Positions 1 through 64,000 of a stretch of 64,000 nt of DNA are shown piece by piece (position 1 is the first letter of the stretch; each line of letters begins with the position of its first letter). Location: the NCBI GenBank assembly GCA_025980465.1, contig JAICXJ010000006.1:1-64000 (forward strand). The letters run 5' to 3'. The notes below the pieces were generated by a model that saw only the letters and a program-made list of their open reading frames with translations, did no database searches and was not told the DNA's origin. A program made the translations under genes and the position numbers. This DNA comes from Frankiales bacterium (GTDB lineage: Bacteria; Actinomycetota; Actinomycetes; JAFAQI01).

Positions 1-1
1 A

Positions 2-604
2 ATGGTGCTTGTGTCGAAGGCGCAACGCGGGTTGCCTTGGCACGACTCGGGCGAGGCGCCGGACAACCAACGACCCGCGAAGGGACACGCGCAAGCGCAG
101 AAAGAGAAGGCCGCCACCGACAAGGGCACCTCAACCGGGCGAGCAGCAGCTACGTTTGGGGTCGCGGCGTTGGTGACGCTGGTCGCGGGTGTGGTGTTGG
201 AGCGTTCCGGTGATGCGATTGCCGGACACATCCACCTCAACGGTGTGCTTTTCGGAGCGACCGTTCTGGCCGCCGCCACCTCACTCCCTGAGCTATCTAC
301 AGGACTGACGAGCACCAAAATGGGTGACTACCAACTCGCCATGAGCGACATCTTCGGCGGCAACGCTTTCCTTCCGGTGTTGTTCGTTCTCGCCGACTTG
401 CTCAGCGGCCGCGCCGTCCTGCCGCAGGCGCAAGACACGGATATCTACCTGACCGCCCTAGGCGCACTCCTCACTGCGGTGTACGCCGTCGGGCTCGTGT
501 TCCGCCCCGCGAAGAACATTCTGCGAATGGGCTTGGACTCCTTGGGCGTCCTCTTGCTCTACATTGCGGGTCTCGGCGGCCTCATCGCGCTCGCGCGCGG
601 CTGA
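2..604 (+). CDS. Sodium/calcium exchanger family protein, C-terminal part (partial)
   Basis: Membrane cation exchanger of the CaCA superfamily, truncated by the window edge. About 45 charged residues look like the cytosolic loop between the two halves. They are followed by a hydrophobic half with the alpha-2 repeat signature: ATSLPELSTGLTS near residues 92-104, then DIFGGNAF near 116-123, both expected to line the ion path. Four to five membrane helices are visible. The first half with the alpha-1 repeat should lie upstream, so the ATG at position 2 is probably internal. The family is clear; the transported ion is not. Confidence 0.75.
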   Translation: MVLVSKAQRGLPWHDSGEAPDNQRPAKGHAQAQKEKAATDKGTSTGRAAATFGVAALVTLVAGVVLERSGDAIAGHIHLNGVLFGATVLAAATSLPELSTGLTSTKMGDYQLAMSDIFGGNAFLPVLFVLADLLSGRAVLPQAQDTDIYLTALGALLTAVYAVGLVFRPAKNILRMGLDSLGVLLLYIAGLGGLIALARG

Positions 605-642
605 GCTGCGACCGGTCCGCAAGCTCATCCGACCCACCCGCC

Positions 643-1791
643 TCAGAGCGGGATCACCTGAACCTGCTCGCCGCGGGAAATGCTGTCGGCATCCTCCTCG
701 ACCACGATGAGGCAGTTGGCCCTGGCCATTCCGACGACGAGGTGGGATTCCGGTCCGCCGGCGAGCGTGACCCGGCCGTCGCTGAGGAGTCCGCGCAGGA
801 ACTGGCGCTTACCTCTTGGTGACCTGGGCACCGCCTCGGTGAGCGTCGCCTGCGCGATTGTTCGCTCCCGACCGAGCGCGGCGCGGCCGAACAACTCGAA
901 CGACACGAGCGCCGAGACCGGATTGCCCGGCAGGCCGAGGAACGGGACCCCGCTGCCCAGCCGGCCCCATGCCTGTGGCCGCCCTGGCTGCATCGCGACG
1001 TTCTCGAACCGGATGCCCTCGGAATCGAGCACCGCCTTGACGACGTCGTAGGCGCCCATGCTCACCCCGCCGCTGGTCAGGACGAGGTCGACCTCGGGCA
1101 GGGCATCGATCGCCGCGCGGAAGCGATCCGGGTCGTCGCCGACGTGACCGACGTGGAGTACCTCGCCACCGGCAACCTCGACTGCCGCCGCGAGGCCTGG
1201 ACCGTTGGAGTCGACCAGCTGGACCGGCCCAGGCTCGGTGCCGATCGCCACGAGCTCGTCACCGGTGGACAGGATCGCGACGCGAGGCCGGGGATGGACG
1301 CTGACCGCTGTCACGTTGTGCGTGGCGAGCGCGGCGAGCTGCGCAGGGCCGACTAGCCGCCTGGCGTCGAGCACAGTGTCGCCCGGTGCGACGTCCTCGC
1401 CGATGCCCCGGATGTGCCGGCCGACGCTGGTCGCTGTGGCGACGTTGATCGCGGTGCCGTCGATCCGGACGTCCTCGACCGGCACGACCGCCTCCGCGCC
1501 TGCCGGCACGGCTGACCCGGTCATGACCCGCACCGCCGTACCTGGCGAGATGCGTGCATCCGGGATCGTTCCGGCCGGGACATCGCCGATGACCTGCAGC
1601 CGGCCGGGAACGTCAACGACCCGTACGGCGTACCCGTCCATGGCACTCGCGACGAACGATGGGTACGGCGCGACGGCATGGACCGGATCGGCAACTTCCA
1701 GACCGAGTGCCTGCCGGATCGGGACCGAGATCGCCGGGCGGCGCTGGTGAAGCGACCGGCAGTCGGCGAGGTGCTCGGCGAAGGACTTCAC
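643..1791 (-). CDS. moeA: Molybdopterin molybdotransferase MoeA
   Basis: Inserts molybdate into adenylylated molybdopterin, the last step of Mo-cofactor synthesis, in the cytoplasm. At 382 residues it is somewhat shorter than the roughly 400 usual for MoeA. Recognisable motifs are the SAMDGYAV segment near residue 49, the TGDEL segment near 176, SGGVSMGAYD near 240 and GLPGNPVS near 287. It starts with GTG at 1791, which overlaps the moaD stop as GTGA, so the two genes are translationally coupled. Its product is needed by the nitrate reductase encoded downstream. No defect is seen. Confidence 0.95.
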   Translation of the reverse strand: MKSFAEHLADCRSLHQRRPAISVPIRQALGLEVADPVHAVAPYPSFVASAMDGYAVRVVDVPGRLQVIGDVPAGTIPDARISPGTAVRVMTGSAVPAGAEAVVPVEDVRIDGTAINVATATSVGRHIRGIGEDVAPGDTVLDARRLVGPAQLAALATHNVTAVSVHPRPRVAILSTGDELVAIGTEPGPVQLVDSNGPGLAAAVEVAGGEVLHVGHVGDDPDRFRAAIDALPEVDLVLTSGGVSMGAYDVVKAVLDSEGIRFENVAMQPGRPQAWGRLGSGVPFLGLPGNPVSALVSFELFGRAALGRERTIAQATLTEAVPRSPRGKRQFLRGLLSDGRVTLAGGPESHLVVGMARANCLIVVEEDADSISRGEQVQVIPL

Positions 1792-2039
1792 TGCGCACCG
1801 CCGGCGTAGGGCGGCAGGATCTCGATGACGCTGTCGGCGCTCACCGTCCGGACGATGTCACCATCACTGACCTGGACGCCGTCGACCAAGACAACGCTAA
1901 CGGCCAGCAGTCGAGACATCGCGGCACCGTGATCCTTGCGCACCTCGCCGAGCACCGCGCCGAGGGTGGCCGCCTCGATGATCTGCTCGGCGGTCCCGGC
2001 GGCGGTCCGGGCGCCGGCCCAGTACCGCACTGTTGCCAT
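1788..2039 (-). CDS. moaD: Molybdopterin synthase small subunit MoaD
   Basis: Ubiquitin-like sulfur carrier of molybdopterin synthase, partner of MoaE, 83 residues. The family ends in Gly-Gly, which must be C-terminal to be adenylylated and thiocarboxylated. Here the end reads ILPPYAGGAQ, with two residues after the Gly-Gly. Either the tail is trimmed or the protein is impaired; the DNA gives no sign of a frameshift at this point. First gene of the leftward moaD-moeA pair, divergent from moaA with 32 bp between the proposed starts. Confidence 0.85.
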   Translation of the reverse strand: MATVRYWAGARTAAGTAEQIIEAATLGAVLGEVRKDHGAAMSRLLAVSVVLVDGVQVSDGDIVRTVSADSVIEILPPYAGGAQ

Positions 2040-2071
2040 GCCGTGATTGTCGCAAGACCTACCATCGTCGA

Positions 2072-3079
2072 GTGAGGGCGTCCGCGGTGCCGGTGCTGCC
2101 GCTCGCTGACTCCTTCGGCCGGGTCGCCACCGATCTACGGGTCTCGCTCACCGACCGGTGCAACTTGCGCTGCGCCTATTGCATGCCGGCGCAGGGACTG
2201 CCGTGGCTGCCCGGTGAGGAAGTGCTCACCGACGACGAGGTGTGCCGCCTGATCACCGTTGCGGTTACCCGCCTCGGCATTAAGGAAGTCCGGTTCACCG
2301 GCGGAGAGCCGCTGCTTCGCCCCGGCCTGGAGTCGATCGTCGCGACCGCGGCGGGACTCGGTGCCGCCACCTCGCTGACCACCAACGGCATCGGACTGAC
2401 GGCCCGAGCGTCGGCGCTTCGGGCTGCCGGGTTGCGGCGGGTCAACGTGTCACTCGACACGCTGTCGCCTGAGACCTTCACCCGGCTGGCCCGCCGCGAC
2501 CGGCTTCCCGAGGTTCTCGACGGGTTGGCAGCGGCGTACGACGCCGGCCTGCGGCCGGTCAAGGTCAACGCGGTCCTGCTGCGCGACGTGAACGACGAGG
2601 ATGTCTGCGAGCTGCTGGAGTTCTGCCTGACCCGCGACTACGAGCTGCGGTTCATCGAGCAGATGCCACTCGACCCGATGCACGTATGGGACCGCCGCCA
2701 GATGGTGACCGCCGCCGAGATCCTGGAGGCGCTCGGCCGCCGCTGGCAGCTGACCCCGGATCGGGCGAGCCGAACTGCCGCGCCGGCCGAGACCTGGCTG
2801 GTCGATGGCGGCCCGGCGACGGTCGGGGTGATCGGCTCGATCACCCGGCCGTTCTGCGCGGCCTGTGACCGAACCCGGCTCACGGCGGACGGGCAGGTCC
2901 GCAGCTGCCTGTTCGCCAGCGACGAGACCGATCTTCGGTCCGCGATGCGAAGCGGCGCGAGTGACGAGGAGCTCGCCGTGCGCTGGCAGCAGACCATGGC
3001 AGGCAAGGCCGCCGGTCACAGCGTGGGCCAAGCCGGGTTTCGGCGACCGGACCGCCCGATGTCGGCGATCGGCGGCTGA
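2072..3079 (+). CDS. moaA: GTP 3',8-cyclase MoaA
   Basis: Radical-SAM enzyme that starts Mo-cofactor synthesis by converting GTP to the cyclic dehydro-intermediate used by MoaC. The N-terminal cluster motif is CNLRCAYC (Cys30, 34, 37). The C-terminal cluster motif is CAACDRTRLTADGQVRSC. The protein ends in the Gly-Gly (SAIGG) typical of MoaA. An ATG at 2033 would overlap the moaD start and add 13 atypical residues. GTG at 2072 leaves the usual short lead before FGR..LRVSLTDRC and is preferred. It heads the rightward moaA-moaC-mogA-moaE operon. Confidence 0.93.
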   Translation: MRASAVPVLPLADSFGRVATDLRVSLTDRCNLRCAYCMPAQGLPWLPGEEVLTDDEVCRLITVAVTRLGIKEVRFTGGEPLLRPGLESIVATAAGLGAATSLTTNGIGLTARASALRAAGLRRVNVSLDTLSPETFTRLARRDRLPEVLDGLAAAYDAGLRPVKVNAVLLRDVNDEDVCELLEFCLTRDYELRFIEQMPLDPMHVWDRRQMVTAAEILEALGRRWQLTPDRASRTAAPAETWLVDGGPATVGVIGSITRPFCAACDRTRLTADGQVRSCLFASDETDLRSAMRSGASDEELAVRWQQTMAGKAAGHSVGQAGFRRPDRPMSAIGG

Positions 3080-3080
3080 G

Positions 3081-3551
3081 ATGAGCTCGCTGCCCCACCT
3101 CGATCCGGCCGGGCATGCTCGGATGGTCGACGTCGGCGCGAAGCCGGTGACCACGCGAGTCGCGACCGCCGCCGGCCGATTGCAGGTCTCCGCCGAGGTG
3201 ATCGAGTTGCTCCGCGGCAACGGCCTGCCGAAGGGCGACGCACTGGCGGTCGCCCAGATCGCGGCGATCGCGGGGACCAAGCGCACCGCTGATCTGATCC
3301 CGCTGTGCCACCCGATCCGCCTTGACGGTGTCGAGGTCGACCTGCAAGTCACCGAAGACGGTGTCGAGATCACGGTCACCTGCCGGACGAATGACCGCAC
3401 CGGCGTCGAGATGGAGGCGCTGACCGGGGTAGCCGTGGCGGGCCTCGCCCTGCACGACATGGTCAAGGCGGTAGACCCGGCCGCAGTACTGACCGACGTC
3501 CAGCTGATCGCCAAGACCGGCGGGCGCTCCGGTGACTGGCGACGCTCATGA
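3081..3551 (+). CDS. moaC: Cyclic pyranopterin monophosphate synthase MoaC
   Basis: Converts the MoaA product to cyclic pyranopterin monophosphate, 156 residues. The family signatures PKGDALAVAQ, ADLIPLCHPI and NDRTGVEMEALTGV are present, followed by LHDMVKAVD, which carries the catalytic Asp/Lys pair. ATG at 3081 sits one base after the moaA stop. A reading frame extending further upstream lies inside moaA and adds unrelated residues. The 3' end overlaps mogA by ATGA. Confidence 0.95.
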   Translation: MSSLPHLDPAGHARMVDVGAKPVTTRVATAAGRLQVSAEVIELLRGNGLPKGDALAVAQIAAIAGTKRTADLIPLCHPIRLDGVEVDLQVTEDGVEITVTCRTNDRTGVEMEALTGVAVAGLALHDMVKAVDPAAVLTDVQLIAKTGGRSGDWRRS

Positions 3552-4009
3552 GGGCGCTGGTCCTCACGGTGTCCGACCGAGTCAGCGCCGGCGAGCGAGA
3601 CGACGCCAGCGGGTCGCTCGGCGCGGAGCTGCTGGCATCGGCCGGATTCACCGTGACAACGCGGGTGGTCGCCGACGACACGGCCACCATCAGCGCGGCG
3701 ATCGTTGGCGCCGCGCGCAGCGACGTCGACGTCGTCGTCACCACCGGCGGCACCGGCCTCGGCCCGCGCGACTTCACCCCAGAGGCGACCGCGGCGGTGA
3801 TCGAGCGGCCCGCGGCGGGGCTCGCCGAACTGGTACGGCGCTCCGGCTCGGTTCCGACCGCCGCGCTGTCCCGCGGGATCGCCGGGATCATCGAACGGAC
3901 CCTGGTGGTCAACCTCGCCGGATCGCCGGGCGCGGTTCGTGACGGCCTCGACGCATTGGTCCCGATATTGCCGCACGCGGTCGACCAATTAAGAGGCGGC
4001 GACCATTAG
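3548..4009 (+). CDS. mogA: Molybdopterin adenylyltransferase, MogA/MoaB family
   Basis: Adenylylates molybdopterin before MoeA loads molybdate. The 153 residues form a single MoCF-biosynthesis domain with VVTTGGTGLGPRDFTPEAT near residues 60-80, ALSRGIAG, and NLAGSPGAVRDG near the end, all nucleotide- and pterin-binding motifs. It is translationally coupled to moaC through ATGA at 3548. Its own stop (TAG, 4007-4009) overlaps the proposed moaE start. MogA and MoaB cannot be separated by sequence alone. Confidence 0.92.
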   Translation: MRALVLTVSDRVSAGERDDASGSLGAELLASAGFTVTTRVVADDTATISAAIVGAARSDVDVVVTTGGTGLGPRDFTPEATAAVIERPAAGLAELVRRSGSVPTAALSRGIAGIIERTLVVNLAGSPGAVRDGLDALVPILPHAVDQLRGGDH

Positions 4010-4427
4010 CGGTCGCGTCGCGCTGGCCCGGATCAATGCCGAACCGCTGTCCCCCGACGGCTGCCTGGCTGCCGTCGCCGACCCTGCCGCGGGCGGCGTC
4101 GGGTGCTTCATAGGTGTGGTCCGCGATCACGACCATGGCCGGGCGGTCGCCTCACTCGAGTACGAAGCCCATCCCAGCGCCGAGCAGTGCCTGCGCGACC
4201 TATGTCACCAAGTGGCGGCCGGCGAGATCGTCGCGGTCGCGGCCGAGCACCGAACCGGACCGCTCGCGGTCGGTGACGTGTCGGTCGTCGTCGCGGTATC
4301 GGCGGTGCATCGCGGCGAGGCACTGCGCGCGGTCAGCGAACTGATCGATGCGATCAAATCAGCGGTACCGATCTGGAAGCTCCAGCACTTCGCCGACGGC
4401 ACCGATGAGTGGGTCGGCTGCCGCTGA
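4005..4427 (+). CDS. moaE: Molybdopterin synthase large subunit MoaE, apparent ATT start
   Basis: Catalytic subunit of molybdopterin synthase; with MoaD it adds the dithiolene sulfurs. The frame opens after TAA at 3990-3992. It reads full-length MoaE: ARINAEPLSPDG near the N-terminus, CFIGVVRDHDHGR, LEYEAHP, then KSAVPIWKLQHFADG, which contains the expected catalytic lysines. No ATG, GTG or TTG precedes the conserved core; the first GTG, near 4113, would remove about 36 residues. ATT at 4005 has AAGAGG (3991-3996) eight bases upstream and overlaps the mogA stop as ATTAG. It is the best start and gives 140 residues, the normal length. CTG at 4023 is the alternative. Confidence 0.85.
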   Translation: MSGRVALARINAEPLSPDGCLAAVADPAAGGVGCFIGVVRDHDHGRAVASLEYEAHPSAEQCLRDLCHQVAAGEIVAVAAEHRTGPLAVGDVSVVVAVSAVHRGEALRAVSELIDAIKSAVPIWKLQHFADGTDEWVGCR

Positions 4428-4472
4428 CCGCGACGGGGTCTGTGAAGAGTGGTCGCCGATCGCAGCGATAGG

Positions 4473-4919
4473 TCATCTCTTCCGTGGCTGGCACCCGCAC
4501 GGGTGAAGCCTCCGCGACATGCTGTGGGCGATCCGGCCCGCTTGAATCTTCGCGCGCTCAGCGACGGGCCCGGCATGCCGGTCATCAACGGTGGCTGTCC
4601 ACAGTGTCAGCCAGCGCGCGAAATGCGTCGGGGTGAGTGGCTGGCGCTCGGCGAGCCGGCGGTGTGCGATGAAGGCGTTGCGTCGGTAGGTGCCGGCGCC
4701 CAGCAGCACCGTGTCCCAGAAGTCGCACATGATCGGCAGGTGGGCCGGTAGGTCGAGGCGTGCCACGACGGTAAATACCGGCCCGATGAGAGGATCTGCG
4801 AACGCTCGGTCGTAGAAGTCGGCGACCAGCGCCGCGATGTCCTCGCGCGTCGCGATGTCCTGCGCCTCGCGCGGCTGTTCCTCACGCACACCCCCCGCAC
4901 CGGCGCTGGTCGCTCCCAT
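4473..4919 (-). CDS. Truncated haemoglobin, group III-like
   Basis: Small haem protein, 148 residues. It matches the group III pattern: DIAALVADFYDRAFADPLIG, then DLPAHLPIMCDFWDTVLLG, and a proximal-His region HFARWLTLW. Family members bind O2 or NO and are often linked to microaerobic or nitrosative stress. That fits its position between Mo-cofactor and nitrate reductase genes, since nitrate reduction generates nitrite and NO. It is a single gene with about 90 bp to the next gene upstream. Its physiological role here is inferred from context. Confidence 0.8.
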   Translation of the reverse strand: MGATSAGAGGVREEQPREAQDIATREDIAALVADFYDRAFADPLIGPVFTVVARLDLPAHLPIMCDFWDTVLLGAGTYRRNAFIAHRRLAERQPLTPTHFARWLTLWTATVDDRHAGPVAERAKIQAGRIAHSMSRRLHPCGCQPRKR

Positions 4920-5009
4920 GAGTTCTCGGTCTCCGTGTTGTCCGTAAGCCGTTGCCTCGTTGTCGGTGTCGTATCGACGCGGCTGTTCCCGACGCTGCTC
5001 ATCGTGCAG

Positions 5010-5567
5010 TCAGTTGAGGCGGCGACCCTCGACGCGGTAGGGGGTAATGCGGATGATGTGGTGGCGCGGTCCGGCCGCCCATGGCCGGATCTGTTGGCTC
5101 ATCCGTGCGTTGTCCTTACTCGTCGCCGTCTCGGCCTGCCCGGTTACGACCACGCTCCATCCTTGGCGGGCCGGTTCGTCGATCTGGTCCACTTCGAACG
5201 CGACTCGCGCGTGCCGCTGCGCGGCTAACAGCTTTGGGCCCGGCCCCGATCGCACGAGAATGCGGTCCTTCCCGTCGAGGGTGTAGTTGACCGGGACGAC
5301 GTCCGGGGTGTCGGCCCGCGCTACATAGGCGAAGCGTCCGATGTGGCGCGTCCTGAGTAGCCGCATGCACTCTTCGCGCGATAGCCGGGAAATCTCGCCG
5401 GCGCCGTGCGGAACGCCGTCGTCAGCTGACGGCTGCAACGTTGCTCGGTCGCGGATCTGGCGGCGCAGGGTCTCGGCTGCCGATGCGGCGTTGCCCCGCG
5501 CTCGACTGGTGACGGCCCGGGCGAGGCCGAGTCCGAGGAGCGGCGCTACGCGCAGCGGATTGGCCAT
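5010..5567 (-). CDS. Pyridoxamine-5'-phosphate-oxidase-like flavin split-barrel protein
   Basis: 185 residues. A short Arg/Ala-rich N-terminal extension precedes a split barrel: LLRTRHIGRFAYV near 75, VVPVNYTLDGKDRILVRSGPG near 95-115, and HARVAFEVDQID near 120. The last two are typical of the FMN-, F420- or haem-binding actinobacterial subgroup. Fold assignment is firm; cofactor and reaction are unknown. It lies with leftward stress genes upstream of narG. Redox or nitro-compound chemistry is a reasonable inference but not shown. Confidence 0.75.
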   Translation of the reverse strand: MANPLRVAPLLGLGLARAVTSRARGNAASAAETLRRQIRDRATLQPSADDGVPHGAGEISRLSREECMRLLRTRHIGRFAYVARADTPDVVPVNYTLDGKDRILVRSGPGPKLLAAQRHARVAFEVDQIDEPARQGWSVVVTGQAETATSKDNARMSQQIRPWAAGPRHHIIRITPYRVEGRRLN

Positions 5568-5597
5568 GGTCGCAACACCTTTCAGGGTCGAGTGCCG

Positions 5598-6350
5598 TCA
5601 TGGCACGGGTATCTCAGCCGGTTGCCCCGGCATCTCGATGGGGCTCCGGTTTTGCCTCGCTGCGCCGCCTGCTGTCGCGACGAGGTGACGGTGCGGCAGC
5701 AGGTCCGCGAGCCAGGCCAGGGCAGGCTCGCCAGCGAGCGATTCACCGACGTCGGTCAGCAGGAGCGGCAGCGTCGGGGCTGCCTGCTGCAGCCAGAGCT
5801 GTCTCCACTTGTCGATCCGCAGTTGCCCGGCGAGGGTCAGCGGGCCGCGACCCATGGACACGATCAAGCCGAGGCGGCGTGTGGTGGCGATGAGGTTGGC
5901 GTCGCCCAGCGGGACGATCGGCAGGTTTGCGCGGACCCGCCAGTCGATGTCGCCGGCGGGGCGCAGTGGGTTGAGGATGTCGACGACGATCTGTCGGATG
6001 ACGTTGGGGTCGCCGATGTCTCGGCCGTGCGCCCACAACGCGTCGTACAGCGCACAGCGCATGGCGTCGGGGACTCCGTCGGTGAAGGACTCGGCGTAGG
6101 CGGAGGTCGCCGCGCGGCTGTTCGGTACGCGCAGCTCGGGTGCGGGGACTGCCTCACCAGGAGCCGCGAGGCGTTGCGCGCGCTCGATCAATGCACGCTG
6201 CAAAGGACGGCCGCCCATCGGGCGTTCGCGGTCGCTTTCGACCGCGAACCAATGGACGTCGTGAAGGTCGAGGGAGCGGATCTGCTCGACGCGCTGGCTG
6301 GCCAGAAACGACAGCGGATCGGCGAAGTCGCCGACCAGGGTGATGGTCAT
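5598..6350 (-). CDS. DsbA-like thioredoxin-fold protein
   Basis: 250 residues. The start VGDFADPLSFLASQR and the internal layout fit the DsbA/2-hydroxychromene-carboxylate isomerase branch of the thioredoxin fold. The usual CxxC is replaced: the expected position reads DPLSFLA, so disulfide oxidoreductase activity is unlikely. No signal peptide is seen, so it is probably cytoplasmic. It is transcribed divergently from narG and shares an intergenic region containing an AT-rich motif also found near the SufR-like regulator gene. Function unknown; isomerase or transferase chemistry is possible. Confidence 0.6.
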   Translation of the reverse strand: MTITLVGDFADPLSFLASQRVEQIRSLDLHDVHWFAVESDRERPMGGRPLQRALIERAQRLAAPGEAVPAPELRVPNSRAATSAYAESFTDGVPDAMRCALYDALWAHGRDIGDPNVIRQIVVDILNPLRPAGDIDWRVRANLPIVPLGDANLIATTRRLGLIVSMGRGPLTLAGQLRIDKWRQLWLQQAAPTLPLLLTDVGESLAGEPALAWLADLLPHRHLVATAGGAARQNRSPIEMPGQPAEIPVP

Positions 6351-6415
6351 GATGGCCTCCCTGCGAAGTGCGGCACGATCAACGCGGTCGGTGCCGCCAA
6401 CTCATTATTCAGCAG

Positions 6416-6444
6416 TGTGTCGTTAAAAACAATAGTTATCGGTA
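6416..6444. promoter_or_regulatory. AT-rich candidate regulator site upstream of narG
   Basis: An AT-rich island in otherwise GC-rich DNA, between the divergent DsbA-like gene and narG. It contains TCGTTAAAAACAA (6420-6432) and TATCGGTA (6437-6444). TCGTTAA recurs at 17000 and 19112, and the complement of TATCGGTA recurs at 19088. This suggests one DNA-binding protein, perhaps the SufR-like regulator. The site is about 155-180 bp from the narG start. Inference from shared sequence only. Confidence 0.45.
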
Positions 6445-6597
6445 GAACGTTGCCCGGGTGGCCCGGCCAGCGGACGCAGCCGCCCACGACACGGCGCATC
6501 GCGGCCCCCTTGTTCCCTGTCACCGCGGCTGGGCCATGACCGAACCTTGTCGATACCGTGCCGCGATAGGGGGATCCGACGCGGACGAGGTGCGGCA

Positions 6598-9500
6598 GTG
6601 ACCAAGCATTCGGAGCGCCCGCCACTGCTGGCGCCGCTGCTGCCGGCGGGCGAGCCGGTGGAGGCGCTACTACGTCGTGCGCAGTTCTTCACGCCGGGTC
6701 TCGCGTCTAAGGACTACCGGGAGGTGCACCGTGATGGCGGCCGGGGGGCGGAGGAGTTCTACCGGGAGCGGTGGCGACACGACAAGGAGGTGCGCTCGAC
6801 CCACGGGGTGAACTGCACCGGGTCGTGTTCGTGGAAGATCTACGTCAAGGACGGGATCATCACCTGGGAGACCCAGCAGACCGACTACCCGTCGGTCGGG
6901 CCTGACTCCCCGGAATACGAGCCGCGCGGCTGCCCCCGTGGTGCGTCGTTTTCCTGGTACACCTACTCACCGTCGCGGGTGCGCTACCCCTACGTCCGGG
7001 GACCGCTGCTGGAGATGTGGCGCGAGGCCCGGTCGCGGCTTCGCGATCCAGTCGAGGCGTGGGCGGAGATCACCGGTGATCCTGACCGCACCGCCCGTTA
7101 CAAGGGCGCGCGCGGCAGAGGCGGGATGGTGCGCTCCACCTGGGACGAGGTCAGCGAGCTCATCGCGGCCGCGCACGTGCACACGGTCAAGGCGTACGGG
7201 CCGGACCGGGTGGTGGGGTTCTCCCCGATCCCGGCGATGTCGCAGGTGTCGTACTCGGCGGGCACCCGGTTCCTGTCGATGATCGGCGGCACGATCCTGT
7301 CGTTCTACGACTGGTACGCCGACATGCCGATCGCCTCACCGCAGGTGTTCGGCGACCAGACCGACGTCCCGGAGTCCGGCGACTGGTGGAACTCGAGCTA
7401 CCTGATGGTGTGGGGGACGAACCTTCCCATCACGCGGACGCCGGACGCGCATTTCATGACCGAGGCCCGCTACCGCGGGCAGAAGGTGGTGGTAGTCAGC
7501 CCGGACTACTCCGACCACACGAAGTTCGCCGACGACTGGCTGCCCGCGGCTCCGGGTACCGACGGTGCCCTGGCGATGTCGATGGGTCACGTCATCCTCA
7601 CCGAGTTCTTTCGTGACCGGCAGGTGCGGTACTTCACGGACTACGTGAAGACCTACACGGATCTGCCGTTCCTGGTCTCGTTGCGCGAGCACGGCGACGG
7701 GTATGTCCCGGACCGGTTCCTTACTGCTGCGGATCTTGGTGCCGACGGCTCGGCCCACCAGACCGTCCTGCTCGACGCCGCCAGTGGCGAGCCGTTTTTC
7801 CCCAACGGCACCCTGTCCACGCATTTCGGCGATGCGGGCAAGGGCAAGTGGAACCTCGACCTCGGCGGGGTGGATCCTCTGCTCACGGTGTATGACAGCC
7901 GCGAGGACGCGGTCGCGGTGGACCTGCCGCGCTTCGACGTCGGGGAGACCGAGGGTGGCGGTGTGATCCGCCGTGGCGTGCCGGTCCGGCGCATCGGGGG
8001 GCGGCTGGTCACGACGGTGTTCGACCTGCTGATGGCGCAGTACGCGGTCGGCCGTGACGGCCTGCCGGGCGAGTGGCCGGCCGACTACGACGACCTGCAG
8101 CCCTACACCCCGGCGTGGCAGGAGGTGATCACCTCGGTCCCGGCGGCGGCGGCGGCGCGGGTGGCGCGGGAGTTCGCCCGCAATGCCGAGCTGTCCAAGG
8201 GCCGGTCGATGATCACGATGGGCGCCGGCACGAACCACTGGTTCCACTCCGACCAGATCTACCGCACGTTCTTCACCCTCACGATGCTGTGCGGCTGCCA
8301 GGGGGTGAACGGTGGAGGCTGGGCGCATTACGTCGGGCAGGAGAAGGTCCGTCCGCTCACCGGATTCCAGCAGGTCGCGTTCGGGCTGGACTGGCAGCGA
8401 CCGACCCGGCACATGACAGGGACCTCGTTTTTCTACCTGCACACCGACCAGTGGCGCTACGAGAGCTTCGGCGCCGACGAGCTCGCGTCTCCGCTCGGCC
8501 GGGGCTTGTTCCGCGGGCAGGCGTTCGTCGACACCTTGGCGCAGGCTTCACGGATGGGCTGGACCCCGTCGCATCCGGCGTTCGGCCGCAACCCGCTCGA
8601 CCTCGCCGATGACGCTGCCCGGGCCGGCGTGTCGGTGAACGACTACGTCGTGGAGGAACTGAAGGCGGACCGGTTGCACTTCGCCGGTGAGGACCCGGAC
8701 GACCCGCGCAACTTCCCGCGGGTGATGACGGTCTGGCGGGCGAACCTGCTCGGCTCGTCCGGCAAGGGCATGGAGTATTTCATGCGGCACCTGCTCGGGG
8801 TCGACGACGCGGTCCGTGCCGAGGAGTCGCCCGAGCGGCTGCGACCGGTCGAGGTGCGCTGGCATGACGAGGCGCCCCGAGCCAAGCTCGACCTGGTCAC
8901 CACGATCGACTTCAGGATGACGAGCACGTGTACCTACTCCGACATCGTGCTGCCGGCCGCGACGTGGTACGAGAAGCACGACATCTCCACCACCGACATG
9001 CATCCGTTCGTGCACTCGTTCAACCCCGCGATCGCGCCGCCCTGGGAGACCCGGACCGACTTCGAGGTGTTCGCGACCATCGCGGAAGACTTCTCTCGGC
9101 TGGCTGCCACCCATCTCGGTACCCGCACCGATGTGATGGCCGCCCCCCTCTTGCACGACTCCGCCGACGAGTTCGCTCAGCCCGGTGGTGTCGTCCGGGA
9201 CTGGAAGCGCGGCGAGTGCGAGCCCGTGCCCGGGGTAACGATGCCGCGCCTAGTCCTCATCGAACGCGACTACGGGGCGGTGGCGGCGAAGATGGCCGCA
9301 CTCGGGCCACTCGTTGAGACGCTCGGTACCGGCGTCAAGGGAGTCAGTTGGGTTCCGAGCGGCGCCGTGGACCTGCTCGGCCGGGTCAACGGGCGCGTGC
9401 GCGGCGGTGTCGGCGACGGCCGGCCGTCGTTGGCACGTGACGTCCACATGGCCGAGGCGATCCTCGCGCTGTCCGGCACGACCAACGGTGAGGTCGCCGT

Positions 9501-10299
9501 ACAGGGCTGGCAGGACCTGGAGGAGCGCACCGGGGTCCGCCTGGCCGACCTCGCCGAGGAACGTTCCGGCGAGCGGATCAGCTTCGCCGACACCCAAACC
9601 CAGCCCCGCGCAGTGATCACCTCTCCGGAGTGGTCGGGCAGCGAGACCGGGGGCCGGCGTTACTCGCCGTTCGTGGTCAATGTCGAACGCAAGAAACCGT
9701 GGCACACGTTGACCGGACGGATGCACTTCTTCCTCGACCACGACTGGATCGCGGAGTACGGCGAGGGGTTGCCGACGTACCGTCCGCCGCTGGACTATGT
9801 CCGTCATTTCGGCGAGCAGGGAATGCGTGAGCAGGGCCGGCCCGAGATCACGGTCCGCTACCTGACCCCACACTCGAAGTGGTCGATCCATTCTGAGTAC
9901 CAGGACAACCTGCACATGCTGCGGCTCTTCCGCGGTGGGCCGGTGATCTGGATGAGCCCGGTCGACGCCGCGAAGATCGAGGTCCGCGACAACGAGTGGA
10001 TCGAGGCGTACAACCGCAACGGTGTCGTCGCCTGCCGCGCGGTGGTCACCCACCGGATGCCCGAGGGGACGGTATTCATGTACCACGCCAAGGATCGACA
10101 CCTGATGACGCCGAAGTCGGAGGTCTCCGGCTGGCATGGCGGCGGCGACAACTCGCTGACCCGATTGGTGATCAAGCCGACGCACATGATCGGCGGCTAC
10201 GCCCAGCTGTCCTACGGGTTCAACTACTACGGGCCGACCGGCAACCAGCGTGACGAGATCACGGTGATCCGCCGCCGCGCCCAGCAGGTGGAGTTCTGA
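6598..10299 (+). CDS. narG: Respiratory nitrate reductase alpha subunit NarG
   Basis: Catalytic subunit of membrane-bound cytoplasm-facing nitrate reductase; holds bis-MGD and one FeS cluster and reduces nitrate to nitrite. 1233 residues from GTG 6598, a usual NarG length. TTG at 6547 would add 17 unrelated residues. The FS0 motif His69-x3-Cys73-x3-Cys77 lies in HGVNCTGSCSW. The Mo-ligand Asp region is SFYDWYADMPIASP, then FGDQTDVPES. The C-terminal molybdopterin-dinucleotide domain contains LTPHSKW and GPTGNQRDE. First gene of narGHJI; narH follows in a TGATG overlap. No Tat-cleavable signal, as normal for NarG. Confidence 0.97.
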   Translation: MTKHSERPPLLAPLLPAGEPVEALLRRAQFFTPGLASKDYREVHRDGGRGAEEFYRERWRHDKEVRSTHGVNCTGSCSWKIYVKDGIITWETQQTDYPSVGPDSPEYEPRGCPRGASFSWYTYSPSRVRYPYVRGPLLEMWREARSRLRDPVEAWAEITGDPDRTARYKGARGRGGMVRSTWDEVSELIAAAHVHTVKAYGPDRVVGFSPIPAMSQVSYSAGTRFLSMIGGTILSFYDWYADMPIASPQVFGDQTDVPESGDWWNSSYLMVWGTNLPITRTPDAHFMTEARYRGQKVVVVSPDYSDHTKFADDWLPAAPGTDGALAMSMGHVILTEFFRDRQVRYFTDYVKTYTDLPFLVSLREHGDGYVPDRFLTAADLGADGSAHQTVLLDAASGEPFFPNGTLSTHFGDAGKGKWNLDLGGVDPLLTVYDSREDAVAVDLPRFDVGETEGGGVIRRGVPVRRIGGRLVTTVFDLLMAQYAVGRDGLPGEWPADYDDLQPYTPAWQEVITSVPAAAAARVAREFARNAELSKGRSMITMGAGTNHWFHSDQIYRTFFTLTMLCGCQGVNGGGWAHYVGQEKVRPLTGFQQVAFGLDWQRPTRHMTGTSFFYLHTDQWRYESFGADELASPLGRGLFRGQAFVDTLAQASRMGWTPSHPAFGRNPLDLADDAARAGVSVNDYVVEELKADRLHFAGEDPDDPRNFPRVMTVWRANLLGSSGKGMEYFMRHLLGVDDAVRAEESPERLRPVEVRWHDEAPRAKLDLVTTIDFRMTSTCTYSDIVLPAATWYEKHDISTTDMHPFVHSFNPAIAPPWETRTDFEVFATIAEDFSRLAATHLGTRTDVMAAPLLHDSADEFAQPGGVVRDWKRGECEPVPGVTMPRLVLIERDYGAVAAKMAALGPLVETLGTGVKGVSWVPSGAVDLLGRVNGRVRGGVGDGRPSLARDVHMAEAILALSGTTNGEVAVQGWQDLEERTGVRLADLAEERSGERISFADTQTQPRAVITSPEWSGSETGGRRYSPFVVNVERKKPWHTLTGRMHFFLDHDWIAEYGEGLPTYRPPLDYVRHFGEQGMREQGRPEITVRYLTPHSKWSIHSEYQDNLHMLRLFRGGPVIWMSPVDAAKIEVRDNEWIEAYNRNGVVACRAVVTHRMPEGTVFMYHAKDRHLMTPKSEVSGWHGGGDNSLTRLVIKPTHMIGGYAQLSYGFNYYGPTGNQRDEITVIRRRAQQVEF

Positions 10300-11933
10300 T
10301 GCGCGTCATGGCCAACGTCGCGATGGTGATGAACCTCGACAAGTGCATCGGCTGCCACACCTGTTCGGTGACCTGCAAGCAGGTCTGGACGAACCGTCCT
10401 GGCACGGAGTACGTCTATTTCAACAACGTCGAGACCAAGCCGGGAGTCGGCTACCCGAAGCGGTATGAGGACCAGGAGCAGTGGCACGGCGGGTGGACGC
10501 TGGATCGCAGGGGCCGGTTGCAGCTCAGGGCCGGTGGCCGGGTCAAGAAGCTCGCGCAACTGTTTTACAACCCGGACCTGCCGTCGATCGACGACTACGG
10601 CGACCCGTGGACGTATGACTACCAGACCCTGATCCAGGCGCCGCTTGGCACACACAACCCGAGTGCTCGCTCGATCTCGGCGCTGACCGGCAAAGGTATG
10701 GATGTCAAGTGGGGCAGCAACTTCGACGACGACCTCGCCGGCGCGCCTGAACACGCCGTCGACGATCCCGACCTCATCGGACTCGAGGACCGAGTGAGGA
10801 TGGAGTTCGAGCAGGTCTTCATGTTCTATCTGCCGCGGATCTGCGAGCACTGCCTGAACCCGTCATGCGTCGCGTCGTGTCCGTCGGGTGCGATGTACAA
10901 GCGGGAAGAGGACGGCATCGTCCTGGTCGACCAGGACCGCTGCCGAGGCTGGCGGATGTGCGTGTCGGGATGTCCCTATAAGAAGGTGTATTTCAACCAT
11001 CGCACCGGCAAGGCGGAGAAGTGCACGTTCTGCTTCCCTCGGATCGAGGCCGGCCAGCCGACGGTCTGCTCGGAAACCTGCGTCGGACGGCTTCGTTATC
11101 TCGGCCTGATGCTCTACGACGCCGACCGGGTGCTTGATGCCGCGGCCACCCCCGATGAGCAGGACCTCTATGAAGCGCAGCTCGGCGTCTTTCTCGACCC
11201 GCACGACCCGGCCGTGCAGGCCGAGGCTGCCGCGGCGGGCATCCCACACGACTGGATTGCCGCGGCGCAGCGCTCCCCGGTCTATGAGCTGGCCGTCCGG
11301 CACCGAGTCGCGCTACCGCTGCACCCGGAATACCGCACCCTGCCAATGGTCTGGTACATCCCACCCCTGTCACCGGTCGCCGACGTCGTTCATGCGGCCG
11401 GCTACGACCCGAACGACCCCGACAAGGTTTTCGCCACCATCGACTCGCTGCGTATCCCGATCGACTACCTCGCCAACCTGTTCACCGCCGGTGCGGCCGA
11501 GACCGTGCGGGCAGTGCTGCGCAAGCTCGCCGCGATCCGCGCGTATATGCGCGCGGCACAGCTCGGCCTCGACCGCGACGAGGACCTACCGGGCTCGGTA
11601 GGAGCGACGCCGGATGACATCGACGACCTCTATCGCCTGCTCGCGATCGCGAAGTACGAGGACCGCTACGTCATCCCACCCGCCCACGCCGAAGACGCGG
11701 GCCGCCTCATGGGGCAGCACGAGCAGCTGTTCTGCAGCCTCGACACCGACGGCGGTCCCGGCATGGGCGGCGCCGGACCGCACGGCATCGCCAGCTACCG
11801 GCCGAGCCAGCCCGACACCGGCCACGCTGACCAGACGTTTCGAGCCGACGACGGGCGTAGCCATTTCAACCTGCTCGGCTGGGACGGACGGGGAAGCGCG
11901 CCGAACCTGTTTCCCGAGCCGGGACCGTCGTGA
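10299..11933 (+). CDS. narH: Nitrate reductase beta subunit NarH
   Basis: Electron-transfer subunit carrying four FeS clusters between NarI haems and NarG. 544 residues. Cysteine groups: CIGCHTCSVTC near residue 16; CEHCLNPSCVASCP near 185; CRGWRMCVSGCPYKKVYF near 215, where Trp replaces a Cys, giving the [3Fe-4S] site typical of NarH; and CTFCFPRIEAGQPTVCSETC. The start overlaps the narG stop (TGATG at 10297-10301), and GTGA at 11930 couples it to narJ. All ligands look intact. Confidence 0.97.
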   Translation: MRVMANVAMVMNLDKCIGCHTCSVTCKQVWTNRPGTEYVYFNNVETKPGVGYPKRYEDQEQWHGGWTLDRRGRLQLRAGGRVKKLAQLFYNPDLPSIDDYGDPWTYDYQTLIQAPLGTHNPSARSISALTGKGMDVKWGSNFDDDLAGAPEHAVDDPDLIGLEDRVRMEFEQVFMFYLPRICEHCLNPSCVASCPSGAMYKREEDGIVLVDQDRCRGWRMCVSGCPYKKVYFNHRTGKAEKCTFCFPRIEAGQPTVCSETCVGRLRYLGLMLYDADRVLDAAATPDEQDLYEAQLGVFLDPHDPAVQAEAAAAGIPHDWIAAAQRSPVYELAVRHRVALPLHPEYRTLPMVWYIPPLSPVADVVHAAGYDPNDPDKVFATIDSLRIPIDYLANLFTAGAAETVRAVLRKLAAIRAYMRAAQLGLDRDEDLPGSVGATPDDIDDLYRLLAIAKYEDRYVIPPAHAEDAGRLMGQHEQLFCSLDTDGGPGMGGAGPHGIASYRPSQPDTGHADQTFRADDGRSHFNLLGWDGRGSAPNLFPEPGPS

Positions 11934-12547
11934 GCGTCTACAAGTTGGCGTCGGTGCTGCTGCAGTACCCGACCAGCTCCTTGTTCGAGGGCATCGACGA
12001 ACTCGACGCCTACGCGGTCACCTCGCCGAAGCCGGCAAGAGAAGCGTTCGGGCGGTTCCTCGACTGGCTGCGCGCCACGCCGCCGACCGAAGTAGCTCAG
12101 CACTACGTAGAGACCTTCGACCTGCGCCGACGCTGCGCGCTATACCTGACCTACTACCGCTACGGCGACACCCGCAAGCGCGGAATGGCGATGGTGGAGT
12201 TCAAGGCCGCGTACCGCAGCGCGGGCTTCGCACCGAACGACGACGAGCTCCCTGACTACCTGCCCATGGTGCTCGACTTCGCCGCGCTGTGCCCGCGCGG
12301 CGAGCGCCTCATCCGCGCCCACCGCGCCGACCTCGAACTGCTCCACCGCGCGCTCACCACAGCCGGAACGCCATACGCCGAGGTCGTGGCCGCCGTCGCC
12401 ACCCAACTGCCAAAACTGGGACGCCGCGAGATCGGCCAGGTGCTCAAAGCCTGGGAGTCCGGACCGCCGAGCGAGGAGGTCGGAATCGAGCCGTTCGCAC
12501 CACCTGAATATCTCGCCGGCTACCCGGCCGGCACGCTGGACGAGTGA
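11930..12547 (+). CDS. narJ: Nitrate reductase assembly chaperone NarJ
   Basis: Cytoplasmic chaperone needed for cofactor insertion into NarG and membrane docking; not part of the final enzyme. 205 residues, TorD/NarJ helical fold: KLASVLLQYPT at the N-terminus, then HYVETFDLRRRCALYLTYY and GDTRKRG, a strongly conserved NarJ block. GTG start overlapping the narH stop; narI starts 4 bp after its stop, so the four genes form one tight operon. Confidence 0.95.
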   Translation: MSVYKLASVLLQYPTSSLFEGIDELDAYAVTSPKPAREAFGRFLDWLRATPPTEVAQHYVETFDLRRRCALYLTYYRYGDTRKRGMAMVEFKAAYRSAGFAPNDDELPDYLPMVLDFAALCPRGERLIRAHRADLELLHRALTTAGTPYAEVVAAVATQLPKLGRREIGQVLKAWESGPPSEEVGIEPFAPPEYLAGYPAGTLDE

Positions 12548-12551
12548 CGCC

Positions 12552-13307
12552 ATGACCAACGCGAGCACCGGCGAGCTGTTCTTGTGGGTCGGCCTGCCCT
12601 ACCTCGCCCTCGGGATCTTCGTCGTCGGGCACATCTGGCGCTGGCGTTACGACCAGTTCGGCTGGACCAGCCGCTCGACCCAGCTACAGGAACGCAAGCT
12701 CCTGAAATGGGGGTCGCCGATCTTCCACTACGGCACCTTCGCCGCCATCGGTGGACACGTTATCGGCGTGCTGATCCCTGAATCCGTAACCCGCGCGATT
12801 GGGATCCCCGAGAATGTCTACCGGTGGTTCTCCGCGGGTGCCGGGACCCTTGCTGCGGTTCTGGTCATCGGCGGTGTGATCGTCCTCGCGACTCGGCGAT
12901 TGACCGTGCCGCGAGTACGCGCGACCACCGCATCGGTCGACTACCTCGCGCTGGTTCTGCTCCTGATCGTCATCCTCACCGGGGTTGCCCCGACCGTCGG
13001 CGTCAACATGTTCGGGCACGGCTACGACTACCGCAGCACAGTGGCTCCGTGGTTCCGGGGTCTGTTCATCGGCAGCCCCGACGTCACTGCGATCTCCACT
13101 GCGCCGGTGATCTACCAGGTCCACGCGACCGCCGCCTGGATGATCTGGATCGTTTGGCCGTTCAGCAGGCTGGTCCATGCATGGAGCTACCCGCTGTGGT
13201 ACCTGTGGCGGCCCTACGTCGTCTACCGCAGCCGCGATACCTCCCGTCGTCCCAGCGAACCCGGCACCGGTGGGCGCAAGTGGCGGAAGATCGGTGCCCC
13301 CTACTGA
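12552..13307 (+). CDS. narI: Nitrate reductase gamma subunit NarI (cytochrome b)
   Basis: Membrane dihaem cytochrome b that oxidises quinol and passes electrons to NarH. 251 residues, five predicted membrane helices. The candidate haem ligands His59, His69, His191 and His209 sit in PIFHYGTFAAIGGHVIG and YQVHATAAW...RLVHAWSYP, matching the four family ligands. The Arg-rich tail is cytoplasmic. Its 3' end overlaps the longer start option of the TDT transporter gene. Confidence 0.96.
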   Translation: MTNASTGELFLWVGLPYLALGIFVVGHIWRWRYDQFGWTSRSTQLQERKLLKWGSPIFHYGTFAAIGGHVIGVLIPESVTRAIGIPENVYRWFSAGAGTLAAVLVIGGVIVLATRRLTVPRVRATTASVDYLALVLLLIVILTGVAPTVGVNMFGHGYDYRSTVAPWFRGLFIGSPDVTAISTAPVIYQVHATAAWMIWIVWPFSRLVHAWSYPLWYLWRPYVVYRSRDTSRRPSEPGTGGRKWRKIGAPY

Positions 13308-14382
13308 GCGGTCCGCGCCACCGGATGTCGCGATGAGCCGCCGCATTCGGGACGGCGTGCGGACCCTCAACCCCGGCTACTTCGCGCTGGTCATGGCCAC
13401 CGGCATCGTCTCGGTCGGGATGCGTAACCACAACCTCGACATCGTCTCCGACCTGCTGCTGTGGATCGCGGCCGCGAGCTACGCCGTACTGCTCGTGCTC
13501 AGCGGCTGGCGAGTCGTATCGTTCCGCGCGGAGCTCCGTATGGACTTCAGCGATCCCAGCCGTGGGTTCGGCTTCTTCACCTTCGTTGCCGGCACCGACG
13601 TGCTCGGAACCCGACTCCTGCTCCAAGGCCATCGCGATGTCGCACTCGCTTTTCTCGCGGTCGGCTGGCTGAGCTGGCTCATCCTCGGCTATGTCATCCC
13701 GTGGACTGCCCAGCTCGGACGCGCCGAACGGCCGGTTCTCGCTGCCGCGAACGGGACCTGGTTCATCTGGATCGTCGCCAGCCAATCGGTCGCCGTTCTC
13801 GCCGCCGCGCTCGAACCCAGCGTCCACTCCGGCCGTCAGGGCTTGGCGCTGCTTGCCGTGTTCTGCTGGTCGGTCGGCGTGCTGCTCTACGCCGGCACCG
13901 GGATCTTCGTCGCCGCCCGGATGCTGCTCTATCCGTTGCGCCCCGCCGACCTCACGCCGCCCTACTGGGTCGCAATGGGAGCGACCGCGATCAGCGTTCT
14001 CGCGGGCGCCCGGATCGTCGCGATGGCCGACGCCCCAATGGTCGATGCGACCCGCGGCCTGATCGCAGGAGTCTCCGTCGTCTTCTGGGTGTTCGGCACC
14101 TGGCTCATCCCCGCGCTCGTCGCCGCCGGTTGGTGGCGGCACGTCACCCACCGGATCGCGCTGCGTTACGACCCCACAATGTGGAGCGTCGTGTTCCCCC
14201 TCGGCATGTACGGCGTCGCCGGCCACTACCTCGGCCTCGCCGACCACCTTTCGGTGGTCTCCGACATCGGCCACGACGAGACCTGGGTCGCACTCGGCGC
14301 TTGGATTCTGACGTTCGCCGCGATGTGTCGGCATCTGCTGCGGTGTACGCGCAGTTGTTCAGCTGCGACGCCCGGATCTTGA
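13294..14382 (+). CDS. TDT/SLAC1-family anion transporter
   Basis: About 362 residues with about ten membrane helices. It opens with LNPGYFALVMATGIVSVG, the first-helix signature of tellurite-resistance/dicarboxylate (TDT) carriers; the plant anion channel SLAC1 and bacterial TehA share this fold. GTG 13294, overlapping narI by 14 bp, is chosen. ATG 13333 is an alternative with a shorter N-terminus. No NarK-type nitrate carrier is in the window, and this gene occupies the place one would hold. Nitrate or nitrite movement is inferred from position only. Confidence 0.8.
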   Translation: MPPTERSAPPDVAMSRRIRDGVRTLNPGYFALVMATGIVSVGMRNHNLDIVSDLLLWIAAASYAVLLVLSGWRVVSFRAELRMDFSDPSRGFGFFTFVAGTDVLGTRLLLQGHRDVALAFLAVGWLSWLILGYVIPWTAQLGRAERPVLAAANGTWFIWIVASQSVAVLAAALEPSVHSGRQGLALLAVFCWSVGVLLYAGTGIFVAARMLLYPLRPADLTPPYWVAMGATAISVLAGARIVAMADAPMVDATRGLIAGVSVVFWVFGTWLIPALVAAGWWRHVTHRIALRYDPTMWSVVFPLGMYGVAGHYLGLADHLSVVSDIGHDETWVALGAWILTFAAMCRHLLRCTRSCSAATPGS

Positions 14383-14424
14383 TCAGCTCATACAGCGCCC
14401 CATTGCCGCGTCCTTCCAGTCGTG

Positions 14425-14892
14425 TCAGGTGGCGAGCACCACGCCGACAGCCAGCAGCGCGAGGCTGAGCAGGGCGATCGTTGCGCGCAGCGCTCCGGCG
14501 CGGCCGGCGCCGCGACGTACCTCGGCGGCGGCGGCCCCATCATTGGTGTCGAGCAGGCCGCTACGCAGCCGAGTCATCCGCCTGGCCTGCGCCACGCCGA
14601 CGGCAAGTGTTGCGGCCAGTACGGCGGCAAGCACCACCGCGGCGATCGGCGCGCCGGTCCAGGATCGGCCGGACACGAGCGCAGCACCAGTGCCGTATGC
14701 GAGGACGAGCGCGACGGTGCCGACCACGCCGTAGCTGCGGCCGAGGCTGCGGAAGAACGCGACCCGGGCCGCCGGCTCCAAGGTGGCAGACGCAACGCGC
14801 GCGACCACCGCGATCGCGATCAGCCCCCCGATCCACACGCTCGTCCCGAAGATCAGCAGCCCGGCCAGGACGGTGGTCGTTGTGTCGCCCAT
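14425..14892 (-). CDS. Small integral membrane protein, four helices
   Basis: 155 residues, four hydrophobic helices separated by short loops, the second loop Arg-rich (AFFRSLGRSYG). No cofactor motif is seen. It resembles small actinobacterial membrane proteins of unknown role. It ends 6 bp before the start of the analysis region of osmC's stop, so it is likely cotranscribed downstream of the OsmC gene. Unrecognised; only the membrane topology is supported. Confidence 0.6.
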   Translation of the reverse strand: MGDTTTTVLAGLLIFGTSVWIGGLIAIAVVARVASATLEPAARVAFFRSLGRSYGVVGTVALVLAYGTGAALVSGRSWTGAPIAAVVLAAVLAATLAVGVAQARRMTRLRSGLLDTNDGAAAAEVRRGAGRAGALRATIALLSLALLAVGVVLAT

Positions 14893-14898
14893 CGCCGG

Positions 14899-15336
14899 TT
14901 ACTCCAGCCTCGCGTCTACGGTGATCGTCGCACCCGCGAACAAGCGTGAGATGGGGCACAGCGCCGCCGCCTCATCGACGGCGGTCCGGAACTCATCGGC
15001 GCCCAAACCCGCCACCTGCGCTCCAACGGTGAGCGCCGAGCTCACCACTGTCGGTTTGCCGTCGACCTCATCGAGGGTGACCGTGCAGCTGACCGTGAGC
15101 TGCTGCGGCTCGGCGCCGTGCTCGCCGAGCCGAAGACTCAGCGCCATCGCAAAACAGGACGAGTGGGCTGCGGCAGCGAGTTCCTCCGGGCTGGTCTTGC
15201 CGTCGGGTTGTTCGGTGCGCGATGCCCAGGTCACCGGGAGTGCGTCGACGGCGCCGCTGTCCGGCCGGATCAATCCGGTGCCGCGGGCGAGACCTCCGGA
15301 CCAGGTGGTGGTGGCGCTGCGGTCGGCGATCGCCAT
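14899..15336 (-). CDS. OsmC-family peroxidase
   Basis: Thiol peroxidase acting on organic peroxides. 145 residues. The first catalytic Cys lies in [12 protein letters not shown] near 61 and the second in [12 protein letters not shown] near 127; both are present. SKTSPEEL-like segment [14 protein letters not shown] is the usual OsmC signature. An A/G-rich ribosome site (AAAGGAAG) precedes the ATG. It sits directly after an aconitase fragment. Oxidative-stress function is well supported by family. Confidence 0.88.
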
Positions 15337-15389
15337 GACATCTTCCTTTCGTCGTGGATGGATGCTGGCGCGTGCTCAGACGGATCGTC

Positions 15390-15925
<536 letters not shown>

Positions 15926-16097
15926 GCCTGCCCATCGTGCTGACCGGCCCGCTGGCGACGGTGAGCCCGCTGGTGAGGGCGACGGCATCGAGGAGGTAGG
16001 CCACGCCTGCCATGCCCGTCCAGCCGAGCGCGAACAACAGGGTGGCCATGAGCGCGCCCAGCGCGGCGAGGATTCCCGTGAAGGCCAGCAGACGCAT
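15926..16097 (-). pseudogene. Truncated membrane-protein N-terminus joined to the aconitase fragment
   Basis: A strong ribosome site (AAAGGAGG) precedes ATG 16097 and about 57 residues with two hydrophobic segments ([20 protein letters not shown], then [20 protein letters not shown]). After TMGRQ the frame enters aconitase DNA in the wrong phase and stops at 15432. The translation signals look native, so this is the surviving 5' end of a real gene cut by a deletion or join near 15925. Unknown original family. Confidence 0.6.
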
Positions 16098-16139
16098 CGT
16101 GGCCTCCTTTCCTTTACGTGAGCTCGATTCGGCGGCCGG

Positions 16140-16676
16140 TCAGCGCAGCTGCTGGCAGCGCCAGCCAGCCGGCGGCTCACCTTCGAGCAGAAGCCGGCGC
16201 AGTACGGACGCCGCCCGTAGATCGAGCAGGGTGTCGACTTGCGGGTAGAGGATGACCTCTTCTTTCGGGTTGTGCCGCGCCAGCAGGTCGAGCAAACCGT
16301 GACATGCGTCGTGCAGCTCTTCGGCCGGGCCGTCCGCGGTGATCAGCTGGTCGATCGTGTCGAGCAGCTGCCACATCTGGGCGTGCTCTCGCAGCATCAC
16401 CAGCACCGGCCCGGCAAGTCCGGCGTCGCGCAGCGCGGGGAACATGAGCTCTTCCTCCGCGTAGATGTGGCGTCGCAGGGCGCAAACGGCGTCAACGAGC
16501 GCCGCCCGCCGGCTCGGGTCGGCGGCCCCGTCAACGCCGGTCAGGATGCCGTCGTCGATCTCGCGGTGCTCGCGCTCGAACGACGCGCTCAGCGGCTCGG
16601 TCAACGTCCGGTCACGACGCTGGTCCATGACGACCTCCGCCGTGTGCTCCTGCGGGTTCCGCTCCTCGGTGGTCAT
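16140..16676 (-). CDS. Hemerythrin HHE-domain protein
   Basis: 178 residues, four-helix hemerythrin-type di-iron fold. Visible ligands: [13 protein letters not shown] near 35, [16 protein letters not shown] near 68, [12 protein letters not shown] near 95, and [16 protein letters not shown] near 135. Such proteins bind O2 or NO and are common near NO-detoxifying systems. It is coupled by ATGA to the small gene upstream. The tail GWRCQQLR carries a single Cys. Role in nitrosative stress is inferred from context. Confidence 0.85.
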
Positions 16677-16918
16677 GCGACCAGGTGGGGAGTGCGGGTG
16701 GTGCGCTGCGTCGGCATCGCGCCAAGTCCATGATCGTCGCGGGCCGGGACCTCGAGCAGCGCGTCGATGAACCGGGCGAGGGTGTCGGGCAGCGCGCTGA
16801 GGTAGTCGCTGACCGCGACCACCGGGATTCCGTCCGGTCCGAGTGCGCGCCGCAGGTGACTGTCACCGACCGGGCTGAGCCGGTACATGCCGGCGACGAT
16901 GGCGTCATCGACGCTCAT
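16673..16918 (-). CDS. Conserved small protein of unknown function
   Basis: 81 residues, acidic in the middle (SDYLSALPDTLARFIDALLEV) with a Thr/Arg-rich end; no motif recognised. It is supported by the four-base ATGA overlap with the hemerythrin gene and by the AT-rich candidate regulatory site about 70-90 bp upstream. It probably opens a two-gene operon with the hemerythrin gene. Confidence 0.5.
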   Translation of the reverse strand: MSVDDAIVAGMYRLSPVGDSHLRRALGPDGIPVVAVSDYLSALPDTLARFIDALLEVPARDDHGLGAMPTQRTTRTPHLVA

Positions 16919-16984
16919 GCAGCCGATACCGGAGGTCGATCAGAGAGGTCTCTTGCACCCCGCCATTATCACGCTGAGGTCTTA

Positions 16985-17010
16985 TAAAAACAAGTCAAAT
17001 CGTTAATATC
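16985..17010. promoter_or_regulatory. AT-rich candidate regulator site upstream of the hemerythrin operon
   Basis: A second AT-rich island, with TAAAAACAA (16985-16993), also present at 6424, and TCGTTAA (17000-17006), also present at 6420 and 19112. It lies 67-92 bp upstream of the leftward small-gene/hemerythrin operon. Candidate binding site of the same regulator; inferred. Confidence 0.4.
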
Positions 17011-17013
17011 TTC

Positions 17014-17300
17014 CTAGATCTTGCCAACGGTCAGGAGCACCGCGGCGTCCTCGATCGCGGGCAGGTCGTGCCGGGCAGCCGGAATCACGGTCAGGTCGCC
17101 GCGCCGTCCCTCCCACTCCGCGCCGGCCGCCCCGAGCCGGACCCGGCCGGCGCTGCGCTCGGCGCGGCACCCTTGAGCCAACCAGCCATCGCCAGCTCGT
17201 CGCGGCGGATGCCCCGCGGCCGCAGCCGCTCGATCAGGAACGCGTTGCCGCGACCGGAAGGCTCACGGTCGTAGACACGCGACAACCAGATCGTCCCCAT
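17014..17300 (-). pseudogene. Chimera of DUF488 N-terminus and cupin C-terminus
   Basis: From ATG 17300 the first 44 residues are the start of a DUF488 protein (WLSRVYDREPSGRGNAF, then ERLRPRGIRRDEL...WLKGAAPS). Near 17155 the homology stops and that frame becomes low-complexity. Another frame on the same strand, from about 17155 to the TAG at 17014-17016, reads a cupin end: RVRLGAAG, EWEGRRGDLTVIPAARHDL, EDAAVLLTV. Two unrelated genes were therefore joined, losing the back of one and the front of the other. Confidence 0.7.
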
Positions 17301-17352
17301 CTGCGCTCACCTCCCATGGACACTTCATCGTGACCGGGAGAAGGATGGCCGC

Positions 17353-17697
17353 ATGCCTCATGACGTGTTTCCCCCTGCCACCGCGGCGATGAGTGCGCGG
17401 CGCAAGGCGCTCGCTCCCGACATCCACGACGCGTTCACCGCGTTCACCGACCAGGTCTTCGCCGCCGGCGCGCTGCCCGAGGTGACGAAACAGCTGATTG
17501 CCGTCGCGGTCGCGCACACCACCCAGTGCCCGTACTGCATCCGCGGGCACACCAAGCTCGCCCGCCGTCACGGCGCGAGCGACGAGGAGATCATGGAGGC
17601 GATCTGGGTCGCCGCCGAGATGCGCGCCGGCGGCGCGTATGCGCACGCCGCGATCGCGATCGACGCGCTCGGCGACGGCGCTCCCGGTTCGCATTAG
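17353..17697 (+). CDS. AhpD-like carboxymuconolactone-decarboxylase family protein
   Basis: 114 residues of the alkylhydroperoxidase-D-like fold. The redox motif CPYCIRGH (CxxC plus His, near residues 56-63) is intact and the helical context AVAHTTQ...HTKLARRHGASDEEI is typical. Family members support peroxide or nitrosative defence by thiol chemistry. GGGAGAAGG precedes the ATG. It is divergent from the DUF488 remnant; the stress role fits the neighbours. Confidence 0.87.
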   Translation: MPHDVFPPATAAMSARRKALAPDIHDAFTAFTDQVFAAGALPEVTKQLIAVAVAHTTQCPYCIRGHTKLARRHGASDEEIMEAIWVAAEMRAGGAYAHAAIAIDALGDGAPGSH

Positions 17698-17717
17698 ACG
17701 CGACCGCCCGGGACGGC

Positions 17718-17978
17718 TCAGGCCGCGCGGTGGGCGGCGAAGCATCGCTTCATCGCGACCGCGGTGGCCGCAACGGCGTACAGCACTTCTTCCTCGGCGC
17801 GCGCATGTGGGACCACGTCGTCGGCGAGCAGGCGCCGGAGCTGCGCGACAGGTTCGTCGTACGGCGCGCCAGTACGGACCGCGGTTACGACCGCCTCGAC
17901 TCGGTCGGTCAGCGCATCAGTGAGCTCGCCGTGATGACGCGTGATCGCGTCGACGACCTCGATCACGGTGGTCATCAC
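17718..17978 (-). CDS. Short hemerythrin-like protein, probably truncated
   Basis: 86 residues, only the front half of a hemerythrin domain: ITRHHGELTDAL near 13, LLADDVVPHARAEEEVLY near 50-67. The usual second pair of helices with the remaining His/Glu ligands is missing, and the end (KRCFAAHRAA) looks unrelated. GTG 17978 overlaps the ferredoxin stop (GTGA). It may be a cut-down gene like others nearby, or a dimerising half-domain. Confidence 0.6.
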   Translation of the reverse strand: MMTTVIEVVDAITRHHGELTDALTDRVEAVVTAVRTGAPYDEPVAQLRRLLADDVVPHARAEEEVLYAVAATAVAMKRCFAAHRAA

Positions 17979-18328
17979 TCCTTCCGTTCGCTGGCCGGCG
18001 GCACGCTCGCGACGAGGGGAGCGTCGACACCGAGGGCCCCGACCTTGGCCGCGCCGCCGGGTGAGCCGAGCGGCGCCTCCCGTCCCGGCAGTGTTTCGGC
18101 GAAGAACGCGGCGTTATCCGCGGTGTAGGCGGACCATTGGGCGGGCAGGTCGTCCTCGTAGTAGATCGCCTCGACGGGGCACACCGGTTCGCACGCCCCG
18201 CAGTCGACGCACTCGTCGGGATGGATATAGAGCGCGCGTCCACCCTCGTAGATGCAGTCCACTGGGCACTCCTCGACGCACGCCCGGTCGAGAACGTCCA
18301 CACACGGTTCGGCGATCACGTACGTCAC
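17975..18328 (-). CDS. fdxA: 7Fe ferredoxin, FdxA type
   Basis: 117 residues. The N-terminal cluster region has CVDVLDRACVEECPVDC and the second has CVDCGACEPVCPVEA, the [3Fe-4S][4Fe-4S] pattern of actinobacterial FdxA. A longer C-terminal tail is variable. It is a low-potential electron carrier, often induced by hypoxia and NO, consistent with the nitrate/hemerythrin setting. GTG start at 18328, 13 bp after the SufR-like regulator gene on the same strand. Confidence 0.88.
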   Translation of the reverse strand: MTYVIAEPCVDVLDRACVEECPVDCIYEGGRALYIHPDECVDCGACEPVCPVEAIYYEDDLPAQWSAYTADNAAFFAETLPGREAPLGSPGGAAKVGALGVDAPLVASVPPASERKE

Positions 18329-18341
18329 GGCTCGACTCCCT

Positions 18342-19088
18342 TCATGCTCGCGCCCGACCGGACCGTCGAGGTGCGGCAGATCTCGCCGACGTCCCGGCGC
18401 GCTGTCCTCGGCGGTTGCCGGCAGACTCGCGCGGCGTCAATCGCGCCACGCACAAGTTGGGTGCAACGAACGGCTCGAGAGACGTCGCGGTAATGGGCGC
18501 CTGCAACTCCTCCAGAGCACCCTGCATCAGCCCAAGGTGGATCGCGCAGACGACATCGGTATGCCTCTCAGCGATCTCCCGGAACGGGCAGTGGTGCAGA
18601 CACACCTCGGTGTCCTTCCTCGGCTTGCGGACCTCCGGCTGAAAGCCGATCGAGGTCAACAGCCCGTTCAACCGGGCGATCGCCTCGGTCTCGTCGACCG
18701 GCTCTGACGGGGCAGCTCGCTCCACGAGGTGCCGACCCCAAGCGCGTCCCGCCTCTACCGCAGCCGGACCGGCATCTTCCAACGAAGCCACCAGGCCGGT
18801 GAGCATCTCAGCCAGGAGGGCGTAGCTGCGGGGGCCGGGCACCGGGCCCTGCGCCGAGTAGAGGATTCTCGGGCGACCGGGCTGCTCACGCGGCTCCGAC
18901 GTCCGTTCGACCAACCCGTCCTCCACCAGCCCGTCCAGATGGAACCGCGCAGTGTTCAGATGCAGCCCAGTCGCCTCCGCCACCTCCGCCGCAGACAGCG
19001 CCCGCTGCGACCCGCGCAGCAGCCCGAGCACCTCTTCGCCGCGACTTCCGGGAGCTACCGGCATCGGCTCATCTGTCAACACCGTCAT
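18342..19088 (-). CDS. SufR-like winged-helix regulator with Fe-S cysteines
   Basis: 248 residues. N-terminal winged helix: LSAAEVAEATGLHLNTARFH near 31-50, then DGLVERT...GRPRILY. The C-terminal part has Cys163, Cys167, Cys181 and Cys213 (CLHHCPF, VVCAIH, NLCVARL). The C-x3-C-x13-C spacing is that of SufR-type regulators holding a [4Fe-4S] cluster that senses redox or NO. It begins a leftward operon with fdxA and the short hemerythrin. An inverted repeat abuts its start. Likely local regulator of the nar/NO genes; targets are inferred. Confidence 0.8.
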   Translation of the reverse strand: MTVLTDEPMPVAPGSRGEEVLGLLRGSQRALSAAEVAEATGLHLNTARFHLDGLVEDGLVERTSEPREQPGRPRILYSAQGPVPGPRSYALLAEMLTGLVASLEDAGPAAVEAGRAWGRHLVERAAPSEPVDETEAIARLNGLLTSIGFQPEVRKPRKDTEVCLHHCPFREIAERHTDVVCAIHLGLMQGALEELQAPITATSLEPFVAPNLCVARLTPRESAGNRRGQRAGTSARSAAPRRSGRARA

Positions 19089-19125
19089 ACCGATAGTTGT
19101 TACAGGCTATCTCGTTAAAACACAA
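19088..19125. promoter_or_regulatory. Inverted repeat and AT-rich motif at the SufR-like gene start
   Basis: GATAG-N10-CTATC (19092-19111) lies four bases from the regulator's ATG. TCGTTAAAACACAA (19112-19125) follows directly. TACCGATA (19088-19095) is the reverse complement of 6437-6444. The position fits autoregulation and control of the divergent gene at 19244. Confidence 0.5.
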
Positions 19126-19243
19126 GTGGGCACGCTCGGCCCGTCGCGCAATCGTGCGAAGGGTCGCCGCTGCTTCGCTTGCGCCCAGACGGTGCCCGAT
19201 GTATAAACGAGTATGTTGGTTTCTAATATGGCTGGTGGGGACC

Positions 19244-19834
19244 GTGAATGACCAGGACTCCGTCCGAGCGCACATCACGCACCATGACCCGACCGATAGC
19301 TACGAGACGCTACGCGCCCGGGTCGATGCCGCTCACTCACAGATGCGCGACCTCGTCGCCATCTCGCATGTCCCCGCCCAGGCTCGCGCCGCCGCCACTG
19401 AGCTCACAGCGGCGCTGCGCGCCGCTACCGACCTTGCCAGCCGCAACCTGCAGGCGGCCGCCCTCGCGGTGCCGCCACCCCGACACCGTCTCGGCCGTCG
19501 TAAGGCCGACCGCTCGGTCCCGCCCGCCGTCCGGCCCTGGTCGGCCGAACTCGTCCGGCTCGCCGAGATCGGAGTGTGGCTGCGACGCACCACGCTCGAT
19601 GATCCCGGGGTCCATCTCCCGATGACCGTACGGGTCGCCAACTACGCCGCGAAGGGCCCGCACATCGCCGGGCTCGATTTCGGCAACCAAGCTGCGGAGT
19701 CAGCCGGCGAACCGCGAATCGGCATCGACCTCGCCGCCACCCTCGACGCAACCAGTGCCCTCCGCCCCGGCGGTCCAGTCGATCGGGCAACGGCTTCGGC
19801 GACGGCCGCGACCATCCCGGCGAAGGCGGCATGA
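19244..19834 (+). CDS. Protein of unknown function preceding a hemerythrin-DUF2249 gene
   Basis: 196 residues, helical, Ala/Arg-rich, no motif recognised. GTG 19244 is chosen: GGTGGGG lies just upstream, and earlier starts would cross the AT-rich regulatory DNA. The segments GVHLPMTVRVANYAAKGPHI and LDFGNQAAES look folded rather than low-complexity. The stop overlaps the next gene (ATGA), so it works with the hemerythrin-DUF2249 protein. Divergent from the SufR-like regulator. Confidence 0.55.
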   Translation: MNDQDSVRAHITHHDPTDSYETLRARVDAAHSQMRDLVAISHVPAQARAAATELTAALRAATDLASRNLQAAALAVPPPRHRLGRRKADRSVPPAVRPWSAELVRLAEIGVWLRRTTLDDPGVHLPMTVRVANYAAKGPHIAGLDFGNQAAESAGEPRIGIDLAATLDATSALRPGGPVDRATASATAATIPAKAA

Positions 19835-20517
19835 CTGCCGTGACCGTCACCGCGATTCGACCGGATTGTCGTCCCACCCTCGCCGACGAACACGACGTGC
19901 TGCTATGGCAGACCTGCAGCTACGCCGACGAGCTCATCGACGCCGCCCAATCGGGGCGTCCCGCGACCCGCGCCCACGACGCCATGCTCGAGTTCGCGCA
20001 CTACCGGCTGCTGCCCTACCTGACCGACGAGGAACGCCGTCTGCCGGCCGGCGAGCTCCGCGACGACCACCTTGCACAACTTCTGCTCGAGGACCACGGG
20101 CGGATCCGTCACGGCGTCGACAACATCGAATCCGGCCGCACTCCTCAGCTCGTTGCACTCGCCGCAGACGGGCTCGTGGACCGGCTCGACCGCCACATCC
20201 GCCGCGAGGAGACCTGGGTCATCAGCGACGCCGCCATCGCCGATCCCGGCAACCCTGCGGGCTGGGCATTGCCGCTGGTGCTTTCCGAGGAGATCGACCT
20301 CGACTCGCTCCCAGCCGAAACCGGCGAACACCTCCTACTCCAACGCCTAGGCTGGATGCGCTCCGGCGAGACGCTCCGACTCGAATCCAGCCGCGACCTG
20401 CACCCGCTGTGGCTTGTCGACCACAGTCGGGATCCGCACGCTCACGTCTGGGTTTACGAGAAGGAAGGGCCGACTCGCTGGCGGGCTCGGATCACCCGTC
20501 GCGTCGAGGATGATTGA
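19831..20517 (+). CDS. Hemerythrin-like domain fused to DUF2249
   Basis: 228 residues. The N-terminal hemerythrin-like half has DEHDVLLWQT near 19, FAHYRLLPYLTDEERRL near 55, LEDHGRIRHGV near 88 and DRHIRREETWVI near 118. The C-terminal half (about 155-225) follows DUF2249: SLPAETGEHLLLQRL, LRLESSRDLHPLWLVD, WVYEKEGPTRWRARITR. DUF2249 is repeatedly found beside hemerythrins and NO reductases. Coupled by ATGA to the preceding gene. A role in NO handling is inferred. Confidence 0.75.
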   Translation: MTAVTVTAIRPDCRPTLADEHDVLLWQTCSYADELIDAAQSGRPATRAHDAMLEFAHYRLLPYLTDEERRLPAGELRDDHLAQLLLEDHGRIRHGVDNIESGRTPQLVALAADGLVDRLDRHIRREETWVISDAAIADPGNPAGWALPLVLSEEIDLDSLPAETGEHLLLQRLGWMRSGETLRLESSRDLHPLWLVDHSRDPHAHVWVYEKEGPTRWRARITRRVEDD

Positions 20518-20658
20518 CCCGGCGCCGGTGGCTCGGCTGGACGCTCATCGCCGCTCGGCGGCAGGCCTGCAGCCGTCCCAACGATTCCTGCGGAAGCCGC
20601 GCAACGCATATAGGACGGGGCTATCGCCGTGACGCGTCGGAACCAACCGGAGGCACTC

Positions 20659-20796
20659 ATGAAACCCTCGACCGCCCTGGACCGCCTCGTCGACGCCGGC
20701 GTGTCGATCTGGCTGGACGACATGAGCCGGCTGCGGCTCACCACCGGCAGCCTGCAGCACCTGGTCGACGACCGACACGTCACCGGGATGACCACT
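20659..20796 (+). pseudogene. Transaldolase N-terminal fragment
   Basis: ATG 20659, with GGAGG five bases upstream, opens the start of transaldolase: STALDRLVDAGVSIWLDD, then SRLRLTTGSLQHLVDD, HVTGMTT. After 46 residues, where NPTIF should follow, homology stops abruptly and the frame becomes unrelated. The Schiff-base lysine region is absent. A 5' gene remnant. Confidence 0.75.
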
Positions 20797-21124
20797 GGCC
20801 GGTCAAGGTTGACGAGCTGCAGCGTGGTATCGGCCGGATCGAGCACCGTTTCGGTCTCTGCGAGATTGCCTACGAGGTCAGTACTATTCCGGCGCCAAGA
20901 TCCGTCGCTGTACGACACCCACGCCACGCTGTCATCGGGACCGTCGTAAACATTGGTGGCGGAGACAGGTGACGCGCTGCGACTCGCACGGGCTGCTGCA
21001 CGGATAGGTGACATCTGATCTGTGGTGCCGAGGGGTGACATCCCCGCGACACCCGGGCCCCACGGCGGCCCCACGCGGAGCTGCCGAGTAGCTACGCGAG
21101 ATGCGAAAGACCAGGTCAGAGCGG
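20797..21124. other. Stretch without recognisable gene
   Basis: No reading frame here shows a family signature. A nine-base direct repeat, GGTGACATC, occurs at 21007-21015 and 21034-21042. It follows the broken transaldolase gene and may be debris of a lost segment. Open frames on both strands look like chance frames in GC-rich DNA. Confidence 0.4.
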
Positions 21125-21197
21125 TGGGCCGTGTGGGACTCGAACCCACAACCTACGGATTAAAAGTCCGCAGCTCTGCCAATTGAGCTAACGGCCC
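21125..21197 (-). tRNA. tRNA-Lys (TTT)
   Basis: 73-nt cloverleaf on the minus strand. Acceptor GGGCCGT pairs with ACGGCCC; anticodon loop CTTTTAA gives TTT (Lys); T-arm GTGGGTTCGAGTCCCAC. No encoded CCA; discriminator A. Confidence 0.97.
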
Positions 21198-21231
21198 GGA
21201 CGGTGACCGTCTCCACCGTCAGGACCGAAGG

Positions 21232-22008
21232 TTACCGGCGGCGACGGAGAAGCGAACTCTTCTTCGGCTCGGACGCCTCGGGAAGCACATCCATCGAGGC
21301 AACCGCGACCGGCACGATCTCGGCGGCTTCCTCGGTCGACGCGGCCTCGACGGCCAGCGCCCGCTCTGTCAGCGCCGCGAACTCGTGCGCCAGCGAGCCC
21401 TCCGCGGGCTCCTCCGGCGGGAGCCACGGACCAGCATGGCCGGCCCACGAGCCGGGCGACGCCTGTCGCGGCACCTGCACCGTTGTCGCTGCGACTGGCA
21501 CGACGTCGTCGCTGACCTCAGCGCCATCGGCGGAATGTCGCTCCACCGCGACCTCGCCATCACTGCTGTCGAATTCACTCGCCACGGCCTCGCCGACGGC
21601 CTCGCCGACGGCCTCGCCGACCGTCTCGCCGACCGTCTCGCCGACCGTCTCGCCGACCGCCTCATCGAGCGGCTCGAGCGGGGGCGTGTCCACGACGACG
21701 AGGTCTGCCGGCTCCTCGGCCACGGGTACGGCCTCGACCTCCGCCTCGTTCGGGTGGCCGAGGATCAGCGAGCGCTTGGCCCGCTCGACGAGGACCTCGG
21801 ACTGCAGCCGCTCGATCGCCTTCTCAGCATTCGTGACGCGGGTGATCAGCCACTGCGACTGGCTGATGGCCTCATCACGTTGCCGACGTACCGACGCCAG
21901 CTCCTCGCGAAGCTCCGAGTGCATGCTTCGAAGCTGCGTCAACTCATGAAGCAGGTCGGGTGCGTGCAGGTCCGCCGCGTCGGTTGGCTGGTCGTGCATC
22001 GTCGTCAT
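21232..22008 (-). CDS. Coiled-coil protein with tandem Val-Gly-Glu repeats
   Basis: 258 residues from ATG 22008. Residues about 15-85 form a coiled coil (ELTQLRSMHSELREELASVR, NAEKAIERLQSEVLVERAK). An acidic Val/Ala/Glu-rich region follows, with four-residue repeats (VGET, then VGEA) encoded by 12-bp units, ending in a basic tail SEPKKSSLLRRRR. No enzyme motif. It resembles cytoskeletal or scaffold proteins only in composition. Unknown function. Confidence 0.65.
   Translation of the reverse strand: MTTMHDQPTDAADLHAPDLLHELTQLRSMHSELREELASVRRQRDEAISQSQWLITRVTNAEKAIERLQSEVLVERAKRSLILGHPNEAEVEAVPVAEEPADLVVVDTPPLEPLDEAVGETVGETVGETVGEAVGEAVGEAVASEFDSSDGEVAVERHSADGAEVSDDVVPVAATTVQVPRQASPGSWAGHAGPWLPPEEPAEGSLAHEFAALTERALAVEAASTEEAAEIVPVAVASMDVLPEASEPKKSSLLRRRR
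21587..21658. repeat. Six tandem 12-bp repeats within a coding region
   Basis: Units of GCCTCGCCGACG or GTCTCGCCGACC, six copies without gaps, encoding the VGET/VGEA repeats of the coiled-coil protein. In-frame period, so copy changes would lengthen the protein without frameshift. Confidence 0.9.
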
Positions 22009-22128
22009 GCCTAGAACATCGGTCCCAGCGTGGCTGCTGATTTGGTCCAATCGGCGCATACGGGCAAGTCTCGACGCCGCAGTCCAGCAACACTGAACCG
22101 AACAGATCGGGCATCTCAGGCGGCGGTG

Positions 22129-22890
22129 TCAGACCCCTTGACCGCCGCGTCCCTCCCCGCCGGCGAAGCGCGCGGCGCCGGCACGACCGACGAGCAGCAC
22201 CTCCCGGCCGTAGTCCGCCTCGAGCGCGAGCGCCTCGTCCCGCGGTCGGCCGTAGCCGTCGTACATCGACCGACGGTCCGAGAGCATCGTCTCCTGCGGG
22301 AACTCGGCGAGCCGCTCTGCCAGCTCCAGCGCCCGACCGAGCGGGTCCTCGACCAGCTCGTTCGCCAGCCCGATCGCGAGCGCCTCCTCGGCCTCGACGG
22401 TCCGGCCGGTCAGCACCAGGTCCATCGCCCGGCCGAAACCGACGATCCGGGGCAGCCGCCAGGTACCGCCGTCGATGAGGGGTACGCCGAACCGGCGTTC
22501 CAGGCAGCCGAAGCGCGCGCGCGGCGAGGCGATCCGCAGATCACACCAGACCGCGAGCTCCAGGCCGCCGGCCACCGCCCACCCGTCGACCGCAGCGATC
22601 GCCGGCTTGGTCGGGACCCGGCGAGTGAACCCGAGCGGCCCTTCGCCGCGTCGTAGCCGCGGCTCCAGCGTCTCGATCGCGGTGAGGTCGGCACCAGCGC
22701 AGAACGCTTCGCCCGCGCCGGTCAGCACCATCACCCGCGCCGACTCGTCGGCCTCGAAAGCGTCGAGATGCTCGACCAGAGCATCAGCGGTCCGGCCGTC
22801 GATGGCGTTGCGGCGATGCTGGCGGTCGATGGTGACGAGCGCGGCCGCTCCGCGGCGTTCGTACCGGACCTCATCCACCTCGCCGACCAT
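22129..22890 (-). CDS. Enoyl-CoA hydratase/isomerase family protein
   Basis: 253 residues, crotonase fold. ADESARVMVLTGAGEAFCAG (oxyanion-hole segment near 60-66), then KPAIAAVDGWAVAGGLELAV near 95-115 (second oxyanion Gly), and ASPRARFGCLERRFGVPLID. The first catalytic Glu position of classical hydratases, after GGLEL, is taken by ordinary helix residues, and LERRFG keeps a Glu near 130. Substrate unknown. Ends 69 bp after the coiled-coil gene's upstream region. Confidence 0.88.
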   Translation of the reverse strand: MVGEVDEVRYERRGAAALVTIDRQHRRNAIDGRTADALVEHLDAFEADESARVMVLTGAGEAFCAGADLTAIETLEPRLRRGEGPLGFTRRVPTKPAIAAVDGWAVAGGLELAVWCDLRIASPRARFGCLERRFGVPLIDGGTWRLPRIVGFGRAMDLVLTGRTVEAEEALAIGLANELVEDPLGRALELAERLAEFPQETMLSDRRSMYDGYGRPRDEALALEADYGREVLLVGRAGAARFAGGEGRGGQGV

Positions 22891-22989
22891 CGCCGTCGCC
22901 TCCTACTAATCGCGCTCGCCCCACCCGGTAGGACAGATGTTCCCCTAGACTTGGGCGGTCCCCGACGGCAGACGCCGAGGCGTGGATTT

Positions 22990-23062
22990 GCCCTCATCGT
23001 CTAGAGGCCTAGGACGCCGCCCTTTCAAGGCGGTAGCACGGGTTCGAATCCCGTTGGGGGCA
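22990..23062 (+). tRNA. tRNA-Glu (TTC)
   Basis: 73-nt cloverleaf. Acceptor GCCCTCA pairs with TGGGGGC (one T-G pair); anticodon loop CTTTCAA gives TTC (Glu); T-arm ACGGGTTCGAATCCCGT. Confidence 0.97.
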
Positions 23063-23075
23063 CGGCCTCGCTCGA

Positions 23076-23149
23076 GGTCCTGTGGAGCAGCTGGAGTGCT
23101 CGCCGCCCTGTCAAGGCGGAGGTCGCGGGTTCAAGTCCCGTCAGGACCG
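23076..23149 (+). tRNA. tRNA-Asp (GTC)
   Basis: 74-nt cloverleaf 13 bp after tRNA-Glu. Acceptor GGTCCTG pairs with CAGGACC; anticodon loop CTGTCAA gives GTC (Asp); discriminator G. Probably cotranscribed with tRNA-Glu. Confidence 0.97.
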
Positions 23150-23156
23150 CTCAATT

Positions 23157-23470
23157 GGGTATCCCCCAGCCTTCGAGGCGTTATCGCCACACCCGTAACG
23201 CCTCAACCGTTGGGGAATCGGTGCGATCCGGTCTCGGACGGTGACCCGGCCGACGCACCCCAGCTGCCGACGGCCACGGCCCTGGTCTTCGCGCCGTTGA
23301 TGGCAGCAGCAAACGCCCCGACCCACGGGTCGGTGCAAGCCCACGGTCCTGAGATCCGAAGACGCGCCGATGGGCTGCGGTCTGGGTGCTGCAGACCCCG
23401 CGTGTCGGGGCTGCGGCACCGGCACGGGATCATGATCCCGGCGAACCCGTCGAAGCCAGCCGAAAGGGAT
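23157..23470 (+). other. Structured non-coding stretch between tRNA-Asp and a secreted-protein gene
   Basis: About 315 bp without a gene but rich in perfect inverted repeats. GAGGCGTTA-N12-TAACGCCTC is enclosed by CCCCA...TGGGG. Others are CCGACCC-AC-GGGTCGG, GGTCTG-N7-CAGACC, and the 16-bp palindrome CGGGATCATGATCCCG. The first could terminate the tRNA transcript; the rest could form a long structured 5' leader for the gene at 23475. No known riboswitch class is matched convincingly. Confidence 0.45.
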
Positions 23471-23474
23471 TTCC

Positions 23475-24437
23475 GTGGCGTCCGCGAGACCGACCGGTCC
23501 GACTGCTAACCCCCTCCTCGTCCGAACCATCGCAGGACTCAGCATCGTCGTCGTCCTGGTAGGAGTGATCGCGGTCTTCACGAAGGGCTCAGGGTCCTCA
23601 TCCCCGTCGACCGCACCGGCCGTCGGCAACACCACCCCGGCGGTGACGCCCACCCCGAGCCGGCCGGCCGGCCGGACCCCAACCCCCGCGCCGTCACCTT
23701 CGGCAACTGCCAGCCGCGCCGCGCGGCCGACGCCGGCATCGACCGCGTCGCCGGCCGGGACGACGAGACCGGTGGGCAGCCTGGCAGCATCGTCAGTCCC
23801 GTCACGACCGAACCCCAGCCCATCGCCTGCTGGCGGCAGCGGCCCGACGGTCTTCGCGCCGGCGATCGGCTCTTATAGCTACGCGACGACCGGCGGTGAG
23901 CAGACCAGCTTTCCCGGCACCGCCCGCCACTACCCCGCCACCACGACAATCACGATCGCGAAGGCCGGCTGTGGCGTCGATCAGACCTGGACACCGATCA
24001 AGCAGCACAGCGAGACCGAGCAGCTGTGCATCGTGAACAACCAGGTCCATTTGGCCTCCTACAGCACCACCATCAGCTACTTCGGCCAGACGATCACCCA
24101 GAAGTTCACCTGCGCGAGCAACGCGTTCATCTACTCGCCGACCCTGCGGCCGGGCCACAGCTGGTCGTTCACCTGCAGCGGCAGCGGCGCGAAGGTGACG
24201 CAGCACCTGACTGCGGTCGCGTTCTCGACGATCGCTGTCGGCTCGGCGCAGATCCGCACCCTGCACCTCACTGCCACCTCGAAGATCAGCGGTGCCGAAG
24301 GCGGGACGACGCGCGAGGACTACTGGATCCAGACCGGCAGCCACCCGTTCGTGATCCGCAACACCGCCCAGGTCACGGCGAAGAACGGATCGATCACCTA
24401 CTCCGAGGCCTACTCGATCCAGCTCAAGAAGCGCTAA
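23475..24437 (+). CDS. Membrane-anchored extracellular protein with Pro/Thr-rich linker
   Basis: 320 residues from GTG 23475 (GAAAGGGA upstream). One N-terminal helix (TIAGLSIVVVLVGVIAVF, about 18-35), then about 90 residues rich in Pro, Ser, Thr and Ala that would span the cell wall, then an extracellular beta-rich domain from about 130 with four cysteines (CGV, QLCIV, FTCAS, FTCSGSG) likely forming two disulfides. No enzyme motif. Convergent with a secreted hydrolase-like gene, sharing a terminator hairpin. Surface role inferred. Confidence 0.7.
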   Translation: MASARPTGPTANPLLVRTIAGLSIVVVLVGVIAVFTKGSGSSSPSTAPAVGNTTPAVTPTPSRPAGRTPTPAPSPSATASRAARPTPASTASPAGTTRPVGSLAASSVPSRPNPSPSPAGGSGPTVFAPAIGSYSYATTGGEQTSFPGTARHYPATTTITIAKAGCGVDQTWTPIKQHSETEQLCIVNNQVHLASYSTTISYFGQTITQKFTCASNAFIYSPTLRPGHSWSFTCSGSGAKVTQHLTAVAFSTIAVGSAQIRTLHLTATSKISGAEGGTTREDYWIQTGSHPFVIRNTAQVTAKNGSITYSEAYSIQLKKR

Positions 24438-24470
24438 TCGTCGCTCGGCCGCTACGGCCGACCGACGATT
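24436..24470. terminator. Bidirectional hairpin terminator
   Basis: AATCGTCGCTCGGCCG - CTA - CGGCCGACCGACGATT, 15 of 16 pairs, located at the two convergent stop codons (24437 and 24452). No T-tract, as is common in actinobacteria. Confidence 0.75.
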
Positions 24471-25708
24471 CGGTTGAGCAGGAAGCCATGACCGCCTCGG
24501 GTGCGGTAGGCGCCCATCGCCCGCCAGTCCAGCGGCGCGATCGCACCGGTGACCGGCAACCGCCGGTGCAGCTGCCAGCTCGACACCGCAAGCGTGGTCC
24601 CGGCGTCGTAGCTCCCGGACCGGGGCTGCTTGAGGAATGCTTGCACCGCCTTGACCGCGGGACCGGCGGAGAGCAGGTGCAAGGTGAGCCCACGGAACGG
24701 CCACAGCGCGTTGTGCCGACCGGGCACCGAGTCGAGCACCGGACAGGTCAGATCCACGTCCAGCGAGCGGGTGTACTGCACCAGCCAGGTCTGGCCACCG
24801 CTCGCGGTGTGTCGGCATAGCCGCATGGCTGCCCGCGAGTGGCGGTAACCGATCGGCAGCCAGTTCGGCGCGTTCAGCCGGTAGCTCCCGACGATGTGGC
24901 GCCACATGTACGCCGTCGAGTACACGCCGTAGCTCTCGTGCAGCTTGCGGAGCTCGGCGACCGCCCCCTGTAGGACCGCAGCATTACGCACTGCGCTGCG
25001 CGACCACGGCAGGTAGCTCCGGAACTCGACGTCGAGCCAGACCATCGGTGCATGCATCCCGGCGCCGCGCATCGTGCGGACGGCGTCCGCCACCTGCGAG
25101 GCCCCGTCATTGCGGAGCCGGCACATCAGCGAGCCGCCGCAACGCCCGAACAACCCGCGCCCGGCCCGTCCGCGCTCCGACCTCGTCGGGTACGACGGCA
25201 CCAGATAAGCGCCCACCGGCAGCCGAGCCGCTCGCGCCCAACGCAGCTGCGAACCCAGGCACGGGTTGAGGGTGTGGCCGCTGCCATCGGTCAGCCCGAG
25301 GATCACGTACCTGCTCCGCCGCGACGGCATCTGGCGGGCCAGCGGTCCGGAGCATTGCGGCCAGGACACGTCGTAGCCAACCGTGTACGTGGTCCGGCCG
25401 GAACGAGGCGTCACCCGTTTCGGCGCCGAGGCCCGGGTACGCGCGACGGCACGCCCCCGCCGAGCGGCGGGCGTCGACGCAGCGGCCTGGCTGGGCGCAG
25501 CGGCAGGAATCAGCGGAGCTGCCTGGGTCCGCTCTGCCGTCCGAAGCCGCGCAGCCGCGCGGCTCTGCGTCGACGCGTGGCCCCGCGACGGCGCCTCGGC
25601 CGCGGCAGCCGCATGACTGCGCGGCGATGCCGGCGAATTCGTTGCGCCCATCATGACCGCGACAGCGACAAGCGGCACCACGACAGCGCTGAACAGCTGC
25701 CGGTGCAT
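24452..25708 (-). CDS. Secreted GH25-like protein with peptidoglycan-binding domain
   Basis: 418 residues from ATG 25708. Signal peptide (QLFSAVVVPLVAVAVMMGA), an Ala/Arg-rich linker to about 115, then a TIM-barrel-like domain beginning YTVGYDVSWPQCSG, with YVILGLTDGSG and PMVWLDVEF carrying acidic residues in the place of GH25 catalytic acids. The final 70 residues (LLSAGPAVKAVQAFLK...SWQLHRRLPVTGAI) look like a peptidoglycan-binding domain. Probably exported and acts on or binds cell wall; catalytic competence is not certain. Confidence 0.7.
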   Translation of the reverse strand: MHRQLFSAVVVPLVAVAVMMGATNSPASPRSHAAAAAEAPSRGHASTQSRAAARLRTAERTQAAPLIPAAAPSQAAASTPAARRGRAVARTRASAPKRVTPRSGRTTYTVGYDVSWPQCSGPLARQMPSRRSRYVILGLTDGSGHTLNPCLGSQLRWARAARLPVGAYLVPSYPTRSERGRAGRGLFGRCGGSLMCRLRNDGASQVADAVRTMRGAGMHAPMVWLDVEFRSYLPWSRSAVRNAAVLQGAVAELRKLHESYGVYSTAYMWRHIVGSYRLNAPNWLPIGYRHSRAAMRLCRHTASGGQTWLVQYTRSLDVDLTCPVLDSVPGRHNALWPFRGLTLHLLSAGPAVKAVQAFLKQPRSGSYDAGTTLAVSSWQLHRRLPVTGAIAPLDWRAMGAYRTRGGHGFLLNRIVGRP

Positions 25709-25836
25709 TTGTGAGATCCCCGTGTACGTACTCAACGTGCCAGTGAACGTACCGAGAACTTTCCAAGATCGTGCGAAAACCGAGCAAGTGGGGGCGCGGT
25801 TTGTTTCCCGGGCGAGTGAGGTCCGAGCTTGGGCGC

Positions 25837-26049
25837 TCAGGAGTCGAGCGGGTCCTCGCTCGCCGGGCGGCGCATTGCTCGGACGACGAGAGCAAGGACG
25901 GCTGTGCCGAGCGCCAGCATCCCCACCGGGATCGCCACCGCCCAGTCGAGGCGGAGGTCGGTCGAGTGGGTCAGCCCGTAGCCGACGGAGACCGCCACGA
26001 ACACCAGCCCGAAGAGCAAGGACACCGGGTCGAGCTCATGCCGCTGCAT
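25837..26049 (-). CDS. Small two-helix membrane protein linked to PspC
   Basis: 70 residues: a short start (MQRHELDPVSLLFGLVFVAV), a second helix (VAIPVGMLALGTAVLALVV) and an acidic tail. It overlaps the end of the PspC-domain gene by 14 bp on the same strand, so the two are cotranscribed. Such small partners are common next to actinobacterial PspC genes. Function unknown. Confidence 0.6.
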   Translation of the reverse strand: MQRHELDPVSLLFGLVFVAVSVGYGLTHSTDLRLDWAVAIPVGMLALGTAVLALVVRAMRRPASEDPLDS

Positions 26050-27163
26050 CGTTAATCACCTCAATGTCCCCATACCCCATCGAAACGTTCAGCGTGATGA
26101 CACCCAGACCGGGACGAGTGCCGGCGACCAGTTGCCTGACGTCGAGGCCGAGCCCGTCGTGCTGGTCGCCGAGGACGACGACGTGACCGGCACCGACATG
26201 CGCGTGCACGATCACGCTTCGGGTCGGCGGGACGTAGATCCGCAGGCGGCCGGCTCCGATCCGGGTCGCCACGGTCGCGGTGCCCGGCGCGACGCTGTCG
26301 AGCGTCAGGCTGGCATCACCGGCCCCCAGCACGTAGGGCGCCCGCACCGCGGTCATCGGCACCCAGGTCCGGTTGCCGGCGGTCCAGGTCAGGTCGCGCG
26401 GAAGCGCGTCGGTGGCGGCGAGCGCGGCCACCAGGACCAGCCCGAGCGGGATCACGGCCCGCGCCCGCCCGGCGACCGCACCGACGAGCAGGCCCAGCCC
26501 CACCACACCGACGCAGGCCGCGGTGACATCCGCAGGCTGCAGACCGCCGGCACGCGACGCTGCGATAAGTCCGAGCACGCCGCCGACGAGCAGGGTCGCG
26601 GCGAGGACGAGCAGACCGAGCCACGACCGCGGCCGGGAACGTTCCCGCGGCACCGGCGGTGTCATCACCGTTGTGGTGTCGGCCCACGCAAGCGACTCCG
26701 CCGTCAGCGGCCCGGAAGGCGGTGGGCTGCTGGCCGCGAGCGACGTGCCACGCCACCACGCCAGTTGCCGGCTGGCCAGCGTCAGGACGGCGAGGATCGC
26801 CACCACGACGAGGAACACGGCGGTGAGCCGGTGCGGCAGCCCCTCGAGGTGCAACAGCCACACGACCAGCACCAGCGCGACGACCATGAGCAGCACATCG
26901 CGTCGGCGGTCGCTCCGCGAGGTCAGCCAACGCTCGAGCCGGGTCGTGGGTCGACCGTCCTCGGGAAGCAGCAGCCAGCACACGCCATAGATCGCGAGTC
27001 CGACCCCACCGAAGAAGACGAGTACGCCGAGGATGACCCGGAAGATCACCGGGTCGACGTCGAAGTAGCGGCCGGCGCCGGCGCAGACACCGGCGATCAT
27101 TCGACCTTCGTGCGGTCGACTCAGCCGGTGGGTCTCATCGGCGGTGGCCGTGGGTGTCGTCAT
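26036..27163 (-). CDS. PspC-domain membrane protein with LiaF-like C-terminus
   Basis: 375 residues from ATG 27163. PspC domain at 12-70 (RPHEGRMIAGVCAGAGRYFDV, FRVILGVLVFFGGVG). Several further helices, then a soluble C-terminal part (RIGAGRLRIYVPPTRSVIVH, GAGHVVVLG) resembling the beta-solenoid-like end of LiaF/DUF1707 proteins. Senses envelope stress in related systems. Divergent from a PspC-histidine kinase/response-regulator operon, with a repeated candidate operator between. Confidence 0.82.
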   Translation of the reverse strand: MTTPTATADETHRLSRPHEGRMIAGVCAGAGRYFDVDPVIFRVILGVLVFFGGVGLAIYGVCWLLLPEDGRPTTRLERWLTSRSDRRRDVLLMVVALVLVVWLLHLEGLPHRLTAVFLVVVAILAVLTLASRQLAWWRGTSLAASSPPPSGPLTAESLAWADTTTVMTPPVPRERSRPRSWLGLLVLAATLLVGGVLGLIAASRAGGLQPADVTAACVGVVGLGLLVGAVAGRARAVIPLGLVLVAALAATDALPRDLTWTAGNRTWVPMTAVRAPYVLGAGDASLTLDSVAPGTATVATRIGAGRLRIYVPPTRSVIVHAHVGAGHVVVLGDQHDGLGLDVRQLVAGTRPGLGVITLNVSMGYGDIEVINDAAA

Positions 27164-27198
27164 GGTCGTCAGAATCAACGATCACAGCGCGGTCCGGC

Positions 27199-27230
27199 AT
27201 CAGGGGAAGACCCTGATCCCGACCCTGAAT
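27199..27230. promoter_or_regulatory. Candidate response-regulator operator, three half-sites
   Basis: ATCAGGG (27199-27205), five bases, CCCTGAT (27211-27217), then CCCTGAAT (27223-27230) 12 bp further on. The perfect inverted repeat plus a third half-site in the divergent intergenic region between pspC and the kinase/regulator operon is what a LuxR-type response regulator would bind. Inferred. Confidence 0.5.
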
Positions 27231-27279
27231 CCCACCGCGGACCCTTCGCCAGAGCCGCTTGCCGTGTGACGATTTCGAC

Positions 27280-28497
27280 GTGCCAGCAACAGCCAGCCGC
27301 GAACGGCGCCGCCTGTACCGGCGGCGCGACGACCGGCTGGTCGCGGGCGTCGCCTCCGGCCTCGCCGACCACCTCGGGGTCAGCGTCATCGTGTTGCGAA
27401 TCGGCTTCGTCCTAGCGGTCGTCGTGGCCGGCCTCGGCGTACTGCTCTATGCGGCGTTCTGGGCGCTGGTCCCGCTCGGTCCCTCGATGCCAGAACGAGC
27501 CCGCCGCGAACGCACCGACGCCGAGTGGCTTCAGCTGATCGGCTTCGCTGCGCTCGGAGTGTCCATCCTGTTCGTGGCACAAATCCTGGGGTTCGGGGCC
27601 TCGTTGCTGTGGCCGGCCACAGCCGCGCTCACAGGTGCCGCCATTCTCTGGCGGCAGGCTGACGAGGGGCAGCGTGATCGATGGCGGGAGGCGACGGCCC
27701 GTGGGACCCGGTTCGTCACGACCTCGGAGCGCCGCCGTTCGGCCTTCCGCTGGGTCGCCGGATCGGTGCTGGTCCTGGCCGGGCTGGCGGCATTCCTCGC
27801 GCTGCACGGCCAGATTCCGCAAGCGCGGCGGGCCTTCCTTCCGCTTCTCATCGTGGTGGTCGGGCTGCTGCTGGTGATCGGACCGTGGATGCTGCAGACC
27901 TTCCAGCAGCTGGGCGCCGAGCGGACCGCCCGGATCCGGGAGCGGGAGCGGATCGAACTGGCCGGCCGGGTGCACGACTCGATGCTGCAGACCCTCACCC
28001 TGATCCAGAAGCATGCCGACGACCCGGTCGAGGTACAGCGGTTGGTGCGCTACTCCGAACGCGAGCTTCGCGGCTGGCTCTACGGTTCGGACCGACCGGA
28101 GACACTGCGCGCTGCGATGGTGGCGATCCGCAATGACGTCGAAGACGAGTACGCCGTCATGGTCGACCTCGTGATGGTCGGCGATCACGAGGCAACCGAG
28201 CCGGTGGAGGCCGTCGCCCGCGCGACCAGAGAAGCAGTCGTGAACGCCGCGAAGCACTCCGGTGTCGGTCGGATCGACGTGTACGTCGAGGTGTCCGCGA
28301 GCGAAATCGGTGCCTTCGTTCGCGACCGGGGCAACGGCTTCGACGTCGACGCGGTGCCGGTCGACCGGTTCGGCGTCCGTGAGTCGGTCGTCGCGCGAAT
28401 GGTGCGTCACGGCGGCGACGCGACGATTCGTAGCGCTGCCGGAAGCGGCACCGAGGTCAGGCTGCGGCTCCCGCTCAACGCGACGGTCTCGCCATGA
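27280..28497 (+). CDS. PspC-domain sensor histidine kinase
   Basis: 405 residues from GTG 27280 (TTG 27259 is the alternative). Order: PspC domain about 10-70, membrane helices to about 205, HisKA_3 dimerisation/phosphoacceptor (AGRVHDSMLQTLTLIQ, His near 231), HATPase (REAVVNAAKHSG, DRGNGFD, GSGTEVRLRLP). It is a fusion of the envelope-sensing PspC module to a kinase, as seen in actinobacteria. It phosphorylates the regulator encoded 13 bp downstream. Likely responds to membrane stress together with the divergent PspC protein. Confidence 0.9.
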   Translation: MPATASRERRRLYRRRDDRLVAGVASGLADHLGVSVIVLRIGFVLAVVVAGLGVLLYAAFWALVPLGPSMPERARRERTDAEWLQLIGFAALGVSILFVAQILGFGASLLWPATAALTGAAILWRQADEGQRDRWREATARGTRFVTTSERRRSAFRWVAGSVLVLAGLAAFLALHGQIPQARRAFLPLLIVVVGLLLVIGPWMLQTFQQLGAERTARIRERERIELAGRVHDSMLQTLTLIQKHADDPVEVQRLVRYSERELRGWLYGSDRPETLRAAMVAIRNDVEDEYAVMVDLVMVGDHEATEPVEAVARATREAVVNAAKHSGVGRIDVYVEVSASEIGAFVRDRGNGFDVDAVPVDRFGVRESVVARMVRHGGDATIRSAAGSGTEVRLRLPLNATVSP

Positions 28498-28510
28498 ACG
28501 CGGCGCCGCC

Positions 28511-29164
28511 ATGACCAAGACGAGCCAGTTGCGCGTCGTGCTGGTGGACGATCACGCGCTGGTGCGCGCCGGCGTCCGCGCCGAGTTGGCCGACCGGCTC
28601 GACATCGTCGGCGAGGCCGACGACGTAGCCTCCGCCATCGCCTGCATCGCGGCGGCGCAGCCGGACGTCGTACTGCTCGACGTCCACCTACCCAGCGGGA
28701 CCGGGGACGAGGTGATCGCCGCGGTCGCCTCGGATGCGCCGGACACCAAGTTCCTCGCGTTGTCGGTGTCCGACGCTTCGACCGACGTGATCCGGGTGAT
28801 CCGCGCTGGCGCCCGTGGCTACGTGACGAAGTCGATCAGCGCCGAGGAGCTTGCCGATGCGATCGAGCGGGTCGCGGCCGGTGACGCGGTGTTCTCGCCA
28901 CGTCTCGCGGGTTTCGTGCTCGATGCGTTCACGACCGGCGACGTCCCGCCCCAGCCGCTCTCCGAGCTCGACGTACTCTCCCCGCGCGAGCGCGAGGTGC
29001 TGCAGCTCATCGCCCGCGGGTACACCTACCGTGAGGTGGCATCGGAGCTCTTCCTGTCGATCAAGACCGTGGAGACCCATGTGTCGTCGGTCCTGCGCAA
29101 GCTGCAGCTGTCGAACCGGCGTGAACTGACCCGATGGGCTACCGAGCGGCGGCTGCTTTCCTAG
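28511..29164 (+). CDS. LuxR-type response regulator
   Basis: 217 residues. Receiver domain with DD at 13-14, phosphoacceptor Asp57 (VVLLDVHLP) and switch Ser/Lys (LSVSD, TKSIS). C-terminal HTH about 150-215 (LSPREREVLQLIARGYTYRE, SIKTVETHVSSVLRKLQL). Partner of the PspC kinase just upstream; the ATCAGGG/CCCTGAT repeats near 27200 are its likely target. Intact. Confidence 0.95.
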   Translation: MTKTSQLRVVLVDDHALVRAGVRAELADRLDIVGEADDVASAIACIAAAQPDVVLLDVHLPSGTGDEVIAAVASDAPDTKFLALSVSDASTDVIRVIRAGARGYVTKSISAEELADAIERVAAGDAVFSPRLAGFVLDAFTTGDVPPQPLSELDVLSPREREVLQLIARGYTYREVASELFLSIKTVETHVSSVLRKLQLSNRRELTRWATERRLLS

Positions 29165-29226
29165 ACCGACCGCGTCCGACCGGGCGCGCCGAGGACGTTG
29201 ACATTAGACTCGTGCGGTCCCATCCG

Positions 29227-29300
29227 GGGCAGGTAGCTCAGTTGGTACGAGCGTCCGCCTGAAAAGCGGAAGGTCGGCGGTTCGATCCCGCCCCTGCCCA
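29227..29300 (+). tRNA. tRNA-Phe (GAA), integration site
   Basis: 74-nt cloverleaf. Acceptor GGGCAGG pairs with CCTGCCC; anticodon loop CTGAAAA gives GAA (Phe). Its 3' part from the anticodon stem onward is duplicated at 32810, marking it as an attachment site of an integrated element. The tRNA itself remains complete. Confidence 0.97.
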
Positions 29301-29302
29301 CC
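29259..29302 (+). repeat. Attachment repeat, left copy (3' part of tRNA-Phe)
   Basis: 44 bp from the anticodon loop to CCACC after the tRNA end. It matches 32810-32853 with one mismatch (T at 29286, C at 32837). Arrangement is that of attL for a tRNA-integrating element. Confidence 0.9.
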
Positions 29303-29417
29303 CCCGATTCTCGGCGTTGTCGCAGGTCAGCGGCCTGCCAGCACTTGGTGATCTTGTCGTCGGTCCAGTGGTCAGTAGCCGCCCAGCACCGCTATTTACC
29401 GTGTCTGGCCGCCCGTT

Positions 29418-29437
29418 GTTGCACGCAGGTTGCACGG
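29418..29437 (+). repeat. Candidate integrase arm site, left end
   Basis: GTTGCACGC-AG-GTTGCACGG, two imperfect 9-bp copies spaced 11 bp. The same 20-bp arrangement (middle two bases TA) is at 32729-32748 inside the other end of the element. Confidence 0.45.
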
Positions 29438-29466
29438 TGATCTTGATGGGTGGCAGTGCGCCGTGG

Positions 29467-30400
29467 CTACGGACGCGAGACGTCGTAGCGGCCGACCGTG
29501 CCGTCGTCGAACGTCACGTCGCCCGTGATCGGTGGCGCGTCGACCGCGACCAGTCGTTTGCCGTGGCAGGCCACCACCGCGTGCAGGGCGAGGCTGAGCA
29601 GACGGGCACCGGCGAGGTCCAGATCGGCAGGCTCACCATCCCGCACCGTATACATCTGCGGAACAAGGGATGCCTCCGCCGACCAGCCATACCGCCGCGC
29701 CTTGTCGGCGAACACGCCGCCGACCTCTCTCCAGGAGTCGAGGTGCACGATCAACGCACCCTCCAACGCCTGCCGCGCATCGCTTTCCCCGGTCGCGGCG
29801 CGATGCAACGCATCCGGGTCGGCGGTGAGGCTGAAACCGTGCTGGACCCCGGCGGCACCGAGCACGATTCCGGTCCGCTCCACTATGTCCCCCTCAAGAT
29901 CGAGGCGCATCGTGAACAGTTCGGAGTCCGACCACCGCTGCCACGGTGCGGCGTCAACGAACGATTGCAGCGCCACGTACAGCATCTGCCAGTCAGCGAC
30001 ATCGGGCGGATCCTGCGGCTGGCGTCGCCCCTCGAGGTGACCGACAAGGGAATCCACGATCTCCTCCGCGTCCCACATCTCGACGCCGGGCTCGACAGAG
30101 GTCCTTGCTAGCTTCGACAGCTTCGCGGCAGCGGCCGCGACCGCATCAATCGACTCCGGCGGGCACACGATCCGGGCGGGTACCACTTTCGGGGAGGGGG
30201 CGACCGGCCGGATTACCGCGTCCTTCAACGCACGGTCCACCACGCTCTGCCGCGACACCCCGAACGAGCTTGCTGACGACCAGTCCAGTCGCGGCGTCGA
30301 GCACCATGGCAAGAGCCGTGGTGTGTTCGCCTTGAACCCGCACCCGCTCCGACACGTCTCGAAACATCACGACCCAGGTCGTAGAACCCTCGCCGTCCAC
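29467..30400 (-). pseudogene. Unknown protein gene split by a frameshift
   Basis: From GTG 30400 one frame reads TTWVVMFRDVSERVRVQGEH, ALAMVLDAATGLVVSKLVRG, and the next frame continues SRQSVVDRALKDAVIRPV through ADWQMLYVALQSFVDAAPW to a stop at 29467. The two join naturally if one C is removed from the CCCC run at 30258-30261. The combined product would be about 310 residues. No family recognised. It may be a real pseudogene or a sequencing indel. Upstream in-frame DNA has a stop before any ATG, so the start could also be lost. Confidence 0.55.
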
Positions 30401-30533
30401 TTGGTAACCGTAACGAGTGGCGAGCCCACCACTACTGGGCGTCCGGACCGAGCGTCAGCGCGGCGGTGGTGGGATTCCCGCCGGACAGCTTGCTTATAGG
30501 GGTGCGACCCACGAAGGCCGCAACTAACACGAG

Positions 30534-31190
30534 TCAAGCTGCGGATACGCCCGCCCTCTCAAGTGCGTCCCAAAGCGCAGTTAAGTCATCGTTCGAGACA
30601 GCCAATCTCCGCGCCCACCCGGACACATCGTGGCCGGCAAGGATGATGCAGTCCCGTCTCGCCAGAGGCAGGCCCCACAAGCCGATACGGTCTCGCGTCA
30701 TCGTGACCGCTCGGCTACACATGACAATGTGCCTGGTTTCGAGCATCATGCCCTGCGGTGCTTTGAGTTCGACCGACCCCACGCGGACGCGAACAACCGG
30801 TCCGCCGTTTAGCTGCGCATTCCAGTTCCGCCAAGTTGCTCCGCGACGGCGATGTCGTACGAAGACGTGATCCGTAAAGATCAGGTCCCCAGCGAGCGCT
30901 TGCCGCAGCCGCCTGTCGACCTCTCTCCGTCGGTGGCTGCGCCCTTTGTTCGTCACGGCTAGCTGAAACATCCTTCCTGCTCTTCGTCGTTCGCTACGTA
31001 CTCTGCGGCGTCGTGAAGCGCCCCGAGGTAGTTCACAGGGCCGAGCCCCAGTTTTCAAGGAGTCATAAAGGGCCTTAGCGGCGTGAGACGTGAGCCAGTT
31101 ACCAAAGACGTGAACCCAGGTATAGGTCTCGCCTCCGGCAGCGCTGAGTTCTGCCCCCGCCTCAACGCCAAGGTCGGCGCCGAAAATCAC
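30534..31190 (-). CDS. Unknown cargo protein of the integrated element
   Basis: 218 residues, less GC-biased than neighbours. A basic Arg-rich middle (ASRRRRVRSERRRAGR) and a compact C-terminal domain from about 125: GGPVVRVRVGSVELKAPQ, MLETRHIVMCSRAVTM, RDRIGLWGLPLARRD, DDLTALWDALERAGV. No known motif; the C-terminal part looks like a small beta-rich domain. The N-terminal 60 residues are doubtful, so the true start may be further in. Confidence 0.4.
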   Translation of the reverse strand: MIFGADLGVEAGAELSAAGGETYTWVHVFGNWLTSHAAKALYDSLKTGARPCELPRGASRRRRVRSERRRAGRMFQLAVTNKGRSHRRREVDRRLRQALAGDLIFTDHVFVRHRRRGATWRNWNAQLNGGPVVRVRVGSVELKAPQGMMLETRHIVMCSRAVTMTRDRIGLWGLPLARRDCIILAGHDVSGWARRLAVSNDDLTALWDALERAGVSAA

Positions 31191-31212
31191 CTGACCACTG
31201 AGCCGGTTGTTC

Positions 31213-31591
31213 CAAAAGACCGCACGTCATTCCGCTGCTCGCTGAACACCTGGAGTGCTACGCCGGATCGCAGCGGGTGTTCGTCGGGCGTGCGGGTGAG
31301 CCGATGCGGGGGGACGCGTTGCGGCTGGCGTTCCAACGCGCCCGGATCGAGGTCGGGCTGCCGCAGCTGCGGTTCCACGACCTGCGGCACACCGGGCAGA
31401 CCCTCGCCGCCGAGGCGGGCGCGAGCCTTGCCGATCTGATGCGCCGCCTCGGTCACTCGTCGATGGTCGCGGCGAAGCGCTACTTGCACGCCACCGACAG
31501 CCGGGACCGGCAGATCGCCGATGCCTTGAGTCAGCTCGCGGCCAACCAACCGGATGACCCGGACCGGCCGCGCAGCGTCATCCAGCGCTGA
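31213..31591 (+). pseudogene. Tyrosine integrase C-terminal fragment
   Basis: About 125 in-frame residues without a start codon: RPHVIPLLAEHL, YAGSQRVFVGRAGEPM, then the catalytic core RFHDLRHTGQTLAAEAGA (His/Arg), RLGHSSMVAAKRYLHAT (His and nucleophilic Tyr), ending in an Arg-rich tail. The N-terminal DNA-binding part and the first catalytic Arg are missing. It is the integrase of the tRNA-Phe element, broken, so self-excision is not expected. Its 3' end overlaps the HEPN gene by 14 bp, convergent. Confidence 0.85.
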
Positions 31592-32042
31592 ACAGCCCGA
31601 GGTTGGGGAGAAGTTTGCTCGCCTGGTCGATCATCGCTGCGACGGCATCAAGCGCCTCGGTCACCTCATCGGATGTGGTCTCGTCGGTCGGGTTGGTTGG
31701 GTACTCGATTCGGTTGCGCCCGCGGCGGAGCGATCCGAAGACCGTGAACGCGTCACGAAACTGCGCGACGACGGCCTGCTCGACGGCATAGTGGCCGCCT
31801 GCGGTCGTGGGTCGCAGTCCCTGCTGGGCGAGCAATCCGACGCACGCCTGGCGAGCAGCGTCGTACCCAAGGACGTAGGCACTTGAGGGGTCGAGGTCTA
31901 CCAGCGAGCGCGCCGAGTCGAGTGTGGTGGCTGCCTTGTCCAACCAGCCCTCGCCGTTCGCGGCGCTGCCTGCGACTTGTTGGAGATGGCCGCCCTTCAC
32001 TAACTCGTCGACAACGGCCTCACCAATCCCCCATCGGCTCAT
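31578..32042 (-). CDS. HEPN-domain toxin-like protein
   Basis: 154 residues, helical HEPN domain: WLDKAATTLDSARSLVDLDP near 33, SAYVLGYDAARQACVGLLAQQ, and LRRGRNRIEYPT near 107-118, where the RN-x-x-E-Y variant replaces the classical R-x4-6-H RNase motif. It follows an HTH-MNT gene with an ATGA overlap (32039-32042), the standard order of HEPN/MNT toxin-antitoxin pairs. In characterised pairs the MNT protein nucleotidylates and silences the HEPN RNase; assumed here. Confidence 0.8.
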   Translation of the reverse strand: MSRWGIGEAVVDELVKGGHLQQVAGSAANGEGWLDKAATTLDSARSLVDLDPSSAYVLGYDAARQACVGLLAQQGLRPTTAGGHYAVEQAVVAQFRDAFTVFGSLRRGRNRIEYPTNPTDETTSDEVTEALDAVAAMIDQASKLLPNLGLFSAG

Positions 32043-32647
32043 GCGCTGTCCCGCGCCGTTGCCGAAGCCCTGTCTGTCGCAGGGTAGATCGCGCCGGTGT
32101 GGATCTGCGCCGCCAGCGGGTCGGTGTCATCGCGCCACCGCGTCCGGCTCATCACGACCGGGTTCACCGGGATACGCAGCCGGTCCTCGCACCTCTGCGC
32201 CGCCGCGTCGACCTCAAGGCGGCTCACCCTGTCACCGACGACGAGGATGTCGATGTCGTTCGGCGCGATGCCGATTTCACCCGCATACCGTGCGGCCCAT
32301 GAGCCGTAGATGAACACCTCGGCCTTCCGAGCTACGTCGGCGAACTCCTCGCCGACGACCACGGCGGGACCATAGGTGAGGAGCAGCAACTGGCTCAGCG
32401 CCGGGAAGAGCCGGCTTGCCCGGTTGGCCCTCACCAGCCGGGACCGCCCGACCTGTCGTTCCAGCAGGATGCCGGCGTCGACGAGCCGACCGACCTCGAG
32501 ATGCGTCGTCGACACCGCCATGTCCAGCCGCCGGGCGAGGTCGGTAAGGGTTGTCTCCTCTTCTGGATGAAGGAGGAGGTCGGCGAGTAGCCGCGCCTGA
32601 TGATGAGAGCGCATAATCGGCAGCAGCGGCGGCGGTTCGCTTCGCAT
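32039..32647 (-). CDS. Winged-helix/MNT nucleotidyltransferase antitoxin
   Basis: 202 residues. Residues about 15-75 form a winged helix (LADLLLHPEEETTLTDLARR, DMAVSTTHLEVGRLVDAG); 105-140 is a minimal nucleotidyltransferase core: VFIYGSWAARYAGE (Gly115-Ser116) and DIDILVVGD (Asp131, Asp133). One protein thus carries both the autoregulatory and the modifying activity. It lies upstream of, and overlaps, the HEPN gene. A near-consensus promoter with a 14-bp palindrome lies immediately before its ATG. Confidence 0.85.
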   Translation of the reverse strand: MRSEPPPLLPIMRSHHQARLLADLLLHPEEETTLTDLARRLDMAVSTTHLEVGRLVDAGILLERQVGRSRLVRANRASRLFPALSQLLLLTYGPAVVVGEEFADVARKAEVFIYGSWAARYAGEIGIAPNDIDILVVGDRVSRLEVDAAAQRCEDRLRIPVNPVVMSRTRWRDDTDPLAAQIHTGAIYPATDRASATARDSA

Positions 32648-32682
32648 AGATCGAAGATATCTTCGGTTTATACGAAGGTCAA
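32648..32682 (-). promoter_or_regulatory. Promoter and palindromic operator of the HTH-MNT/HEPN pair
   Basis: On the minus strand: TTGACC (32677-32682), 17-base spacer, TATCTT (32654-32659), then six bases to the ATG at 32647, implying a leaderless transcript. The perfect palindrome CGAAGATATCTTCG (32652-32665) covers the -10 element, and CGAAG is repeated at 32673-32677. Fits autorepression by the winged-helix domain. Confidence 0.7.
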
Positions 32683-32728
32683 GATTGACCGCCCCGCCGA
32701 AAGCAGCCTGAGGCGGTCAAAAGTCGCG

Positions 32729-32748
32729 GTTGCACGCTAGTTGCACGG
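32729..32748 (+). repeat. Candidate integrase arm site, right end
   Basis: GTTGCACGC-TA-GTTGCACGG, matching 29418-29437 in sequence, spacing and orientation, 62 bp before the right attachment repeat. Confidence 0.45.
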
Positions 32749-32809
32749 CAGTCTGGCGAGGGCCAAGATGTCGTTGATTCTCAACGATCCAAGACCAAGA
32801 CCGTAATGA

Positions 32810-32853
32810 CTGAAAAGCGGAAGGTCGGCGGTTCGACCCCGCCCCTGCCCACC
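32810..32853 (+). repeat. Attachment repeat, right copy
   Basis: Second copy of the 44-bp 3' end of tRNA-Phe (43/44 identical to 29259-29302). There is no complete tRNA around it, so it is the attR scar. Confidence 0.9.
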
Positions 32854-32919
32854 ATCGAAACACCGTCTGACGACCTGCAGGTTCGCTCCGGCCAAGATCA
32901 TCGCGAAAGCAGCCGCGGA

Positions 32920-32946
32920 GGCGTGGTCTCAGTTTTGGTCTCATTT
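32920..32946 (+). repeat. 27-bp direct repeat, left copy
   Basis: Starts GGCGTGGTCTCAGTTTT and ends in GGTCTCATTT; identical to 37897-37923. Contains two GGTCTCA half-repeats. Lies 67 bp beyond the tRNA-Phe attachment scar and may bound a second inserted segment. Confidence 0.85.
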
Positions 32947-33055
32947 GTTGCCGTCGAACGTGGCCACAGGCGTCCACGACGACGCGGTCGCGGTGACGCT
33001 GTGTAGTGCAGACGAGAGCGTTCCGCGAAGACGACGCGGCGAATAGGCTGCGCGG

Positions 33056-34087
33056 GTGCCTGATGTACCCGTGGTCTTCGTGATCAGCGGGCCGATGGCA
33101 GCCGGCAAATCGACGGTCGCGAAGGCGCTCGCGGAACGCTTCGATCGGGGCGTCCATCTCGAAGGTGACGTATTCAGGCGGAGCATCGTCAGCGGGCGCC
33201 GGGAGGTCACGCCTGACGCAGACGATGAAGCCTTGCGGCAGTTGGAGCTTCGCTACCGCCTCGCTGCTGCCGCCACCGACGGGTATTCCGATGCCGGCTA
33301 CACGGTCGTGGTCGAAGACGTGATCGGACCGTCGTACCTTGGCGCGTTTCGGACGGCGATTCGCAATCGGCCATGTCACGTGATCGTGCTCATGCCATCG
33401 GTCGAGGCTGTCGAGGAACGTGAAGGCGGGCGGCCGAACGCCGGCTACTGGTCGTGGCAGATCGACGAACTGCATGCGATGTTCGCGGCCGGACCGCGCG
33501 TCGGGCTTTGGCTGGACACGTCGGACATGACCGCGGAGCAGACGGTCGACGCGATCCTTGCCGCAACGTTGTCACAGCGGGAGCCCATCGTCGTGACCGA
33601 CTACGACCCGAGTTGGCCAGAGTCGTTCGAGCGGCTGGCGGCGCCAATCAGTGACGCCGTACGAGATCTCGGCGGTCGAGTCGAGCATGTCGGGAGCACG
33701 AGCGTGCCAGGTCTGGCTGCCAAGCCGATCATCGACATCGACGTCGTGGTACCCAACGTTGACGTTGTTCCGCAAGCCATCGAGCAGCTTCGACTCCTCG
33801 GCTACACCTACCAGGGAGACAAAGGCATCCCTGGCCGGGAGGCATTCCTTTGGCCTCCAGGGATGCCGCACCATCATGTGTACGTCGTCGTCGACGGCAA
33901 CGCACAGTATCGCCAGCACATCCGCTTCCGCGACCATCTGCGATCCCATCCCTCGGTCGCGGACGACTACGCGGCTCTCAAGCGTGAACTCGCGGAGCAT
34001 CACCGGTGGGACCGGCTCGGCTACACAGACGCGAAAACGGACTTCATCACTCGGGTGCTCGACGCCAACACCGGCACCGGCGCCTGA
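33056..34087 (+). CDS. P-loop kinase fused to GrpB/UPF0157 nucleotidyltransferase-like domain
   Basis: 343 residues. N-terminal P-loop kinase with Walker A GPMAAGKST (12-20), a mobile lid region HLEGDVFRR and RPNAGYWSWQ. From about 180, a GrpB domain: VVTDYDPSWPESFERL, EHVGSTSVPGLAAKP, DIDVVVP (GS..DxD nucleotidyltransferase core) and HHHVYVV. Kinase plus nucleotidyltransferase in one chain suggests modification of a small molecule. GTG start at 33056. Substrate unknown. Confidence 0.82.
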   Translation: MPDVPVVFVISGPMAAGKSTVAKALAERFDRGVHLEGDVFRRSIVSGRREVTPDADDEALRQLELRYRLAAAATDGYSDAGYTVVVEDVIGPSYLGAFRTAIRNRPCHVIVLMPSVEAVEEREGGRPNAGYWSWQIDELHAMFAAGPRVGLWLDTSDMTAEQTVDAILAATLSQREPIVVTDYDPSWPESFERLAAPISDAVRDLGGRVEHVGSTSVPGLAAKPIIDIDVVVPNVDVVPQAIEQLRLLGYTYQGDKGIPGREAFLWPPGMPHHHVYVVVDGNAQYRQHIRFRDHLRSHPSVADDYAALKRELAEHHRWDRLGYTDAKTDFITRVLDANTGTGA

Positions 34088-34154
34088 CCGCGCGGATACC
34101 CGGACGCCATCCGGGGGTGGTCGGCGGGCTTCGATCGGCCGCAGCCCTCCGGAC

Positions 34155-35045
34155 TCAGCGCGCCGACGAGACAAGACGACCTTCGTCGAGGCTGGCGAAG
34201 GCGCGCTGGCCGGCCCGGATCGTGCGCATCGCGACGTCACGAGTGTCGTGTCGGATCGTCCAGTCGACCAGCCGAAGAACCGTGTGGTGCATGGCGACAT
34301 TCCGTCGATCCTCGTCGCCCATCGCGAAGAAGGCCTGCCACAGACAGTCGAGGATCACCTCGGTTGCCCGCCACATCGACGTGAAGCTGAGCATCGCAAC
34401 ATCGATCAGCCGATCACCGACCATGACTCCGTCCCAGTCGACGATGCCCGAAACGGTCTCGCCGTCCTCGCTCATGACGTTGGCGGGATGGAAGTCGTAG
34501 TGGACGAGGTCGTCGGCAGGCAGCCTGTTCCAGTCGACGGCTCTGCCGACACTCTGGATCCGTTGCAGTTGCGCCCTCGTCTCGTCTGAGAAGGCCGCGA
34601 GCGGGTGGTGTTCGCAATACCCGGCGAGCCCCTCCACGAGGCTGCTGCGCATCAGTTGCCGCCACTGACCCGGAGCGGCGTCCGCGGCGCCAGCTTGAAG
34701 CGCGTTGATCCGCAGCAGTTCCCGAACGAGAGCGTCAGACAGCGGAGGGTTGGTCTTGCCGGGCAGCACGCTCTGCAAGAGCAGGACTCCTCGCGGCGTC
34801 GTACCGATTCGCATGGTCGGTGCCGGCACGCCTCGCCTCCGGAGCACCTCAACCCGCCGAGCGACCGGCTCGAACCAGCCGACCGTCGAACCGACGTGCA
34901 GCTTGGCGACCGCCTCGACGCCGGCAGCATCGCGCACCAGAAAGGCTCCCTGGCTTCCACCACTGAGCTCGGCAACCACCTGCCACGGGGCCAGCTCAGG
35001 GAACGCGGCTGTCAGGTCGTCCTGAACCGCGAGCCATCCCCTCAT
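34155..35045 (-). CDS. Aminoglycoside phosphotransferase (APH)-family kinase
   Basis: 296 residues, protein-kinase-like fold. Nucleotide-binding lobe EAVAKLHVGSTVGWFEPVAR, hinge VLLLQSVLPGK, catalytic loop LVHYDFHPANVM near 180 (Asp, Asn), metal-binding GIVDWDG near 200. APH members phosphorylate antibiotics, sugars or other small molecules. This one has no subgroup signature, so resistance cannot be claimed. Confidence 0.88.
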   Translation of the reverse strand: MRGWLAVQDDLTAAFPELAPWQVVAELSGGSQGAFLVRDAAGVEAVAKLHVGSTVGWFEPVARRVEVLRRRGVPAPTMRIGTTPRGVLLLQSVLPGKTNPPLSDALVRELLRINALQAGAADAAPGQWRQLMRSSLVEGLAGYCEHHPLAAFSDETRAQLQRIQSVGRAVDWNRLPADDLVHYDFHPANVMSEDGETVSGIVDWDGVMVGDRLIDVAMLSFTSMWRATEVILDCLWQAFFAMGDEDRRNVAMHHTVLRLVDWTIRHDTRDVAMRTIRAGQRAFASLDEGRLVSSAR

Positions 35046-35088
35046 CGCTACGCCATCCTTCTGCTGCGCAGTCCACCCGCCGACGCCG

Positions 35089-35429
35089 TCAGGCCAGCGC
35101 GCTTTGGACTTGTTCGCGAAGCCGTGCTGGCCGGAGAACGGTCATGCGCCAAATCTTGTCCCGGTCGATATCCGGCAGCCGCCGATGCGCGAGTTCGTTA
35201 CGCAACTCGACCAATGCGCGCCACGGCTGACGGTGCGGGTCACCCAAGTGGGTGGCGTAGGCGAATGCCTCGTTGCCATCGCGATCCACAGCCGTTCGAT
35301 CACCCACCGGTACCGGTCGTCTGCGCCGAACCATGCCGCGTCACCCTCGCCGACCAGACGTTCCAGTTCAGTCAGCAGGGAGTCGAGTTCGAGCAGTGCG
35401 CGGCGTTCGGGGCGAATCGGGGGCGTCAC
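35089..35429 (-). pseudogene. HepT-like (DUF86) HEPN toxin, frameshifted
   Basis: First part from GTG 35429: RPERRALLELDSLLTELERL, DDRYRWVIERLWIA. Near 35278 the other frame takes over: GNEAFAYATHLGDPHRQPW, LVELRNELAHRRLPDID, ending at 35089. The joined product is about 113 residues, normal for DUF86, and carries the exact RNELAH (R-x4-H) HEPN RNase motif. One missing base separates the halves: either toxin inactivation or a sequencing indel. It overlaps the MNT gene by GTGA. Confidence 0.7.
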
Positions 35430-35716
35430 AGCGGGCTGGCGTCGACCAGATCCACGCTGACGTGCGGATGGTCGAGGACCGCATCCGAGAACAGGCTCAC
35501 CCGCGCCGCGAGAAGGTCCGTCGCCGCGATGTCGAACTCGACCACATCGAGCATGTCCTTGTCTTCAGCGACGTGGCCGACCAGTCGGCCGGGTGAGGCG
35601 TAGCGCAGCTGGCTGACTCCGTACGACTGCCCGAGCGTCCGTAGCTCCACGGAGTGTGCACGCACCAACGACTCGTCCGCCAGCGGCAGGTCGGTCTCGG
35701 CAGGCGTGGTGCTCAT
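35426..35716 (-). CDS. Divergent MNT-type antitoxin partner of HepT
   Basis: 96 residues from ATG 35716. The order SYGVSQLRYASPGRLVGHV, then EDKDMLDVVEFDIAATDLL, follows the MNT pattern G-S-x-x-R-G...D-x-D-L-L-V-E-F. The GS is replaced by AS and the acidic motif is altered, so catalysis may be lost or changed. It overlaps HepT downstream and an integrase remnant upstream (ATGA at 35713-35716). Identity depends strongly on the HepT neighbour. Confidence 0.6.
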   Translation of the reverse strand: MSTTPAETDLPLADESLVRAHSVELRTLGQSYGVSQLRYASPGRLVGHVAEDKDMLDVVEFDIAATDLLAARVSLFSDAVLDHPHVSVDLVDASPL

Positions 35717-36029
35717 GAGCCCATGGTAGGCGCCGTGTCCCTGGCGTCGCCTCCCCACAACAACGTGCCAATGCGGCGGGCCGCTTCGGTCCGCAGCTCG
35801 TCGACGACGTGTTGGTAGCGCCGGGTCATCGCGATCATCGACCAGCCCAACAGATCCATCACGGTGCGGGTCGACGCCCTGAACCAGCAGCATCGTCGCG
35901 GCGGTGTGGCGCGCGTCGTGCAGCCGCGCGTCTCGGACGCCCGCCCAGGTGAGAAGCGTCTCCCAGTCGCGCAGGTCGGCGCGGGGGTCGACCGGCCTTC
36001 CGTTCGGCTGGCAGAAGACCGCACACCAA
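35713..36029 (-). pseudogene. Second tyrosine integrase C-terminal fragment, frameshifted
   Basis: From about 36029: FCQPNGRPVDPRADLRDW, AGVRDARLHDARHTAATMLL (catalytic His/Arg), VQGVD. The frame then shifts by one at the GGG run 35868-35870, and the other frame continues RTVMDLLGWSMIAMTRRYQHV (nucleophilic Tyr) to the stop at 35713. A stop codon lies directly upstream of the fragment, and the N-terminal two thirds are gone. Different in sequence from the integrase piece at 31213, so a second element contributed to this region. Confidence 0.8.
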
Positions 36030-36123
36030 CCACGTCACACGTTGTGTAAGTCACGCTCTACACGACCGTTGCGCGACACCCTCAGCCGAAACCCAGGTGC
36101 AAGGAACGTCTACTGCTGTTCCA

Positions 36124-36573
36124 ATGACAGTCGTGCATGTGGACTTCTACCGCGATGACGAAGCCCGGGTCGCTGGCTGGCATGCCGTACGCGGCCAGAG
36201 AACATGGATTCCGGGGACGGTCATGGCGTTGGGACGCGGCGACATCAGCCATGACCTTGCGCAGTACATCGTTGAGGCGGCCACCAACACCCGAGACGGC
36301 TTCTGGGGTCTCCTCGCAAAAGGCGCGACGTTCAAGAGCATCGGGCGCAAACGCACGGTTCAAGGGCGAGCGCTAATCGCTGCCCACCGGGAGGGGCTGC
36401 GCGCTGCAGAGCATCTAGCGGCCCGACATCTGGCGGACTGGAGGTCTGGCCGCTCCACGCCCGTCACCCAGGCGCTCGAAGGAGCGGCTGCAATGTTCAG
36501 CACACTAAAACCCGGCGAGCGTCTGCGATACGACTGGCCGACGACGACCGGCCACCTCCATGCGCCTGGTTGA
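36124..36573 (+). CDS. Unknown protein, helical, in the accessory segment
   Basis: 149 residues from ATG 36124 (GTG 36097 possible). Segments HVDFYRDDEARVAGWHAVRG, WIPGTVMALGRGDISHDLAQ, ATNTRDGFWGLLAKGATF, LIAAHREGLRAAEHL. No known motif. It runs into the methyltransferase gene with a TTGA overlap at 36570-36573, so the two and the kinase gene at 37289 form an operon. Unrecognised. Confidence 0.6.
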   Translation: MTVVHVDFYRDDEARVAGWHAVRGQRTWIPGTVMALGRGDISHDLAQYIVEAATNTRDGFWGLLAKGATFKSIGRKRTVQGRALIAAHREGLRAAEHLAARHLADWRSGRSTPVTQALEGAAAMFSTLKPGERLRYDWPTTTGHLHAPG

Positions 36574-37283
36574 CGGTGGGACCGAACCTGAGCGGGTTGC
36601 CCAACATCGGGCGAACGCTCATCAGCGCTCGTTCGTTTGACGAGTACGTCGCGATGTTCGCGCTAACCGAAGACGACCTGGGGCACTCGATCCTCGACTG
36701 TCCTGGTGGGGCTGCCAGTTTCGCTGCCGAAGCTCGCAGTCGAGGCACCCAGATCGTGGCGGTCGATCCGGTCTACGCCGCCGCCGCAGCCTGGCTCGCC
36801 GAGCACGCACTGGAAGAAGCGGTGCGAGGCAACCGCCACACCGGATCGTCAATCGACTCGTTTGTCTGGACCTTCTTTAGCGACATCACCGACCACCTCA
36901 ACCGACGAACGGCCGCCGCGCGCCGCTTCGGGCAACACCTGGAGACCGACCCGGCGACGTACGTTGCCGGCAGTCTGCCGCGTCTGCCGTTCCGGGATGC
37001 GTCGTTCGACCTCGTGCTGAGCTCGCACCTGCTGTTCATGTACGCCGACCGCCTTGACGAGGCCTTTCATGTCGCGGCAGCCTGCGAACTGGCAAGGTTG
37101 GCGCGGCGCGAGGTCCGGATCTTCCCTCTCATCAGCGATTCGGACACCGACACGAGCCAACTCCTCGTCGCGATTCGGGAAGCGGTGTCGGCACGCAGCT
37201 TCACCACCGTCGTGAGGCCCTCGCCGTACGAGTTCCAGAAGGGCGGCAATGAGATGCTGATCATCGCCCGAGCAGCAAACTGA
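36570..37283 (+). CDS. SAM-dependent methyltransferase-like protein
   Basis: 237 residues; TTG 36570 or GTG 36576 start. Rossmann motifs: HSILDCPGGAASFAAEA (motif I), QIVAVDPVYA, and LPRLPFRDASFDLVLSSHLL (motif IV) followed by FMYADRLDEAFHVAAACELA. SAM-binding fold is clear, substrate unknown. The middle gene of a three-gene operon in the accessory segment. Such stand-alone methyltransferases are frequent island cargo. Confidence 0.78.
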   Translation: MTVGPNLSGLPNIGRTLISARSFDEYVAMFALTEDDLGHSILDCPGGAASFAAEARSRGTQIVAVDPVYAAAAAWLAEHALEEAVRGNRHTGSSIDSFVWTFFSDITDHLNRRTAAARRFGQHLETDPATYVAGSLPRLPFRDASFDLVLSSHLLFMYADRLDEAFHVAAACELARLARREVRIFPLISDSDTDTSQLLVAIREAVSARSFTTVVRPSPYEFQKGGNEMLIIARAAN

Positions 37284-37288
37284 TTGTC

Positions 37289-37825
37289 ATGCCGCGGCCC
37301 GTTCTGTTCTTGCCGATCGGATTGCCCGGCTGCGGCAAAACGACCGCAGCCCGCCGATTCGAGGCGGAGAACGCCGCGCTTCGACTGACCAAAGACGAGT
37401 GGATGAAGGCGCTCTACGGCGCTGAAAACCCATCGTCCGCGAGCGACGTCATCGAAGGAAGGCTCGTCACGATCGCGCTCCGGGCGCTGACCCTCGGCAC
37501 CAACGTCGTGCTCGACTTCGGGTTGTGGAGCCGCAACGAACGCTCGGCCTTGCGGCAGGCCGGTGAGCAGTCGGGCGCGACCGTCGTCATGTGGTACCAG
37601 CCGATCTCGATCGAGGAACAGCGGCGAGGCCATGACATCCGGCTCGCAACGGAACCGGAGACCACATGGCCAATGTCAAACACGGAGCTGATCAGCTGGG
37701 CGAGTGCCTTCGAGGAGCCGACGCCTGGTGAGCTCGACGGCACTGAGCCGATCGATCCTCCGCCAACTGCATTCCCCACGTGGCAGGACTGGATGCGACA
37801 TCGGTGGCCGGACTCGGTTCGATGA
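37289..37825 (+). CDS. Small P-loop kinase
   Basis: 178 residues. Walker A PIGLPGCGKTTAARRF (10-25), acceptor/lid region LTKDEWMKALYG, GTNVVLDFGLWSRNERSAL (Walker-B-like Asp), Arg-rich lid QRRGHDIRLATEPE. Belongs to the broad Zeta-toxin/chloramphenicol-phosphotransferase-like P-loop kinases. Resistance or toxin function cannot be distinguished. Last gene of the accessory operon, ending 72 bp before the right 27-bp repeat. Confidence 0.8.
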   Translation: MPRPVLFLPIGLPGCGKTTAARRFEAENAALRLTKDEWMKALYGAENPSSASDVIEGRLVTIALRALTLGTNVVLDFGLWSRNERSALRQAGEQSGATVVMWYQPISIEEQRRGHDIRLATEPETTWPMSNTELISWASAFEEPTPGELDGTEPIDPPPTAFPTWQDWMRHRWPDSVR

Positions 37826-37896
37826 TATGCACTCGGAGTGATCGAGGACCGAGATTGTGACGCCACGTAACCGTCTCGGCGACCGGTAGCCGGGCT

Positions 37897-37923
37897 GGCG
37901 TGGTCTCAGTTTTGGTCTCATTT
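37897..37923 (+). repeat. 27-bp direct repeat, right copy
   Basis: Identical to 32920-32946 in the same orientation; flanks beyond the 27 bases do not match. Ends the 5-kb accessory segment 220 bp before the desaturase gene. Confidence 0.85.
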
Positions 37924-38142
37924 CTATTGCGAGTTCGCCGGAATCCGCAGCGATCCGCTGGTGACCGGCCCCGACCGGAAGAGGCCCACGACCTGCGACG
38001 CCGGGTGGAAGCCGCGGCCTGCCACTCAGAGCCCTGTGCTGCGCCATTGCGGGCGAACACGGCGTACTGTGGGGTTTCCTGGTGCCTTGGCTTGTCCGGT
38101 CCCCGCAGTCCTCGGCCCGTCACTGCTGACGACGGGCTAACA

Positions 38143-39189
38143 ATGACTCTGACCGTTCCGCCGACCGTTCGGCCGGGCTCGGATTACGCCCGGCTCATGG
38201 CAGAGGTGCAGCGCGCGGGCCTGCTCGAACGATCGGGCTGGCGTTATCTTCCCCGGTTGTTGACGCTAGCTGCATTGAGCGGCATCGGGGTCCTAGCCAT
38301 CGTCGGGGTGGGTGACTCTTGGTGGACGCTTGGGGCAGCCGTGTACCTCGGTGTCGTCATGGGGCAGCTCGGTTTCCTCGGGCACGATGCTGGCCACCAG
38401 CAGGTGTTTCGCAACAAGCGGTGGAACGACAGGTTCGGTGTCGTCGTATCCACCCTGGGTGTCGGCCTGAGCTACCGATGGTGGGTCGAGAAGCACAACA
38501 GGCACCACCGTAATCCCAACGAGGTCGGCCGGGATCCGGACGTCGATCGCAACATCCTCGCCTGGACCGTGGAGCAAGCCGACGAGCAGCGGGGACTGCT
38601 CCGGCTCATCGCGCGGCACCAGGACGCGATGTTCTTTCCGTTGCTGCTGCTAGAGGGGTGGAACCTGCACGTCGGGAGCTTGCGCACCCTCCTGCGGCGG
38701 AAGCCCCGGCGAACGGAACTGCTGCTGCTCTTGACGCATGTGGCGGGTGGCTTCGCGCTGCTGCTGGTGTTCCTCTCACCGGTCAAGGCGCTGTTGTTCG
38801 TTCTCGTCCAGCAGTCCGTGTTCGGGCTCTACCTCGGTTCGACGTTCGCGCCCAACCACAAGGGGATGGCCATGTTCGACGCCGCAGAGCGTCCGGACTT
38901 CCTTCGTCGGCAGGTCCTCGCGTCGAGGAACCTCGTTGGCGGTCGGCTGACGGCTCTCGCGTTCGGCGGGCTCAACTTCCAGATCGAGCACCACCTGTTC
39001 CCGAGTATGCCTAGTGCGAACCTGCGTCGCTGCCGGCCGCTGGTGCGACGCTTCTGCGCCGAGCACACCATCGCCTACGCCGAGACCGGTCCGCTCGAGT
39101 CCTACCGGATGGTGTTGCGCTACCTCGGCAGCCTCCGACCCGAGCGCGCTCGTCGACAGATCGTGACGTGCAACACTGAGGTCACCTAG
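38143..39189 (+). CDS. Fatty acid desaturase, membrane acyl type
   Basis: 348 residues from ATG 38143. Three histidine boxes of membrane di-iron desaturases: GHDAGHQ near 80, HNRHHR near 117 and QIEHHLF near 280, with membrane helices before the first box and between the second and third (LLLLLTHVAGGFALLLVFL). The QxxHH third box places it with front-end/delta-6-like and DesA3-related enzymes. Introduces double bonds into acyl chains; electron donor not in the window. Longer upstream frame lies in the repeat region and is rejected. Confidence 0.9.
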   Translation: MTLTVPPTVRPGSDYARLMAEVQRAGLLERSGWRYLPRLLTLAALSGIGVLAIVGVGDSWWTLGAAVYLGVVMGQLGFLGHDAGHQQVFRNKRWNDRFGVVVSTLGVGLSYRWWVEKHNRHHRNPNEVGRDPDVDRNILAWTVEQADEQRGLLRLIARHQDAMFFPLLLLEGWNLHVGSLRTLLRRKPRRTELLLLLTHVAGGFALLLVFLSPVKALLFVLVQQSVFGLYLGSTFAPNHKGMAMFDAAERPDFLRRQVLASRNLVGGRLTALAFGGLNFQIEHHLFPSMPSANLRRCRPLVRRFCAEHTIAYAETGPLESYRMVLRYLGSLRPERARRQIVTCNTEVT

Positions 39190-39252
39190 CGACTAGGGTC
39201 TGTCCGGACCCGCTGCTCTCCCTCGCCGCTCATTCTCAAAGGCGGCGATGTC

Positions 39253-39783
39253 ATGTCGGTCTCGGTAGGTCTCACGTCGGGACAGCTTCCCGCAGCGCAA
39301 GATGTGGATGACTTCGCTGGTCGGTTCGCCGACGACGGTGGTCCCACCCTCACCGTGCCGGAGGACGAGGTGCGGTTGCTCTGGGCGGCGCGGAAGGCGC
39401 AGCGGATCCGGGGCGTGTGGTGGCCGCGCGGCCGCAACATCACCGTCGAACTGGCCGCGCTGCTTCCGGCTGCGGATGGCTATCTGGACGCGCCGATGAT
39501 TCGGGTATCGCTGAATCCGCAGGCTTGGGATCATTACCCGCGCCGGTTGTACGCCGGCAGCAGGGTGATCAGAGTTGCTTGGTTCGACTCGATGAATCCG
39601 GCCATTGTGGAGATCGGTGCCACGGCGTTGGAACGCGTCACGCTGTGCGTCGTACCGCCCATGTGGACTGCGACCGCCGCCGGAGAGCTCTTTCGTTCGC
39701 TCCGCGACCGGGCGGTCTGGCCGGCCGAACCCGACCAGCTCCTGCACTGCGGCGTTGACGGCACGCCTGCCGCCCTCTCGTGA
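39253..39783 (+). CDS. DUF5994 family protein
   Basis: 176 residues. Family pattern visible: GVWWPRGRNITVELAALLP near 53, MIRVSLNPQAWDHYPRRLY near 82, RVIRVAWFDSMNP, and TLCVVPPMWT near 130. DUF5994 is an actinobacterial family without assigned function. The closest start to the conserved core is ATG 39253. No operon partner. Confidence 0.75.
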   Translation: MSVSVGLTSGQLPAAQDVDDFAGRFADDGGPTLTVPEDEVRLLWAARKAQRIRGVWWPRGRNITVELAALLPAADGYLDAPMIRVSLNPQAWDHYPRRLYAGSRVIRVAWFDSMNPAIVEIGATALERVTLCVVPPMWTATAAGELFRSLRDRAVWPAEPDQLLHCGVDGTPAALS

Positions 39784-40073
39784 TCGGATCCCGACGGTCT
39801 AGACGTCGGCTGACCAGCCGGCAGGACGTCGGTCGAAGCCGAACGTTCCGAGCGGGCGCTGTGGGCACCTGTGGCGGACCTCCGCCGGCGACCTAGTGCG
39901 GCCTGGTGAGGAGTACGGTGAAGGTGCACTCTTGACCTGCCGTGGCCTGTCAGGCCCGCTCGCACTCCTCGGCCCGTCTCTTCTCAACAGATGGGTACGA
40001 CGTTGCTCGCTTCCGGCACTCGTCGATCGCGGCCGGGCTGTGGATCACGGCTGCCGGCGAGGCCTGGCCGATC
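39784..40073. other. Upstream region of ftsH-like gene, no gene seen
   Basis: 290 bp. An in-frame extension of ftsH to 39942 exists but the residues are unlike any FtsH N-terminus. No tRNA, repeat or clear promoter recognised. Confidence 0.4.
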
Positions 40074-42026
40074 GTGAGCACCTGGCACCGACCCCCGAGC
40101 CCGCCTGAGGTCACGCCGGGTCAGCGGCCGACCGCACCGGTCGCGGCTCCGCCGCCGCGTTGGCGGATGTGGTTGTTGCCCTTCGGACTGGTCGCGACCG
40201 TGCTCTTGTTCTACTCCGGAGCGCACAAGTCGGCGAGCCACACCGTCAACTACACGTCGTTCGTCCACGATGTCGCTACCAACAAGGTGGCGACGGCAAC
40301 GATTACGGTCACGGGTGGCGTGAGCGGCACGTTGCGCGGCGGCGGGAGCTACACCTCGCAGCTGCCCACCGCCCTCAACACCGACTCATTGTCGAACCTG
40401 CTGCTGTCGCATTCGGTTCAGGTGACAGCGACGAAGCCCGGCGGCACCTCGGCCGTGACGGTGCTGTTCTCGCTGCTGCCGTTGCTGTTCATCGTTGGTG
40501 TCTTCATCTGGATCGGGCGGCGCAGCAAGCAGCAACTCGGCGGGCTGATGGGGATCGGCAAGTCACGGGCGAAGGTCTACGACGAGGAAAAGCCGACGAC
40601 GCGGTTCGCGGATATCGCCGGCTACGAGGGATCCAAGGCCGAGGTCATGGAGGTCGTGGACTTCCTGAAGAACCCGCAACGATATGCGAAGGCTGGCGCG
40701 GTCGGCCCCAAGGGCGTGCTCATGGTGGGACCGCCGGGCACCGGGAAGACCTTGTTGGCCCGGGCAGTGGCGGGCGAGGCAGGCGTACCGTTCTTCGCGC
40801 TCAGCGCGTCCAGCTTCGTGGAGATGTTCGTCGGGGTCGGCGCGTCCAGGGTGCGCGGGCTTTTCGTCGACGCGCGAAAGCGATCACCGTCGATCATCTT
40901 CATCGACGAGATCGACGCGATCGGTGGGCGACGGGGGCCTGGCGGGTTCGGGTCGAACGACGAACGCGAGCAGACTCTCAACCAGCTGCTCTCGGACATG
41001 GACGGCTTCGAGCCTGGTGCCAGCGTGGTGGTGATGGCCGCGACCAACCGCCCCGAGATCCTCGACCAGGCACTGCTGCGCCCAGGCCGGTTCGACCGCA
41101 CGGTCGAGATCCCGCTGCCGAACCAACGCGAACGCGCCGCGATCCTCGCGATCCACAGCAAGAGCAAGCAGCTGGACCCCGACGTCAACCTCGACGCCGT
41201 GTCGCGGGGCACGCCGGGGTTCTCCGGTGCGGACCTCGCCAACCTGGTCAACGAGGCAGCGATCAGAGCAGTTCGGGCTCGCCGAACCGTCCTCATGGCC
41301 GGCGATTTCGATTCCGCTCGGGACCGGCTGCTCATCGGTCGGCGTGACGCGTCGAACGCTCTTCTGCCGGATGAGAAGAACGCCGTGGCGGTGCACGAGG
41401 CGGGTCACGCACTCGTCGCCGTGTTGTCCGACCATACCGATCCAGTCGCGAAGGTCACAATCCTGCCTCGCGGGGCAGCGCTAGGAGTCACCGAGCAGCT
41501 GCCTGAGGCAGAGCGACACCTGTATCCGGAGAATTACCTGACCGACACCCTCGCAGTGCGGCTCGGCGGCCGGGCAGCCGAGATCGTCATGCTCGGCCAG
41601 CCATCGACCGGAGCCGCTAACGACCTCGCGTCGGCAACCGACCTCGCGACCCGGATGGTGCGGGAATGGGGCTTTTCGCCTTTGGTGGGACCGATCGGAT
41701 ACGGACCAGAAGGCCCCGACCGGGACAATCCGTTCGCCGCCCGCCCGTACGCCGAAGACACCCAACGCGCCATCGACCAGGAAGTCGCACGGTTGCTCCG
41801 TGAGGCTGAAATCAGAGCCACTAGCTTGCTGACTGACAACCGCGGCCTGCTCGACCGTGTCGTCGACCTTCTCTTGATTCGCGAGACCATCGACGGCTCG
41901 GAACTCGCCGAGTTGCTCGGAATCCCGCAACGCAACTCCGAGCACGAACTCGTTAGCGCAGGGCCCGCCCACCTCCTATCCGCTCGCTCATCGCCGTCGG
42001 CCAGCTCCTCGCCCGCCGGACCGTGA
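40074..42026 (+). CDS. ftsH: FtsH-family AAA+ zinc metalloprotease
   Basis: 650 residues from GTG 40074. A Pro-rich N-terminus, a membrane helix (MWLLPFGLVATVLLF), a periplasmic domain, a second helix (VLFSLLPLLFIVGVFIWI). AAA domain with Walker A GPPGTGKT near 218, Walker B SIIFIDEIDAIGG, SRH ATNRPEILDQALLRPGRFDR. Zinc site HEAGH near 440 with the third ligand in DLASATD near 517. Degrades membrane and short-lived soluble proteins. All catalytic residues intact. Shorter tail and modified N-terminus could mean an accessory paralogue rather than the housekeeping copy. Confidence 0.93.
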   Translation: MSTWHRPPSPPEVTPGQRPTAPVAAPPPRWRMWLLPFGLVATVLLFYSGAHKSASHTVNYTSFVHDVATNKVATATITVTGGVSGTLRGGGSYTSQLPTALNTDSLSNLLLSHSVQVTATKPGGTSAVTVLFSLLPLLFIVGVFIWIGRRSKQQLGGLMGIGKSRAKVYDEEKPTTRFADIAGYEGSKAEVMEVVDFLKNPQRYAKAGAVGPKGVLMVGPPGTGKTLLARAVAGEAGVPFFALSASSFVEMFVGVGASRVRGLFVDARKRSPSIIFIDEIDAIGGRRGPGGFGSNDEREQTLNQLLSDMDGFEPGASVVVMAATNRPEILDQALLRPGRFDRTVEIPLPNQRERAAILAIHSKSKQLDPDVNLDAVSRGTPGFSGADLANLVNEAAIRAVRARRTVLMAGDFDSARDRLLIGRRDASNALLPDEKNAVAVHEAGHALVAVLSDHTDPVAKVTILPRGAALGVTEQLPEAERHLYPENYLTDTLAVRLGGRAAEIVMLGQPSTGAANDLASATDLATRMVREWGFSPLVGPIGYGPEGPDRDNPFAARPYAEDTQRAIDQEVARLLREAEIRATSLLTDNRGLLDRVVDLLLIRETIDGSELAELLGIPQRNSEHELVSAGPAHLLSARSSPSASSSPAGP

Positions 42027-42273
42027 GCGCGGGTGGTACCGCGAAGCGCTGGCAACTGGTCTGGCTTCGACGGGGGTTCGCCCTGTTGGTTCGTCGTCGT
42101 CGGAAGACGCCGTCGTTGATCGGATTCGAAGACTCCCCTGCAGGCGCCGTCTTGGGCGTGGTGTCGTGGCGGGACAAGTCGCTAGCGCCGAGCGCGTCAA
42201 AGCCGCGCGCCACCACGCGCACCGGCTGCTGTCCGCGACCGGTCCAGCACTGCCAACGCCGGATGAGCCTCGG

Positions 42274-42543
42274 TCAGTCGAGAAAGAACGACGAACGGGT
42301 TGCGGAGGTTGCCGCCCGCAGGGTGCGCTTCTCCAGCCGCCGTGAGGCTGTCGGCGACAAGAACACGCGCGCGACGTCACTGTGCACGATGTCGTCCGTC
42401 GACGACGGCTTGTCGACGAGGCTCATCGACAGGCTGTGATGATCGGGATCGACGACGATACGAAGCCCTGTTCCCCCGTCGCGATCTGCCTGGGGGATAA
42501 GCGATCTGATGAGTGTCGCGGCGTCCTCGGTGACGGTCAGCAT
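42274..42543 (-). CDS. HesB/IscA-like protein lacking cysteines
   Basis: 89 residues. MLTVTEDAATLIRSLIPQ, then GLRIVVDPDHHSLSMSLVDKP and ARVFLSPTASRRLE, the layout of the small actinobacterial HesB-like proteins. There is no Cys at all, so it cannot ligate Fe-S like IscA. The C-terminal tail (TSATRSSFFLD) is more polar than usual. Single gene; role unknown. Confidence 0.65.
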   Translation of the reverse strand: MLTVTEDAATLIRSLIPQADRDGGTGLRIVVDPDHHSLSMSLVDKPSSTDDIVHSDVARVFLSPTASRRLEKRTLRAATSATRSSFFLD

Positions 42544-42902
42544 TGCGCTCCTTGCGGGTGAGGTTCAACGACGAAATCCGCCGACGGCATCGTGGGGCCG
42601 GCGTCATGACGCGGCGAACGGGCCGGGTGCTGCGTCGTCACCTGCTCACCGCGAGGCGTGGGCTGCTCGCGTTCGGTTATGCCCTAGGTGGCAAACCGAC
42701 ACCTGTCCGGGGCCTCTGGACGAGTCCCCGGCTGCGCTGGTCAACGATGCGAAGGGCCGCGTGCCTAAGGCGCATGGGCGTGCCTTCCAACTGCGTGGAG
42801 TGCTGCCCGAGTGGGGTCCGGCTCCAGTGTCTAGCCTACCCCGCGATGGGACCAGTAACGGATGGCTTCATGAATAGCCGCGGGTTGCGTCGTCGACGCG
42901 CC
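42544..42902. other. Stretch with no supported gene
   Basis: 359 bp. Frames on the plus strand (42509-42877, 42543-42941) have Arg-rich chance composition and no ribosome site. Nothing else recognised. Confidence 0.4.
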
Positions 42903-43673
42903 TCACGGTTGCGCCGGCTTCCGCCACTGCACTATCAGTGAGGGTTCGACAGAGCCGTTGGCGATCTGGCTGGCGAGCTCGCCGAGCTTCGCGTTGTGGT
43001 CGCGGGAGTAGCGGCGTAGTTGCTGGAACGCGGTGTCCATGTCGACATGCCCGGTGGCGGCGAGCACGCCTTTGGCTTGTTCGATAACAACTCGGCTGTT
43101 GAGCGCCGCTTGCAGTTGCTCGTTGACCAGGTTCCCTGCCCGGGCACTTTGCTGGTGCAGGATTCCTATGGTGGCGGCGTCCGCGAGGGCCTGAGCGACG
43201 CGAAGGTCGACGTCTTGCGGCTCGCTTTGACTGTGGAACAGGTTGAGCGCGCCGATTGATTGATCGCGCAACCTCATCGGGAGGGCGTGAACGCTGCGAA
43301 GCCCGACGGAGACAGCAACCGCGGCAAATGTCGGCCATAGCGTCGCGACGTCAGTGAGATCGGCCGTCACCGCCCGCTTCGTGTGGAACGCATCGAGGCA
43401 GGGGCCTTCCTCGGCCTGGAGCTGGAAAGCCTCCAGTAGTCCGGTTGCCTCACTCGACGACGCTGCCACCCGGAGAAGACCCTGATGGTCAATGATCAGC
43501 AGCCCGGCTGCCGTGGCCCCGAGCACGTCGACACTGGTCTGGACCAGCACATCCAGCAGGTCGGCGACATCGAAGTCCGTCACGAGCGTGTCCGCAAGCA
43601 TGACGAAGGCCTCGGCCAGCCGAGCCTGCTGAGCGATTGCTGCCGGTGGCGGTGTCGTGCGGGGCTCGGTCAT
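42903..43673 (-). CDS. GAF-ANTAR RNA-binding antiterminator
   Basis: 256 residues. GAF sensor domain about 20-170 (LLDVLVQTSVDVLGATAAGL, EEGPCLDAFHTKRAV, VHALPMRLRDQSIGALNLF). The ANTAR domain follows at about 185-245: LQAALNSRVVIEQAKGVLAA, DMDTAFQQLRRYSRDHN, which binds paired RNA hairpins to prevent termination. Immediately follows a second gene of the same architecture (3-bp gap), suggesting duplication and co-regulation. Signal unknown. Confidence 0.92.
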   Translation of the reverse strand: MTEPRTTPPPAAIAQQARLAEAFVMLADTLVTDFDVADLLDVLVQTSVDVLGATAAGLLIIDHQGLLRVAASSSEATGLLEAFQLQAEEGPCLDAFHTKRAVTADLTDVATLWPTFAAVAVSVGLRSVHALPMRLRDQSIGALNLFHSQSEPQDVDLRVAQALADAATIGILHQQSARAGNLVNEQLQAALNSRVVIEQAKGVLAATGHVDMDTAFQQLRRYSRDHNAKLGELASQIANGSVEPSLIVQWRKPAQP

Positions 43674-43676
43674 CTG

Positions 43677-44501
43677 TCAGTCCTCTTCTGGTGATAACTG
43701 TAGGCCTGCAGTGACGACGGCGCGCGCCACATCGTTGATGTCGAGATCCCTGGCGTACGCATACCCCCTCAGCCGCAAGAAGGCCTCGTCCATGGCGACC
43801 CCTAGCTGCACGGAAACCATGCCGGTGGCCTGGTGGACCTCAAGCCGGTAAGACGCGCCTGTCGGCGCAGTGGCAGCGGGAAGGTCCATCGCCCGCGCGG
43901 AGCGCACGTCGAGCAACGCGTCCGCGGCGGCGTCCGCGATCTTCCACGCGGCACGTAGCTGCAACGGGGTCAACGCTCCGGGTCGTCGGCGGTAGAGATC
44001 GAGGGCGCCGAGTCGGGTGGCGCCTATCAACAGTGGAAACGCAAACAGTGCCCCCACCCCGGTGGCCGCCATCGCCTCGGTGAATGCCGGCCAGCGACCT
44101 CCCGCGCCGGCGAGCGCGGGGCTCATGTCCTCGATGAACACTGGCCCGCCGCCAGCGAAGGCATCAACGCACGGCCCTTCCCCGAACGCGAACTGCAGAT
44201 CTTCGACCCGCCGCGCTACCTGGTCCGTGGCGCAGACGGTCCCGCGATGCCCTGCGGAAGTCATCAACGAAAGGCCGGCCCCGTCGACACCGACGGCGAC
44301 GAGTGCCTCCTGGCACAATCGCTCGGCACGGCCTATCCCCGGCACCTCCTCCCGCACCGCCTCGTGGTCAGAATGGCCGCTCGCGGCCGGGCTGGGCACG
44401 TCGTCAGTCAGTGTCCGCCGCGATTCGACGGGGACACGCGGATACTGCGCGATCCCGGCTGAGACGGCGCGCGATAGGAGCGCGACCGTGGTTGATGACA
44501 T
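43677..44501 (-). CDS. GAF-ANTAR regulator, second copy
   Basis: 274 residues from ATG 44501; longer upstream frame has no family match. GAF domain: CQEALVAVGVDGAGLSLM, FGEGPCVDAFAGGGPVFIED, GALFAFPLLIGATRLGALDL. ANTAR domain: YRLEVHQATGMVSVQLGVAM, AFLRLRGYAYARDLDINDVA. Same design as the next gene but only moderately similar, so not a recent duplicate. Probably heads a two-gene operon. Confidence 0.9.
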   Translation of the reverse strand: MSSTTVALLSRAVSAGIAQYPRVPVESRRTLTDDVPSPAASGHSDHEAVREEVPGIGRAERLCQEALVAVGVDGAGLSLMTSAGHRGTVCATDQVARRVEDLQFAFGEGPCVDAFAGGGPVFIEDMSPALAGAGGRWPAFTEAMAATGVGALFAFPLLIGATRLGALDLYRRRPGALTPLQLRAAWKIADAAADALLDVRSARAMDLPAATAPTGASYRLEVHQATGMVSVQLGVAMDEAFLRLRGYAYARDLDINDVARAVVTAGLQLSPEED

Positions 44502-44617
44502 GGTCGGTCTAGATGTGATGGGGAGTCGGGAAGCGTCTCGGCCATGTTGTCGCCGCCTTGAAAGCAGTAATTGCGGAGCGGCGAGATGCATTCGTCCGGG
44601 CAGGCTCACACGCGCTG

Positions 44618-45586
44618 TTACCTGGTCAGTCTCGCATACCTGCTTACCGCAACGCCGTCGACAGGCTTGGTGAATGAAGCGACCGTCGGAACTATCTGCC
44701 CGCGCAAGCCCACGCCGGCCGCGATGACGAGGCCAAGAACAATTATCAGCGGCGCTGTGTTCGGATCTGTTGCCTGGCCGGTGGAGAGTCCGCCGAGGGC
44801 TTGACCCGACACCCAGTATCCGGCAGCAAGGCCGAGGCCCGCCGTGACGGCCGCCGTACGCGCAAACCCCGAGACCAGCACCGCGACGCCGATCAGCGTC
44901 TGAATGACAGCAAGCGCGACTGCCAGCGCCATTCCGTGCGGCAGACCACCCGCAAGGCTCGTATCGAAGTGTCGCAGCCAGTTGGGTGCGTCACCGGCGG
45001 AGTTCCGGATCGCCGCCGCGATGTGCTCGCCGCTGTTCTGGCCGGGAAGCACCTGAAGCAAGGCGCCGACGACCCACAGCCCTGACCAGATACCGATGGC
45101 CAACCTCTCGTTGATCCGGGTGTCGCCGTCGCCCCCCGGACGTGGCCAGGCGGCAACGGCAAGGGCCGCATAGAGGACCACGGCGCCGGGGGCTCCGGTG
45201 AGCAGCATCGAGTGGCCCGACAGCAGTCCACCGAAACCCTCGCCGAGCCACCACACCACGAGGCTCCAGCCGATCGACGCAACCAGCGCCGGCTTCGCCG
45301 TACGCCGGAAGACGAGACCGATCGCGAGAAGGAACTGCGCTATCGCGAACGGCGCGTTGAACAACACCGGATGCGACGCGACGAGTGCGGCCATCGCATG
45401 AACCGGTCCGGCGACTACGACCGGCTGGCCGTCGCCCGCCTGGTCAAGCACCTCGGTGGCAAACGAGCGGCTGAACATGAACGGTTGGCATTGCAACGCC
45501 GCGTCGAGCAACCAGAGCACAGCGAGCGCCCAACGAAGAAGGTCGCGATTGACTCGCCACGACCGCGATGGCGATGAGCGGGACAT
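44618..45586 (-). CDS. Polytopic membrane protein, DoxX-like, next to the copper-type module
   Basis: 322 residues, about eight helices (LLRWALAVLWLLDAALQCQP, HAMAALVASHPVLFNAPFAI, ALVASIGWSLVVWWLGE and others). Histidines fall near helix ends (GPVHAMA, SGHSMLL, RHFDTSL, GLPHGM), which could bind metal or haem, but no family rule supports this. It starts about 110 bp from the divergent five-histidine lipoprotein gene. Related membrane proteins occur next to similar lipoproteins; association with the ECF module is inferred. Confidence 0.6.
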   Translation of the reverse strand: MSRSSPSRSWRVNRDLLRWALAVLWLLDAALQCQPFMFSRSFATEVLDQAGDGQPVVVAGPVHAMAALVASHPVLFNAPFAIAQFLLAIGLVFRRTAKPALVASIGWSLVVWWLGEGFGGLLSGHSMLLTGAPGAVVLYAALAVAAWPRPGGDGDTRINERLAIGIWSGLWVVGALLQVLPGQNSGEHIAAAIRNSAGDAPNWLRHFDTSLAGGLPHGMALAVALAVIQTLIGVAVLVSGFARTAAVTAGLGLAAGYWVSGQALGGLSTGQATDPNTAPLIIVLGLVIAAGVGLRGQIVPTVASFTKPVDGVAVSRYARLTR

Positions 45587-45633
45587 GCCGACGGTTCGCC
45601 TGACGCGACCGAATGGTTCAAAAGATTCACAAT

Positions 45634-45662
45634 CCGAACCGTCCTCCCCCGAGGTGCGAACA
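45634..45662 (+). promoter_or_regulatory. ECF-type promoter of the five-histidine lipoprotein gene
   Basis: CCGAACC (45634-45640), 16-base spacer, CGAACA (45657-45662), 36 bp before the ATG. The identical boxes with the identical spacer length stand before the ECF sigma gene (47474-47502); spacers share no sequence. A pair conserved only in boxes and distance is best explained as one sigma factor's -35/-10. Confidence 0.75.
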
Positions 45663-45697
45663 CCCGTCGACTGTCACACCCGTCGAGGAGGAATCTC

Positions 45698-46936
45698 ATG
45701 GCTTCACGCATCGTGCCGTTGAAAGCAGGTGCCGCCGCGGCAGCGATCGCTTTGTCGGCCGCCGCCTGCGGCAGTTCGTCAAGCGGCGGCAGCGCAGCGG
45801 GCAGCAGCCCGCCGGCGAGCAACTCCGCATCAAGTTCAGGTAGCGACGCAACCGCGACCCAGGCCGCCACATTGCGGTCCGGACTCGATCAGCTCTTCCG
45901 GATGCACGTCGACCTGACGGCGGCTGCAGTCCAGACCGCCGTGAGCACCAGCCCGACCTCCAGCCAGACCGCCGCCGCTCTCACCACACTCGACGGCAAC
46001 ACGGTCGCCATCGGCGACGCGATCGGTCAGATCTACGGCGCCACTGCCCGCACCGCGTTTCTCAAGATGTGGCGAGCGCACATCGGCTTCTTCGTCGAAT
46101 ACACCATCGGCCTTGCAACCCACGACAACAGCAAGGTCAACGACGCACAGGCGAAGCTTGCCAACTACAAGCAGGACTTCGCCAAGTTCCTCGGCGGCGC
46201 GACCGCGATCTCGCCGACCGCGATCGCGACAGAGTTGCAGGGCCACATCCAGACTCTGGAGGCCGCGATCGAGGCGATCGTGACAAAGTCGAAGACCGCG
46301 GGCGAGACGCTGCAGATGGCCGCCGAGCACATGGACGGCACAGCACAGGCGCTGGCCGCGGGGATCGCAAAGGAGAAGAACCTCACCGGTAACCCCGACA
46401 GCGCCGCGTCGGGCCTGCGCTCCGCCCTGACCGGACTGCTGATCCAGCACGTAGCCCAGACCGTGCAGGTGATCCAGAGCGTCGTCGCGACCGGAACGCT
46501 GGCCAGCCCCGAAACGACAGGTGCGGTGTCCGCACTCGACCAGAACACCGTCGACCTCGGCAAGGCCATCGGTTCGTTGTACGGCGGGAGCGCCCAGCGG
46601 GCCTTCCTGAAGATGTGGCGCGCCCACATCGGGTTCTTCGTTGAATACACGCAGGGTCTCGCCGGTCACGACCAGGCGAAGGTGGCCGATGCCCGGCACA
46701 AGCTCGCCGGCTATCAGCGACAGTTCGGCAGCTTCCTGGGCTCCGCGACCGGCTTGCCCGCCAGAGCTGTGTCGGCAGACCTCGCCGCCCACGTGCAGAC
46801 GCTCGAGACCGCGATCAAGGCGATCCTCGCGAAGAGCCCGACCGCGGGGGCGAAGATCTCCATGGCCGAGGCACACATGGCGGGAACGGCCACCGTCCTC
46901 GCCAAGGCGATCGCCGCGCAGAAGCAGCTTTCGTAG
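45698..46936 (+). CDS. Lipoprotein with two tandem five-histidine helical domains
   Basis: 412 residues, exported by a lipobox (LSAAAC, Cys24), then a Ser/Gly-rich linker to about 55. Two repeats of about 180 residues. The matching pairs are His70/251, His128/310, His142/324, His183/365 and His211/393, always 181-182 apart, in motifs such as FLKMWRAHIGFFVEYT (identical in both), HIQTLEAAI/HVQTLETAI and AEHMDGTA/EAHMAGTA. All helical, so each repeat is likely a four-helix bundle with a His-lined centre. Similar domains occur in Bacillus proteins labelled copper amine oxidase-like. Metal or haem binding is inferred; no enzyme motif. AGGAGG precedes the ATG. Confidence 0.75.
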   Translation: MASRIVPLKAGAAAAAIALSAAACGSSSSGGSAAGSSPPASNSASSSGSDATATQAATLRSGLDQLFRMHVDLTAAAVQTAVSTSPTSSQTAAALTTLDGNTVAIGDAIGQIYGATARTAFLKMWRAHIGFFVEYTIGLATHDNSKVNDAQAKLANYKQDFAKFLGGATAISPTAIATELQGHIQTLEAAIEAIVTKSKTAGETLQMAAEHMDGTAQALAAGIAKEKNLTGNPDSAASGLRSALTGLLIQHVAQTVQVIQSVVATGTLASPETTGAVSALDQNTVDLGKAIGSLYGGSAQRAFLKMWRAHIGFFVEYTQGLAGHDQAKVADARHKLAGYQRQFGSFLGSATGLPARAVSADLAAHVQTLETAIKAILAKSPTAGAKISMAEAHMAGTATVLAKAIAAQKQLS

Positions 46937-47045
46937 TCCGCCTCGACCTGAACCGGCCCCGGTGGGCGAGGTGCGCTCCTCCGGCATCTCGCTCACCGGC
47001 CCCGCCCACGCCCGTGGCAATTCATTGATCGAGGAGGTGTTCGCC

Positions 47046-47459
47046 GTGCGACTCCCGACCGCCCTCGCGGCGACCGTGCTCGCCGCAGCGCTGACGAGCT
47101 GTTCTTCCGGCTCCAGCGCCACCAACGCTGCCGACTCCAGCCCGGGCCCGGCTGTGGCAGCAACCATCGGCTCGGACGGGGTCCAGCGGGTCACCATCGA
47201 GGCCACCGACATGTTCCGCTTCGAACCGGCGACGATCAGTGCGCATCCGGGATCGCTGACCATCACCCTCGTCGACAACGGCGGCTATCCCCACAATCTC
47301 TCGGTCAGTGGCCTGCACACGACATCGCATACCGTCACCGGCGGGCCCGGACAGAGCCGGACCACATTCATGGTTCGCTTCCCTGGCCCGGGCACCTACC
47401 CGTTCGAATGCACCTTCCACTCCAGTGCGGGGATGCGCGGGGAGTTCGTGATCCGTTGA
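47046..47459 (+). CDS. Cupredoxin lipoprotein
   Basis: 137 residues from GTG 47046, with GAGGAGG eight bases upstream. Lipobox LTSCSS (Cys19). Cupredoxin beta-sandwich: DMFRFEPATISAHPGSLTIT, then the type-1 copper ligands His83 (GGYPHNLSV), Cys122, His125 and Met130 (FECTFHSSAGM). All four are present, so it should hold blue copper outside the membrane. It follows the five-histidine lipoprotein gene by 109 bp and precedes the sigma factor, which supports a copper or electron-transfer module. Confidence 0.88.
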   Translation: MRLPTALAATVLAAALTSCSSGSSATNAADSSPGPAVAATIGSDGVQRVTIEATDMFRFEPATISAHPGSLTITLVDNGGYPHNLSVSGLHTTSHTVTGGPGQSRTTFMVRFPGPGTYPFECTFHSSAGMRGEFVIR

Positions 47460-47473
47460 GCTTCTGTCTGGTA

Positions 47474-47502
47474 CCGAACCGATCAGCCAACGGCTGCGAA
47501 CA
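47474..47502 (+). promoter_or_regulatory. ECF-type autoregulatory promoter before the sigma gene
   Basis: CCGAACC (47474-47480), 16-base spacer, CGAACA (47497-47502), seven bases before the ATG at 47509, so transcription would start at or just before the gene. Same boxes as 45634-45662. Fits autoregulation of the ECF sigma factor. Confidence 0.7.
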
Positions 47503-47508
47503 TTCGGT

Positions 47509-48120
47509 ATGACCAAACCACCCGCGTCAGCCGAGCAGCGGGCAAATCTCCGGCTGGAGGACGCGGCGCTGCTCGCCCGGGTGGCCGACGGCGATGAAGC
47601 CGCACTCGAGGCGGTCTACCAGCGGTACGGCACCTCCTGCTACCGGTTGGCACGGCGGCTGATCGACGACGCGCAGCTCGCGGAGGACGTCGTCCAACAG
47701 GTCTTTCTCGCGCTCTGGCAGAACAAGACCTACGACCCTTCACGAGGTGCCGTCAGTACCTGGCTGTTGTCGATCACCCACCACAAGGCAGTGGACCTCC
47801 TCCGCCGCGACAAGGGCCGACGCCAGCGGCTCGGCGACGAGCAGGAGCTGCTCGAGGTAGCGGCCGCGGGCCCCGGTCCGGCGGAAGCCGCCTGGGCGAG
47901 GATGCGTGCCGAGCGCACCCGGGACGCCCTGCGTGAGCTACCGGTTGAGCAACGGGAAGTCCTGCTTCTCGCCTACTACGGCGGTTACACCCAAAGTGAG
48001 ATCGCCGACCTCACCGGGTTGCCCCTCGGCACCGTGAAGAGCCGTACCTTTCAAGCGATGCAACGGCTCCGGCGCACACTCGCGGGTGCGGTGACCTCGA
48101 CCGAAGGACCGGAGTCATGA
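47509..48120 (+). CDS. ECF RNA polymerase sigma factor, SigK-like
   Basis: 203 residues. Region 2 about 25-95: EAVYQRYGTSCYRLARRLI, AEDVVQQVFLALWQN, STWLLSITHHKAVDLLRR. Region 4 about 135-190: LRELPVEQREVLLLAYYGGY, EIADLTGLPLGTVKSRT. Its anti-sigma gene overlaps by ATGA, as in sigK-rskA type pairs. The promoter-like CCGAACC-N16-CGAACA occurs before itself and before the five-histidine lipoprotein gene. Confidence 0.93.
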   Translation: MTKPPASAEQRANLRLEDAALLARVADGDEAALEAVYQRYGTSCYRLARRLIDDAQLAEDVVQQVFLALWQNKTYDPSRGAVSTWLLSITHHKAVDLLRRDKGRRQRLGDEQELLEVAAAGPGPAEAAWARMRAERTRDALRELPVEQREVLLLAYYGGYTQSEIADLTGLPLGTVKSRTFQAMQRLRRTLAGAVTSTEGPES

Positions 48121-48836
48121 CTGACCACGCGCAATGGGACGAGCTCGCCGCCGGTCACGCGCTGGATGCTCTGGAGCCGGACGACGAGGAGCGCTTCGCC
48201 GCCCACCTGACCGGCTGCGATGAGTGCGCCACCACTCTCGGCGACTTCACACTCGTCGCGGCACAACTGGGCTCGCTCGCGGAGGGTGGGCCCGAAGCAC
48301 CTCCGAGCTGGCAGCAGGTCCGAGCCGGCATCATCGGATCGAGCGCTCATGTGACCGACCTCGGCACGGCGCGTCGACGGCGGGCGACCCACCTGCTGGC
48401 GGCCGCTGCCGTCATCGTCATGCTGGCGGGCGGCGGCGTGGCGGGCTGGCAGCTAGCCGGCCATGGAAGCGGTCGCGGCCGGGCGTCGACGGTGGCGCTC
48501 GCTTCCTGCCGACAGCTGGTCGGCTGTCGTGAGATCAAGCTGCACACCGCCAGCGGCGCCAGCCCGGCTGTCGTGACCGTCAACGCTGACCGCGCCACAG
48601 TGGTTCCGCTGTCACTCGCTGCAGCGCCGGCGGGCCGCATCTACGTGTTGTGGCAGATGCCGCGGGACGGCAGCCCGATCCCAGTCTCAGAATTTCGCGA
48701 CACCACTCGGCAGACGGCGGCCGTGCCGCTTCCGTCGCGGTACGACGACACCGCTGCCTTTGCCATCAGTGTCGAGTCGGCCGCCGTGACACCCTCCCGC
48801 CCGACTCACGTGCTGGCCGTCGGCAACACCACCTGA
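48117..48836 (+). CDS. RskA-type membrane anti-sigma factor
   Basis: 239 residues. Cytoplasmic N-terminal zinc-binding anti-sigma motif with His30-x3-Cys34-x2-Cys37 (FAAHLTGCDECATT), one membrane helix at 91-115, then an extracellular C-terminal domain (PAGRIYVLWQMPRDGSPIPV, DTAAFAISVE) of the RskA family. Holds the sigma factor encoded just upstream (ATGA overlap) until an outside signal triggers proteolysis. Signal unknown; copper is suggested by the neighbours. Confidence 0.9.
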   Translation: MTDHAQWDELAAGHALDALEPDDEERFAAHLTGCDECATTLGDFTLVAAQLGSLAEGGPEAPPSWQQVRAGIIGSSAHVTDLGTARRRRATHLLAAAAVIVMLAGGGVAGWQLAGHGSGRGRASTVALASCRQLVGCREIKLHTASGASPAVVTVNADRATVVPLSLAAAPAGRIYVLWQMPRDGSPIPVSEFRDTTRQTAAVPLPSRYDDTAAFAISVESAAVTPSRPTHVLAVGNTT

Positions 48837-48944
48837 TCGCTGAGTCGGACGCGTCCGCAGGCCATGACGCCGCGGACCGGCGCATGGTGGGCAACCGCGA
48901 CAATGTGCCGCTAAAGCCAGGGGGCAGTTGCCGATCGCTACTGG

Positions 48945-50117
48945 GTGAGCAAGCGGGTCGTGGCGCTGGCGTCACTGATGCTGCTCGTCACCGGGTCGCT
49001 GACTGCGTGGGGATACTCGCGCACTGCGCATCGCTACTACACCGAGTGGAACTACTTCGAGCTCGGCGCCCACGCGATTGTCGGCCATCACACCAACCCG
49101 CTGTATGCCGGCGGCGGGCTGCACCTCTACGTCACGAACCCGCAACTCCAGATCGGCCCGCTGGCCTTTCTCGTGATTGCGCCATTCGAGTGGCTGCGCT
49201 GGTCAACACTTGCCGCGCTCTTCGTGGCCGTGATGGCCCTGATCGGGATGGCGGCCGTCACGGCCGCGATGAGCACCGGACAGGCCCTCCGCGGGTCGCG
49301 GTTGGCGTCAACTCCCGTGCCGATCGCCATTGCGGCCGCCTTGGTCGCCGGAATCTGGGGCTACAACTGTGCGACCTGGCGCCATCTTGACGACGCCATC
49401 GCGCTCCTGCTGTCGGTCGCGGCGATGCGGTTGATCCTGGCTCGCAAGCCCTGGTGGCTGGTCGGGTTGATGCTCGGGACTGCGGCCGCGACAAAACCCT
49501 GGGCAATCATCCTGGTTCCGGTGATCCTGGCGCTGCCACGGCGCGATCGCGCCCGAACCCTGCTGGTGGTCCTCGCAACAACGGCAGCCTGGTGGGCGCC
49601 ATTCATCGTCGCAGCGCCGCAGACGACCGTCGCACTCGGTCGCTACATAGTGCTGGTCGAGCCGGGATCGGTCCTGCATCTGCTGGGCTTCCGAGGCACC
49701 GTACAGAGTTGGCTGCGGCCCACCCAGTTCATGCTCGGGATCGGGATCGGTGGACTGGTCGCCCTGCGTCGTAGCTGGATCGCTGCACCGTTGGCTGCCA
49801 TCGCGGTCCGCGTCATGACTGACCCCTACATCTACGCCTACTACGGCCTCGGACCGCTGCTACTCGCGTTTCTCTACGACTGCAGCGGTGAGAGCGGCAC
49901 CGGGTTTCCGGTCTTCACCGCCGCAACGGCACTCGTCGAGTTCGTGTTGCCTCCGATGCGTCCGGGCAGCACCGCAACCGGACTGCTCAAACTGATCTGG
50001 GCGCTCGGCATTCTCGGCTTCATCCTGTTCCGCCGGCGCCGGTCCGGGCCACGGGAGTTGCGGTACGACGATCTCCGCGTTGCGCCGTTGCAGTCCAGGA
50101 GCCTGGTCAGCGCCTAG
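48945..50117 (+). CDS. GT87/DUF2029-like polyprenol-phosphate-dependent glycosyltransferase
   Basis: 390 residues from GTG 48945, about ten helices. N-terminal region RTAHRYYTEWNYFELGAHAI with acidic/aromatic residues in the place of the catalytic Asp loop of GT-C enzymes, then HHTNPLYAGGGLHLYV and WRHLDDAIALLL. GT87 members are lipid-linked mannosyl or arabinosyl transferases of cell-envelope glycans. Family match is by layout, so transferase assignment is moderate. Starts 109 bp after the anti-sigma gene and may not belong to that operon. Confidence 0.6.
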   Translation: MSKRVVALASLMLLVTGSLTAWGYSRTAHRYYTEWNYFELGAHAIVGHHTNPLYAGGGLHLYVTNPQLQIGPLAFLVIAPFEWLRWSTLAALFVAVMALIGMAAVTAAMSTGQALRGSRLASTPVPIAIAAALVAGIWGYNCATWRHLDDAIALLLSVAAMRLILARKPWWLVGLMLGTAAATKPWAIILVPVILALPRRDRARTLLVVLATTAAWWAPFIVAAPQTTVALGRYIVLVEPGSVLHLLGFRGTVQSWLRPTQFMLGIGIGGLVALRRSWIAAPLAAIAVRVMTDPYIYAYYGLGPLLLAFLYDCSGESGTGFPVFTAATALVEFVLPPMRPGSTATGLLKLIWALGILGFILFRRRRSGPRELRYDDLRVAPLQSRSLVSA

Positions 50118-50170
50118 CTTCCGGCGATGAAGGGCCTGCGCGTCTGGCCTGAGGAAACTCCCGACCGCAC

Positions 50171-51262
50171 CTAGGGCACGACAACGCCATGAACCGGCGC
50201 CGGGCGGCTTGCCTCGCCCGCCATGCGGGCCAGCAGGTCGGCGAGTTCTGACAAACCGACCACCTCGCGCGGCAGCCGGTCGAAGGGATAACGCCCGGTC
50301 GCGAGCAGGTCGAGGGCGGCGCGGTACGCGGGCGCATCGACGCCGAGCGCGCCGAGGATGCGCAGCTCCTTGTAGATGACGTGATCGGGATCGAAGCCCG
50401 GCGTCTCGGTGGTCCCGCGGGTGCCGGCGAGCACGACCGTGCCGCCGACCCGAGCCAGCCGCACTGCATCTCCGAGTGCGCTCGGTGCCCCGGCGGTGAC
50501 GTCCACGACCACATCGGCGAGTCGGCCCGTCGCGGCGTACAGCGCGGCGGCGGGGTCTTGCTCGGTGACATCGACGACCAGATCCGCGCCGAACTCGCGC
50601 GCCAGCGCCAACCGCTCCCGGTCACGCTCACCCGCACCTGTCACCACAACGAAGCCGGCGTTGGCCTCTCGCAGTGCCGCGACTGCACTCAGCCCCCGGA
50701 CGCCGGGTCCGAGTACGGCGACCACGTCGCCGGGCTGGGATCCCGGAACCGTTACGGCCCAACGGATCCCGGCACCAAGTGGGTTGAACAGCGTCGCCAT
50801 GACTGGGTCGAGCCCATCTGGCACCGGCAGCAGCAGAGTGTCGGGGGCAAGGTACTGGTGGGTGGCGTAACCGCCCCACAGCCCGGGTGCCCGATCGATC
50901 GGAACGAAGCCATACATGTCGGCGAGGCCGTGCGAGGTGCAACGCCGATACTCGCCGGCCGCGCATGGCGGGCACTGTCGGCACGACAGGAAGACCTCGA
51001 CCGCTACCCGGTCGCCGGCCTGCACCCCCCATCGCTGCGCGGCGGATGCGCCGATCTGCTCGATGATGCCGACCGACTCATGACCCGGGATGAACGCGAA
51101 GCCCGCCGAGAGGACGCCGGCGTACTCCTCGTGGTCGGTGCCACAGAGCCCGCACGCCTCGATGCGGAGCAGACCCTCGTCGGGTCCGATGTCGGGTAGC
51201 GGCACGTCTCGCTCGACGAGCCGTCGCGGTTGCTCCAGGACAAGCGCGTGCGCGGACGACAC
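50171..51262 (-). CDS. Zinc-dependent alcohol dehydrogenase (MDR)
   Basis: 363 residues. Catalytic zinc: GLCGTDHEEYAG and GHESVG; structural zinc: CRQCPPCAAGEYRRC (C-x2-C-x2-C-x7-C). NAD(P) site GDVVAVLGPGVRGLSAVAA. Oxidises an alcohol of unknown identity. Last gene of the leftward amidohydrolase/deacylase/P450/dehydrogenase set; starts 10 bp after the P450 stop. Confidence 0.92.
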   Translation of the reverse strand: MSSAHALVLEQPRRLVERDVPLPDIGPDEGLLRIEACGLCGTDHEEYAGVLSAGFAFIPGHESVGIIEQIGASAAQRWGVQAGDRVAVEVFLSCRQCPPCAAGEYRRCTSHGLADMYGFVPIDRAPGLWGGYATHQYLAPDTLLLPVPDGLDPVMATLFNPLGAGIRWAVTVPGSQPGDVVAVLGPGVRGLSAVAALREANAGFVVVTGAGERDRERLALAREFGADLVVDVTEQDPAAALYAATGRLADVVVDVTAGAPSALGDAVRLARVGGTVVLAGTRGTTETPGFDPDHVIYKELRILGALGVDAPAYRAALDLLATGRYPFDRLPREVVGLSELADLLARMAGEASRPAPVHGVVVP

Positions 51263-51271
51263 AGTGCTCGC

Positions 51272-52522
51272 TCAGCGGGGCGTGAACGACACCGGTAGGC
51301 CATCCGGTGACCGGAAGGCGACACCCGTGACTGTAGGCGGCTCGGCCTCCGGATCCAGCCGCAGATCGGGAAGCCGCTCGAGCAGCGCTCCGATTGCGAC
51401 CGCGGACTCCATCCGGGCGAGGTGCATTCCGAGGCACATGTGCGGGCCGTGTCCGAAGGTGAGGTGCGAGATGTCCTGGCGGTGCAGGTCGAACCGGTCC
51501 GGATCGACGTAGCGATCCGGGTCGCGGTTGGCGGCGGCCACGCTGATGCTCACGTTGGTGTTGGCCGGGATCGCGACCCCGGCGAGCTCGCTGTCTCGGA
51601 TCGCGAGCCGAACCAAGGTCGTAATCGGCGGCTCCCAACGCAGCCCTTCTTCAATCGCATGAGACAGCAGCGCCGGCTCGGCACGCAACTCCTCAAGCGC
51701 ATCGGGCGCAGTCAACAGCGCGACCAGCAGGTTGCCGGACGATCGGTACGTCGTCTCAACGCCTGCCGGCAGCATGAGCAGAAGGAACGCGAAGATCTCG
51801 TCGTCGCTCAGCCGTTGCCCGTCGAGCTCGGCCTCGGCAAGGGTGGTGATCAGGTCATCCTGTGGCTCGCGTCGTCGGTCGGCGAGGATCGCGCCGAGAT
51901 ACTCGCGCAAGGCTACCGACGCCGCCATCCCGCGGTCCCAGTCATAGACGACGTTCAGCAACTCGATCGACAACCGCTGAAACCGGACGTAGTCCTCGCG
52001 GGGCAGCCCCAACAACCGCGCGATGACCTGCACCGGAAAGGCGAAGGTGAACTCACGTACCAGCTCGGCACTGCCCCGACCGGCGAAGCTATCGATCAGC
52101 TCCTCGACGACGACCTCGACGAGTTCAGTCCGCCATCGCTCGAGTAGCCGCTGTCGGAAGGCCGGCGTCACCAACAGCCGGCTGGCGCGGTGTTCGGGCC
52201 CGTCCATCTCCAGCATGGTGCGGCCCATGACCGTGCCGATGATGTCGGCGTAGAGCGAACTGCAGTACGTCGATGGATCGCTCAGCACCGTCGCACATTC
52301 GGCGTAGCCGAGAACGGTGACTCCGGCCAGCTTCGTCGTGGAGGCTCTCGCGGTTTCGGCGAACGGATTGCCGATCATCACCCGATGCTGCTCGCGAGCG
52401 TCCTTGAGCCGCTCGTGAACGTCCTCGATGTTCATGAGCAGGCCGTCCTGCAGCTCTGCCGGGTCGAACGGTGTCGTGTCGGCGAGGTCGAGCGTCGATG
52501 TCGGCCGCTCCTGCTCGGTCAC
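51272..52522 (-). CDS. Cytochrome P450
   Basis: 416 residues from GTG 52522, which overlaps the deacylase stop (GTGA). I-helix LLLMLPAGVETTYRSS (A-G-x-E-T), K-helix ExxR in AIEEGLRWEPP, and heme-binding FGHGPHMCLGMHLARME with the axial Cys. A soluble bacterial class needing a ferredoxin partner, which is not in this cluster (fdxA at 18 kb is remote). Hydroxylates an unknown substrate; the neighbours suggest a catabolic rather than biosynthetic role. Confidence 0.93.
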   Translation of the reverse strand: MTEQERPTSTLDLADTTPFDPAELQDGLLMNIEDVHERLKDAREQHRVMIGNPFAETARASTTKLAGVTVLGYAECATVLSDPSTYCSSLYADIIGTVMGRTMLEMDGPEHRASRLLVTPAFRQRLLERWRTELVEVVVEELIDSFAGRGSAELVREFTFAFPVQVIARLLGLPREDYVRFQRLSIELLNVVYDWDRGMAASVALREYLGAILADRRREPQDDLITTLAEAELDGQRLSDDEIFAFLLLMLPAGVETTYRSSGNLLVALLTAPDALEELRAEPALLSHAIEEGLRWEPPITTLVRLAIRDSELAGVAIPANTNVSISVAAANRDPDRYVDPDRFDLHRQDISHLTFGHGPHMCLGMHLARMESAVAIGALLERLPDLRLDPEAEPPTVTGVAFRSPDGLPVSFTPR

Positions 52523-54249
52523 GCCGCGGCGCCCGCGGAGACGGTGTCGGTGTCGCGACCCGAGCGGAGCAGCGTCCCTGGCAGCGAGCCGGTGGCGACA
52601 CCGTCGCGACACACCTCGGTGCCGGCGACGATCACCGACGTGATGCCCATCGACTCGGCGAACAGCCGGGCGGCGCCGCCCGGCAGGTCATAGCGGGTCC
52701 GTTCCGGGCCATGGTCGACCGTCGCGGCATCGAACAGGACCAGGTCGGCATGCCAGCCCGGCACGATCCGACCACGTTCGCGAAGTCCGTACAGTCGAGC
52801 CGGCACGTCGGTGAGCAGCCGGACGCCCTCTTCGAGCCCGACGACCTGATGCTCCCGTACGGCATGCGCGAGAAGTGACGTCGAGTAGATCGCTCCGCAC
52901 ATCATGTCGAGGTGGGCGCCGGCGTCGGACGCACCGACGACAGCGTGCGGGTGCCGCCACACCTCGGCACGCGCCTTCCAGTCATCGGCGGTGTCCCCCG
53001 GCATCGCCGGCGACAACCCGGTCCGCAGCTCATCGGCGATGACGACGTCGAGCAGTGCGTCGAACGGCTCGAGCCCTCGCGCCGCAGCGACCTCGCCGAC
53101 CGTTCGTGCGTCGGCGTCGGCGTTCTGCGGCGCAAAGGTCTCCACGATCTGAAGTCGCTGCCAGTTCGAAAGCGCCCGCAGGATCCCGGCCTCGTCGGAC
53201 TGTGCACCTTCATTGAGCCGCCGTCGTACCTCCGGGTCGGCAAGTGCCCGCAGCCGTTCCGGAACCGGAAGGTGCATGGTCTCCCGCCAGCCAGGCAAGC
53301 CATCCAGGACGAAGCCGGTGAGGAACGACAACCGGATCTTCATCGAGTGGGGCATCGTCAATGCGACGATGCGGCCGCCGCGTTGCGCGGCGACGTCGGA
53401 GACGTGCAGCTGGCGTTCGTAGGCATCGCGGTTGCCCGCGGTCACCGCCAGCACGTTCCAGTTCAGCGGCCGGTTGGCGGCGCGTGACATCTCGGTGAGC
53501 AGATCCACCTCGTCGTCGCTGAATCCCGCCAGGCAGCCCGGGACGATCGCCTCGAGCGTCGTACCGGGATGGCTCCCGACCACTCCGGCAAGTGCCAGCA
53601 GCTCGTCGCGGCTCGCCGCCCGCGACGGCACCGGCTGCCCGTCGCCGTCGTTGTGGGTCGGCGCCTGCGAGGTCGACAGGCCGAGCGCACCGGCGCCGAG
53701 CGAGTCACGCAACAGACCGGCCATTCGCTTGACCTGGTCATCGGATGCCTCGCCACCGACTGCCGCCTCGCCCATCGCTACCCGGCGTAGGGCCGAGTGG
53801 CCGACCAGGAACCCGGCGTTGACCGCGGTCTTGCCGTCGAGGGTCGCGAGCCACTCGGCGTACGACGACCAGTTCCAGCTCAGTCCTTGTTGCAGCGCCT
53901 CAAGCGGCATGCCTTCGACCCGGGCCAGCAGCCGGGTGAGGTAGTCGGCGTGCTCGGGGCCGGCAGGAGCGAGAGTAAAACCGCAGTTGCCGCCGATGAC
54001 GGTGGTCACACCGTGCTGGATAGATGGGCTCGCAGTCGGGTCCCAGGCGAGTTGGGCGTCGTAGTGGGTGTGGATGTCGACGAAACCAGGCGCAACCACG
54101 AGCCCGTCGGCGTCCACCGTGCGGGTGGCGCTGTCGGCGATGTCGCCGACCGCAACGATGCGTCCGCCGCTGACTCCGACGTCGGCCCGGCGACTCGCAG
54201 CACCGGTCCCGTCGACGACGTTCCCGCCCCGAATCACCAGATCGAGCAC
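52519..54249 (-). CDS. N-acyl-D-amino-acid deacylase-type amidohydrolase
   Basis: 576 residues. Amidohydrolase superfamily: VIRGGNVVDGTG start, metal site DIHTHYDAQL (HxH), GNCGFTLAP, VGHSALRR, and ASDAGAHLDMM (the catalytic Asp and neighbour His). The second half includes RGRIVPGWHADLVLFD. This branch includes D-aminoacylases and related amide hydrolases with fatty acyl or aryl substrates. Second gene of the leftward set, ending in the P450 start. Confidence 0.88.
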   Translation of the reverse strand: MLDLVIRGGNVVDGTGAASRRADVGVSGGRIVAVGDIADSATRTVDADGLVVAPGFVDIHTHYDAQLAWDPTASPSIQHGVTTVIGGNCGFTLAPAGPEHADYLTRLLARVEGMPLEALQQGLSWNWSSYAEWLATLDGKTAVNAGFLVGHSALRRVAMGEAAVGGEASDDQVKRMAGLLRDSLGAGALGLSTSQAPTHNDGDGQPVPSRAASRDELLALAGVVGSHPGTTLEAIVPGCLAGFSDDEVDLLTEMSRAANRPLNWNVLAVTAGNRDAYERQLHVSDVAAQRGGRIVALTMPHSMKIRLSFLTGFVLDGLPGWRETMHLPVPERLRALADPEVRRRLNEGAQSDEAGILRALSNWQRLQIVETFAPQNADADARTVGEVAAARGLEPFDALLDVVIADELRTGLSPAMPGDTADDWKARAEVWRHPHAVVGASDAGAHLDMMCGAIYSTSLLAHAVREHQVVGLEEGVRLLTDVPARLYGLRERGRIVPGWHADLVLFDAATVDHGPERTRYDLPGGAARLFAESMGITSVIVAGTEVCRDGVATGSLPGTLLRSGRDTDTVSAGAAA

Positions 54250-54261
54250 CGGCGGTCCCTC

Positions 54262-55449
54262 CTAGACACGCAGCCAGTCCCAATCTGGGAGCGGATGCCG
54301 GAACAGGCCGGCGGCGTTGCGGTGAGTCACCTTCGCAGCGCTGTCGTCGTCGAGAGACGCAAGATTTCGAGCAACGACTTCTTGGGTGTCGGGCCAGGTC
54401 GAGTCGGCGTGCGGATAGTCACTCTCGACCAGAATGTGGTCGACGCCGATTGCGGCCGAGGCGCCGAACGCGGTGGGGTCGTCGATCGAGCAGAACCAGA
54501 AGTTGCGGCGCAGCACCTCGCTCGGAAGCAGGTCACCTCGCCACGAGCCGCCCTCGTGCCCGGATGCCGAGTGCGCCAGGACGAAGTCGGCCCGATCGGC
54601 GAGCATGCCGACCCAGCCGAGCCCACCCTCGGCGAACATGATGTTCAGCTGCGGAAACCGCACCGGTACGCCGGACCACAACCAGTCGGCCGCGGCGATC
54701 AGAGCGTGCGCCGGGAACAGCGTCGTGATCGCCTCGAACGGCATGTCCGGCGACGGCATCGGCGCCCATTGCGCGGAGCCGGTGTGCAGACACAGCACGG
54801 TGTCGGTCTCCTCGCAGGCCGCGAAGAACGGGTCCCAGACACCGGTGTGCAGACTCTCGATGCCCGACTTCGCCGGGATCTCGGGGAAGCTCACCGCCTT
54901 GAAGCCACGCGCGGCGTTGCGGCGTACCTCGTCGGCGGCAAGCGCCGGATCAGCGAGCCACGGCAACTGCAGCGGGATGATCCGCTCCGGATAGCTGCCG
55001 GCCCAGACCTCGAGATGCCAGTCGTTCCACGCCCGGAGCACCGCAAGACCGAGCTCGGGGTCCTTGCTCTTCCAGAACACCGTGCCGGCGAAGCCGGCGA
55101 TCAGCGACGGGAAGTTCAGCGACGCCCAGATGCCTGCGAGGTCCATGTCGGCGATCCGGGCGTCGATGTCGTAGCAGCCCTTGCGCATCTCGTCGAAGCG
55201 AGCCGGCTCCATCGACCACTCGTGCTTCGGCCGGCCGACGACGGCGTTCAAGCCGATGTTCGGGTAGTCGGCGTCCTCGTAGCGCCAGACCTGCGCGCCG
55301 GTCGGCGACTCAATGATGCGAGGCGCCCGATCGGCGAGAGCGGCTGGGACCCGGCCGTCGAACATGCCGGCCGGCTCGATGACATGGTCGTCGACAGAGA
55401 TGACGATGTGGCGCCGGACCCGGGGTTCGGGGTCGGGCAGCAAGACCAT
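54262..55449 (-). CDS. Amidohydrolase-2 family metal-dependent hydrolase/decarboxylase
   Basis: 395 residues. ISVDDHVIEPAGMF (metal-binding D-x-H variant) at the N-terminus, LCLHTGSAQWAP, FPQLNIMFAEGG, and VESDYPHADSTWPDTQ near 340, the usual ACMSD/2-pyrone-like active-site Asp-His pair. These enzymes hydrolyse or decarboxylate aromatic or acyl acids. It leads the four-gene leftward set behind a near-consensus promoter with a palindrome. Substrate unknown. Confidence 0.85.
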   Translation of the reverse strand: MVLLPDPEPRVRRHIVISVDDHVIEPAGMFDGRVPAALADRAPRIIESPTGAQVWRYEDADYPNIGLNAVVGRPKHEWSMEPARFDEMRKGCYDIDARIADMDLAGIWASLNFPSLIAGFAGTVFWKSKDPELGLAVLRAWNDWHLEVWAGSYPERIIPLQLPWLADPALAADEVRRNAARGFKAVSFPEIPAKSGIESLHTGVWDPFFAACEETDTVLCLHTGSAQWAPMPSPDMPFEAITTLFPAHALIAAADWLWSGVPVRFPQLNIMFAEGGLGWVGMLADRADFVLAHSASGHEGGSWRGDLLPSEVLRRNFWFCSIDDPTAFGASAAIGVDHILVESDYPHADSTWPDTQEVVARNLASLDDDSAAKVTHRNAAGLFRHPLPDWDWLRV

Positions 55450-55484
55450 TCGCTGACGCTAACGTCAGGGTTCTGGGGGGTCAA
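55450..55484 (-). promoter_or_regulatory. Promoter and palindrome of the amidohydrolase/P450 set
   Basis: On the minus strand: TTGACC (55479-55484), 17-base spacer, TAGCGT (55456-55461), six bases to the ATG at 55449, so probably leaderless. CTGACG-CTAA-CGTCAG (55453-55468) covers the -10. A TetR/GntR-type operator is likely. Confidence 0.6.
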
Positions 55485-55567
55485 CGCTGGCCGTCACCAA
55501 ATCCCCCAGCGAAACTGCGGAATGCCTCGCCTATTCGGCCTCAAGTGCTGGGGAGTTGACTGCCATC

Positions 55568-57043
55568 TCAGCCCGGAGCAGGTCGGCGGACGAACGACCT
55601 CGGCCGGGTGAACGCGCGCAGGCCGTCGACGCCGAGCTCGCGCCCGATCCCCGAGCTGCCTACGCCGCCGAAGGGCAGCCGTGGGTCCTGCGCGGCCATC
55701 CCATGGCAGTTGATGCTCACCGTTCCGGCCACCAGCCGGGAAGCGGTGTCGTCGGCGAGCGTGTCGTCACCGCTCCACACCGAGGCGGTCAGCCCGAACT
55801 CGGTGGCGTTCGCGGCTGCGACGGCCTCCTCGATGTCGTCGTACCCGATGACCGGCAACGCCGGACCGAACTGCTCCTCGGTGACCAGCGCTGCGACGAC
55901 GGGTACGTCGGTCACGACCGTCGGCAACACGAAGTAGCCATCCCCGCGACGGTCCTCGTCGCGCAGTCTTCCGGCAGAGCGGACCGTGGCACCGGCGGCA
56001 GTTGCCTCGCTGAGCTGCCGCACGAGCCGGTCCCGCCCGGCCGCCGTGTGCATCGGCCCGAGCGTCGTGTCAGCGGCCAGGCCGTCGCCGACGACCTCAC
56101 GCTCACAGTGGGCCAGCAAGGCATCGGCAAGTTCCGCAACTCGGTCGCGCGGTGCGTAGAGGCGTTTCACCGCCATGCACACCTGGCCCGCGGTCGTGTA
56201 GGTCGCGGCGACCAGCTGATCGGCGAGCGCCTCGGTGATCGTCAGGTCGGGAGCAATGATCGCAGCGTCATTTCCGCCGAGCTCGAGCAGCACCGGCCTG
56301 AGGCGTTCGGCAGCAGCGGCCATGACCGCCTTGCCGGTCGCCACGCCTCCCGTGAGTGAGATGACGTCGATGCCCGGATGGGTGACGAGCTGCCGGCCGA
56401 GTTCGACGTCCGGACCCGCCACGAAGTTGACCACGCCGGGCGGCAACGCGGAGGCGAGCACACCGCCGAACTCCAGCAACGCCAGCGGGCAGCTCGGCGG
56501 GGGCTTCGCCACGACGGTGTTCCCGGCAACCAACGCCGAGGTCAGCTTCATTGCCGCTACGGCACTCGGCCAGTTGAACGGAAGCATGAGTGCGGCGACG
56601 CCGAACGGCTCGCGCTGCAGTCTCGGGTACGCCGCCGGCGGCTCGATCAACTCGGCGGCCAACGCATCCTCGGCCATCGTCCCGAGTACCTGACCGATCC
56701 CGGGCGCCGTCACCAACTCGAACTCCGCCTCGCTGCGCACCTTTCCGTGCTCGCGGGTGTAGCGGGTCGCAAGGTCGGTGGCGGTCGCGTGATCGGCGGC
56801 TGCCGTCATCGCCGCCACCGCGGCGGCGAGCCGATCAGCGACGCTGGTCGCCGCCCAGCCGGCAGCTGCACGCCGTGCTGCGGCAACTGCCGCGTCGAGC
56901 TGGCGGCGGCTTGCTGCCGGAGCCGCGCCGACCACCTCCGCCGGCCTGGCTGGGTTGTGGACCGGGTAGTCACCGACCTCGCCGGACACCGGCCGGCCAT
57001 CGATGAGAAGCGACGCGGTGAGCGTCGGCGAGGAGACCGCCAT
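55568..57043 (-). CDS. Aldehyde dehydrogenase (NAD-dependent family)
   Basis: 491 residues. PFNWPSAVAAMKLTSALVAG (catalytic Asn), VVAKPPPSCPLALLEF, ISLTGGVATGKAVM, LLELGGNDAAII (general-base Glu), TAGQVCMAVKRLYAP (nucleophilic Cys), and the end INCHGMAAQDPRLPFGG. Complete. Oxidises aldehydes, perhaps those made by the adjacent alcohol dehydrogenases. Divergent from the second dehydrogenase. Confidence 0.93.
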   Translation of the reverse strand: MAVSSPTLTASLLIDGRPVSGEVGDYPVHNPARPAEVVGAAPAASRRQLDAAVAAARRAAAGWAATSVADRLAAAVAAMTAAADHATATDLATRYTREHGKVRSEAEFELVTAPGIGQVLGTMAEDALAAELIEPPAAYPRLQREPFGVAALMLPFNWPSAVAAMKLTSALVAGNTVVAKPPPSCPLALLEFGGVLASALPPGVVNFVAGPDVELGRQLVTHPGIDVISLTGGVATGKAVMAAAAERLRPVLLELGGNDAAIIAPDLTITEALADQLVAATYTTAGQVCMAVKRLYAPRDRVAELADALLAHCEREVVGDGLAADTTLGPMHTAAGRDRLVRQLSEATAAGATVRSAGRLRDEDRRGDGYFVLPTVVTDVPVVAALVTEEQFGPALPVIGYDDIEEAVAAANATEFGLTASVWSGDDTLADDTASRLVAGTVSINCHGMAAQDPRLPFGGVGSSGIGRELGVDGLRAFTRPRSFVRRPAPG

Positions 57044-57165
57044 GTGGCTTGGCCTATCACGACGAGGGCAGGCCTGCCAGACGCGCGGGCCTTGACGAGA
57101 GGTGGTGACACCGGCACTGTTCGCCGCATGATGCCGGCGTCAGGGATCATCCTGAGGCATGCCCC

Positions 57166-58257
57166 ATGGTGAGGGCGGCGGTGCTGCGCGGCGTGGGTAA
57201 GCCGGTCGAGGTCAGCAACATCACGCTGCGCGAGGTCGGGCCGTCGGATGTCCGGGTTGCAATCGCGGCGAGCGGGGTGTGTGGCACCGACCTGTCGGTG
57301 CGCGACGGTGGGATGCCCTCGATGCTTCCCTGCACGCTCGGTCACGAGGGCGCTGGAACCGTCCTCGAGGTGGGCCCGTCGGTGAGTCATGTGGCACCCG
57401 GCGATCACGTGGTGCTGACCTGGAACGTGGCATGCCGGACCTGCGAGCATTGCGTGCGCGGCGAGACCTACCTTTGCCCGACCGGCCTCGGCTATGCGTG
57501 GGACGCGGCGTACGCATCCGACGGTGACGAACCGGTGTGGCAGAGCCTCGGCGCCGGGACCCTCGCCGAGCAGACCGTCGTACCCGCCGCCGCGGCTATC
57601 CCGGTGAACGACGGGTTGCCACTCGATCTTGCTGCTCTGCTCGGCTGTGGCGTGACAACCGGAGTGGGGGCGGCGATCCGGACTGCCGCGATCCGTCCCG
57701 GCGAGACCGTCCTCGTTGTCGGCTGTGGCGGCGTGGGGCTCGCCGCGATCCAGGGCGCACGGCTGGCCGGGGCCGCGCACATCATCGCCGCGGATCGAGT
57801 ACCTGGACAGCTCGCTGCAGCCAAACGTTGCGGTGCCACCGACACTGTCGACACGAGCGCGACCGACCTCGCCGCGGCGGTCCGAGACATGACCGGCGGT
57901 CGCGGCGTCGACCATGCCCTCGAGGTGGTCGGCCGGTCGGAGACGATCAACGCCGCGTACGCCGCAACACGTCGTGGCGGCGTGGTGACGATCGTCGGCG
58001 CCGGCCGATTCGACGATCTGGTCAGCTTTCCGGCGCTGTCCCTGATGGCCGACGCCAAGTCGATCCGCGGAAGTGTGTACGGCGCCACCGACGCGGCCCG
58101 GGACTTGCCGGTACTGGCTGCATTAGCCGCCGGCGGGCAGCTGGATCTCGAGGCACTGGTCACTAGACGGATCAGCCTCGACGAGGTGGAATCCGCATTT
58201 GCAGCGATGGCAGCGGGCGACGGCGCCCGCAGCGTGGTGACCATCCCCTCGCCGTGA
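57166..58257 (+). CDS. Zinc-dependent alcohol dehydrogenase, second copy
   Basis: 363 residues. Catalytic zinc GVCGTDLSVRDG and GHEGAGTV; structural zinc CRTCEHCVRGETYLC; Rossmann GETVLVVGCGGVGLAAIQGA. Sequence resembles class III/mycothiol-type and aryl-alcohol dehydrogenases but lacks clear subgroup marks. Divergent from the aldehyde dehydrogenase gene; the pair could oxidise alcohol to acid. Confidence 0.92.
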   Translation: MVRAAVLRGVGKPVEVSNITLREVGPSDVRVAIAASGVCGTDLSVRDGGMPSMLPCTLGHEGAGTVLEVGPSVSHVAPGDHVVLTWNVACRTCEHCVRGETYLCPTGLGYAWDAAYASDGDEPVWQSLGAGTLAEQTVVPAAAAIPVNDGLPLDLAALLGCGVTTGVGAAIRTAAIRPGETVLVVGCGGVGLAAIQGARLAGAAHIIAADRVPGQLAAAKRCGATDTVDTSATDLAAAVRDMTGGRGVDHALEVVGRSETINAAYAATRRGGVVTIVGAGRFDDLVSFPALSLMADAKSIRGSVYGATDAARDLPVLAALAAGGQLDLEALVTRRISLDEVESAFAAMAAGDGARSVVTIPSP

Positions 58258-58266
58258 CTGCTTTCG

Positions 58267-58827
58267 TCAGGTGGCAGGCCACTTGGTTGCGAGCCACAGC
58301 GCTGGTGCGATGTCACGAAGCGCGACTCCGTCGCGGTCGAGTGCGCGCTCGAGGCTGGCGCCCGACTGGATTACGGAGATGAAACGGGCAGCGGAAGCCG
58401 CCTCGGCGGCCGTGAGATGTGGATTGCCGGCGCGAAGGACATCAACCGTGTGAGCGCGCAATCGCTTGTTGGAGGCGATGAGCTGGTCACGCAGCCCCGG
58501 AGTTCGAGCTGCATGAATCGTGAACTCGAGCAGCGCTAGCGACCACTCCGGATCCTCGTCGACTGCCTTGAGGTAGAGCCGCGCAAACGCATCCGGGTTC
58601 CTGGCTGTGCTTAAGGTCTCAAACCGAGCGGCGAACTCCCGCTCCATGACGGCAAGAAACAGGCCCTCCTTGCCGGCGAAGTTCGCATACAGCGCACCAC
58701 GGGTGAAGCCGGCGTCAGCAGCAATCGCCTCCGCAGAGGCCTGGTGGTAGCCGTGCCGCCGAAACGCGGCCGCGGCCGCGGCGACGAGCGCATCGCGGGT
58801 GCGGAGCTGCGATTCCTTCCGCGTCAT
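58267..58827 (-). CDS. TetR-family repressor
   Basis: 186 residues from ATG 58827 (58839 and 58863 also in frame). HTH near 20-60: ALVAAAAAAFRRHGYHQASAE, IAADAGFTRGALYANFAGKE. The C-terminal ligand-binding part (LLEFTIHAARTPGLRDQL) is of the AcrR-like type. Divergent from the PaaK-like ligase gene; its start lies next to a promoter with an inverted repeat, so it likely represses that gene and perhaps itself in response to an acyl-CoA or aromatic compound. Confidence 0.9.
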   Translation of the reverse strand: MTRKESQLRTRDALVAAAAAAFRRHGYHQASAEAIAADAGFTRGALYANFAGKEGLFLAVMEREFAARFETLSTARNPDAFARLYLKAVDEDPEWSLALLEFTIHAARTPGLRDQLIASNKRLRAHTVDVLRAGNPHLTAAEAASAARFISVIQSGASLERALDRDGVALRDIAPALWLATKWPAT

Positions 58828-58832
58828 CCGAC

Positions 58833-58861
58833 TTGACATACGCTGTGTATCTGGGTACACC
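58833..58861 (+). promoter_or_regulatory. Promoter with inverted repeat upstream of the ligase gene
   Basis: TTGACA (58833-58838), 17-base spacer, TACACC (58856-58861). GTGTA-N6-TACAC (58845-58860) lies between and on the -10. Candidate TetR operator. Confidence 0.5.
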
Positions 58862-58894
58862 ATGAATCTGAACCTATCAGAGCGGGGGGTGGCG

Positions 58895-60259
58895 ATGAAG
58901 ACTCGGCAGCGACTCGCGGTGGTGTCCGAAGCTCGAGCGGGGGTGCGGCGCGAGCAACTCGACCGGCGGGCCCTGGATTCGCACCAAGCTGAACAATTCG
59001 CGGCCTTCCTCGCCTACGCAGCCGCCCGGTCTCCCTTCCACCATCGCCGACTCACCGCGAACGGGCAGATCAAGCCGCTCGAGGAGATCCCGGTCCTCAC
59101 CCGCACCGAGATGATGGCGAACCTCGACGAGGCAACGTCCGACCGCCGGCTGACGCGCGCCGCGCTCGACTCCCACGTCGCGTCAATGACCGGCGAGGAT
59201 CCGCTGCTGTTCGGTGAATATCGCGTCCTCATGACCGGCGGTACGTCCGGTGTGACCACTTACCTGCCTTTCGACCAGGCCTCCTGGCGGCGAGTCATCG
59301 CGGCGTACCCGCAGGCCCTCATCTCGCTCGGCTTCGGCCCGCGGTTGTTTCCTCGTCGGCGGCTCGCACTGATCACCGCTGGCGGCCCGCTTCACATGAC
59401 CTACCGAGCGGCGGTCACCAACCGCTCGCCGATCATGGCGTCGCTCCGCCTCGACGTCACCGCGTCGGTCTCCGACATGGCGGCGTCACTAGACCGCTTC
59501 CAGCCCGACGTTGTCGTCGGCTACCCGAGCCTGCTCGCCGCCCTGGCGGATGAGCAGCGGGCTGGCCGCCTTGCGATTCATCCCGGCATGGTCTCAGCCG
59601 GATCGGAGCAACTCCGACCGGCGATGCGCGACGCGGTCACCGATGTCTGGGTCGCTCCCTTCAATGTCTATGCCACTACCGAAGCCGGCGGTGTGCTCGC
59701 GATGGAATGCCGCGAGCATCGCGGGCTGCACCTTCGAGAGGATTTCAATCACATCGAGGTCGTGGACGCGCACGACAATCCGGTGCCGGAAGGAACGACG
59801 GGTGCCGCGCTTCTCCTCACGTCGTGGCTCAATCCGGTCATGCCGATCATCAGATACCGCATCGACGACCAGGTGGCCATCACCTCCGAGCCATGCCGCT
59901 GCGGCCGCGCAACGAAGCGAATCATCGACCTCACCGGACGAGTCGAAGACACCATTCGGTTGGATGCGGTGTCCGGGGGGCGGATCGACGTGCATCCCAA
60001 CCATTTTGAGGAGACCATCGAGGGCTGGCCAGGCGTAGGGCAATTCCAAGTCGTACACCGCGCCGACGGCATCACCGTGTCGGTCGTGCCGGCGCCCGAT
60101 TCGCCCGAGGGCTGGGATGCCCGGCTGGCCAAGGAACTCGACGCCCGGCTCCACAGCCTCGGGGCCAAGCCCCCATCCATCCGGATCGACCTCGTGTCAG
60201 ATCTGGCACGACCTGCCACCACGGGCGCCAAGCTCCGAATCGTGCGAAGCGAGGTGTAG
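58895..60259 (+). CDS. Phenylacetate-CoA-ligase-like AMP-forming enzyme
   Basis: 454 residues from ATG 58895 (GGGGGGTGG upstream); ATG 58862 overlaps the proposed -10. ANL-type PaaK fold: VLMTGGTSGVTTYLPFD (P-loop T-G-G-T-S-G), VVGYPSLLAALADEQ, FNVYATTEAGG, IIRYRIDDQVAI, RIIDLTGRVEDTIRL. Activates a carboxylic acid as acyl-AMP, typically to CoA thioester. Follows a TetR gene divergently; substrate unknown but fits aromatic acid or fatty acid entry into the cluster. Confidence 0.85.
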   Translation: MKTRQRLAVVSEARAGVRREQLDRRALDSHQAEQFAAFLAYAAARSPFHHRRLTANGQIKPLEEIPVLTRTEMMANLDEATSDRRLTRAALDSHVASMTGEDPLLFGEYRVLMTGGTSGVTTYLPFDQASWRRVIAAYPQALISLGFGPRLFPRRRLALITAGGPLHMTYRAAVTNRSPIMASLRLDVTASVSDMAASLDRFQPDVVVGYPSLLAALADEQRAGRLAIHPGMVSAGSEQLRPAMRDAVTDVWVAPFNVYATTEAGGVLAMECREHRGLHLREDFNHIEVVDAHDNPVPEGTTGAALLLTSWLNPVMPIIRYRIDDQVAITSEPCRCGRATKRIIDLTGRVEDTIRLDAVSGGRIDVHPNHFEETIEGWPGVGQFQVVHRADGITVSVVPAPDSPEGWDARLAKELDARLHSLGAKPPSIRIDLVSDLARPATTGAKLRIVRSEV

Positions 60260-60279
60260 CCGCCAACCGGTGCGGCTAC
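60256..60279. terminator. Convergent hairpin terminator
   Basis: GTAGCCGC-CAACCGGT-GCGGCTAC, eight perfect pairs covering both convergent stop codons (60259 and 60276). Confidence 0.65.
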
Positions 60280-63044
60280 GGGCGATACTCGGCGACGAGC
60301 AGCGCCAGGTCGTCACCGAGTTCGCGTCCGACCAACCGGTGCAGCGAGTTGAGCATCTCGTCGAGCACCGAGTGCAGGTCTCCGTCGGCGATCGGGCGGG
60401 CGACCTGCATCAGGTCGACAAACCCGCGACTGGCATCGCGGGCCTCGATCACCCCGTCCGTATAGAGGAGGATCCGGTCGCCGGCATCCAATCGGCCGGT
60501 GGCGATCGTCGGCGCCGCGCCCAACCCGAGCGGCAGGCTGTGCTCGATTCTCAGTTCCCGGATCTCCCCTTGCGAGGCAACTAGCGGCGGGGGATGACCG
60601 CAGGACACGACGGTGTATCGCCCATCGTTCGCCACCTCGGCGATCAACGCCGTTGCGAAGTCCTCGTCACCGAGGTACGGCCGCAACCGGCGGTCGATCT
60701 GGACTGCAACCGCGGCCAGGTCGTCGAGGTCTGCCGCGGCGGCGCGGAACTCACCAAGCACGATCGTGGCGGTCCGCACCGCCTCCAACCCCTTTCCACG
60801 GACGTCGCCAACGAGCAACCGAACGGCGTCCGGACGTTGAATGATCTCGTAGATGTCGCCGCCGACCCGCGCCTCGGCCGAGGCGCTGACATAGCGGCCG
60901 GCGAGCGAGATCGGGCCTAACCGAGGCGGGACCGCCGCGAGGATGGCTCGCTGGGCGGCTTCGGCAACCCGGATCACGTCGGCGAGGCGGCCGGACTGCT
61001 CCCGGAACCGCTCCGCGGTCTCGAGAGCGAGCGCGGCCCGGCGAGCAACGTCCTCGACGAAGTGGACATCCTCTTCGGCGTACCGCCGGCCCGACTCGGC
61101 GTACAGCAGCGTCATCGCGCCGAACGATCCGCTGCGCCCGGCCAGTGGCACGACCATCGCGCTGCACATGCCGAGCTGCTCGATCACCTCACGATGCTCG
61201 GGGGCGAGATCGAACTCGGCGAACAGTTCGGACGACAGCTCCGGATAGAACTCGGTCCGGCCAGTTCGCGTCACCGCCGCTGCGCCGATCTCCAGATCGG
61301 TGCGCGGCGGGAACCGGTCCTGCAAAGACTTCGCCCAGGCGAGCCGGTCACCATCGAGGTGACGAATCGCGACAGTCGCAAGCTCGCCATCGCGAAGGAC
61401 CTGCAGCAAGCACCAGTCGGCCAACGTCGGGACCAACAATGCAGTCACGGCATCGAGCGTGGCCCCGAAGTCCAGGCTCGAGCTCAGCGCGACTGAAGCA
61501 TCGGCGAGGAATGCCAGCCGACGACGCGCGGTGTGTTCCCGCTCGAGGGCGAGCGCCCGCTCGAGAGCCTGCGCCAGCGCGTCAGCCATCGTGCCGACGA
61601 ATGCGCTCTGAGTCTCCTCATCAACGTCGCTGCTGCCGGCGAAGGACATGCTGAGTACGCCGAGGGAATGCTCGCCAACCTTCATCGGGGTGACGTGCAA
61701 GCGGGTCTCGTTCACATACACGTCGGCGAGCGCCGGGAACCGGCCGGTGACCTGCTCGAGATTGCGCAGGAACAAGCGCTCGCCGGTGCGCGCCACGACT
61801 GCGCCCGGAAGGTCGGCGTCGAGGTCGAACTCGGCGAACTCGGCGAACTCGGGACGATCGTTGCGGATCGAGCCGCCACCGGCGATCGAGCGAAGCCGGC
61901 CGTCCTCGGTGATGAGATAGACACGCACGGTTTGCGCGCCGAGGAACTCGCACGCGTTGTCCACGACGATGCGGGCGATCTCGGCGACCGTACGGGCCCC
62001 GGTCAACTCTGCAGTCACCTTCTGCAACAGCTGCAGCCGATCCCAGGTGTCCTCGAAAGTGGCGAGCCGCTCGACCTCGCGCGCGAGCGCCTTGGGGAAC
62101 GGCTCGGGCGGCGCGATGCGGTCACCGCCGGCTAGCCCGCGCAGCTGGTCGACGAGCGCCTGCACGTACCACCGGCGAAAGACCCGGTGTGGGCGCGGCG
62201 CCTCCATCGTCAGCAGCCGAGCCGCTCGCGCGTACCGATCCGCCTCGTCGAGTGCCGCGAGATATCGCTCACCTGCATCGGCGGCGGACGCAGGAAGCGA
62301 CAGCACCAGATCGGTCTCACTGTCGCCGCGCGCAGCTGCCGCGAGCGCCTGCCGTTTGATCTCGGCGCGGGCGGCGGCGAAATCTGTCGTCACGGTCTCG
62401 ATCAGGTCGGCCATGGGTCCAGGAAGCTCGACGCCGGTGATCGTCTCCTCAGCTTTGACCAGGGTCAGCTCCCGAACGACGTTGTCGATGTGTGCCTTGG
62501 CCGCGATGAGTAGATCGGTAGGAACCGCGCCGAGTCGGACGGTGAAATCGGCCTCGGCGGCGTCGTAGTCGTCCCAAGCTTTGAGGAGGTCATCGACGTT
62601 GAGGTCGGGTATCGCAGCCTCGCCGCCGGCCGCCACGCTGGACAGCTCCGCCCACACGATCTTGCCGCCGCCCTCGGTCCGGTCGATCCCCCAGCCGGTC
62701 GAGAGTGCCGCCACGAGCGTGAGACCGCGACCGGTCATCGACTCGGTGCTGGGGCGGGCCGGCACCGGCATCGCGTTGCCGGCGTCCTGGACCTCGAGCC
62801 TGAGGCCGTCCTCGCCTTGCAGGATGCGCAGCGTCACCGGACCCTCGCCATGCAACATTGCGTTCGTCACGAGCTCGGACACCAGCAGCTCGGCGTCATC
62901 GACCAGTTCATTGAGCTCGTTCGGCAACGCGGCAGCAGCGAACCGGCGCGCTGTGGGTACGGCATCCGGCTCGCCTTTGAGCACGAGCTCGGACAGCAGC
63001 TGCACCCTCGGCCTCTCTATAGCGCCGCCCCCGGTTTGCGCCAT
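60276..63044 (-). CDS. Multi-domain SpoIIE/PP2C phosphatase with GAF domains and an RsbW-like ATPase
   Basis: 922 residues from ATG 63044. N-terminal ATPase of the RsbW type (VSELVTNAMLHGEGPVTLRI), a long helical linker, GAF domain 1 about 360-500 (NACEFLGAQTVRVYLI), GAF domain 2 about 525-690 (LGMCSAMVVPLAGRSGSFGA), then the SpoIIE phosphatase about 700-920 (EARVGGDIYEII, LLVGDVRGKGLEA, ILLYTDGVIEARD, GDDLALLVAEY). Such proteins control anti-anti-sigma factors and stress sigma factors. All phosphatase metal-binding Asp residues are visible. Confidence 0.9.
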   Translation of the reverse strand: MAQTGGGAIERPRVQLLSELVLKGEPDAVPTARRFAAAALPNELNELVDDAELLVSELVTNAMLHGEGPVTLRILQGEDGLRLEVQDAGNAMPVPARPSTESMTGRGLTLVAALSTGWGIDRTEGGGKIVWAELSSVAAGGEAAIPDLNVDDLLKAWDDYDAAEADFTVRLGAVPTDLLIAAKAHIDNVVRELTLVKAEETITGVELPGPMADLIETVTTDFAAARAEIKRQALAAAARGDSETDLVLSLPASAADAGERYLAALDEADRYARAARLLTMEAPRPHRVFRRWYVQALVDQLRGLAGGDRIAPPEPFPKALAREVERLATFEDTWDRLQLLQKVTAELTGARTVAEIARIVVDNACEFLGAQTVRVYLITEDGRLRSIAGGGSIRNDRPEFAEFAEFDLDADLPGAVVARTGERLFLRNLEQVTGRFPALADVYVNETRLHVTPMKVGEHSLGVLSMSFAGSSDVDEETQSAFVGTMADALAQALERALALEREHTARRRLAFLADASVALSSSLDFGATLDAVTALLVPTLADWCLLQVLRDGELATVAIRHLDGDRLAWAKSLQDRFPPRTDLEIGAAAVTRTGRTEFYPELSSELFAEFDLAPEHREVIEQLGMCSAMVVPLAGRSGSFGAMTLLYAESGRRYAEEDVHFVEDVARRAALALETAERFREQSGRLADVIRVAEAAQRAILAAVPPRLGPISLAGRYVSASAEARVGGDIYEIIQRPDAVRLLVGDVRGKGLEAVRTATIVLGEFRAAAADLDDLAAVAVQIDRRLRPYLGDEDFATALIAEVANDGRYTVVSCGHPPPLVASQGEIRELRIEHSLPLGLGAAPTIATGRLDAGDRILLYTDGVIEARDASRGFVDLMQVARPIADGDLHSVLDEMLNSLHRLVGRELGDDLALLVAEYRP

Positions 63045-63056
63045 GATTTTGGCACC

Positions 63057-63452
63057 ATGTCCCAGTTCGCCGCGCCCCACCTGTCACCTGCCTTACAGGT
63101 AGCGATCGTTGGGCCGGGCGCGAGCGTTACTGAGGACCTCGCCGGCCTCGCCCGGGAAGTGGGCTCGCGGCTGGCCGACGCCGGTTGCGTCGTCGTCACC
63201 GGGGGCGGTGACGGTGTGATGGCCGCCGCCGCGGAGGGCGTGAATGTACGGGGTGGAGTCGTCACTGGCTTGCTGCCCGGCTCCGACCGGGCGGCTGCGG
63301 TGGGCCCACTCACCGTCGCGATCGCGACTGGCTTGGGTGAGCTCCGCAACGGTGTGATCGTCCGGACTGCGGATGTGGTGATCACCATCGGAGGGAGCTG
63401 GGGGACCGCAAGCGAGATCGCGGTGCGCATGGCGCGGTTCTCCACCGGCTAG
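63057..63452 (+). CDS. TIGR00725/LOG-like protein, C-terminally short
   Basis: 131 residues from ATG 63057, only 12 bp from the divergent phosphatase start. QVAIVGPGASVTEDLAGLAR, CVVVTGGGDGVMAAAAEG, and TIGGSWGTASEIAVR are signatures of the family. Usual members run on for 30 or more residues after SEIA; here RMARFSTG and a stop follow, so the last helix/strand is lost. Nucleotide-binding Rossmann fold; activity unknown. Confidence 0.7.
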   Translation: MSQFAAPHLSPALQVAIVGPGASVTEDLAGLAREVGSRLADAGCVVVTGGGDGVMAAAAEGVNVRGGVVTGLLPGSDRAAAVGPLTVAIATGLGELRNGVIVRTADVVITIGGSWGTASEIAVRMARFSTG

Positions 63453-63468
63453 CCGATCGACGAAAGGG

Positions 63469-64000
63469 TCAGGCGTACGCCGCTGCGGTCGTGAGAATCG
63501 CAAGATCGTGGCGCAGGTCGTCAATCGTCGATGGACCCTCGTTGTAGAGCACGTGCAGGAGGTGGTCGGGGGTGTACGCCAGGATCTCGGCCGAGTGCTC
63601 GACCGTCTTGCCGTTCGTCGAGACCCGGCTGACCGGAATACCCGCGGCGCGCTGTGCCGCGACGACCTGGCGCAAACTGCCACGGAGCCCGACGAAGTCG
63701 TGGCTGTAGCGATCGAGCCACGACCGCAGGACCGAGAGCCGATCGCGGTGCGGATCGACGCTGACGAAGACGACCGTGACGTGACGTCGTACCGCGGCCG
63801 AACTCTGCCGCAGCGCCTCGGCGATGTCCGCCATCGTGGTCGGACAAACGTCAGGACAGTGGGTGTAACCGAAGTAGACCAGTGTCACCTTGCCGTGGTT
63901 TCGCGTCTCAATGTTGTAACGAGAGCCGGTCGTGTCCGGCAGCGTGATCGCAGCCTCGTGGTCGGGAGGTGAGAGCACTCCGCCGTGCAGTTCCCCACCA
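63469..64000 (-). CDS. SCO1/SenC-family copper chaperone (partial)
   Basis: At least 177 residues, 5' end beyond the window. The frame continues upstream of GTG 63978 to the window edge as a typical SCO start (GELHGG before VLSPPDHE). Thioredoxin-like domain: VTLVYFGYTHCPDVCPTTMA with copper-binding CxxxC, VVFVSVDPHRDRLSVLRSWL, and the His in VEHSAEILAYTP. Delivers copper to cytochrome oxidase outside the membrane. Signal peptide should lie outside the window. Confidence 0.88.
   Translation of the reverse strand, partial: GGELHGGVLSPPDHEAAITLPDTTGSRYNIETRNHGKVTLVYFGYTHCPDVCPTTMADIAEALRQSSAAVRRHVTVVFVSVDPHRDRLSVLRSWLDRYSHDFVGLRGSLRQVVAAQRAAGIPVSRVSTNGKTVEHSAEILAYTPDHLLHVLYNEGPSTIDDLRHDLAILTTAAAYA

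Follow-up and report, generated by a model that had tools for sequence, protein, structure and literature searches.

Three sites at a Frankiales locus are very probably promoters of one SigK-like ECF sigma factor in an autoregulated SigK/RskA-type regulon

Among described systems, the closest to the locus studied here is the mpt83-sigK-rskA cassette, which occurs in Mycobacterium tuberculosis, Yersinia and others and is reported in PMC7509140, which cites Veyrier 2008, to be conserved across genera. Autoregulation of SigK in M. tuberculosis runs via the promoter of Rv0449c, and control by RskA has been tied to the cysteine pair C133/C183 of SigK, an equivalent Cys pair being present in 94% of ECF18 and in 56% of ECF19 (PMC7509140).

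The window, as we call the whole stretch of DNA that was analysed, comprises 64,000 nt of a Frankiales bacterium (GCA_025980465.1, contig JAICXJ010000006.1, positions 1-64,000 of the forward strand; genome G000). It encodes an ECF sigma factor directly adjoining an RskA-type anti-sigma factor, and an exported lipoprotein gene lies behind a predicted site of this sigma factor (Table 1). The module thus has in common with the mpt83-sigK-rskA cassette an ECF sigma factor, an RskA anti-sigma factor and an exported lipoprotein whose gene follows a conserved site of the sigma factor, as well as autoregulation, which in the module is predicted from promoter position and conservation. Unlike that of the cassette, the lipoprotein is all-helical, consists of two domains and does not belong to the MPT83 family, and the module further contains a cupredoxin as well as a membrane protein. 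Autoregulation would use the sigma factor's own promoter, rather than that of an upstream operon as for sigK of M. tuberculosis. The best NCBIfam matches of the sigma factor are PRK12519 and SigK, each below its cut-off; since the SigK model NF007228 gives 141.8 bits against a cut-off of 226 bits, we call the protein SigK-like and do not file it as SigK. It has no equivalent of the C133/C183 pair, C44 being its sole cysteine. The SigK/RskA-type design is known; what is new lies in the cargo and in the leaderless spacing. An earlier note on this DNA, made from the letters alone, knew of no description of such a module. A literature search found no published description of these cargo genes together, but the general arrangement has a precedent in mpt83-sigK-rskA (PMC7509140).

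Table 1. Genes and predicted promoters of the module in the window, with the corresponding lipoprotein-gene sites of three relatives
Feature	Position	Strand	Description
Membrane protein, 322 aa, hydrophobic	44618..45586	-	no Pfam or NCBIfam family
Membrane-protein-gene promoter	45593..45621	-	TTGAACC-N16-CGAACC, then GTCGGC, then ATG (45586), i.e. 6-nt gap
Lipoprotein-gene promoter	45634..45662	+	CCGAACC-N16-CGAACA, 35 nt ahead of ATG, GGAGGA ribosome site
Lipoprotein, 412 aa, with two all-helical domains in tandem	45698..46936	+	no Pfam family
Cupredoxin lipoprotein	47046..47459	+	Copper-bind PF00127; ligand pattern H...C-H-M (YPHN, CTFHSSAGM)
Sigma-gene promoter	47474..47502	+	-35 CCGAACC 47474-47480, 16-bp spacer, -10 CGAACA 47497-47502, 6 nt to ATG
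ECF sigma factor, SigK-like	47509..48120	+	sigma-70 regions 2 and 4; single Cys, C44
Anti-sigma factor	48117..48836	+	RskA_C, N-terminal HX3CX2C, one apparent transmembrane segment; overlaps sigma stop codon
Lipoprotein site, G005 (L131)			TAGATCC-N16-CGAACT
Lipoprotein site, G006 (L132)			GTGATCC-N16-CGAACG
Lipoprotein site, G023 (L134)			GCGAACC-N16-CGAAGA

We interpret three sites of the window, with high though not full confidence, as promoters of this one SigK-like sigma factor, which would form an autoregulated SigK/RskA-type regulon. Two of them had been recognised in the earlier note as a pair of identical boxes with 16-base spacers, and both are confirmed to the base (Table 1). The third, on the reverse strand ahead of the membrane-protein gene, had been overlooked and was detected by scanning both strands. 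The membrane-protein and lipoprotein promoters are divergent, and 12 bp separate their -35 boxes. At the sigma gene, CGAACA is followed by TTCGGT and then by the ATG. The lipoprotein promoter probably also serves the cupredoxin gene by co-transcription. The proposal that the module stands under the SigK-like factor is supported for the lipoprotein (and cupredoxin) and has to be amended for the membrane protein, whose gene is preceded by a promoter copy of its own.

The earlier note had suggested scanning this genome and its relatives for the motif. A whole-genome pattern scan found no third exact copy of CCGAACC-N16-CGAACA anywhere in the 3.45-Mb genome and zero exact matches to the reversed pattern, where a dinucleotide model leads one to expect 0.0035 copies of the motif per window and 0.19 per genome. 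The repeat alone, picked after looking, is nevertheless weak proof, because about 1,300 other word pairs of the same 7-N16-6 shape are likewise present twice within the window. The case for a promoter pair is carried by position and conservation in the sequences compared, not by the repetition itself. Scanning the genome with 2 mismatches gave 212 matches and was uninformative; genome-wide regulon scans were made with IUPAC patterns. In a relaxed exact scan of five genomes, about 25 sites were examined and nearly all of those outside the module lay inside coding frames. One free-looking site in G005 (L169), which precedes a putative methionine-synthase-like enzyme, was counted as chance.

Sigma homologues at 77 loci of named genomes, most of which belong to Pseudonocardia, Geodermatophilaceae or Frankiales-like bacteria, were compared; the pattern [ACG]A[AT]CC-N16/17-CGAA is present upstream in 55 and absent in 22. 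The -10 box ends 6-8 nt ahead of an in-frame start in 46 of the 77 (exactly 6 nt in 36), and within the window's own family nine of eleven sigma genes have the promoter upstream, mostly with the 6-nt gap. With such a gap between -10 box and ATG, transcription would begin on the start codon or next to it, so that a leaderless mRNA and autoregulation are probable for the sigma gene. Leaderless mRNAs are described as an extensive class in M. tuberculosis (PMC3898074).

Ahead of the lipoprotein gene, sites were found in three relatives (G005, G006 and G023) whose lipoproteins are 54-68% identical to that of the window. They lie 240-253 nt from a fixed codon, compared with 238 nt in the window; in a fourth relative, G010, the contig stops short of this region. 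When lipoprotein upstream regions were scored against blocks of the same contigs with a PWM trained on sigma promoters only, p was 0.002 for the window, 0.004 for G006 and 0.003 for G023. The G005 site is weak by this measure (p = 0.12), yet it stands at the matching distance. CCAATCC-N16-CGAAGA also precedes more distant lipoprotein paralogues in three f14 genomes, and no recognisable site was found upstream of several other distant paralogues. A single-domain paralogue encoded elsewhere in the window's genome (L150:7226-7963, G000:C70) is without the promoter motif.

The promoter type extends to further genes and lineages. In G023, which belongs to another family, GAACC-N16-CGAAAG ends 6 nt ahead of the ATG of the membrane-protein orthologue, and a scan of that genome with the leaderless pattern GAACC-N16/17-CGAA-N8-RTG gave two matches only, at the sigma gene and at the membrane-protein gene. 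Together with the window, this puts the promoter on all three units of the module in two genomes. Among 40 genomes searched, membrane-protein homologues occur in G001, G004 and G023, and those of G031 and G034 are weak and partial. In G001 the homologue (L247:2575-4428, G001:C189) adjoins a secreted protein that has a cupredoxin-like C-terminal ligand pattern and no Pfam match.

In Microcella putealis and a Microbacteriaceae metagenome-assembled genome (L116 and L117), the gene order is cupredoxin, single-domain lipoprotein, sigma and RskA, and CCAAACC-N16-CGAACA ends 6 nt ahead of the ATG of the cupredoxin gene, the first of the cluster. The motif was thus found upstream of the kinds of gene that the earlier note had named, namely in most of the sigma loci counted above, at the closest lipoprotein orthologues and at the Microbacteriaceae cupredoxin, and its relaxed matches elsewhere fall mostly in coding sequence.

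Two leaderless patterns gave 57 matches across 14 genomes, compared with 4 for reversed controls, and the genes that recur downstream of them encode the sigma factor, the membrane protein and an amine-oxidase flavoprotein. The last carries the promoter 6 nt ahead of its start in five sister genomes (G002, G003, G006, G008 and G010), and in G003 it is followed by genes for a DUF1365 protein and a cyclopropane synthase (CMAS). The same set of genes lies beside sigK in M. tuberculosis (the Rv0449c operon), and operons of amine oxidase, DUF1365 and cyclopropane synthase are also under ECF control in ChrR-sigmaE regulons. The sister genomes share with Rv0449c-type operons an amine-oxidase gene, which in the sister genomes stands under the module's promoter type. 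In G000 and G023 the flavoprotein was not found, and the membrane protein, lipoprotein and cupredoxin are present instead. A 60-aa N-terminal probe did not find the amine oxidase in G000, G023 or G005 (the last 68% complete).

Within the window's family, 11 of 12 genomes (the window's included) have the sigma orthologue and four have a close lipoprotein, which indicates a constant core with changing cargo. The coherent five-gene module envisaged in the earlier note has to be amended in that its sigma and RskA core is widespread and the lipoprotein-cupredoxin pair is optional cargo. A small membrane protein of 133-136 aa and of no family (L131:8732-9164; L269 in G006:C62) has the motif 6-7 nt ahead of its ATG in two genomes. 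The 136-aa protein of G006 carries the promoter, and its G005 homologue is encoded directly upstream of the lipoprotein gene with a 7-nt gap, so that this protein is likely another member of the regulon.

The form of the sites bears on which sigma factor reads them. The -35 core is GAACC at every site of G000 and G023 and GATCC in G005 and G006; in four further genomes both the amine-oxidase and the sigma sites have GATCC. The M. tuberculosis SigK consensus, CCATCC-N16/17-CCGAAT, would closely resemble the GATCC/CGAAT forms found in the relatives. By our own count, label permutation over 8 genomes gives about 1 in 28 for this within-genome co-variation, part of which is explained by phylogeny. 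The target and the sigma gene lie on separate contigs for the lipoprotein in G005 and for the amine oxidase in G002 and G010, so the shared motif is not explained by adjacency. A -35 core that follows the genome, combined with unlinked targets, favours one sigma factor reading all sites.

Three other explanations of the sites were weighed. The sites may be genuine ECF promoters that are recognised chiefly by a different ECF sigma factor, and the genome does hold 38 first-look sigma-like candidates, while ECF factors can overlap in specificity; this is improbable, however, given that the motif consistently precedes homologues of this very sigma factor and that the -35 core tracks its own promoter genome by genome. 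Less credible still is that an ordinary transcription factor binds the sites as CGAAC direct repeats about two helical turns apart. CGAAC does stand in both boxes in the window, with a 22-bp periodicity, but relatives have GATCC or CAATCC in the upstream box and keep only the downstream CGAA, which means that the direct repeat is not conserved; moreover, spacers measure 16-17, and start codons follow the downstream box at 6-7 nt, as they would a -10. Practically no weight is left for a chance repeat spotted after the fact. The many recurring word pairs of the window speak for it, but it is already contradicted by the conservation of the sites at orthologues, and start-codon position, the third site and genome-wide rarity are against it as well.

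Under the preferred reading, that of promoters of the SigK-like factor, we infer from the positions, conservation and rarity of the observed sites how the switch may work, from recognition and start points to signal and cargo function. In unstressed cells the RskA-type anti-sigma factor would hold the sigma factor at the membrane, and an extracytoplasmic signal, likely redox, metal or envelope stress, would free it. The freed holoenzyme would then recognise [T/C]GAACC-N16-CGAAC[A/C] at the sigma-rskA operon itself, with a probably leaderless mRNA, at the divergent membrane-protein gene, likewise probably leaderless, and at the helical lipoprotein and cupredoxin genes, which would be translated from a normal ribosome site. 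The cargo would work on the outer side of the membrane, and its most likely role is the handling of copper or electrons.

The cupredoxin has both the Copper-bind profile and the H, C, H and M ligands expected of the plastocyanin/azurin type. For the lipoprotein, the earlier note had counted five histidines, which is right for the first half only; the whole protein has 11, four of them conserved in each domain (H70, H128, H183 and H211 in the first). The first half is predicted as a six-helix domain (pLDDT 82, model from four sequences). Sequence search found no convincing PDB relative, and Foldseek gave a best, non-significant E of 0.28. A match to tetrathionate hydrolase was weak (45 residues, E 0.003) and is not credited. 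Homologues of 28-35% identity are encoded on Planococcus plasmids in the Bacillota (L217, L218 and L219). Two of the three are annotated as copper amine oxidase; the corresponding Pfam domain was found neither in the window's lipoprotein nor in two Bacillota homologues tested. Unlike the window's lipoprotein, these proteins have a TG sorting-like signal and a membrane segment at the C-terminus, and no ECF sigma gene is present in the neighbourhood displayed. Two of the three adjoin a class F sortase, and one is encoded beside a plastocyanin/azurin-family gene. An actinobacterial homologue (L141) also adjoins a sortase.

Metal binding by the lipoprotein may be suspected from the conserved histidines, and the cargo could act in extracytoplasmic copper or redox handling. 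Alternatively, the lipoprotein may be a surface or cell-wall protein unrelated to copper or redox, with the cupredoxin a mere neighbour, which would be compatible with the promoter reading. The sorting-like signals and sortase genes of the Bacillota homologues make this a serious possibility, though short of probable, as lipoprotein and cupredoxin genes are neighbours not only in the window but also in G005, G006, G010, G023, both Microbacteriaceae and one Planococcus plasmid, and each domain conserves its four histidines. Returning to copper or redox handling, a bolder version of it is tentative and rather doubtful: lipoprotein, cupredoxin and membrane protein could together make up an extracytoplasmic relay for copper or electrons that has so far not been described. 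Frankiales-like bacteria and Microbacteriaceae would have conserved this relay along with its SigK-type switch, the lipoprotein-cupredoxin pair reaching Bacillota without the switch.

For the SigK-like sigma group, these results give a compact regulon that can be read from sequence, with one promoter type, probably leaderless starts and a near-fixed distance of 6 nt, in which the cargo varies between genomes and the core stays. They also link an unnamed family of helical lipoproteins, whose Bacillota members are mislabelled as copper amine oxidase, with cupredoxins and a regulator. To our knowledge, little is known of the inputs and outputs of most RskA-type anti-sigma factors, and a conserved regulon of small size brings both within reach of tests.

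Some further sites and neighbours deserve mention. GAACC-N16-CGAACC lies 6 nt ahead of the ATG of a lipoprotein weakly similar to DUF5666 in G003 (L263, G003:C92:16022-16057), which by its motif is possible further cargo. G012, which belongs to the same order and has no close orthologue of the sigma factor, carries a divergent pair of this promoter type (L250/L257, G012:C33:1618-1710) 6 nt ahead of the starts of a glutathione peroxidase and an acyltransferase gene. Beside the module in the window, at 42903-44609 on the reverse strand, two adjacent genes encode GAF-ANTAR proteins, predicted to be RNA-binding antiterminators.
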